Shown here: positions 1 through 24,331 of the stretch, in pieces
Position numbering within the stretch: the first letter of the stretch is position 1
How the letters are laid out: each line of letters opens with the position of its first letter
Virus record (IMG/VR): IMGVR_UViG_3300031758_000557
Location: 1-24,331 of that record
Length of the DNA: 24,331 bases
Reading direction: 5' to 3' (one strand)
Origin: a virus
Notes under the pieces: model-generated
Seen by the model: the letters and a program-made list of their open reading frames with translations, nothing else
What the model was told of the DNA's origin: nothing
Database searches by the model: none
Made by a program: the position numbers and the translations under genes

Positions 1-72
1 GTTTCGCTCAGCAGCCCTCCAGAAAGCCTACCCCCTATGCGGTCATGCCTAGATTCTGCGCACGCGACGGCG
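1..72 (-). other. left-edge gap with an RBS-like site
   Basis: No gene is contained here. GGAGGG (15-20, minus strand) looks like the RBS of a gene starting just beyond the left edge, which by position would be expected to be the small terminase subunit or a head gene; this is inference. Confidence 0.3.
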
Positions 73-399
73 TTATGCCCGGCTCTCTGCGTTCGTCTTC
101 TTCTGGTGGCAATGCGCGCACAAACACTGGCCGCCGGCTACGTCATATCGCGACACCCCATTAACGCAGCGGTCGCTGCCGGCGACCACTGGCGAGATGT
201 GATCGGCGTGCGCCTCTCCCTTCTTGGTGCAGAGCATGGAGCACCGGCGGCATCGCCATCCATCGCGGGTCAGCACAGCAAGACGCCACGCGAAGTGACG
301 CTTGTCACAGTACCCACGGGAGGCAGCGTTCGGCCTAGACTCCGGCAGACTTGCTGGCCGGAGCCGAGCCTGCCGGAATCGGGGCACCCGCGTCGGCAT
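73..399 (-). CDS. HNH endonuclease, terminase-neighbour type (108 aa)
   Basis: The central and C-terminal part is HNH: RLAVLTRDGWRCRRC (39-53) with the first Cys pair 50/53, HADHISPV (64-71) with the catalytic His67, and GGQCLCAHCHQKKT (89-101) with the second Cys pair. HNH genes just before the terminase are common in tailed phages and help cut packaging ends, and this gene is the last before the left edge. RBS GAAGAG lies about 8 nt before the ATG at 399. The first 30 residues are basic and may bind DNA. Confidence 0.85.
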   Translation of the reverse strand: MPTRVPRFRQARLRPASLPESRPNAASRGYCDKRHFAWRLAVLTRDGWRCRRCSMLCTKKGEAHADHISPVVAGSDRCVNGVSRYDVAGGQCLCAHCHQKKTNAESRA

Positions 400-402
400 G
401 CG

Positions 403-759
403 TCAACTCTTCAGCGTCACGATCCCAGTGGTGCCGGTCGAGTTCGTGGTGCCACTCGCGATCCGCAGGAACGGCACGGCAAACGTCTCGTCAGGCAGCG
501 GGTAGGCCCGGCCCTCAGTCGTGCTGGGACTCAGCGTGATCTCGCAGGCCGACCCGTCCACCTTCCGCAGACGACGGTACGGCCCGGCCTCAGCCGACGC
601 TGACCACATCTGGAGCGTGGTCGCGTTGGTGCTCATGGTGCCCAGATCGACCACGCCGCCGGCAAAGTCCTCGAGCCGCAGCGTGGTGCAGAGCGAGGTG
701 GCGGTGTGCAGGGTGATCGAGACTTGGCGGGCACGCCGCCGCAGCTTCACTTCCGACAT
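403..759 (-). CDS. probable small virion protein (118 aa)
   Basis: This beta-rich protein begins MSEVKLRRRARQVSITLHTATSLCTTLRLEDFAGGVVDLGTMSTNATTLQMWSASAEAGPYRRL and ends FLRIASGTTNSTGTTGIVTLKS. The content of Thr, Ser, Gly and Val with alternating polarity is that of small head-decoration or tail-accessory proteins of phages. The family is not recognised. A strong RBS (AGGAG) precedes the ATG. It comes right before an HNH gene, near where the terminase and head genes should begin to the left. Confidence 0.55.
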   Translation of the reverse strand: MSEVKLRRRARQVSITLHTATSLCTTLRLEDFAGGVVDLGTMSTNATTLQMWSASAEAGPYRRLRKVDGSACEITLSPSTTEGRAYPLPDETFAVPFLRIASGTTNSTGTTGIVTLKS

Positions 760-807
760 GGCATATCTCCTGGGTAGGCACGGGGGATGGCCCGCGACGC
801 GGCCTCA

Positions 808-1002
808 TCAGCCATCCAGCGTAGGCGTCAGATCCCGTAACCTTGCAGCCTCAGCCTCTAGTTCCTCCAGGCGGTCGGCAGCTTCGAGCAGGGCGGCACG
901 CTGAAGCCGCACCACCTCGTCAACGTGCTGGAGGTGCACGGAGAGGTAGATATTCCCGTGGTATGACGCGAGCGTGCGGAGCTTGTCGGGAAGCGAGTGC
1001 AT
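808..1002 (-). CDS. small coiled-coil protein (64 aa)
   Basis: The sequence MHSLPDKLRTLASYHGNIYLSVHLQHVDEVVRLQRAALLEAADRLEELEAEAARLRDL has heptad-like Leu/Ala spacing in its second half, a probable coiled coil. There is no RBS; instead TATCCT lies 6 nt before the ATG, the same distance as the -10 boxes of the leaderless promoters at 3278-3305 and 4540-4567, although no good -35 box is present. The function is unknown; it precedes a probable virion protein. Confidence 0.5.
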   Translation of the reverse strand: MHSLPDKLRTLASYHGNIYLSVHLQHVDEVVRLQRAALLEAADRLEELEAEAARLRDLTPTLDG

Positions 1003-1023
1003 GACGGAAGGATATGGCGGTCG

Positions 1024-1221
1024 TCAATCGTCAGGCGGCTCCGGCAACGGCATCCAGTGGCTCACGTCTTGCAGTGCCGGGCGTGCCATCGCCCCAACCT
1101 CGCACTCGTAGGTGATGACCTTCACATCAACGTAGGCGTGCGGCCCGTGATGGTGGACAACGAGGTAGCGTCCCTCAGGGGGCTTGCGTTCGGCGACGGG
1201 AATCCATGCCGGCTGGCTCAT
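1024..1221 (-). CDS. DUF551-like protein, copy 3 (65 aa)
   Basis: It begins MSQPAWIPVAERKPPEGRYLVVHHHGPH and ends VSHWMPLPEPPDD, the DUF551 ends, with a K where the others have L in ER(L/K)P. The middle is His-rich. It lies 27 bp downstream of the second copy, so these two are adjacent, likely tandem duplicates that have diverged strongly in between the conserved ends. Confidence 0.75.
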   Translation of the reverse strand: MSQPAWIPVAERKPPEGRYLVVHHHGPHAYVDVKVITYECEVGAMARPALQDVSHWMPLPEPPDD

Positions 1222-1248
1222 GCGCTTCTTCGCCGCAGTAGCGTCACT

Positions 1249-1557
1249 TCAGCCAGGCCACGCAGGGGGCTGCGGGAGCGGCATCCAGTGGGTCGCCCTG
1301 CCCATAACAATGCTCACGTCCTCAAGGAACTCCTCGCCAAAATAGGGGCATCTCCAATGCCCCTGAAACATATGGGCAACCGTAACCGAGCGATCTGCCG
1401 GGTTATCTCCCTGGACGAAAACGGCAACGGCAATGCGCTCCTCTGGCAGCCGCTCCGTCACCGGAATCCAACCGTCAAGGATCGCTTGACGGTTCGCCGC
1501 AGAACCAGCGGATGCAAGAGACGGCTCAGCCGCGCCGTGCGTGTTGTCATCGCTCAT
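1249..1557 (-). CDS. DUF551-like protein, copy 2 (102 aa)
   Basis: After an extra 29-residue N-terminal stretch (MSDDNTHGAAEPSL...) it has GWIPVTERLPEERIAVAVF and ends ATHWMPLPQPPAWPG, the two ends of DUF551. The interior (GHWRCPYFGEEFLEDVS) differs from the other copies. RBS AGGAG lies 9 nt upstream. It is the longest of the three paralogues in this window. Confidence 0.75.
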   Translation of the reverse strand: MSDDNTHGAAEPSLASAGSAANRQAILDGWIPVTERLPEERIAVAVFVQGDNPADRSVTVAHMFQGHWRCPYFGEEFLEDVSIVMGRATHWMPLPQPPAWPG

Positions 1558-1590
1558 CGTTCGCCGCTCCTGATCCTTGGCGTTCTACGG

Positions 1591-1833
1591 CTATCCGTTG
1601 CCGCACTCTTTGCACGCCGGTTTCTGGCCATCGCTGGCAATCTCCTGCGGAAACCTGTACTTGCCGCACCGCGCGCATCGTCGCTGCCTAAGTCCAGCCT
1701 TGTACTGAATGGCGGCCCACTCATCCCAATCGCAATACCCGGAAGGCGGTTGATCTCCCGGCTTATATGGCCCACCCGAGAGCGTGATGAATCCAACTCT
1801 CCGACCGCGTGAATCCGTGATTGAAGCATCCAT
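1591..1833 (-). CDS. zinc-ribbon hypothetical protein (80 aa)
   Basis: The N-terminal half (DSRGRRVGFITLSGGPYKPGDQPPSGYCDWDEWAAIQYKAGL) is unrecognised. The C-terminal half has a four-Cys zinc ribbon, CARCGKYRFPQEI...ACKECGNG, with two CxxC pairs. Such small ribbons in phages often bind nucleic acid or host proteins. The ATG at 1833 is chosen because upstream in-frame codons run through the methyltransferase gene. A 33-bp gap separates it from the DUF551-like gene downstream. Confidence 0.6.
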   Translation of the reverse strand: MDASITDSRGRRVGFITLSGGPYKPGDQPPSGYCDWDEWAAIQYKAGLRQRRCARCGKYRFPQEIASDGQKPACKECGNG

Positions 1834-1856
1834 TGGAAATCCACAACGCTGGCGAC

Positions 1857-2381
1857 CTATGGCTCCAGAATGAAGGCTGCGATGTGCCGCCCCGTCCCCT
1901 TGCCCTTGGATCCGTCCTCGGTTGCGTGCCACCTAACGTCGCCAAGGTTTCGCACCTTCGCTGCCCCGCAGGCGGCAAGCATCATCAGAACCCACTTGTC
2001 CACCGGGTACACCACCACCGACAACTTGCCCTTCCGCTGCTCCTCAATCGCCTTTCGCATCCATGCCGTTGGCCCCTTCTTGCGGCCGTTGTGGATGATG
2101 GATCCGAATGGCGGGTTGACGTAGTTGCTGCTCCCCCACTCGCAAGTAAGTCCGTCGAATCCAGGTGGCACAGGGTACGGGCATGGGTCAAAGTCGAAAT
2201 GAAACTCGGCGTCCAGTTCGGCGTATAGCTCTGGTGGCGTCAGCCAGTAGTGTTTGCCGTCGTCTCCGTTGCCGACGTGGAACTTGTTGAGGTGAGGCGG
2301 GAGCGTGCTCTGGTGCGCCGCCGTAGAACCAAGCGATGGAGCAGACGGCGGGAATGGAGTCCAAAGTGATAGCTGCGTCAT
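1857..2381 (-). CDS. phage N6-adenine DNA methyltransferase (Dam-like, 174 aa)
   Basis: The landmarks are YWLTPPELYAELDAEFHFDFDPCPYP (45-69) and NYVNPPFG (86-93), where NPPF is the catalytic motif of adenine methyltransferases; these match the phage Dam-like family. It should methylate adenine in phage DNA, protecting it from restriction or marking replication. It begins MTQLSLWTPF; QLSLW closely resembles the sliding-clamp-binding motif QLSLF, and this phage encodes a clamp. An in-frame ATG at 2399 six codons upstream is an alternative start. Confidence 0.8.
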   Translation of the reverse strand: MTQLSLWTPFPPSAPSLGSTAAHQSTLPPHLNKFHVGNGDDGKHYWLTPPELYAELDAEFHFDFDPCPYPVPPGFDGLTCEWGSSNYVNPPFGSIIHNGRKKGPTAWMRKAIEEQRKGKLSVVVYPVDKWVLMMLAACGAAKVRNLGDVRWHATEDGSKGKGTGRHIAAFILEP

Positions 2382-2415
2382 GTGTCCGCCGCTGCTCATC
2401 GCCAGCGTTCTGTGG

Positions 2416-2634
2416 CTACTTGCCGTCCGTTGGCGGGGCCGGGAGCGGCATCCAGTGGGTCGGCGGGTCTATCGGTTCTGGGTAGCAGAACCAACCCGCT
2501 TCACGATCAATGCCGCCTCCGCTGCTGGCGTCGTGCCATTGGCACTCGAAGACCGGGTCGCCCGGACGCCACCCGAGGACCGACGTGCCATCTTGCGGCA
2601 GTCGTTCGCCCACCGAAATCCATTTGCTTTCCAT
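2416..2634 (-). CDS. DUF551-like protein, copy 1 (72 aa)
   Basis: It opens MESKWISVGERLPQDGTSVLGW and closes THWMPLPAPPTDGK, the two signatures of DUF551 proteins (WIxVxERLP at the start, HWMPLPxPP at the end). The function of the family is unknown; members are common in phages and integrated elements. Two more copies lie at 1249-1557 and 1024-1221. The start at 2634 has a weak RBS; a TTG at 2691 overlapping the methyltransferase is less likely. The codons for the HWMPLP end lie in a 22-nt stretch (2441-2462) identical to 1274-1295. Confidence 0.75.
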   Translation of the reverse strand: MESKWISVGERLPQDGTSVLGWRPGDPVFECQWHDASSGGGIDREAGWFCYPEPIDPPTHWMPLPAPPTDGK

Positions 2635-2662
2635 GCCCGCACTTTCGCTCGGTAACGCCTCT

Positions 2663-3271
2663 TCACACCGCCGACAGTAGCGGAGTCTCAATGTACGCGC
2701 CCCACTGGTCGGCCATCGCCGCTGCGATCCCTTCGTAGGTCTTGCTTCTGATCTTCCAGCGGTCGGGCGACGGGGCCAGTTTGTTCTGCCCGCTCGCGGT
2801 CTGGTTCTCCCAGCGATCCCGGTGCTCCAGCACGTTCGTCGCCCGCAGATGAGGCAAGCCCTTTAGCCAGAGACAGGTAGCCTTCGACTCTGGGTGGCCG
2901 AACTGCCAAGGCTGGATGGTCTGGTCGGGCTTCCGCCAGAGCGATGACATGATGCAGACCGGGTTTTCTATGGCAATGTGCGGTATATCGGCCTTTGCTA
3001 GCCGCATGAAAAACGACACGCTCGCCTGCTGCCTGCCGTCCATTCGCTTCGCTTGGAAGTGCCTCGCCCCGCTTACGGACAGGTCGGTGCATGGCGGGTG
3101 GGCGATCATCAAGTCCCACGGGTAGTCCAGAACATCGCGGACATCGCCTTGGTAGTGCGGGCCGGGCGTCTCGGTCGGCAGAAGGTCGCATGACATCGCC
3201 TCATGCCCGAGAGCCAAGAAGGCGTCCCGCACGGCACCACTGTACTCACAAGCGATCAGCACCCTTGCCAT
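2663..3271 (-). CDS. DNA cytosine methyltransferase-like protein (202 aa)
   Basis: The sequence ARVLIACEYSGAVRDAFLALGHEAMSCDLLPTETPG is the SAM-binding start of a phage family of small C5-cytosine-methyltransferase-like enzymes. Next comes DLMIAHPPCTDLSVSG with the catalytic PPC (59-61), the ENP motif (102-104), and the typical WQFGHPESKATCLWLKGLPHL. The full target-recognition domain of large C5 enzymes is missing; members are about this short. It probably modifies phage DNA to evade restriction, though substrates are not proved. Its ATG is predicted to be leaderless. A second, adenine-type methyltransferase lies downstream. Confidence 0.75.
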   Translation of the reverse strand: MARVLIACEYSGAVRDAFLALGHEAMSCDLLPTETPGPHYQGDVRDVLDYPWDLMIAHPPCTDLSVSGARHFQAKRMDGRQQASVSFFMRLAKADIPHIAIENPVCIMSSLWRKPDQTIQPWQFGHPESKATCLWLKGLPHLRATNVLEHRDRWENQTASGQNKLAPSPDRWKIRSKTYEGIAAAMADQWGAYIETPLLSAV

Positions 3272-3277
3272 GACCGC

Positions 3278-3305
3278 AGATTACCGAGCGTGGCAACTGG
3301 GTCAA
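3278..3305 (-). promoter_or_regulatory. promoter predicting a leaderless mRNA (gene at 3271)
   Basis: A -35 box TTGACC (3300-3305), 16-bp spacer and -10 box TAATCT (3278-3283). The -10 box is 6 nt before the ATG at 3271. The -35 region and 15 nt around it (3299-3313) are identical to the promoter at 4540-4567, and both genes begin with the same GCGGTC-ATG context. Confidence 0.65.
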
Positions 3306-3337
3306 CGCTCGTTCAGAAGCGCGACCGCACCTGATTT

Positions 3338-3568
3338 CTATCGTTTGGTCCGCTCCAGAAGCGCCCGCAGCGCTGACGAAATACGCAGGCACTCGTCCTT
3401 GTCTGGTGGACGATGATGGCCGATTGCACTCAGTTCTGAGTCGGCAGCGACAATCGCTTCCAGTTCCGCGTCGGTGAGCGTGAGCCGATGGCTCCAAGAA
3501 TCAACGGTTTGTAACGACCCGTCCTCGTTCACTCCGATGATCGGCCGTGCTGGCGTCCACTTGTCCAT
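3338..3568 (-). CDS. small hypothetical protein (76 aa)
   Basis: This unknown protein begins MDKWTPARPIIGVNEDGSLQTVDSWSHRLTLTDAELEAIVAADSEL and ends in a helix (DECLRISSALRALLERTKR). It shows the LTLTDAELEAI pattern of small phage regulatory or accessory proteins, with no enzyme motif. The start at 3568 is supported by GAGGG about 6 nt upstream; an earlier ATG would overlap the preceding gene. The next gene is separated by 66 bp that hold the leaderless-type promoter. Confidence 0.6.
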   Translation of the reverse strand: MDKWTPARPIIGVNEDGSLQTVDSWSHRLTLTDAELEAIVAADSELSAIGHHRPPDKDECLRISSALRALLERTKR

Positions 3569-3600
3569 CGCGTCCCTCTCTGATTTCAGTAGCGCAATTG

Positions 3601-3936
3601 CTAAAAGTCGCCGCCGCATGACCCAGAATCAAAACTGCTTCCTGAGTCATACGAGCCACTGTCGTAACTGCTGCCTCCAGAATCGTATGAACTAGAGTCA
3701 TACGACCCAGCCCCAGAATCTACCTCCGGCGTCTGGTGGCAGTGGTGGTCTTCCGATGTGTTCATCATGTCGCCAAGCATCCCTCCAGCGAGGTTGCCGC
3801 CAAGCAATCCGCCTACAAGTCCGTCGTTCGTGGCGTAGCCGAGGGCAACAGACTGCACAAAACCATCGTCAGACGATGCAGGCACGGCAGTGACGATTGC
3901 GTGCTTCGGCTTCTTTTTTCTGAGCCAGCCAAACAT
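3601..3936 (-). CDS. small protein with a Tyr/Asp/Ser/Gly repeat tail (111 aa)
   Basis: The N-terminus MFGWLRKKKPKHAIVTAVPASSDDG is basic, the middle (NDGLVGGLLGGNLAGGMLGDMM) is a Gly/Leu-rich hydrophobic stretch like a glycine-zipper, and the last 40 residues repeat SYDSG/SSYDSG/FDSG units ending in CGGDF. The repeated tail should be disordered. Proteins with similar tails exist in phages and bacteria, but their function is unknown to me; membrane association through the glycine-zipper is an inference. It has a strong RBS (AAAGGAG) and a long regulated leader with a promoter, operator and terminator. Confidence 0.65.
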   Translation of the reverse strand: MFGWLRKKKPKHAIVTAVPASSDDGFVQSVALGYATNDGLVGGLLGGNLAGGMLGDMMNTSEDHHCHQTPEVDSGAGSYDSSSYDSGGSSYDSGSYDSGSSFDSGSCGGDF

Positions 3937-4004
3937 GGAAACTCCTTTGGTTTCGTAGATAAGAAACGTCTTTACCTGCGGCGTGTAGTGTCAGGTTCCT
4001 TCGC

Positions 4005-4037
4005 AAAAAAACTGCCGGATCATACGTGCAATCCGAC
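4005..4037 (-). terminator. intrinsic terminator in the leader
   Basis: On the minus strand GTCGGAT (4031-4037) pairs with ATCCGGC (4014-4020), seven pairs with one G-T, around a 10-nt loop, followed by AG and seven T (4005-4011). It lies downstream of the promoter at 4072-4099, so that promoter would yield a short RNA of roughly 60 nt unless readthrough occurs. It may also stop transcripts from the genes further right. Confidence 0.65.
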
Positions 4038-4056
4038 GAGATTCGTTGCATTTTGC

Positions 4057-4093
4057 ATATGTTGCGGGCGTAACATATCGAATCAGATATGTT
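4057..4093 (-). promoter_or_regulatory. three-half-site operator
   Basis: On the minus strand the order is AACATAT (4087-4093), 8 nt, ATATGTT (4072-4078), 8 nt, AACATAT (4057-4063). The spacing is exactly 8 in both gaps, a 15-nt period, so two overlapping dimer sites could be filled alternately or cooperatively. It overlaps the -10 box of the promoter at 4072-4099. Confidence 0.6.
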
Positions 4094-4099
4094 TCACAA
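4072..4099 (-). promoter_or_regulatory. promoter inside a half-site array
   Basis: A -35 box TTGTGA (4094-4099), 16-bp spacer and -10 box TATGTT (4072-4077). The -10 box lies within the ATATGTT half-site of the operator array, and the spacer contains another half-site, so a bound regulator would occlude polymerase. Expected start near 4065, about 130 nt before the ATG at 3936. Confidence 0.55.
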
Positions 4100-4250
4100 A
4101 CGAGATTCTGTAAGCATTAGCGGTGCATTTCTCTTACAGAACAGAGCCTGTCACTTTTCGACAGTTTGTGTAGTGCCGGTGCCTGCGGGTCGCGGTGCCG
4201 GTTTATCTTTCCGGTCGCTGCCGCAAGCTGTCGCCGCCGGCGCGGCGTTG

Positions 4251-4315
4251 CTGTCCCGCTCGGGATCGTCGGCATCGAAATCGCACGTTTTCGACTCGGT
4301 CTGTCCCGCTCGGGA
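4251..4315. repeat. two 15-nt direct repeats with internal palindrome
   Basis: CTGTCCCGCTCGGGA occurs at 4251-4265 and 4301-4315, exactly 50 bp apart. Each copy holds the palindrome TCCCG-CT-CGGGA. Between them, TCGAAA (4275-4280) and TTTCGA (4289-4294) form another inverted repeat. The block lies right after the gene ending at 4318 and could be a protein-binding or 3'-end structure. Confidence 0.5.
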
Positions 4316-4317
4316 AA

Positions 4318-4533
4318 TCATACGAGAAGCTCCACAAGCTCATGCGGGATCAACTCGCGAACGGCTTCCAGTTCGCGTGTCGCCTCGTCACCGATCTCGG
4401 CGTATTTGAGCCGGCCCCGAATCGCCTGCTGGATCGCCTCCAGGGCGATCAAGGCGTCCCGGCCCGCGAGGCAGTACCGATGCTCGCGGGCGTCGTCGGG
4501 GTCGCTGCAATCGAACCGGAGGATGGCTTGCAT
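4318..4533 (-). CDS. small hypothetical phage protein (71 aa)
   Basis: This short protein, MQAILRFDCSDPDDAREHRYCLAGRDALIALEAIQQAIRGRLKYAEIGDEATRELEAVRELIPHELVELL, is of a type often found in phages: a beta strand (AILRFDC), a helix carrying the substrate-like loop, then two helices. Function is unknown. Its ATG is 6 nt from the promoter -10 box, so its mRNA is predicted to be leaderless. After its stop there are two copies of a 15-nt palindrome-containing repeat (4251-4265, 4301-4315). Confidence 0.65.
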   Translation of the reverse strand: MQAILRFDCSDPDDAREHRYCLAGRDALIALEAIQQAIRGRLKYAEIGDEATRELEAVRELIPHELVELLV

Positions 4534-4539
4534 GACCGC

Positions 4540-4567
4540 AGCCTATGCGATGCGTCAATCGGGTCAA
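4540..4567 (-). promoter_or_regulatory. promoter predicting a leaderless mRNA (gene at 4533)
   Basis: A -35 box TTGACC (4562-4567), 16-bp spacer and -10 box TAGGCT (4540-4545) lie 6 nt before the ATG at 4533. The expected transcript start is at or next to the A of ATG, so there is no room for an RBS. The 15-nt stretch 4561-4575 is identical to 3299-3313. Confidence 0.6.
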
Positions 4568-4757
4568 CGCTCGTTTTATCGCGATTTGCGATTAGCGAAA
4601 TGCCACTGGGGCGGCCCACTCGTCGCCAAGCCGTTGTCGGGCTGCGTTACGTCTCGCCCCTGCCCGCCGCCAGCCTGCGCGAGGCGTTAGCTCCAGTGTG
4701 GCACTGGGCGACTGGCGGAAGGCTTAGTGTTTTGGTCTGTACTCTGTGGGTGTACGG

Positions 4758-5075
4758 TCACTCGCGCGGCGGATCGGGCGGGAGCAACGCGACCGCTTCG
4801 GCCCAAGGCAGCACCTCCACCGCAGCGCTCAGCACCGTCTTGTCCGCAGCCTCCCACATTGCGTGCAGAAGCCCGCCGGGTTCGATCTCTGTGAGAACAT
4901 CGGCACACAGCATCAACCGCCCATCGGTCAGCGTGCGAGGCACAGGGACGCAGTTAGGCGAGCCATAAACCGCGTGCAAATCCGCGAGCCGAAAGGCAAG
5001 CTGCGAATTGAAAACCAACGCGAGGCTCTTAGCTTCGGCGTCAGAGATTGGAAGTGTCAGTTCGCTTAGTTTCAT
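4758..5075 (-). CDS. hypothetical protein coupled to the tail protein (105 aa)
   Basis: This unknown protein begins MKLSELTLPISDAEAKSLALVFNSQLAFRLADLHAVYGSPNCVPVPRT. It is globular, without signal peptide or membrane segment. Its ATG overlaps the stop of the probable tail protein (ATGA), so it may be a tail accessory or chaperone-like protein by analogy with small genes after tail fibres. After its stop a 224-bp gap follows with a hairpin at 4693-4707 (CCAGTG-N3-CACTGG) and the promoter of the next gene. Confidence 0.6.
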   Translation of the reverse strand: MKLSELTLPISDAEAKSLALVFNSQLAFRLADLHAVYGSPNCVPVPRTLTDGRLMLCADVLTEIEPGGLLHAMWEAADKTVLSAAVEVLPWAEAVALLPPDPPRE

Positions 5076-5956
5076 GTTCGATTTAGTGCAGAGCGGAAAG
5101 CTGACATTGCGGTTGTGTAAGCAGACACTTGCGATGCAGTCATAGTTTGTCCGATTGAATACGCACTTATCCGTGCGTTGACCCTCTCGCCCACAGTTTG
5201 AGCCGCGCCATGCGCCCCGCCAAAAACGGCGAAGCCGTGCGCGTCTGGGTAGGTGATGGATGTTGTTGCGTCAGTGCCTTCGGGTGCGCCATTGCGATAA
5301 AACGTAGGCCAAGCGCCGACAAGGTGGCCGGCACCAATGTCGGATGCGTTTATCAAAGTCCCAAAATCACCAGAGTACGGGCCGTAGACGCCAAACGTGC
5401 AGCATCTATTTGTGCTGCCCGTTCTGGCGTCCAAGTTTGCAAGCCAACCGCCAAAAGACCCCGTCTCACCGGCCTGCCTGGCTCTATAGACGCTGATTAT
5501 TGAACGAAAGCTGGTTTGCGTGTTTGCAGAGCGAATGTCTGCCGATAGGTGTAGATTTGCCGCTGCGGTGACGTTGCCAGGAACCCCAGTCAGCAGTGAC
5601 TTGGTGCTTCCATTGCCTTGCAATCCAGCCGACGATCCTGTGTTATTGAAATCAGTGCCGACGAAATTGTTATTGGTATCGGTGACAAGTCCACGCGCCG
5701 ACGCCGTCAGGCTCTCAGCCCTATAAAGCGGCACCAGAGCCGCCGCAAGCTGGTCGCCGCAGAACAGGTTCAGCCGGTAGAAGCGGTCGCGGATGCCAGC
5801 GGCGTTGATGCTGGCACAGAACGTCGAAACCGCCGCCAGCGTGTTGCTGCTGACGGTGCCGCCGTTGGTCGTGACGCGGGTCACCCAGTCCAGGGCGTCC
5901 GGGTGGACGGCGGTGCCGCTGGCTCGCGGGCGCAGGAGTCGTGGGCTAAGTGGCAT
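5072..5956 (-). CDS. probable tail or receptor-binding virion protein (294 aa)
   Basis: The composition (Ser, Thr, Gly, Asn and Ala rich, few Lys) is that of a beta-rich virion protein. After PLSPRLLRPRASGTAVHPDALDWVTRVT it shows NFVGTDFNNTGSSAGLQGNGSTKSLLTG, a pattern of lectin-like tail proteins, and ends in RISAYSIGQTMTASQVSAYTTAMSAFRSAL, the typical final strand and helix of a concanavalin-like (LamG-like) domain. Such proteins sit on tail tips or fibres and bind the host. No chaperone gene or reverse transcriptase for diversification is nearby. The downstream gene overlaps by 4 bp. Confidence 0.6.
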   Translation of the reverse strand: MPLSPRLLRPRASGTAVHPDALDWVTRVTTNGGTVSSNTLAAVSTFCASINAAGIRDRFYRLNLFCGDQLAAALVPLYRAESLTASARGLVTDTNNNFVGTDFNNTGSSAGLQGNGSTKSLLTGVPGNVTAAANLHLSADIRSANTQTSFRSIISVYRARQAGETGSFGGWLANLDARTGSTNRCCTFGVYGPYSGDFGTLINASDIGAGHLVGAWPTFYRNGAPEGTDATTSITYPDAHGFAVFGGAHGAAQTVGERVNARISAYSIGQTMTASQVSAYTTAMSAFRSALNRT

Positions 5957-5987
5957 GGCGCGGCGTTACTGTAGGGATGTAAGGTCG

Positions 5988-6248
5988 TCAGTTCTGGTCG
6001 CGCCCAGCGTCGGTGCCGGTCGCGGTCATCTTCGGCTGTAGGGCGTACAGGAGCTTCGTCTGCTCCGTGATCGCCTTGGCAATCTCTCGCTGCGTCTCCC
6101 GCAGTTCCTTCACCGTTGTACGGTGTTCGTCAAGCAACGGGATCAACAGGTCGGTGCGGATGAACCACGCCAGAAACACGGCGACCAGTGACGGGAAGCC
6201 GTACTTCGAGAGCAGCTCGAACATGGTGTCTTTGGCGGCGTCGGTCAT
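5988..6248 (-). CDS. holin-like membrane protein (86 aa)
   Basis: A single hydrophobic segment FPSLVAVFLAWFIRTDLLIPLL (18-39) follows a short N-terminus, and then a charged coiled region (EHRTTVKELRETQREIAKAITEQTKLLYALQ) runs to the end. This is the common layout of small phage holin-like proteins with one N-terminal helix and a cytoplasmic coiled tail. It is coupled by ATGA to the gene before. Together with 6903-7901 it forms the most likely lysis cassette of this phage. Confidence 0.65.
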   Translation of the reverse strand: MTDAAKDTMFELLSKYGFPSLVAVFLAWFIRTDLLIPLLDEHRTTVKELRETQREIAKAITEQTKLLYALQPKMTATGTDAGRDQN

Positions 6249-6607
6249 TTCGTTAGCTCATGTTGCATCACTGTCAGTAGCGCCCGATGTGACAGTCGCT
6301 CCAACCACCACTTCACGAGCCACTGTACTACTGCGACCGCAACGGCTTGCAGCAGGAACACCCAGATGAACCCGTACTCGCCAGGCTCCTGTCCGCTCAT
6401 GGCCTGATGCTCACGCTTCACCGCAGTAAGCAGGGCATGCACGTAAACGTCACGCTGCTGGTTGTCGCGGCAGGCCGTGAGGTAGTCGCCAGACCAGTTG
6501 GCGACCGACAACTGCACGAGGTCGTTCACGGCGGCTCGGCCCACGAGCCTCTTGCGGATCGGCGGCAGGGCGGCCCAGCATGCTGACTGGAGGTCGGCGA
6601 GCGTCAT
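6245..6607 (-). CDS. small membrane protein (120 aa)
   Basis: The first 85 residues are soluble (MTLADLQSACWAALPPIRKRLVGRAAVNDLVQL...), then EYGFIWVFLLQAVAVAVVQWLVKWWLERL forms one membrane segment near residues 82-110, followed by a basic end. It is coupled by ATGA overlap to the upstream and downstream genes. A C-terminal anchor of this kind fits a phage lysis or envelope protein, but no family is recognised. Confidence 0.6.
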   Translation of the reverse strand: MTLADLQSACWAALPPIRKRLVGRAAVNDLVQLSVANWSGDYLTACRDNQQRDVYVHALLTAVKREHQAMSGQEPGEYGFIWVFLLQAVAVAVVQWLVKWWLERLSHRALLTVMQHELTK

Positions 6608-6906
6608 GGCCGGCACTTTCCATCTGGGCAGGGCTGAGCCGCCTTCGGCTTTTTGCAGACGCAGGTCGGCGGGCATGGGCACGGCGTGCGGTGGCCGTCG
6701 CCATGCGTGATGTATCCCGTGCCTTTGCATTGCGTGCAGCACTCGCCCGGCTTCGGTGCAGGCTCGGGGGCGGGCGGCAACTGCCGCATCCGCACAACCT
6801 CCCGAGCCACCTCACACGCTAGGTCGGCGGTCAACGAATCATCGGCGGGCAGGCTGGCGACGCAGCCCACGAACGCCACCGTCAGAACGATCAGCCACCG
6901 AGTCAC
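6604..6906 (-). CDS. Cys-rich exported or lipid-anchored protein (100 aa)
   Basis: It starts with GTG overlapping the peptidase stop (GTGA). The N-terminus MTRWLIVLTVAFVGCVASLPA is a signal sequence with a lipobox-like FVGC at 12-15. After a Pro-rich stretch (LPPAPEPAPKPG) comes CTQCKGTGYITHGDGHRTPCPCPPTCVCKKP, a CxxCxGxG motif as in DnaJ zinc ribbons, with further Cys pairs. It may bind zinc or form disulfides at the cell envelope. Spanin-like proteins are also short Pro-rich lipoproteins, but the Cys-rich tail is not typical of them. Confidence 0.6.
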   Translation of the reverse strand: MTRWLIVLTVAFVGCVASLPADDSLTADLACEVAREVVRMRQLPPAPEPAPKPGECCTQCKGTGYITHGDGHRTPCPCPPTCVCKKPKAAQPCPDGKCRP

Positions 6907-7901
6907 AGGATGCCTCCAGTCCAATCGGGCAACTGCTTGGCAGGCCATCCGTTGACGCCAGAGAACGCGATGGCGTATCGGCCTTTGCAGTCCGACCATC
7001 TCGACCAGAACGCCCCATGCGGGATCTCAAGCTGCGTGCCAAGGACCGACCGGCCACCGCTGTTCCACTTTCCCCAACTGTTTTGGATCAGCACCAGCGG
7101 TTCGCCGTAGGCCCGCTTGATTTCGTCGCGGTCATCGACGCCAAGGTAGGCGAGAGCGTGAGCCCAGCCCTGCGAAGTGCGGCGGCTGACGCCGTTGGAA
7201 TCCCTTGTCTCTGACCACGATTCGCCACCACACGAAGAGATGCAGTAGCCGTTCGCCAAAAGGTCTCGCACTTCCTCGAACGTCCTGGCCCTGGTCGCCG
7301 TTCGCACGAGATGCTCAGCCCCGATCTTGCGAATCTCGGCCCCCGGCTTGGACGCTCCCCACTTACCAGCCAGCTTGCCGTCGTACCGCGTGAGGTCGAT
7401 GCCGAGTTGTTCGTACCGCTTGCGGAGCCACAGGCCTGACTCTTTCAACACCACTTCGGCGGCGTGGTCGCAGCTCCACCCGTCCCCACCGTGCGAGCGA
7501 AACCAGTAGATCGCTTCACACGAGAGCACGCCGTCTCGGCGGGCCTCGTCGCTGATGTCTGGGGCACCCTCACGCAGGCCCGTCACCTCGTCAGGCTGGC
7601 CAGCGGCGATCTCGCAGGCGAGCGTGCCTAGGCAGGCGTTCCGCGTCGAGTGAGCCACACAGTCGCCACGGGTCTGAGCCGACGCGGGCAGCGAGCCGGG
7701 GAAGACTTGCTCGATCACGGCCCACGGAGCCGACAGCTTGCCAGCCCCGGAGCCGACGAGCCCGTAGCGGCGACAGGTCGTGCCGCCGTCCGGTGCCTGT
7801 CCTTGCTGGAGAAGGTACTGCGTCAGCCTCTCAGACGCGGCAGGATCGGCGTATACGCCGACCAGCCCACGCAGATACTCCTCCTGAGGGTTCCACGGCA
7901 T
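6903..7901 (-). CDS. papain-type (C1A-like) cysteine peptidase (332 aa)
   Basis: Papain-like features are the nucleophile Cys81 in TRGDCVAHST, His248 in QGWAHALAYLGVDD, and Asn274 in LVLIQNSWGKWNSGG; NSWG is the classic papain motif. Gln77, four residues before the Cys, may serve the oxyanion role, though papain has it six residues before. The order Cys-His-Asn and length fit the C1A family. No signal peptide is seen, so export would need a holin or another route. RBS GAGGG lies 7 nt upstream of the ATG at 7901. It sits between membrane-protein genes and overlaps the next by GTGA. Roles as a lytic protease or a virion-maturation peptidase are inferences. Confidence 0.75.
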   Translation of the reverse strand: MPWNPQEEYLRGLVGVYADPAASERLTQYLLQQGQAPDGGTTCRRYGLVGSGAGKLSAPWAVIEQVFPGSLPASAQTRGDCVAHSTRNACLGTLACEIAAGQPDEVTGLREGAPDISDEARRDGVLSCEAIYWFRSHGGDGWSCDHAAEVVLKESGLWLRKRYEQLGIDLTRYDGKLAGKWGASKPGAEIRKIGAEHLVRTATRARTFEEVRDLLANGYCISSCGGESWSETRDSNGVSRRTSQGWAHALAYLGVDDRDEIKRAYGEPLVLIQNSWGKWNSGGRSVLGTQLEIPHGAFWSRWSDCKGRYAIAFSGVNGWPAKQLPDWTGGIL

Positions 7902-7905
7902 GGGG

Positions 7906-8517
7906 TCACCCTCGCGGCGGCAGGGCCGCCCAGGCGATGGCGCGGCACAGTTCGGCAAATTCCTTCCGCAGTTCCGGCGTCACCGTCACCACGTCCTTGC
8001 CGATCACGTTGGCAAACGCGGCCTCGGTCGCCTCCCGCAGCCCGGCGTACTTGCCCGGCTGGTTGCCACCGATCCGACGCCAGCCAATGTCGAGAGCCAG
8101 AACGACGAACGCCCGCAGCGAGCGAGTGTCGGTGAAGACCACCTCGCCCACGATGGCATCGCCGCCGACCACGACCGCCGCCTTCGTCCACAACTGCGCC
8201 CAAAGCATGCGGTCTGACATAGGGGCAGAGGCGAACGCATCTGCCACCGGCTTCACTTTCAACTGCATCGCATCACTCGGCGTCTCGACCTTCACCGACT
8301 GCACCACGCCCGGCAACGCCAGCGACGGCATCGGCACCTTGCCCCACGCCGCCGCGACAATCAGAGCGGCTGCTGCAATCCGTGCGAGGAGTCCGGCTTT
8401 TTCTTTGCCGGCTTCCAACGCACGGTGCGCGAGGGCTTGGATTTGTGCCCGGTAGGGAGCAAGCAATAGAGCCGCCGCAGCAAGTACGGCAGCGGCACGA
8501 AGCGAAGAGTCATTCAC
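7906..8517 (-). CDS. membrane protein with two helices (203 aa)
   Basis: The GTG start overlaps the upstream stop. Residues 7-19 (AAAVLAAAALLLA) and about 43-56 (ARIAAAALIVAAAWG) are two hydrophobic segments separated by a basic helical loop, after which a soluble domain of about 140 residues continues (SLALPGVVQSVKVETPSDAMQLKVKPV..., ending AFAELCRAIAWAALPPRG). Two short segments with little between suggest a hairpin in the membrane, as in some holins, but the large soluble part is atypical. It directly precedes the papain-like peptidase gene by 4 bp. Confidence 0.6.
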   Translation of the reverse strand: MNDSSLRAAAVLAAAALLLAPYRAQIQALAHRALEAGKEKAGLLARIAAAALIVAAAWGKVPMPSLALPGVVQSVKVETPSDAMQLKVKPVADAFASAPMSDRMLWAQLWTKAAVVVGGDAIVGEVVFTDTRSLRAFVVLALDIGWRRIGGNQPGKYAGLREATEAAFANVIGKDVVTVTPELRKEFAELCRAIAWAALPPRG

Positions 8518-8819
8518 CGACGCATCCCTTCGATCTTGTCCACGGCCCACCTGACCAGCTGCTCGCCCTCTTTGGTTTTGAGCAGGGCCGCGACGTGCTT
8601 TACCAACTCGTCGTCCAGGCCGCTGTCGGTCTTGCTTGCCAGCCATTCGCACGCTTCTCCAACCACAACCGCCTTGGCATACGGATCAAACGCCGAGAGG
8701 TAGCGCTGCCCGAACGTCAGGAGCGGGGCGAAAGAATTCAGCAGCGCGAGCTTCTCCCAAATGGTGAGGTTCGCACCGTACTGCCCGACTTCCTCGGGCG
8801 TCATTTCAAAAGCGGGCAT
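8514..8819 (-). CDS. hypothetical helical protein (101 aa)
   Basis: This unknown, helix-rich protein begins MPAFEMTPEEVGQYGANLTIWEKLALLNSFAPLLTFGQRYLSAF and continues with GEACEWLASKTDSGLDDELVKHVAALLKTKEGEQLVRWAVDKIEG. It is soluble, with no signal peptide. Strong RBS GGAGG about 10 nt upstream. Its stop overlaps the GTG start of the next gene by 4 bp (GTGA), placing it at the head of the membrane-protein/peptidase cassette. Confidence 0.6.
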   Translation of the reverse strand: MPAFEMTPEEVGQYGANLTIWEKLALLNSFAPLLTFGQRYLSAFDPYAKAVVVGEACEWLASKTDSGLDDELVKHVAALLKTKEGEQLVRWAVDKIEGMRR

Positions 8820-8824
8820 GGGCG

Positions 8825-9091
8825 TCAGTCCTCCTTCTCAGAGTCTGCCGGTTCATCGCCCGCCTCTGGCAGAGGGAAAACGACCGTGTCGTTTATCCAG
8901 TCCCAGAGGTAATCCCACGTGGCTTTTGCGTCCTCGCGCACTTCGGCAAGCGAAAGCGTGTACGGCTGCCGCCAGATTTCCTCGGCCTCCCCGACGACCT
9001 TACCGCCCTCGGTCTCCATCCTGGCGTAGATGTAACGACGCCCAAACTCGAGCGTGATCCGCCGGTCGATGTAGTCCTTGTCGGCGGGCAT
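8825..9091 (-). CDS. hypothetical protein (88 aa)
   Basis: This unknown protein begins MPADKDYIDRRITLEFGRRYIYARME and has a middle TLSLAEVREDAKATWDYLWDWINDTVV rich in Trp and acidic residues, ending in an acidic tail (EAGDEPADSEKED). It is coupled by a one-base overlap to the HTH gene. It is followed by another small late gene after a strong GGAGG RBS. No membrane segment or enzymatic motif is seen. Confidence 0.55.
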   Translation of the reverse strand: MPADKDYIDRRITLEFGRRYIYARMETEGGKVVGEAEEIWRQPYTLSLAEVREDAKATWDYLWDWINDTVVFPLPEAGDEPADSEKED

Positions 9092-9483
9092 CAGTCATCC
9101 CACGACTCCATCGCGTCGCGGGCCTCGTCGGTGAGTTCAATTCTGGTGAGCGAAAACATCGTCGGCTTCGTCACCTGCCGCTCATGTCGCGTCGCTTCCG
9201 TCCACGATATTTGCACGCAGGTCACTCTTGCAGCGATCATCGGCGCGAGACTCAGGCTCGACTCCGATGCCGCAATCTCCTCTGGCGTCGGTGCCGCAAG
9301 CCGCTCAGGCTTCTTCCGCAGCTTGCGGTCGTGACGCTTCGGCAGATGCCAGTAGTCACGAAGACGCACGACTTGGTCGCGGCTCACCGAGTAGCGGTCG
9401 CACAGATCACGCATCGTCACATGCGCCATCCAGTCGGCGTGAAACGCGGTGACGACGATGGTGGCGGTGTTACCGCGTGGCAT
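9091..9483 (-). CDS. helix-turn-helix hypothetical protein (130 aa)
   Basis: The first half has a homeodomain-like HTH: VTMRDLCDRYSVSRDQVVRLRDYWHLPKRHDRK, similar in pattern to the protein at 13137-13472. The second half (PTPEEIAASESSLSLAPMIAARVTCVQISWTEATRHER) is unknown. It may be a transcription factor for late genes or a structural protein with a DNA-binding arm. The RBS is weak. The stop shares one base with the next start (TGATG), so the pair is coupled. Confidence 0.6.
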   Translation of the reverse strand: MPRGNTATIVVTAFHADWMAHVTMRDLCDRYSVSRDQVVRLRDYWHLPKRHDRKLRKKPERLAAPTPEEIAASESSLSLAPMIAARVTCVQISWTEATRHERQVTKPTMFSLTRIELTDEARDAMESWDD

Positions 9484-9492
9484 CCTTGCTGC

Positions 9493-10203
9493 TCATTTTT
9501 TCTTTCGAGTCTTTGCAGGAGCCGTGATCCTAGCCGCGTATGCAAATCCAAACATTCGCTGCGGCTCTGGAGGCTTTGCGCCCTTTTTGACGTTGTCCAT
9601 GGCCCACATTGGCCTGAGATTCTTGTAGTTGAACGCAGCTAATTGCTGCTTTTCATCGCGCAAATCAAAAAGAGCAAGCGGGATGATGTGATCTATGTGC
9701 CACTTCCCTCTGTTATCCCAGCTCATTCCGTCCGTAAACTGCGACTCAATATGAGCAACCAAAGTATCGATGTCGCATCCGACATATGCGATTGTTCTGC
9801 CGCTTTTGGGCTTTTCTCTGTTGTTGAGTACTCCGCACAAGCGAACGCGAACTCTTTGCCGAAGCCAGAACGCATAATCAGTTGAAAGTTTTTTCTTTAC
9901 ATACCGAAGGTTGTATTCCCTTACGCGATCTTTATTCCTTTTCCGCCATGCCGTTTCTCGGACGCGGTCGGCTTTTGCCCTCCGTTTAGCAGCTGCCTTT
10001 CCTTGCTCTCGCAGCCTGTCCCTATTGGCCTTGTAATATGCTTTTCTGCTCTCACGAATCCTGTCTGCATTTTTTTCTGCATACTCCCTCGATCTCTGCA
10101 AAATCCGATCTTTGTTCGCTTGGTAATAGGCTTTTTCGTATGCGGATCTGGCCCGCTTTCTTGCCAGAAGTTCTTCTTCTTTTGGCTGTGTAGAATCAGC
10201 CAT
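9493..10203 (-). CDS. HNH homing-type endonuclease with a basic repeat arm (236 aa)
   Basis: The C-terminal half is an HNH nuclease: GKWHIDHIIPLALFDL (167-180) and FNYKNLRPMWAMDNVKKG (191-208) are hallmark stretches of phage homing nucleases. The N-terminal 100 residues are Lys/Arg-rich and made of repeated helices of the form AYYQANKDRILQ, AYYKANRDRLRE, WRKRNKDRVREY, a probable DNA-clamping arm. The start at 10203 is chosen over 10209 because AGGAG is then 8 nt away. The gene is visibly AT-richer than its neighbours, has its own promoter and hairpin, and sits between unrelated operons, all signs of a mobile gene. Confidence 0.85.
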   Translation of the reverse strand: MADSTQPKEEELLARKRARSAYEKAYYQANKDRILQRSREYAEKNADRIRESRKAYYKANRDRLREQGKAAAKRRAKADRVRETAWRKRNKDRVREYNLRYVKKKLSTDYAFWLRQRVRVRLCGVLNNREKPKSGRTIAYVGCDIDTLVAHIESQFTDGMSWDNRGKWHIDHIIPLALFDLRDEKQQLAAFNYKNLRPMWAMDNVKKGAKPPEPQRMFGFAYAARITAPAKTRKKK

Positions 10204-10241
10204 AGCCATCTCTCCTATGTCAGTAGGGGTGCTGGTTAGAG

Positions 10242-10270
10242 ACGGCGGCGGGCTGCAATCCCGTCGCCGT
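10242..10270 (-). terminator. 11-bp stem-loop at the 5' end of the HNH mRNA
   Basis: ACGGCGGCGGG and CCCGTCGCCGT pair over 11 positions with one G-T step on the plus strand and a 7-nt loop. On the plus strand a T-rich run (TTTCGTCTTTTTAT) follows, so it could terminate plus-strand transcription; on the minus strand it sits at the start of the HNH leader and could protect it or block readthrough. Confidence 0.45.
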
Positions 10271-10278
10271 TTCGTCTT

Positions 10279-10307
10279 TTTATACCCCCTCACTAGGCGG
10301 ATCACAA
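10279..10307 (-). promoter_or_regulatory. promoter of the free-standing HNH gene
   Basis: A -35 box TTGTGA (10302-10307), 17-bp spacer and -10 box TATAAA (10279-10284) lie on the minus strand, inside the last codons of the glycosyltransferase. The expected start is near 10272, so the mRNA begins almost exactly at the hairpin 10242-10270. Confidence 0.55.
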
Positions 10308-11230
10308 CTGTGCATCCATCGCATAAACGTCCTTTGCGATGGGTTCACGAACATTCGCTTCCCTGTCTTTTTGGCGATAGCGCGATGCGCCGAAGTGTGT
10401 TCGCAGTCCGATGAGCCGTCGTACTCCGCGTGCAGGTAATCCTCTGTCCTGTAGATGCAGAGTCCGCCGAACGCGCTGGCGACCACGACTGGAGATGATC
10501 CGACAGGCGGAAGCCAGTTGTGTTTCCAGCCTCCTTCTCCTCGCGTGTAGTCGTCAAAATAAACATCTGGCTGACCAATCCCCCTGGCTGCCCAGCAGTC
10601 GTAGTGAAGCCAGGAGCGGCTCACCACGGGATGGCCGCGATCGTCTTGCTTTAGCGATGGATGCTCGAGCAGCGACACGCTGGCCATTCCGAACGCACCC
10701 TGTAAATCAACCATCCAGCCGATGCCGTTTAGCACGCCGTCATGCCACCAACCGCCCCAGGCGTCGAAGTCCACCGCCATCACGTAGTCGCAGTCGGCGG
10801 CGTTTTCCCGCACCCATCGCTGGCACGCCGTGCGGTACTCCGCAAGCTGCACCGTTCGACGCCCGCCGAACTCGCCGCTGTAGCTCTCTCGCCCGAGACG
10901 CTGTGAAGCGAACGTCGCCTGCCGATACTCTGAGGCGAAGTCGGCGAGCACCTGCACTGTGTCGTCGGCCGAGTCGTTTTCCTCAATGTGCAGCCGCCAC
11001 GACTCACACTCGCCGGCTATCCGCAGCACGCGAGACAGGTTGCCGGCGAGGGCCGATGCACAGTCGCGGGCCAGCCCGACGAAGCACACCTTGGCATGCC
11101 GCAGCCGGTAGCGGCCAAGCTGCACCTGGGCTGCGTAGTCTGCCGCGAACTCCGGCAGCGGCAGCACCAGATGCTCATGCACCTGCGGCGCGGGAGGCAA
11201 GATCGCGGATCGTTCCAAGCCTGTCGGCAT
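10280..11230 (-). CDS. glycosyltransferase, GT69-like (316 aa)
   Basis: The middle resembles the fungal cap-type alpha-mannosyltransferases and related GT-A enzymes: VCFVGLARDCASALAGNLSRVL (48-69), HIEENDSADDTVQVL (81-95), and CDYVMAVDFDAWGG with the DXD-like DFD (154-156). The C-terminal VVASAFGGLCIYRTEDYL and DCEHTSAHRAIAKK support the same fold. The first 40 residues are atypical, and a GTG at 11182 that would remove the first 16 residues is a possible start with an 8-bp overlap. It ends next to the promoter of the HNH gene, which lies inside its last codons. Confidence 0.7.
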   Translation of the reverse strand: MPTGLERSAILPPAPQVHEHLVLPLPEFAADYAAQVQLGRYRLRHAKVCFVGLARDCASALAGNLSRVLRIAGECESWRLHIEENDSADDTVQVLADFASEYRQATFASQRLGRESYSGEFGGRRTVQLAEYRTACQRWVRENAADCDYVMAVDFDAWGGWWHDGVLNGIGWMVDLQGAFGMASVSLLEHPSLKQDDRGHPVVSRSWLHYDCWAARGIGQPDVYFDDYTRGEGGWKHNWLPPVGSSPVVVASAFGGLCIYRTEDYLHAEYDGSSDCEHTSAHRAIAKKTGKRMFVNPSQRTFMRWMHSCDPPSEGV

Positions 11231-11810
11231 ATTGGGTCACGTGCATGAAGTAAGGACTGTCGCACTTGCGTCGGTCTGCTGGGTGATGGTTCCACTCAGG
11301 CCCGAGAAACGTTGTGCGGTGATAGAGCGTGGTCGGTGTGTCAAGCCGGCCGACCGGCCCCGGCTCTACCGCGTAGCCCATCAGCCGCATGATGGCGGCC
11401 TGCTCCCACCACGGGTGATGCGGGAACTCTGCCCCAATGTTCCACGCCTTGAGCAGCACGTCTTGCATAGCCTGCGTCACGGCCCACACGCCGCAGTTCG
11501 GGACGCGCCCGCACTCGGTGTGATGTTCAACAAGAGCGTGATCCGTATCGGGCCTCAACTCTACGAACACATCATGCCACGGCTGGATGATCACAACATC
11601 GGCATCGAGCCAGAGTACGCGGTCAAAATAGCCGAGCATGCCATGAACAACAGGTAACTTGCTCCACGACGCAGGCCGTTGGCTCTGCAACTCAAACGAC
11701 CGAAACTCACAGCCGTGTCGCTCCGCATACTTCGCCATGAGCGGAGCCGTGATCTCGCTCATCTGCCGATGCTCGTCGCCGCTCCATCCTGTGACGATGC
11801 ACGCTTTCAC
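11175..11810 (-). CDS. glycosyltransferase with a DXD motif (211 aa)
   Basis: The sequence starts KACIVTGWSGDEHRQMSEITAPLMAKYAERHGCEF, resembling galactosyl/mannosyltransferases of the GT34 (GMA12/MNN10) or GT8 type. The core FDRVLWLDADVVIIQPWHDVF contains the metal-binding DAD (69-71). Further on are VPNCGVWAVTQAMQDVLLKAWN, which reads as the acceptor-side NxG motif, and HHPWWEQAAIMRLMGY. It should transfer a sugar from a nucleotide-sugar. The overlap with the methyltransferase (ATGA) and with the next glycosyltransferase (56 bp) marks one operon. The acceptor could be a virion protein, host surface glycan or modified DNA base; nothing in the sequence decides. Confidence 0.75.
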   Translation of the reverse strand: MKACIVTGWSGDEHRQMSEITAPLMAKYAERHGCEFRSFELQSQRPASWSKLPVVHGMLGYFDRVLWLDADVVIIQPWHDVFVELRPDTDHALVEHHTECGRVPNCGVWAVTQAMQDVLLKAWNIGAEFPHHPWWEQAAIMRLMGYAVEPGPVGRLDTPTTLYHRTTFLGPEWNHHPADRRKCDSPYFMHVTQYADRLGTIRDLASRAAGA

Positions 11811-12334
11811 TTGACCCCCACGAACATCTGCCGGCCGCGAGCGTCAGGCTCAAGAACCATCGTGCGGCCGAAGCGCTTGGCTATTGCGGACTGCGAGGTC
11901 GGCGACAGCTGCTCCCAATCGTGAATCGCGAGCGTGTCGCACAGCCCGGCCGCAGTGAGGTACTCAGGCAAAACGGCATCGCCATGGCATGCGTCGTGAA
12001 AGATCATGTCCCACGGCTCCAGCCCAAGCTGGCAATCACGCAGGAACCGCCCGGCATCGGCCTGCACCGGCTGGATGTTCTCCAGTTCGAGCAGCGCCCA
12101 GTACGCCACGCGATCCGCCTCACAAACCGTGTCGCACAGATCCACGCTGACGACCATCGACTCTGGAGCCGCGATGGCGAGCGCCGCCGTACTGATGCCG
12201 GCGTGGCTCCCAAGCTCAAGAATCCGCCAGCCATCCTGGCCGGCGACGATCTCGCACAGAAACGCAATGTGCTCTCGCGCAGTCGTCATCTGGTGCGAGT
12301 CATCGACGCCGGCCAGGTATTCCTCATAGGTCAT
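11807..12334 (-). CDS. class I SAM-dependent methyltransferase (175 aa)
   Basis: A Rossmann methyltransferase: motif I is RILELGSHAGIST (37-49), then VVSVDLCDT for the acidic ribose-binding strand, and WDMIFHDACHGD further on, the pattern of small-molecule and sugar O-methyltransferases (Methyltransf_24 type). It lacks DNA-methyltransferase motifs such as NPPF or PC, so DNA is an unlikely target. It overlaps the glycosyltransferase gene by 4 bp, suggesting the two act on the same glycan or glycoprotein. The substrate is unknown. Confidence 0.75.
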   Translation of the reverse strand: MTYEEYLAGVDDSHQMTTAREHIAFLCEIVAGQDGWRILELGSHAGISTAALAIAAPESMVVSVDLCDTVCEADRVAYWALLELENIQPVQADAGRFLRDCQLGLEPWDMIFHDACHGDAVLPEYLTAAGLCDTLAIHDWEQLSPTSQSAIAKRFGRTMVLEPDARGRQMFVGVK

Positions 12335-12338
12335 GGCG

Positions 12339-12644
12339 TCACTCGTAGCGGATCACGGCGAACCAGCCGCGGCGAACTGGCGACCACGCCACCGCTTTCT
12401 CAACGATGCGATACCGCCCGTAGTAGCAGCACGACCGCAGGGCCGCATCGGGGCCAGCCGTCGAGAATCCGATCCCTTCACGCCGCCCGCCGTTGCGGCC
12501 ACAGTGCCGCAGGATGCCCGTGCGTGCCATCTCGTCGGCATCGATCTGGGCCGACGAGATATTCACGCGGCGAGCGTAGATGTTCGTGTCGGCGGAAGCC
12601 GAGCACGCGAGCATGGCCAGGGCAAGAGTCAGGATGAAACGCAT
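12339..12644 (-). CDS. small secreted protein (101 aa)
   Basis: The N-terminus MRFILTLALAMLACSASADT is a typical Sec signal peptide, with cleavage likely after ACSASA; the LACS stretch could also be read as a lipobox. The mature part has several Cys residues (HCGRNGG, SCCYYGRYR) that could form disulfides, and it ends VRRGWFAVIRYE. The family is not recognised. GGAGAG lies about 6 nt upstream of the ATG at 12644. It heads the methyltransferase/glycosyltransferase group with only a 4-bp gap to the next gene. A role at the cell surface or in superinfection exclusion is possible. Confidence 0.6.
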   Translation of the reverse strand: MRFILTLALAMLACSASADTNIYARRVNISSAQIDADEMARTGILRHCGRNGGRREGIGFSTAGPDAALRSCCYYGRYRIVEKAVAWSPVRRGWFAVIRYE

Positions 12645-12665
12645 GGTCACTCTCCGTGGTGAAAT

Positions 12666-12683
12666 TCGCCCGTCCGTGGGCGA
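12666..12683 (-). terminator. 6-bp stem-loop after rusA
   Basis: TCGCCC and GGGCGA form a 6-bp stem with a 6-nt loop in the 63-bp gap after the resolvase stop, followed on the minus strand by AATTTC. It is a weak terminator candidate. Confidence 0.3.
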
Positions 12684-12707
12684 CGTGCGGAGAGTCTGCC
12701 GAGAGTG

Positions 12708-13115
12708 TCAAGCGATCCGAACCGTCGTGCGGCCTTGGTTGCCGTAGCTCTTCTCGACCACCACTCGCCCGACCTGCGTATCGTCCACCCACGCCACGCC
12801 ATTCAAGGCGTCCTCTATCCCCTTGAGGCAGTTCGAGCAGTCCGCCCGCGGCAGCTTCGGAGCCGTTGCCTTCAGCCCGCTCTTCAGGAAGTGGCTCTTC
12901 GGGCGGGCGAACACGAGATCGACAATCAGCGTGATTGGGGCCGCGTCAGTCGGCGTCGCACCGGCCTGCCGGGCGGCGGCAGCAATCGCCGCCCGGTAGG
13001 AGTGAATCGGATGGCTTGCAGGCGTATACGCATGCCCGTGCCGGCCGCGAGTGGAGATGCGTGGCCGCGGCTGCGGCACTGGATCGCCCGGCACCTCGAA
13101 TGAAATCGCTTTCAT
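12708..13115 (-). CDS. rusA: RusA-family Holliday junction resolvase (135 aa)
   Basis: Family landmarks are VPGDPVPQPRPR (8-19), the central LIVDLVFARPKSHF, and the motif DCSNCLKGIEDALNGVAWVDDTQV (92-115). RusA homodimers resolve four-way DNA junctions with conserved acidic residues. In E. coli the motif is D-x-D-N-x-x-K; here it is D92-C-S94-N95-C-L-K98, so the second Asp is Ser. The downstream acidic pair D111/D112 is intact. Activity might be altered, or the lineage may use other residues. No RBS is evident because a palindrome fills the gap. It fits the recombination genes around it. Confidence 0.8.
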   Translation of the reverse strand: MKAISFEVPGDPVPQPRPRISTRGRHGHAYTPASHPIHSYRAAIAAAARQAGATPTDAAPITLIVDLVFARPKSHFLKSGLKATAPKLPRADCSNCLKGIEDALNGVAWVDDTQVGRVVVEKSYGNQGRTTVRIA

Positions 13116-13117
13116 TC

Positions 13118-13136
13118 CGGCATCGTGGCGATGCCG
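13118..13136 (-). promoter_or_regulatory. palindrome filling the gap before rusA
   Basis: CGGCATCG-TGG-CGATGCCG, with 8-bp perfect arms, occupies nearly the whole 21-bp gap between the upstream stop and the resolvase ATG, where an RBS would be expected. As RNA it would be a tight hairpin at the start codon; as DNA it could be an operator. Confidence 0.5.
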
Positions 13137-13472
13137 TCAAGCAACCCACTCGCCAGCGATCTTCAACTCACGAATTCGCGACAGCACCCACGGCGATAGC
13201 TCGAGCGTCTCCATCGGCTCGGGCTCGCCCCAATCGTCTGGACAGCCGCCAATCTCATGGCGAACCACGGCAGCACGCTTCGGCAACGCATGCTTCTTCG
13301 CCAGGAGGTACAGCTGCTTGTCGGTGATCCCGAGCTTGCGGGCCACCTCAATCGTCGTCAGCCGCTGGTCGGCCCACGCGGCGAAGAGATTCTTCACTGG
13401 TACCGCGCTGGCCCGTTTCATCATGCGGGCGTTTGACTTTCGTACGGGCACTGCATCAAACAATCCGGCCAT
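13137..13472 (-). CDS. helix-turn-helix hypothetical protein (111 aa)
   Basis: The family is not recognised. The middle (FAAWADQRLTTIEVARKLGITDKQLYLLAKKHALPKRA) is a clear homeodomain-like helix-turn-helix with the TTIEVARKLGIT turn, similar to those in resolvases and small phage regulators. The C-terminal part (GGCPDDWGEPEPMETLELSPWVLSRIRELKIAGEW) is unknown. The basic N-terminus (VRKSNARMMKRAS) may add DNA contacts. A good RBS (AGGAAG) precedes the ATG. A related helix-turn-helix protein lies at 9091-9483 with a very similar MRDLCDRYSVSRDQVVRLRDYWHLPKR core, so these may be paralogues. Confidence 0.65.
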   Translation of the reverse strand: MAGLFDAVPVRKSNARMMKRASAVPVKNLFAAWADQRLTTIEVARKLGITDKQLYLLAKKHALPKRAAVVRHEIGGCPDDWGEPEPMETLELSPWVLSRIRELKIAGEWVA

Positions 13473-13501
13473 CGTCGCTTCCTACTTGGTGTGTTGGATG
13501 A

Positions 13502-13536
13502 TGCCGCCGCGCCGACCCGATGCCGACGCGGCGGCA
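13502..13536 (-). terminator. 10-bp GC hairpin after dnaN
   Basis: Eight bases after the dnaN stop, TGCCGCCGCG and CGCGGCGGCA form a perfect 10-bp stem with a 15-nt loop. No U-run follows on the minus strand. It may end most dnaN transcripts in a Rho-assisted way or stabilise their 3' end. Confidence 0.45.
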
Positions 13537-13543
13537 CTGTCAG

Positions 13544-14689
13544 TCAATCCTTCGCCAGCGGCATCACGATGCAGCGGCAGTCCTGTGCTCGCAGCACGAC
13601 CGCCGACTGCTCGTTCTCGGCCTCGATCTCAATCGTCTCCTCGTCATCGAACGACCCGCAGCCGAGCCACTCCGTGACGAACCGCGGGTCGAGGCTCACG
13701 CTGCACGTGTCGCCCGACTCGACCAGATCACACGTGCATGACGCCTCGCCGGCCTCGGCAGAACAGCTCGTCAGATGCAGCCCCTCGCCCGTGAAGGCAA
13801 ACGTCACGCCCTTCGACTGCTCCGAGGTGCAGATCGCGGCCTGCCGGCACGCCGCACGCAGCGCCCCGACCACAGCCGACGACGGCTTCACCGTCCGCGT
13901 CGGCTCTACGTCACGCCAGTTCGGGAACCGGCCATCGACTAGCACCGCCCGGATCGTCGTGCCGCCGATCTCGGCCACGATCATCCGGTCACTTGCGTCG
14001 ATCTGGATGCGGTCATCCGATCCCGCCAGCCGGCACAGCACATCGACCACCCGTCGCGGCACAATCGGGGCTCGCCGCTGCCCGTTCTTCGGCTCACGCA
14101 CGAAGTCATCGGTGGACACGTCCACCTCGCACTCAGCCACGCACATCCGCCGGCCATCGGTGCCGATAAGCGACAGCATGCCCTTGTAGAACTCGATCAG
14201 CACACCACCGAGGGCGTAGCGGCTGCTCTCGTTATCCGTGGCGAAACGGACGGAATTCATCAGCGTGACGAACTGGTCACCCGGCAGATGTACCATCGGC
14301 TTCGCGTCCACCTCGCCGGCTGCCGGGAACTCCCGAGCGTCTTCGACAGGCAGTCGCCACTGGCCACGGCCCGAGCGGACGATGCACGACGTGCCGTCCG
14401 CCAGTAGTTCCACGGTGTCGCCCTGGTCGAGCGACCCGACGATCTTGGTCAGCCGCTCATGCGGCAGTAGCAGATCCGGCCCGTCATAGCAGTCGAGAGG
14501 CGTCGTGATCCGCAGTTCGAGGTCCGTGCCCGTCAGCGTCTCGCCGGAGAGCAAAACGTTCGACAGGATCGGCTTCGGGCTGCGGGCCTGAACAGCCGGG
14601 GCCACGGCGTGCAGCGCACGCTTGAGGTCTGCCACCGACACGCTCGTGCCGGTCACACGCTTCTTTCGTTCCTTCGTTGCTGTCGTCAT
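13544..14689 (-). CDS. dnaN: DNA polymerase III beta subunit (sliding clamp)
   Basis: At 381 aa it is close to the normal clamp length (E. coli 366). It starts with a basic extension (MTTATKERKKRVTGTS), then SVADLKRALHAVAPAVQARSPKPILSNVLLSGETLTGTDLELRITTPLD, the typical first domain. The second domain shows SVRFATDNESSRYALGGVLIEF and TDGRRMCVAECEV; the third shows DGRFPNWRDVEPTRTVKP and ends in CRCIVMPLAKD, matching the family's VMPM-type end. It should form the ring that tethers polymerase to DNA. Phages that carry a clamp usually use it for the host polymerase III. AAAGGA lies upstream. No polymerase or clamp loader is seen in the window. Confidence 0.93.
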   Translation of the reverse strand: MTTATKERKKRVTGTSVSVADLKRALHAVAPAVQARSPKPILSNVLLSGETLTGTDLELRITTPLDCYDGPDLLLPHERLTKIVGSLDQGDTVELLADGTSCIVRSGRGQWRLPVEDAREFPAAGEVDAKPMVHLPGDQFVTLMNSVRFATDNESSRYALGGVLIEFYKGMLSLIGTDGRRMCVAECEVDVSTDDFVREPKNGQRRAPIVPRRVVDVLCRLAGSDDRIQIDASDRMIVAEIGGTTIRAVLVDGRFPNWRDVEPTRTVKPSSAVVGALRAACRQAAICTSEQSKGVTFAFTGEGLHLTSCSAEAGEASCTCDLVESGDTCSVSLDPRFVTEWLGCGSFDDEETIEIEAENEQSAVVLRAQDCRCIVMPLAKD

Positions 14690-14801
14690 TGCGAGATTCC
14701 TTTCTCAACTGGAGTGAAACACCTACCGCCACCCCGAGTGCGAACGTGCACGCGAGGAGAAGTTCGCCAATCGCCACCATCACGAAGTCACTGATGGTCA
14801 T
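14484..14801 (-). CDS. possible small membrane protein overlapping dnaN
   Basis: An ORF starts with an ATGA overlap to the upstream gene. Its first 37 residues (MTISDFVMVAIGELLLACTFALGVAVGVSLQLRKES) form a convincing single membrane helix. From there to its stop, 206 bp, it runs inside dnaN in another frame, and that part (105 aa total) has the composition of a shadow. Either a real short membrane protein carries an accidental long tail, or a frameshift or sequencing error hides an earlier stop. The coupling and hydrophobic start favour a real gene; the overlap argues against. Confidence 0.35.
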   Translation of the reverse strand: MTISDFVMVAIGELLLACTFALGVAVGVSLQLRKESRNDDSNEGTKEACDRHERVGGRPQACAARRGPGCSGPQPEADPVERFALRRDADGHGPRTADHDASRLL

Positions 14802-15031
14802 GCCGCACCGCCTTTCTGTTCGCCGTAGCAGACCCGACGAAGCAAGTCGCGCTCCGCTTCCGCCACCTCCACCGCCGACGCCAGCGTCACGCAGCGGTCG
14901 GCGGTCTTGTCGATGGCCTTCGCCGCCAGGAGCAAGACGATGGCGGTCATGTTCACCGTGTGCTCGTCGCGGGCAGCCGCCCGGCACTGCTCCGCGATGT
15001 CGCGGAGGCTGAGGGGTTCAAGGCCGCTCAT
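14798..15031 (-). CDS. small helical hypothetical protein (77 aa)
   Basis: This unknown protein begins MSGLEPLSLRDIAEQCRAAARDEHTVN and continues with helices (AIVLLLAAKAIDKTADRCVTLASAVEVAEAERDLLRRV). It has a hydrophobic stretch but no clear membrane segment. It is coupled by ATGA overlaps to the LexA-like gene upstream and to a possible membrane-protein ORF downstream. No catalytic motif can be seen. Composition matches its neighbours. Confidence 0.6.
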   Translation of the reverse strand: MSGLEPLSLRDIAEQCRAAARDEHTVNMTAIVLLLAAKAIDKTADRCVTLASAVEVAEAERDLLRRVCYGEQKGGAA

Positions 15032-15294
15032 GCGCCACCTCCGACAAGCTCGAGGCCGGCTGGCGTGAGGCGGATCGTGCGGCCGGAGCGGTCGCAGTAG
15101 GTCAGCATCCCGCGTTCGCGGAGTAGCCGTACGTGCGTCTGGCTTGCGTTGGGACTCGCGAAGCCGAAGGCACGGCAGATTTCCCGCCGCGTCGGGCCGT
15201 AGCCCTTCTCCGCGATGTAGGAGGCCACCCAGCGGAGGATCTCCACTTGGCGGGTGGTTGGGGGTGGGGATTCGATTGTCGTGGTCATGGTCAT
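15028..15294 (-). CDS. stand-alone LexA-type winged-helix DNA-binding protein (88 aa)
   Basis: The sequence PPTTRQVEILRWVASYIAEKGYGPTRREICRAFGFASPNASQTHVRLLRERGMLTYCDRSGRTIRLT is the LexA N-terminal DNA-binding fold: a first helix, the GYGPTRREICRAFGF helix-turn-helix, and a wing. The S24 self-cleaving peptidase half of LexA is absent; the protein ends at residue 88. It could be a regulator of the phage's own promoters. Candidate targets are the GTAC-N4-GTAC palindrome at 22548-22563 and the AACATAT array at 4057-4093. It overlaps both neighbours by 4 bp (ATGA), so it is made together with the replication proteins. Confidence 0.75.
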   Translation of the reverse strand: MTMTTTIESPPPTTRQVEILRWVASYIAEKGYGPTRREICRAFGFASPNASQTHVRLLRERGMLTYCDRSGRTIRLTPAGLELVGGGA

Positions 15295-15800
15295 GCTCCG
15301 ATGGCTATTGGCTGGATGTCACCGCTCGGCGTCACGCGGCCGAACTGCGGAATCTCCCCGAGCAGCCGACGCCGTGCGTAATTCAGCAGGCGAACGGCAG
15401 ATCGCGAGTGCATCTGCGGCAGCTTGTCCAAAACTCGCTGCTCGATGTCGTCAAAGTCAGCAGCCGACGACATGTCGATCAGCACAACGAAGTCTTGCGA
15501 AAGCCGCTTGTCTTCGTCGTCGTTGATGTTCAGTTCCAGCTTCGGCTCGGGCTTCGTCGTCTGACGCATCGCTTTCCTCTGCGACAGCCCTAGCTCGCGG
15601 TATTCGTCCAGAATCCACTTGAGTTGCGGGTACAGCGTGTCGCGGGTTCGCTTCACGTTCTTCAACGCCGCGTAGAGCAAGTCCTGATCGACTCGCTCGT
15701 GGCTCAAGTCGTCCTTCCACAGACGGCGTTCCTCGTCTGACCACTGGCACTGCGGCCAGAGCTGGTTGATCGACGTTCGGTTTTCGTCCCACGTTCTCAC
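15291..15800 (-). CDS. hypothetical protein coupled to the replication initiator (169 aa)
   Basis: The family is not recognised. It begins MRTWDENRTSINQLWPQCQWSDEERRLW with a GTG start whose GTGA overlaps the stop of the initiator gene. The N-terminal half (helical, many Trp/Asp/Glu) looks like a protein-interaction domain. A central acidic stretch (ELNINDDEDKRLSQDFVV) separates it from a C-terminal helical part (RSAVRLLNYARRRLLGEIP). Its position directly after the initiator and before the clamp suggests a helicase-loader-like or replication-accessory role, but no P-loop is present, so it is not a DnaC-type ATPase. Confidence 0.6.
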   Translation of the reverse strand: MRTWDENRTSINQLWPQCQWSDEERRLWKDDLSHERVDQDLLYAALKNVKRTRDTLYPQLKWILDEYRELGLSQRKAMRQTTKPEPKLELNINDDEDKRLSQDFVVLIDMSSAADFDDIEQRVLDKLPQMHSRSAVRLLNYARRRLLGEIPQFGRVTPSGDIQPIAIGA

Positions 15801-16600
15801 AGGTTCCCTCCTGCTGGCTGACGTTCTCGGTGCTTCCGTGCATCATGCTTGGGGTGGTCAAACTCCCCAGCCAAGATCTTGTCTACGAACTCAAAGAACT
15901 TCGTGACCGCCAACGGCTTCTCGAAGAACTGGCACCGTGGCAATCGCTCCATTGCCAGCCGTGCGCGATCCAGCCAACCTGGCGTAGCGGCGTAGTCCAC
16001 CCACGCCGAAGGGGCGATGAGAGGCTCCCAGCGGGCCGCCCGATCCGTGACGTTCCAGAGGGGCACAAACTCAGCCCATGCCTCTGCTGCCCAGCCAGGA
16101 CGGCGAAACTCGTTTCCGCTGTGTGTGTGTGTGTTTTCTAAGGGAGAAGGGTTAAGGGAATGGGGAGAGGGGAGAAGGGAGAAGGCCCGGCTAGTTCCGG
16201 AATTTCCGTGACCGGCCGCGGAAGTTCCGTGACTAGTCATGGAATTTCCGTGACTTTGCGTTTCGCCCGTGTTTTGTGGGGGTTCTGGCAGTCCCTCAGA
16301 CGTTTCCTTTGGGTGCGGGTTCTGGTGCTTGGCGAACCCGTTCACTTGAACGAACGTCCTGCCGTCAACGGTGTACAGCTGGACAAAGCCGCGGGCCGCA
16401 AGCTGCTCCATTAGGCCAGCCACATCGCAGTTGTCGTATGGCAACAGCTGCGCCTTGATCTTGGCGTGGCGGCACTCCATGCGGCCGTCGCGGTCAACGA
16501 GCGTCCAGAGGCCAGCGAACAGCAGGCGGGCCAGCGGGTCGCACTCGGCCAGCATGTCATTAGAGAAAAAGCCGGGCTTAAGAAGGCGTGTCCGTGCCAT
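15797..16600 (-). CDS. putative phage replication initiator (267 aa)
   Basis: The N-terminal 95 residues (ARTRLLKPGFFSNDMLAECDPLARLLFAGLWTLVDRDGR, then KIKAQLLPYD and a VDGRTFVQVNGFAKHQNPHP end) match the winged-helix N-terminal domain of phage replication proteins (replisome organizer type). Such proteins bind the phage origin and recruit helicase. A low-complexity linker follows (SHGNSMTSHGTSAAGHGNSGTS), an obvious short repeat of [S/G]HGNS-like units. The C-terminal third (from PGWAAEAWAEFVPLWN) is a separate helical domain. GAAGGAG lies 6 nt before the ATG. It overlaps the downstream gene by 4 bp. A phage origin may lie within or near this gene, but no iterons were seen. Confidence 0.7.
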   Translation of the reverse strand: MARTRLLKPGFFSNDMLAECDPLARLLFAGLWTLVDRDGRMECRHAKIKAQLLPYDNCDVAGLMEQLAARGFVQLYTVDGRTFVQVNGFAKHQNPHPKETSEGLPEPPQNTGETQSHGNSMTSHGTSAAGHGNSGTSRAFSLLPSPHSLNPSPLENTHTHSGNEFRRPGWAAEAWAEFVPLWNVTDRAARWEPLIAPSAWVDYAATPGWLDRARLAMERLPRCQFFEKPLAVTKFFEFVDKILAGEFDHPKHDARKHRERQPAGGNL

Positions 16601-17402
16601 CCGTGGCTCCTTCAGTTTGCGGTGGTCCGGAGTTGATCTCGTCGAGCACCTGGCTTTGAAACTGCGTCCATGACGTGACTCGCTTAGCGAGCCACTCCAG
16701 CCACTCAATGCTGACGCCGACGGCCTTGGCGTCCTCTAGCAATTGCATGCATCGCCAATCGTTCAGGTAGCGGCATCGGTTCCGAAGGATGCCGCGGATG
16801 TAAAAGAGCTTTGCAGCGCCAGGGTTCTTTTCATCAGCCTTTCGGACGGCCACTACGCGGCCGATCTTCCAGAACCACTCATTCGTGACGCCATCGCGAT
16901 CATCCTCGACGCGTGATGACTGCATCGCCCTGTCGGCTGCTTCGTGTATCGCGCTACAGATAGCGTCAAACCCGTGGCGTTTGATTAGCTTTCTGATTTC
17001 GTCACGCGCGGATGGAGTCCATGTGCAGCCCGCTTGGCCGATTGACTCAAACCAAAGCGACTGGGCCAGATCGACGGCCTGGTCATTGAGGTCAACGAGC
17101 GACATATGCCACTGATGCAGCATTTCCAGTTGCTGCCGTCGCTCTTCAAGGTCTTCTAGTTGCGACCGCCGCTTTTCAATCGCGGACGAATCCGAGAGTC
17201 GCTTATCCGACTTGCCAGCGTTGCACGCGCGGCAGGCTGTCGCGAGGTTCAGCAAGTCATTGGTGCCACCTGCCGCGACGGGCGTGATGTGGTCAATCTC
17301 TAGCACCACGTCAGGGGCCTTGCCGCCACAGTATTGGCACGTGAATGAGTCTCGCTTAAAGACCTCGAACCTCACCGACTTCCGAATTGCTTCTCTTTCC
17401 AT
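16578..17402 (-). CDS. HNH endonuclease with a long C-terminal extension (274 aa)
   Basis: Residues 10-65 are an HNH domain: Cys22/Cys25 in CQYCG, EIDHITPVAAGG (35-46) with catalytic His38, and CRACN (57-61). A coiled segment (EKRRSQLEDLEERRQQLEMLHQW) leads to about 170 helical residues containing WTPSARDEIRKLIKRHGFDAI and VRKADEKNPGAAKLFYIRGILRNRC. This extension resembles the C-terminal domain of some phage replication or DnaD-like proteins, so a replication-linked nuclease is possible. An RBS (AAAGGAAAG) precedes the ATG. Its 3' end overlaps the next gene's start by 23 bp. Confidence 0.75.
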   Translation of the reverse strand: MEREAIRKSVRFEVFKRDSFTCQYCGGKAPDVVLEIDHITPVAAGGTNDLLNLATACRACNAGKSDKRLSDSSAIEKRRSQLEDLEERRQQLEMLHQWHMSLVDLNDQAVDLAQSLWFESIGQAGCTWTPSARDEIRKLIKRHGFDAICSAIHEAADRAMQSSRVEDDRDGVTNEWFWKIGRVVAVRKADEKNPGAAKLFYIRGILRNRCRYLNDWRCMQLLEDAKAVGVSIEWLEWLAKRVTSWTQFQSQVLDEINSGPPQTEGATDGTDTPS

Positions 17403-17420
17403 CTCTTCTTTCCTTTGTGT

Positions 17421-17891
17421 TCAGCGGCGAGGGTCTTTCAGCATTTGCCGCAAGTTGGCAAACGCCATCTCCATGTCGCGGAAGACTGAGTGGCCCCAAG
17501 GCTTGCTATAGAGGTGCATCATCAACAAATCGTCAAACAGCCTCTTGCCCTCAATAAACCCGTAGAGTTGCTTTTCCACCCCTACAGCGTCATCGCAAAA
17601 AACGATTGACCACTCTCCGAACGTCTTGTGCACGTACCACCCTTCTTCGTCATCCATGCGCTCAATAAGATCGTGCGGGAAGACAATCGTGTTTGACTTC
17701 CTTCCATTGCACGTCTTGCAAGCAGTCACTTTATTGATGTCGTGGTCGCTTCCGCCTCGTGATCTCGGTATCAGGTGATCAACTTCAAGCGCATCTGAAC
17801 CAGGCATTGCGCCGCAATAGCGGCACGCAAACCTGTCTCTGTGCAAGATCTTGAACCTCGCCGTCCTGTCTTGACGCCATGCAGTCTTCAT
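17421..17891 (-). CDS. HNH endonuclease (156 aa)
   Basis: The first 65 residues are a textbook HNH nuclease: RFKILHRDRFACRYCG with the first zinc pair Cys23/Cys26, EVDHLIPRSRGG with the catalytic His39, and ACKTCNGRKSN with the second pair Cys58/Cys61. The remaining 90 residues (FGEWSIVFCDDAVGVEKQLYGF...) are unrecognised. It nicks or cuts DNA; in phages such enzymes act as homing nucleases, in packaging, or in recombination. A second HNH gene follows 18 bp downstream and shares the same N-terminal architecture, suggesting duplication or independent gains at one locus. Confidence 0.85.
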   Translation of the reverse strand: MKTAWRQDRTARFKILHRDRFACRYCGAMPGSDALEVDHLIPRSRGGSDHDINKVTACKTCNGRKSNTIVFPHDLIERMDDEEGWYVHKTFGEWSIVFCDDAVGVEKQLYGFIEGKRLFDDLLMMHLYSKPWGHSVFRDMEMAFANLRQMLKDPRR

Positions 17892-18121
17892 TCGATTACT
17901 CCTTCCTCAACGATCACCACTTCCGCCTTCATCTTCCCCCTCGTCTGCAACCATTCCCTCCGATACGCCTCAAACGAACGCGGCCCAAAGTCCTTGACCC
18001 AGTTCACGTACGCGATCACGCACTGCTCGATCTCGGGATCGCGGTTCTGCTCATCTCGCTGCTTGCGTGCGGCGAGTTCATCTCGCTGCTTCTCCTCTTT
18101 CCATGACAGTTCTTTGGCCAT
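17888..18121 (-). CDS. small helical hypothetical protein (77 aa)
   Basis: This unknown protein starts MAKELSWKEEKQRDELAARKQRDEQNRDPEIE, a long charged helix, and continues into a region with aromatic residues (YVNWVKDFGPRSFEAYRREWLQTRG). The start at 18121 is chosen because AAGGAG lies 6 nt upstream; a GTG at 18193 and an ATG at 18139 are alternatives. Its stop overlaps the start of the HNH gene by 4 bp (ATGA), so the two are translationally coupled and may act together. Confidence 0.6.
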   Translation of the reverse strand: MAKELSWKEEKQRDELAARKQRDEQNRDPEIEQCVIAYVNWVKDFGPRSFEAYRREWLQTRGKMKAEVVIVEEGVIE

Positions 18122-18193
18122 CCGTAGCTCCTTTTCCATTCCGCCCCGCCGCGTCGAAGCGGCTTTCGCGCCTATCGCGAGGGCGGCCTGCAC

Positions 18194-19021
18194 CTACAGC
18201 CACGGGCAGTCAGGAATCGGGAATCGTGCATCAGCCCTGCAATACAACTTGCTGAGGCTGCGTCCTTCGAGAAACGCGCGAAGCGCCGTGCATGAACGCA
18301 TAAACAACTCCTGCCTCGCTTCACTTCCGCCTGCATTCAGCGGAGTTGTCAGCAGGAACTCACGCAGCTTGATGGCCGCACTCTCGTCCGGTGCAGCACC
18401 GACTCCCGAGTGAAGCAAAGACTTGAACCGTTCCAAGTCAACGTGACTCTGAGTGAACCAAGCGGAAGCAATCGCCGCAGACACTGCGGAATTTGAAAGA
18501 CCCCTGCACGCCTTCGGCGGAACCGCAAACGCCATGGCATCGGCGACGTGCTCGCAAAAAATGGCGAACTTTCCAGTGTCAAAACACTGGTTGTTCCATA
18601 CCGTCTCGTTCCTTGCCGCGTGGTAGTCCTGCCACAACGCCCGACAAATTGCCACCTCCGTCTGCGACAACTTCATTCCCATGAAGTTGAGGACGTTGGT
18701 GATGGAACGCGGCCTGCCACTGTCGATGGCATGAATCAGTTCTTGCGAAAGCCCCCACGTGACCATCATTTCAACAGGCGTATCGCCGCTGGCGATTGCG
18801 GCCAAGCGATGCTGACCATCGGCCAAGCTGCCGTCAGCGTAAAAGGCGATGCCTTGGTGCGTTATCTTCCACTTGCCTTCAGCAATTTGCTGACGCATCA
18901 GAGAAACGCGATGCTGATTGATCGGCCTGTTGTTCTCGTTCTTAAGCAACCACTCGGATGCCATCTCTGGTGTCACAAGCACGCGCCGCGTCGAAAACCC
19001 ATCGCACACTGCGGTAGCCAT
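18194..19021 (-). CDS. ParB/sulfiredoxin-fold protein (275 aa)
   Basis: The N-terminal 100 residues match the ParB N-terminal/sulfiredoxin-like fold common in phages: VTPEMASEWLLKNENNRPI, then ITHQGIAFYADGSLADGQHRLAAIASG (53-79), with the family's DGQHR motif at 68-72. Proteins with this fold may be NTP-binding, nuclease-like or DNA-partitioning; phage members are mostly uncharacterised. The remainder is helical and unlike the DNA-binding half of true ParB, so plasmid partition is not implied and no ParA gene is nearby. The start is well supported by AAAGGAG. Four bases separate the stop from the next gene's alternative GTG start. Confidence 0.75.
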   Translation of the reverse strand: MATAVCDGFSTRRVLVTPEMASEWLLKNENNRPINQHRVSLMRQQIAEGKWKITHQGIAFYADGSLADGQHRLAAIASGDTPVEMMVTWGLSQELIHAIDSGRPRSITNVLNFMGMKLSQTEVAICRALWQDYHAARNETVWNNQCFDTGKFAIFCEHVADAMAFAVPPKACRGLSNSAVSAAIASAWFTQSHVDLERFKSLLHSGVGAAPDESAAIKLREFLLTTPLNAGGSEARQELFMRSCTALRAFLEGRSLSKLYCRADARFPIPDCPWL

Positions 19022-19070
19022 ATCTCGTCTCCTTTGCTCTCGCGATTCCTTTCACCAACCCGGCCGCACG

Positions 19071-19373
19071 TCAACGCGACGCCGCCGCAACTTTCCATTC
19101 CCGCTCGTGCCGCCCACTCGCGCTCCTCACCAGCCGGCCCGTCTCAGCGATCAACCCGGCCTTGGCGAGTTCATGCAGCCGCCTCCCGATCTGATGCGGG
19201 ACTAGGCCGCAACGCGCCGCGATTGCTGACGCACCGCCTGGAGCCGCGGCCAGCGCCTCGAGGATCTGCCGGTGGTGCTCGCCGCGGAACCGCTTGGCAT
19301 CCGCAGCAGCGATCCGGCTCGTCACCGGGTCGGTGCGGCGAAAGAGCGGGAGGTCTTCTAGGTCTGTTGTCAT
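19071..19373 (-). CDS. winged helix-turn-helix protein (100 aa)
   Basis: After MTTDLEDLPLFRRTDPVTS the protein continues as a compact helical domain, RRQILEALAAAPGGASAIAARCGLVPHQIGRRLHELAKAGLI being the helix-turn-helix, followed by a wing (AETGRLVRSASGRHEREWKVA). Such proteins are frequent in phages and are usually annotated as hypothetical; they may be small transcription regulators. The start at 19373 has a clear RBS (AAAGGAG). The segment EDLPLF near the N-terminus resembles peptides that bind sliding clamps, and the phage encodes its own clamp, but this is speculative. It lies between the integrase and a ParB-like gene. Confidence 0.7.
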   Translation of the reverse strand: MTTDLEDLPLFRRTDPVTSRIAAADAKRFRGEHHRQILEALAAAPGGASAIAARCGLVPHQIGRRLHELAKAGLIAETGRLVRSASGRHEREWKVAAASR

Positions 19374-19402
19374 GTGTCGGCACTCCTTTGCCTTTGTCCG
19401 TT

Positions 19403-20224
19403 TCACATCAACTGAGGAGGCTTCGGAGTCTTGCTCCGCAGCTGGGACCAATCGCAATATGCCTGCTCGAAAAGTGCAGGCGACCGATGCCCGAGGTGAA
19501 GCCGGCCTGAGCCAGCCTGGGCCATCTCGCAATGAGTCGCTGAAGAACGCCTCAGGAACTTCGACGTGCCAGCGACTCCGCAGCCGTCGAGGTGCGACCG
19601 CATGATCCGCATGCATTGGCGAGGCTTGGCCACCCACCCCAGAATCCGCCCGTCGGGCGAGCGGGCCAGCATAGCGTGCACGGCTTCAAGGCACGCAGGG
19701 GAAAGGGTTCGCGTCAACGGATCGCCCGTCTTGCTCTGCGTCCACGAAAGCGAATCGCCGTCGAGCTGGTCGCCGCGGAACGACATGACATCTCCGAACC
19801 TCGCGCCGGTTTCGTAGCCAAGAAGCAGCCACGCTCGCAAAAACGTGCCGTGATCGGCACCGCTGCGCAGTCGCTTGCCATCATGCTTGCTCGCGTTGGC
19901 GACGACGGCCTGGAGTTGCGATACCGTCCACGCCTTCGTGGGCTTGCGGCGAGCCTTCATCCGCATCACGCCGCGAGGCGCGACATCCATCAAGCCGGTT
20001 TCGTAAGCCCAGCGCCAGAGCGAAAGCAGGATCGTCCGCTCACTGCGGACGGTGATGCCGCTGACCTTCTCAACGCGGGCCAGCAAGTAGCGGTTGATCC
20101 GCTCGGCCGCGACGACGCCCGCGCGTCCAGCAATCCGCCTCACATTGTGCGAGTAGAGATTGGAGACATGTCGCTCAGCGAGATAGAGCGGTGCGATCTC
20201 TGAGAATGTCGTGGGCGTGCTCAT
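19403..20224 (-). CDS. tyrosine recombinase / phage integrase (273 aa)
   Basis: It carries out site-specific insertion and excision of phage DNA. Residues 1-90 form the SAM-like core-binding region (FSEIAPLYLAERHVSNLYSH...). The catalytic domain shows Arg142 in GARFGD, Lys165 in QSKTGDP, Arg225 in KFLRRSS, His246 in LGHRS and the nucleophile Tyr256 in EQAYCDW. The usual HxxR box is KFLR, with Lys222 where His is normal; the LRRSS style is one I associate with integrases of Planctomycetota and their phages. Length is normal for small integrases. The RBS is poor, and a minute ORF (MEYLQ) ends overlapping its ATG. It is transcribed with the replication genes rather than from a separate lysogeny module, and no repressor gene is divergent from it. 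Confidence 0.85.
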   Translation of the reverse strand: MSTPTTFSEIAPLYLAERHVSNLYSHNVRRIAGRAGVVAAERINRYLLARVEKVSGITVRSERTILLSLWRWAYETGLMDVAPRGVMRMKARRKPTKAWTVSQLQAVVANASKHDGKRLRSGADHGTFLRAWLLLGYETGARFGDVMSFRGDQLDGDSLSWTQSKTGDPLTRTLSPACLEAVHAMLARSPDGRILGWVAKPRQCMRIMRSHLDGCGVAGTSKFLRRSSATHCEMAQAGSGRLHLGHRSPALFEQAYCDWSQLRSKTPKPPQLM

Positions 20225-20392
20225 TGCAGGTATTCCATTCCTTCCGTGTATTGGCCGCGTGACGTGCGGCATCCGGTCGAGTTACTCTTGGGAGGCGCGA
20301 GCCTCGACTGCGGTGGTCTGTGCGATACTCCCGCGGAACGACCCATGCGGCTCCGATGACAGCCGCTCGGCAAGGGTGTGCCGGTCGCAAAG
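20225..20392 (-). other. 168-bp intergenic region before the integrase
   Basis: No convincing gene lies here. It holds two small stem-loops: GAGGC-N4-GCCTC at 20292-20305 and GCGGCT-N8-AGCCGC at 20347-20366. Sequence next to an integrase gene is a usual place for a phage attachment site or excisionase-binding sites, but no core repeat can be proved from this window alone. Confidence 0.3.
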
Positions 20393-20638
20393 TCAGTAGC
20401 CAAGACGATCCGCCAACGCTTCCTCTTGCTCCGTGCGTGGTCCGTTCGTGCCACCTCGCAGCCGCACCGGCGGCAGGTTTCGCCACCGCTCGCGAGCCGC
20501 CGCCTCTCGCCTCCGCTCCTCGATGGCTTCTGCTCGCGACTCCTCTTCGATGTCGCGATCAATGGAATCGAGGTAGGCGTTCCATCGCCGGTTCGACTGC
20601 ATCCGATCCTCGTCAGGTTCGCGGTCGTCAGCGTCCAT
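20393..20638 (-). CDS. small charged, mostly helical protein (81 aa)
   Basis: This unknown protein begins MDADDREPDEDRMQSNRRW. Residues 20-52 are very rich in Glu, Arg and Ala (DRDIEEESRAEAIEERRREAAARERW), predicted as one long charged helix or coiled coil. The C-terminus (PRTEQEEALADRLGY) is also helical. There is no catalytic motif. It follows the SSB gene by 16 bp. The start at 20638 avoids overlap with the SSB gene, though its RBS is weak. A role as an adaptor or DNA mimic cannot be judged. Confidence 0.55.
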   Translation of the reverse strand: MDADDREPDEDRMQSNRRWNAYLDSIDRDIEEESRAEAIEERRREAAARERWRNLPPVRLRGGTNGPRTEQEEALADRLGY

Positions 20639-20654
20639 GCGTCTCGTCTTTCGA

Positions 20655-21131
20655 TCAGAAGGGGATGTGGTCAGCATCAACCGCAACCTTCGCGGCTGCC
20701 GTTCGCGGTGCCGCCTTCGGCTTGCTCGCCGCCGCCGGCTGGGCAGGCAGGTACTTCTTGACGACGGCCGAGACCTTGCCAGCCTTCGACGTGTAGTGAC
20801 TCACCTCGACCGTGATGACACGCCCGACCAGATCGTTCGGATTCAGGCTGAGCACGCCGCCGGCCACGTCGTTGCCGCACGCCGCGGCCAGCTGCTTCGC
20901 ACGCCAGCCGAGATGCTGCGGGATGTCGTCAAAGACAAACCGGAACCGGCCGTTCACGGCCGACAGACGCAGCGACAAGCAGTCGCCGTTCGGGTTCTCG
21001 TCGCACTGCTTGTAGGGGTTCGCCTTCTCTTCCGCCGACTTGATCTCCATCAGATGCGTGCCCGCCGGCACGATGTCGAACTCGGCAGGCGTGGTGGTCA
21101 TGGGGTCGTCTTGCTGAATGGTGAAGTCCAT
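20655..21131 (-). CDS. single-stranded DNA-binding protein, phage type (158 aa)
   Basis: The first 120 residues are beta-rich with the OB-fold-like pattern seen in phage SSB-like proteins that neighbour RecA-like ATPases: PAGTHLMEIKSAEEK, then SLRLSAVNGRFRFVFDDIP, and near the end DLVGRVITVEVSHYTSKAGKVSAVVKKYLPA. An Ala/Lys/Pro-rich linker follows. The protein ends in DADHIPF, which closely imitates the acidic aromatic tip of bacterial SSB that docks partner proteins. It should coat and protect single-stranded DNA during replication or annealing. The start has AAGGA upstream. The gene begins 20 bp after the ATPase, presumably in the same mRNA. Confidence 0.75.
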   Translation of the reverse strand: MDFTIQQDDPMTTTPAEFDIVPAGTHLMEIKSAEEKANPYKQCDENPNGDCLSLRLSAVNGRFRFVFDDIPQHLGWRAKQLAAACGNDVAGGVLSLNPNDLVGRVITVEVSHYTSKAGKVSAVVKKYLPAQPAAASKPKAAPRTAAAKVAVDADHIPF

Positions 21132-21151
21132 TTCTCTCGGTCCTTTCTGTT

Positions 21152-22102
21152 TCAGGCCACATGGGCCGGGGTGTTGCTGTTCTCGAACGCCAGAGCGACG
21201 CGCCTCTGCGAGGCGATCCGCCCAATCTCTTCCGCCGTAGCCTGCGTCATGCGTCCACTCACGACTCGGTCGGCCAAGGCCATGACAAGCTGGTCGATCC
21301 GCTCCACCGTGGTGGCGTCGGCAATCGCCTTGCTGGCTGACGCCACGACGTTCATGTCGATGTCCACCGGGAACGGTGCCGGCGAAGCCACCGGCTCGCT
21401 GTCTGACAGCCACGCAGCAAGCTTGCGGCCCGTCTCGACCGTGATGGGCTTCGGATCGCCGGAGAAAAGTCCAGTGCGGTCCTTGCTCACCGTGGCGTAG
21501 TGCCCGTTGTGAATCAGATCCAGGCAGACCGTGAACTCGTACTCCAGGCCGTCGCGGGCCTCGAGCTTCATGCCGAGCTTCTCGACTCGCTTCTTTCCGT
21601 TCGGGCCTTCCGACTGAGCAGTCTCGGTCTTTGCCCGCCCGGTGCAGATCATGTGCTTGGGCGAGTGGATGATCCGATCTACGAACCGCCGCCACCGCGG
21701 AGTGATGACGCTCCAGGCGCTCCACGTATTTCCCTTGAACGATGCCTTGGCAACGTCGTCAAGGATTTCAAGGCATCCGCCGGGGCCGCTCCAGCACTGC
21801 GTCACCGAGTCGATGACGATCACGTCGTAGCCAGCCTTTTCGGCTGCGTCGATGGCTTCGATGTAGGCTTCCGGCGTGAACGGTGGCCTCAAGTCAATGA
21901 CATCGAATTCATAATCCGAGAAGTTCGGATGCCTCTGGTCGTAGGCGTCGCTTGAGCCTTCTTCCGTGTCGATGACGACACATCGACCACCGAGCCCGCG
22001 GGCAAGTTCCAGCCCGCCCCATGTCTTTCCGCTGCCGCTCGGTCCTGAGAGCAGTAGCCGCAGTTTGGTGGCACTGCGGCGGGCCTTTCTGATCTGAACC
22101 AT
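21152..22102 (-). CDS. RecA-like AAA ATPase, Sak4-type recombinase candidate (316 aa)
   Basis: This is a P-loop NTPase with a canonical Walker A GPSGSGKT (20-27), a DTEEG motif (46-50), and Walker B YDVIVIDS (93-100), then SVTQCWSG. The layout fits the phage RecA-like ATPases related to Sak4, which help anneal or exchange single-stranded DNA together with a phage SSB. The very next gene encodes an SSB-like protein, the usual partnership. The C-terminal 60 residues are helical and may bind DNA or the SSB. The start at 22102 has AGGGAA upstream and gives the family's usual beginning (basic residues then KLRLLLSGPSG); an in-frame ATG at 22171 is less likely. A hexameric helicase role is the alternative, but the ATPase is shorter than DnaB-type enzymes. 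Confidence 0.8.
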   Translation of the reverse strand: MVQIRKARRSATKLRLLLSGPSGSGKTWGGLELARGLGGRCVVIDTEEGSSDAYDQRHPNFSDYEFDVIDLRPPFTPEAYIEAIDAAEKAGYDVIVIDSVTQCWSGPGGCLEILDDVAKASFKGNTWSAWSVITPRWRRFVDRIIHSPKHMICTGRAKTETAQSEGPNGKKRVEKLGMKLEARDGLEYEFTVCLDLIHNGHYATVSKDRTGLFSGDPKPITVETGRKLAAWLSDSEPVASPAPFPVDIDMNVVASASKAIADATTVERIDQLVMALADRVVSGRMTQATAEEIGRIASQRRVALAFENSNTPAHVA

Positions 22103-22245
22103 GTCGAGTTCCCTTCGTTTTCGTTCCGTTGTGAAATCCCGCTCTGCGTCATGCTCGGCGGGCTGATCCATCCCTTCCGTGGTCTGCCGGTTCCACCGGC
22201 TCCTTTCCGCCCGCTGGCCTCCTGCCGGCTGGCGTTCCTTGTTCG

Positions 22246-22518
22246 CTAGAACGGCACCGCCTGGGCGTCGGTGACCGCGTAGTGCAGGCTGCCGCGATCC
22301 GGCACATGACGCCGAACGTGGTAGGTGTCGTCGGTGAGCACCTCGACCACGACGCCAGCGAGCAACTCGCCGGCTTCGTGCCACTTGATCCGGTCGCCAA
22401 CGGCGTAGGTCGTCGTGAGCTTGCCGTCGCGGATGACGCCGCGACCGCCGTAGGTCTCGTTCATCGCGGCCACAGCACCGTGGTATTCCGCATCACCGGG
22501 CATCATTTCGCTGTTCAT
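22246..22518 (-). CDS. hypothetical small beta-rich protein (90 aa)
   Basis: This unknown protein begins MNSEMMPGDAEYHGAVAAMN. Its second half (YAVGDRIKWHEAGELLAGVVVEVLTDDTYHVRRHV) looks like a small SH3-like or KOW-like barrel: a GD..KW turn, then strands separated by charged turns. The family is not recognised. The start is firm: a strong RBS, GAGGAG, lies 8 nt upstream. It is the first gene after the operator-controlled promoter at 22547-22574 and is followed by the ATPase and SSB genes, so it probably belongs to the recombination/replication unit. Confidence 0.65.
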   Translation of the reverse strand: MNSEMMPGDAEYHGAVAAMNETYGGRGVIRDGKLTTTYAVGDRIKWHEAGELLAGVVVEVLTDDTYHVRRHVPDRGSLHYAVTDAQAVPF

Positions 22519-22546
22519 GCGTCAAACTCCTCTGGTTGGGGGGCGT

Positions 22547-22574
22547 AATGTACCCGCGTACATATATGGGTCAA
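22547..22574 (-). promoter_or_regulatory. promoter with an overlapping palindromic operator
   Basis: On the minus strand there is a -35 box TTGACC (22569-22574), a 16-bp spacer and a -10 box TACATT (22547-22552). A perfect palindrome, ATGTAC-N4-GTACAT (22548-22563), covers the -10 box and most of the spacer, so a bound dimer should block polymerase. The core GTAC-N4-GTAC has the spacing of cyanobacterial LexA boxes, though the flanking bases differ. A stand-alone LexA-type DNA-binding domain is encoded at 15028-15294. Confidence 0.65.
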
Positions 22575-22649
22575 GGGTCTACTAAACGATTTTTTGTGCC
22601 ATGTTTTCCCGTGCGAAACGCACATTGGCGGTACTCGATTGCAGTAGCG

Positions 22650-23177
22650 TCATTGAGCCCCCACCAACGGTGCCGCAATGCCTAGGTCGGCGAGCGTCAG
22701 CACGGCGGGATCGCACTGCTGCGGGGAAACCAGCCACGAATAGGACCGACCGCTCGGGTGAATCGAAGGCGGCAGCACGCTCTGCGCTGGCCTTCCGCCC
22801 ATGCGTATCTCCAAGCCACCACGCTTTACCCAGCCGCGAGCCGGCAGCGGGTCCGCAAGGCGAAACAGGTGGTGCATGCCACGCTGGCTCGACCAGCACG
22901 GCGTCTCGATCTCGCAGAGCGGCGTGCCGTCTGCCGTCTCAAGCTGGCGGAACATCTCGCAGCCCGCGATGTCGTCGTATTCGATGTCGATCAGCCCGCC
23001 CGATCCGCAGAGCAGCCCGACGTTGTCGCCGGCCGCGAGCCACGCGGCGATCTCGGAGGGGTCGGAACTGGCGAGCGTGTTCCACGCCATGCCGAGCGGC
23101 GTCTTGCCGCGACGGGCAACGCGGACGCAGGAGGCACCGCAATCGAGCAGGGCGAGCATGTCAGGGTCGAGGGGCAT
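22650..23177 (-). CDS. Prim-Pol domain DNA primase/polymerase (175 aa)
   Basis: This matches the bifunctional primase-polymerase (archaeo-eukaryotic primase-like) family found in phages and plasmids, which makes primers and can extend them. Visible landmarks are the N-terminal helix (MLALLDCGASCVRV), the substrate stretch KTPLGMAWN (25-33), the predicted metal-binding DIEYDD (64-69), GMHHLF (100-105), and the signature GGRPAQSVLPPSIHPSGRSYSW (127-148). The first metal motif is DIE rather than the commoner DVD, a conservative change. The protein ends right after the catalytic domain, with no fused helicase. The start at 23177 has GGAG 8 nt upstream; the ATG at 23228 abuts the promoter -10 box. 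A RecA-like ATPase and an SSB follow, supporting a replication role. Confidence 0.85.
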   Translation of the reverse strand: MPLDPDMLALLDCGASCVRVARRGKTPLGMAWNTLASSDPSEIAAWLAAGDNVGLLCGSGGLIDIEYDDIAGCEMFRQLETADGTPLCEIETPCWSSQRGMHHLFRLADPLPARGWVKRGGLEIRMGGRPAQSVLPPSIHPSGRSYSWLVSPQQCDPAVLTLADLGIAAPLVGAQ

Positions 23178-23229
23178 CGGAGGGGCTCCAGGGTCATGGG
23201 CAAGCTTGGTTTCGTACGATTCGTGCATA

Positions 23230-23258
23230 TGTATACGCAGGTCTTTGCATATCGTCAA
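23230..23258 (-). promoter_or_regulatory. sigma70-type promoter of the Prim-Pol gene
   Basis: The -35 box TTGACG (23253-23258), 17-bp spacer and -10 box TATACA (23230-23235) are on the minus strand. The -10 box directly abuts an ATG at 23228, which would lie upstream of the expected transcript start, so the ATG at 23177 is preferred for the gene. The spacer carries the 16-nt motif (23237-23252) shared with the promoter at 24142-24170. Confidence 0.7.
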
Positions 23259-23500
23259 CGGACAATTCCTAGGGCAGCGTCGGCAAGGTCGAGAGTCGCC
23301 CTGCCAAGCTGCCGCAGACGCCCAGGCTCGGGATGCGGCTGGGGCATCGGCTGATAGGCAGGCTGGGCGTAGGGTTGCTGGCTGGCGATCCGCGTGGCGA
23401 TCTCCAGCATGGCGAGCCGCTGGCGGGTCTCGACCAGCATGGAGCAGCCGGCGGCGAGCACGGCGATGATGAGCAGGGCTCGAAGCGTATCGTGGATCAT
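23255..23500 (-). CDS. small membrane-anchored or lipoprotein-like protein (81 aa)
   Basis: Residues 5-19 (TLRALLIIAVLAAGC) form a hydrophobic segment ending in LAAGC, which fits either a lipoprotein signal with Cys19 as lipid site or a single N-terminal membrane anchor. A charged helix follows, then a Pro/Gln-rich stretch (QPYAQPAYQPMPQPHPEP) and a C-terminal amphipathic helix. An RBS (AAAGGA) lies 6 nt before the ATG. The function is not recognised. It sits between early genes, so an inner-membrane role early in infection is possible. The promoter for the next gene lies at its 3' end. Confidence 0.6.
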   Translation of the reverse strand: MIHDTLRALLIIAVLAAGCSMLVETRQRLAMLEIATRIASQQPYAQPAYQPMPQPHPEPGRLRQLGRATLDLADAALGIVR

Positions 23501-23523
23501 GGCAGTCCTTTGTGTGTTCGGTT

Positions 23524-23559
23524 GCCACCCGTTTCGCGGCTGTCGGCTGGCCGGGTGGC
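23524..23559 (-). terminator. 8-bp stem-loop between early genes
   Basis: GCCACCCG and CGGGTGGC form a perfect 8-bp stem with a 20-nt loop that can itself fold. It fills most of the 81-bp gap between two genes. No U-run follows on the minus strand. It may be a terminator, a processing site or an mRNA stabiliser. Confidence 0.4.
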
Positions 23560-23581
23560 CCCACCTAAATAGTCGTTTCGC

Positions 23582-23779
23582 CTAGCTGGCACGCGATGGC
23601 AGTCTGCCGGCATTCCCCTCCAGCACAGCCCGTTCGTATTCGGCAATACGCAAATTGCGGCGAGCAGCTTCAGCGAGGGCCGCCTCCTTGTGGCTCATCC
23701 GGCAAGAAGGCTTGCCCTGCACGACTGCCAAGTACCACCCGCGACTATCTCGAAACACCTTCCAGTTGACGCTCTTCAT
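23582..23779 (-). CDS. small basic hypothetical protein (65 aa)
   Basis: This unknown protein begins MKSVNWKVFRDSRGWYLAVVQG. The N-terminal part has alternating aromatic and charged residues suggesting a short beta-sheet, and the rest (KEAALAEAARRNLRIAEYERAVLEG) should be an amphipathic helix. Phage-encoded peptides of this layout are common and mostly uncharacterised. The start at 23779 is preferred to an upstream in-frame start because the upstream extension would run through the 10-bp hairpin and has low-quality composition. Hairpins lie both before and after the gene. Confidence 0.55.
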   Translation of the reverse strand: MKSVNWKVFRDSRGWYLAVVQGKPSCRMSHKEAALAEAARRNLRIAEYERAVLEGNAGRLPSRAS

Positions 23780-23808
23780 TGACGTGTCCTCGTGTTCGTG
23801 GTGATGTT

Positions 23809-23836
23809 GCCCGCCGGCCCTGTTTTGCCGGCGGGC
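23809..23836 (-). terminator. 10-bp GC hairpin between two early genes
   Basis: A perfect inverted repeat, GCCCGCCGGC and GCCGGCGGGC, with an 8-nt loop lies 11 nt after the stop of the upstream gene. There is no U-run after it on the minus strand, so it is not a classical intrinsic terminator. It may protect the upstream mRNA 3' end or cause pausing. Confidence 0.5.
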
Positions 23837-23847
23837 GAGCTGATTGG

Positions 23848-24090
23848 TCAGGCAAAGCAACTGAGTGGCAGGCGAATGGTCGCCTTGTCGATGCCGCGTC
23901 CGATTGAGCGAAAATCCGGGCTGACAGTCAGAACGTATTCACCGATGAGATGAGCCCACTCGACCTGCCGAACGACGTAGTGCCCGCCACCATTCTTGGT
24001 GCAAATCTCGTCGCCAGCCTTGACCGTGCATCCACCAGCGACCATCTCGTCAGCCATCATCCGAATCCCCTTGATCGTTGCGGCGTTCAT
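23848..24090 (-). CDS. small hypothetical phage protein (80 aa)
   Basis: This short protein of unknown function is not recognised beyond being phage-like. It begins MNAATIKGIRMMADEM, contains KAGDEICTKNGGGHYVV in the middle and ends in ...LPLSCFA. The start at 24090 is chosen over an upstream in-frame ATG at 24159 because GGGAGA lies 7 nt before it and the promoter's -10 box lies between the two candidates. The middle resembles a small beta-rich SH3-like fold, but that is only an impression. It is the first gene after the promoter at 24142-24170. A strong hairpin follows its stop codon. Confidence 0.6.
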   Translation of the reverse strand: MNAATIKGIRMMADEMVAGGCTVKAGDEICTKNGGGHYVVRQVEWAHLIGEYVLTVSPDFRSIGRGIDKATIRLPLSCFA

Positions 24091-24141
24091 CGTTTCGTCT
24101 CCCGGTTGGCGTCTGCGAGTCTCATTCGCTCGCATGCCCCA

Positions 24142-24170
24142 ATCATATCGGCAGATCATTGCATATTCAA
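24142..24170 (-). promoter_or_regulatory. sigma70-type promoter at the head of the early genes
   Basis: On the minus strand there is a -35 box TTGAAT (24165-24170), a 17-bp spacer and a -10 box TATGAT (24142-24147). The likely transcription start is near 24135, giving a leader of about 45 nt before the ATG at 24090. The spacer contains a 16-nt motif (24151-24166) that recurs with 14 of 16 identities in the promoter at 23230-23258. Confidence 0.7.
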
Positions 24171-24210
24171 TAGGGGTAAATGCCGGGGAAACTCACTTTC
24201 CGAAAATTTT

Positions 24211-24330
24211 TCAGCCGCCCTTGGCTTTGCGGGCGGGTCGGGCTGACTTTGCAGCCCGCTTGGCTGGCCTCTTGGGATCGGCCGTGGCGTCGTCGTCCTG
24301 CCCGCTGCGGTCCCGGCCACGAGGGAATCC
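24211..24330 (-). CDS. C-terminal end of an unidentified protein (partial)
   Basis: Only the last 39 codons are inside the window; the gene runs in from the right edge and stops with TGA at 24211-24213. The visible peptide is acidic first (QDDDATAD) and then strongly basic, with alternating Lys, Ala, Arg and Pro (RPAKRAAKSARPARKAKGG). Such tails occur on DNA-binding phage proteins and on histone H1-like proteins, but the main domain is not visible and no function is assigned. The reading frame is chosen because the other two give no protein-like composition. The next gene starts about 120 bp downstream after a strong promoter, so this is probably the last gene of a separate upstream unit. Confidence 0.6.
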   Translation of the reverse strand, partial: GFPRGRDRSGQDDDATADPKRPAKRAAKSARPARKAKGG

Positions 24331-24331
24331 C

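Follow-up and report, generated by a model that had tools for sequence, protein, structure and literature searches.

A translationally coupled cassette around a putative cysteine peptidase

The window analysed here, a stretch of 24,331 bases from an IMG/VR virus record, carries on its minus strand at positions 5988-8517 a cassette of small genes grouped around a predicted cysteine peptidase (Table 1). As read from the sequence, the genes of the EWLASKT protein and of the fam1 membrane protein share a GTGA overlap, the fam1 gene is separated from the peptidase gene by a gap of 4 bp, a further GTGA overlap (GTG at 6906) joins the peptidase gene to that of the Cys-rich lipoprotein-like protein, and ATGA overlaps at 6607/6604 and 6248/6245 link the two remaining membrane protein genes. 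With starts and stops that overlap or abut, the cassette is translationally coupled, and all of the parts listed for it in an initial annotation of this DNA are present. That annotation spoke of four overlapping genes; the overlaps are indeed there, and the count is five, or six with the conserved gene preceding fam1. Its description of fam1 as a two-helix protein was borne out in part, as only residues 41-59 passed the hydropathy threshold and the first stretch was recognised by eye. Similarly, the Cys-rich protein has the hydrophobic N-terminus expected from the label lipoprotein-like, while its lipobox, FVGC, is imperfect. No recognised holin or spanin family was found in the cassette, the best match being a sub-threshold one of the 86-aa protein to the holin phrog_4898 (E 0.24); judged by hydropathy, the membrane proteins would be holins, and fam1 either holin-like or a tether.

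Table 1. Cassette features in the window. Conservation counts refer to the 60 relatives that cover the catalytic sites, prophages included, some of them near-identical.
Feature	Position	Strand	Evidence
Conserved 101-aa cassette protein, EWLASKT motif	8514..8819	-	phrog_402 (function-unknown family), E 7e-4
fam1 membrane protein, two N-terminal hydrophobic stretches and soluble domain, GTG start	7906..8517	-	Hydropathy, conserved neighbour
Predicted papain-fold (C1-type) cysteine peptidase, 332 aa with ATG at 7901	6903..7901	-	Predicted fold, catalytic residues
Catalytic Cys81 codon	7659..7661	-	Cys in 59/60 relatives
Catalytic His248 codon	7158..7160	-	His in 60/60 relatives
Catalytic Asn274 codon (NSWG)	7080..7082	-	Asn in 55/60 relatives, Gln in 4
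Cys-rich lipoprotein-like protein, DnaJ-type CxxCxGTG...GDG motif, GTG start	6604..6906	-	Hydrophobic N-terminus and FVGC
120-aa membrane protein, one TM helix (score 2.28)	6245..6607	-	Hydropathy; ATGA overlaps with neighbours
86-aa membrane protein with a single TM helix followed by a coiled-coil-like tail	5988..6248	-	Hydropathy; holin-like by appearance

The same phage was also found in a 73-kb record. A unit of 47.5 kb, which we named P1, is flanked there by a 1.4-kb repeat, and the window spans the junction at which P1 would circularise. This is consistent with a complete P1 genome but no proof of it, because P1 shares the repeat with the remainder of the 73-kb record, which looks like a second phage and is called P2. 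By inspection, relatives of the EWLASKT protein also occur in the cassettes of P2-type phages.

The peptidase is predicted to adopt a papain fold with conserved catalytic residues

Sequence searches gave little information on the peptidase: the copy in the window has no match in Pfam, phmmer against the PDB returned none, a PDB profile search gave weak cathepsin matches only, and tblastn against named phages found no match for the P1 peptidase or for the copy on the prophage contig G342:C2. The family Peptidase_C1 (PF00112) matched 7 of 24 relatives weakly (best E 0.0039). The fold was settled by structure comparison. An AlphaFold2 model of the peptidase (pTM 0.86) yielded 59 PDB matches at E<=0.001 in Foldseek, the top ones all being C1 peptidases and the best ones xylellain (3.7e-7), the S-layer protease Cwp84 (4.9e-6) and cathepsins. 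On the basis of this model the protein is a papain-fold (clan CA, C1-type) cysteine peptidase, for which proteolysis is the predicted activity. Xylellain and Cwp84, the S-layer-associated protease of C. difficile, share the papain fold and the catalytic residues with it; unlike it, they are cellular enzymes encoded outside phage cassettes, and identity is about 16%. In the viral library BFVD the best matches were proteins of uncultured Caudovirales phages that are already publicly annotated as 'Peptidase_C1'; these are phage-encoded and have the same fold, but at 14-18% identity, and their function and cassette context are undescribed there.

Relatives of the peptidase are encoded on 41 viral contigs at identities of 29-100%. 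In alignment A1 a Gln, the Cys and the His are invariant, and across the relatives counted in Table 1 Gln76, likely the oxyanion-hole Gln, is kept in 59 of 60. The initial annotation had named Cys81, His248 and Asn274 (in NSWG) as the catalytic residues of a C1A-type enzyme, and both alignment and predicted fold agree with this. A single copy, in L042, has lost the Cys. Ten pairwise dN/dS values range from 0.02 to 0.17, which indicates purifying selection on the peptidase; by these values and the residue counts, the observed peptidase is not a product of chance. The copy in the window has no signal sequence, no wall-binding domain and no virion domains.

Relatives are concentrated in planctomycete genomes

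In order to place the peptidase with respect to its hosts, genomes were searched with a profile. The peptidase was detected in 13 of 392 genomes (12 and the seed G020) of the Planctomycetota, the phylum of the Pirellulaceae seed, whereas in the control phylum a single genome out of 396 had it, namely the seed Flavobacteriales MAG. As judged from these genomes, the peptidase is enriched in Planctomycetota and appears to be a planctomycete-phage gene, in line with the planctomycete host guessed at in the initial annotation. The marine relative G012 has a Pfam match to SBP_bac_10/DUF1559; judged by its sequence, the gene concerned is the pilin-like one five genes ahead of the peptidase, a planctomycete hallmark. 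Some MAGs had been assigned to Lokiarchaeota, SAR202 and Flavobacteriales; since the binning of phage contigs is unreliable, we did not use these assignments to infer hosts.

The peptidase often lies in a lysis-type position

On G342:C2, a separate extrachromosomal contig of 37,010 bp beside a 5.4-Mb chromosome, holin-like/lipoprotein genes are followed by the peptidase, a small secreted protein, HNH, small terminase, large terminase, portal, capsid, tail and integrase. In seven planctomycete prophages or phages (G342:C2, G215, G394, G360, G142, G354, G398) the peptidase precedes the terminase by a few genes (several terminases were identified by eye, Terminase_6N by Pfam in two) and adjoins holin-like or lipoprotein genes, a lambda-like lysis position. 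Lambda is the model of the holin-endolysin-spanin cassette (S-R-Rz/Rz1), and the arrangement in these seven resembles it, since ahead of the terminase a single enzyme is grouped with small membrane proteins and a lipoprotein-like protein; unlike in lambda, the enzyme is a predicted papain-fold protease rather than a peptidoglycan hydrolase, and the membrane proteins are not recognised by sequence as holins or spanins. As far as sequence can tell, the initial annotation was right in suggesting a protease in the position of the endolysin.

The position is not uniform: several phages have the cassette between head and tail genes or distant from the terminase, which counts against a role in lysis. 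The former arrangement, observed in G342:C1 and G304, would suit a protease of the virion or of the entry step, either packaged or carried on the tail, that cuts a host surface layer on infection or matures virion proteins, and the S-layer protease Cwp84 among the best fold matches points in the same direction. We nevertheless regard such a role as quite improbable, given the translational coupling with small membrane proteins, the membrane anchors of relatives described below and the lack of virion domains. In addition, P1 encodes a separate head protease (Peptidase_S78 in Pfam), so that head maturation by the cassette peptidase is unlikely; the latter lies distant from the portal and capsid genes of P1, where a prohead protease would be expected, and is not a member of any known family of such proteases.

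A strong N-terminal hydrophobic anchor was found in 7 of 14 prophage copies (G360, G142, G354, G304, G394, G342:C2 and G342:C1) and a weak one in the G215 copy, and in the anchored copies the catalytic domain would most likely be located outside the cytoplasm. The viral copies have no signal and would need help in crossing the membrane, as do classical endolysins. Signal-anchor (SAR) endolysins carry an N-terminal membrane anchor ahead of the catalytic domain, and the anchored prophage copies are similar to them in this respect; they differ from SAR endolysins in their fold, and the copy in the window is without an anchor.

Companion genes include further proteases and a thioredoxin

Comparison of loci together with hydropathy shows that the enzyme gene clusters with small membrane proteins, as a lysis cassette requires. 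A fam1 relative is present at 28 of the 32 loci and sits no more than two genes upstream of the peptidase at 27; in some prophages (G410, G173) it is a lipoprotein; proteins of the DnaJ-type Cys-rich family, fam3, occur in 16 loci. Several sister cassettes have further enzymes beside this core: a protein with PG_binding_1 and Matrixin domains (1.3e-10 and 1.1e-17) in the large-phage group, a subtilase (Peptidase_S8, 3.5e-48) in a Pirellulaceae MAG, and Cys-rich proteins fused to Trypsin_2 in P2-type phages (to 1.7e-21) or to thioredoxin in L065 (1.4e-10). Thioredoxin-like proteins are also present in the planctomycete prophage set. In P1, the phage of the window, no such second protease was detected, which speaks against the proposed role in lysis.

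No known endolysin family was detected above its cut-off

To assess whether another lytic enzyme is encoded, we searched for known endolysin families. Across 19 viral records, Pfam detected no Amidase_2, Phage_lysozyme, SLT or Peptidase_M15_4, and the one CHAP and four M23 matches at E<=0.001 all stayed below the curated cut-offs. The four M23 matches come from the large-phage group, where they fall within long reading frames (629-1470 aa), and they count against the cassette peptidase being the endolysin. Complete Pfam tables, at the thresholds used and for proteins other than obvious structural ones named by eye, contained no lytic family among 116 proteins of P1, G342:C2, G410 and G342:C1, nor among 96 proteins, all shorter than 480 aa, of G142, G394, G215, G398, G354 and G304. 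PHROGs and an all-protein scan of P1 gave nothing lytic among the best 25 families listed, below which weak hits may lie; one of these tables, like the complete ones, covered proteins other than obvious structural ones. For the 205-kb genome the all-Pfam scan covered the first half. The absence of amidase, lysozyme and CHAP noted in the initial annotation of the window extends, for known endolysin families above cut-off, to 19 viral records and to most proteins of ten phages or prophages, and the combination named there as speaking against lysis, a standard endolysin elsewhere with a peptidase that processes head proteins, was not found, the head protease of P1 being a separate protein.

Detection of this kind is confined to known families, and a novel peptidoglycan hydrolase outside Pfam would escape it. 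The cassette might accordingly be an accessory envelope system that, for example, excludes superinfecting phages, remodels the infected cell or derives from a bacterial module by domestication, and an unrecognised enzyme elsewhere would then lyse the host; in G173 and G382, copies accompanied by a fam1-like lipoprotein and small membrane genes indeed lie amid host genes. This appears very improbable in view of a cassette that is conserved from 37-kb temperate phages to phages of about 200 kb, of the lysis position kept in seven prophages or phages, and of the lack of any candidate endolysin among the scanned proteins.

A protease as candidate endolysin for a presumably protein-rich wall

Bacteriophage endolysins are understood as peptidoglycan hydrolases, and in the literature covered, that is, outside subscription journals and preprints, no description of lysis by a C1 protease came to light. 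A survey of viral lytic proteins mentions neither papain nor planctomycetes in its main text (PMC12596118). It does mention the pseudomurein endoisopeptidases PeiW and PeiP of archaeal viruses (PMC12596118), which are comparable in role, as peptidases for a non-standard wall, to what is proposed here. The planctomycete wall has been suggested to consist mainly of protein (PMC8567305); in Planctopirus limnophila the mur genes for peptidoglycan synthesis are not essential, and wall rigidity was suggested to be affected by YTV, a Cys-rich protein that is confined to Planctomycetia (PMC10632474). Proteases with a disulfide-reducing partner would suit such a Cys-rich protein wall. On the other hand, planctomycetes possess peptidoglycan and lysozyme disrupts their cells (PMC4432640), so digestion of protein alone may not suffice.

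Taken together, we consider it probable that the genes serve as a lysis cassette in phages of planctomycetes, with a C1-type protease that acts on wall protein as the endolysin; both the lytic function and the substrate are inferred. It is the joint occurrence of a lysis-type position, anchors that point outside the cytoplasm, companion proteases and a missing endolysin that sets this peptidase apart from a mere oddity. Late in infection, the holin-like membrane proteins would breach the inner membrane, while the N-terminal anchor of sister phages would export the enzyme instead; the peptidase would thereby enter the periplasm and act with the membrane-tethered Cys-rich partner, which elsewhere bears trypsin or thioredoxin, and once the Cys-rich protein part of the wall was digested the cell would burst. 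More tentatively, and with somewhat more doubt than confidence, one may envisage a distinct lysis principle that dispenses with a dedicated peptidoglycan hydrolase: a papain-type protease, aided by partner proteases or thioredoxin, would digest a protein wall that is Cys-rich and load-bearing, and in some phages the disulfides of this wall would be reduced as well.

An endolysin of C1 descent could instead cut stem-peptide cross-links of peptidoglycan, as is done by CHAP and NlpC/P60 enzymes, which belong to the same superfamily. Papain-superfamily lysins such as CHAP and Amidase_5 are known (PMC10318531), mycobacteriophage lysins (LysA) carry cysteine-protease domains (PMC3314691), the hosts have peptidoglycan, one companion protein has a PG-binding domain, and the lysis-type gene position would fit. 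The P1 enzyme shares with these lysins the superfamily and, as predicted, the use in lysis, but differs from them, as peptidoglycan-cutting enzymes, in its C1 NSWG arrangement and in having no wall-binding domain. Cleavage of peptidoglycan seems unlikely to us, since the fold matches protein-cutting C1 enzymes rather than CHAP or NlpC, the companion enzymes comprise a thioredoxin and proteases from three further classes, and peptidoglycan synthesis is dispensable in one planctomycete. If a protease does serve as the endolysin, the definition of endolysins would widen, the debated question of what holds planctomycete cells together would become testable, and the cassette would supply a genomic marker for planctomycete phages as well as candidate enzymes to open planctomycete cells in the laboratory.

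A second papain-like gene in P2-type phages

P2 encodes another papain-like gene, which is found in 55 loci. Its product gave a model of lower confidence (pTM 0.69) without a significant PDB fold match, and its profile match to the cassette peptidase family is marginal (E 0.0014, probability 17), so that its papain nature is suggestive only. The gene downstream of it carries a clear Trypsin_2 domain.

Genome architecture and surroundings of the cassette

In the 73-kb IMG/VR record (G001), a 47.5-kb unit, the phage of the window, is flanked by two copies of a 1.4-kb repeat (see table). The window would represent the junction that circularises this unit, and two phages seem to be joined at the repeat within the record. 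Of two glycosyltransferase-like genes near the proposed lysis cassette, only the first gave a Pfam match, a weak one.

Coordinates of the repeat, peptidase relatives and accompanying genes
Feature	Location	Remarks
1.4-kb repeat copies	G001 15914-17320 and 63467-64873	window about 2640-4046; 99.4% identical
phrog_17104 match	window 5072-5956	3.8e-12; function not annotated; directly downstream of cassette
Two glycosyltransferase-looking genes	window 10280-11810	just upstream of cassette
DNA polymerase III beta clamp, phage-encoded	window 13544-14689	match within protein set of the 47.5-kb phage
Isolated peptidase module	G173:C1 about 873,550-875,900	
Isolated peptidase module	G382:C1 about 1,728,100-1,729,900	
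Peptidase relative, 537 aa	L042 866-2479	catalytic Cys lost
Sub-threshold M23 stretch	G002 11090-11251	
Sub-threshold M23 stretch	G004 69801-69962	
Sub-threshold M23 stretch	G006 26755-26913	
Sub-threshold M23 stretch	G015 14655-14885	
Pilin-like protein, phage-encoded	G012 2132-3214 (L058)	five genes upstream of peptidase

Papain-like genes in other contexts

A second papain-like gene family, of the type carried by the apparent second phage of the record, (L043:6-752 and L112-L166; 55 viral loci) occupies a matching cassette, in which the next gene is Cys-rich and carries Trypsin_2; for this family the papain fold is suggestive only. The 537-residue relative of the window-type peptidase is possibly inactive and may have another role.

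In two planctomycete chromosomes (G173 and G382), the peptidase lies together with a fam1-like lipoprotein and small membrane genes, isolated amid host genes. These modules are predicted to be either prophage remnants or domesticated lysis modules.

Further genes in related phages

In the group of large phages bearing peptidase relatives, the below-threshold M23 stretches are located within long proteins, possibly wall enzymes associated with the virion. One of these genomes, G002, additionally contains a separate trypsin match, likely gene 43767-44543 (L049), and a thioredoxin match, likely gene 50417-50746. The pilin-like protein of the marine viral relative G012, a planctomycete hallmark, likely accounts for the SBP_bac_10/DUF1559 match in that record.
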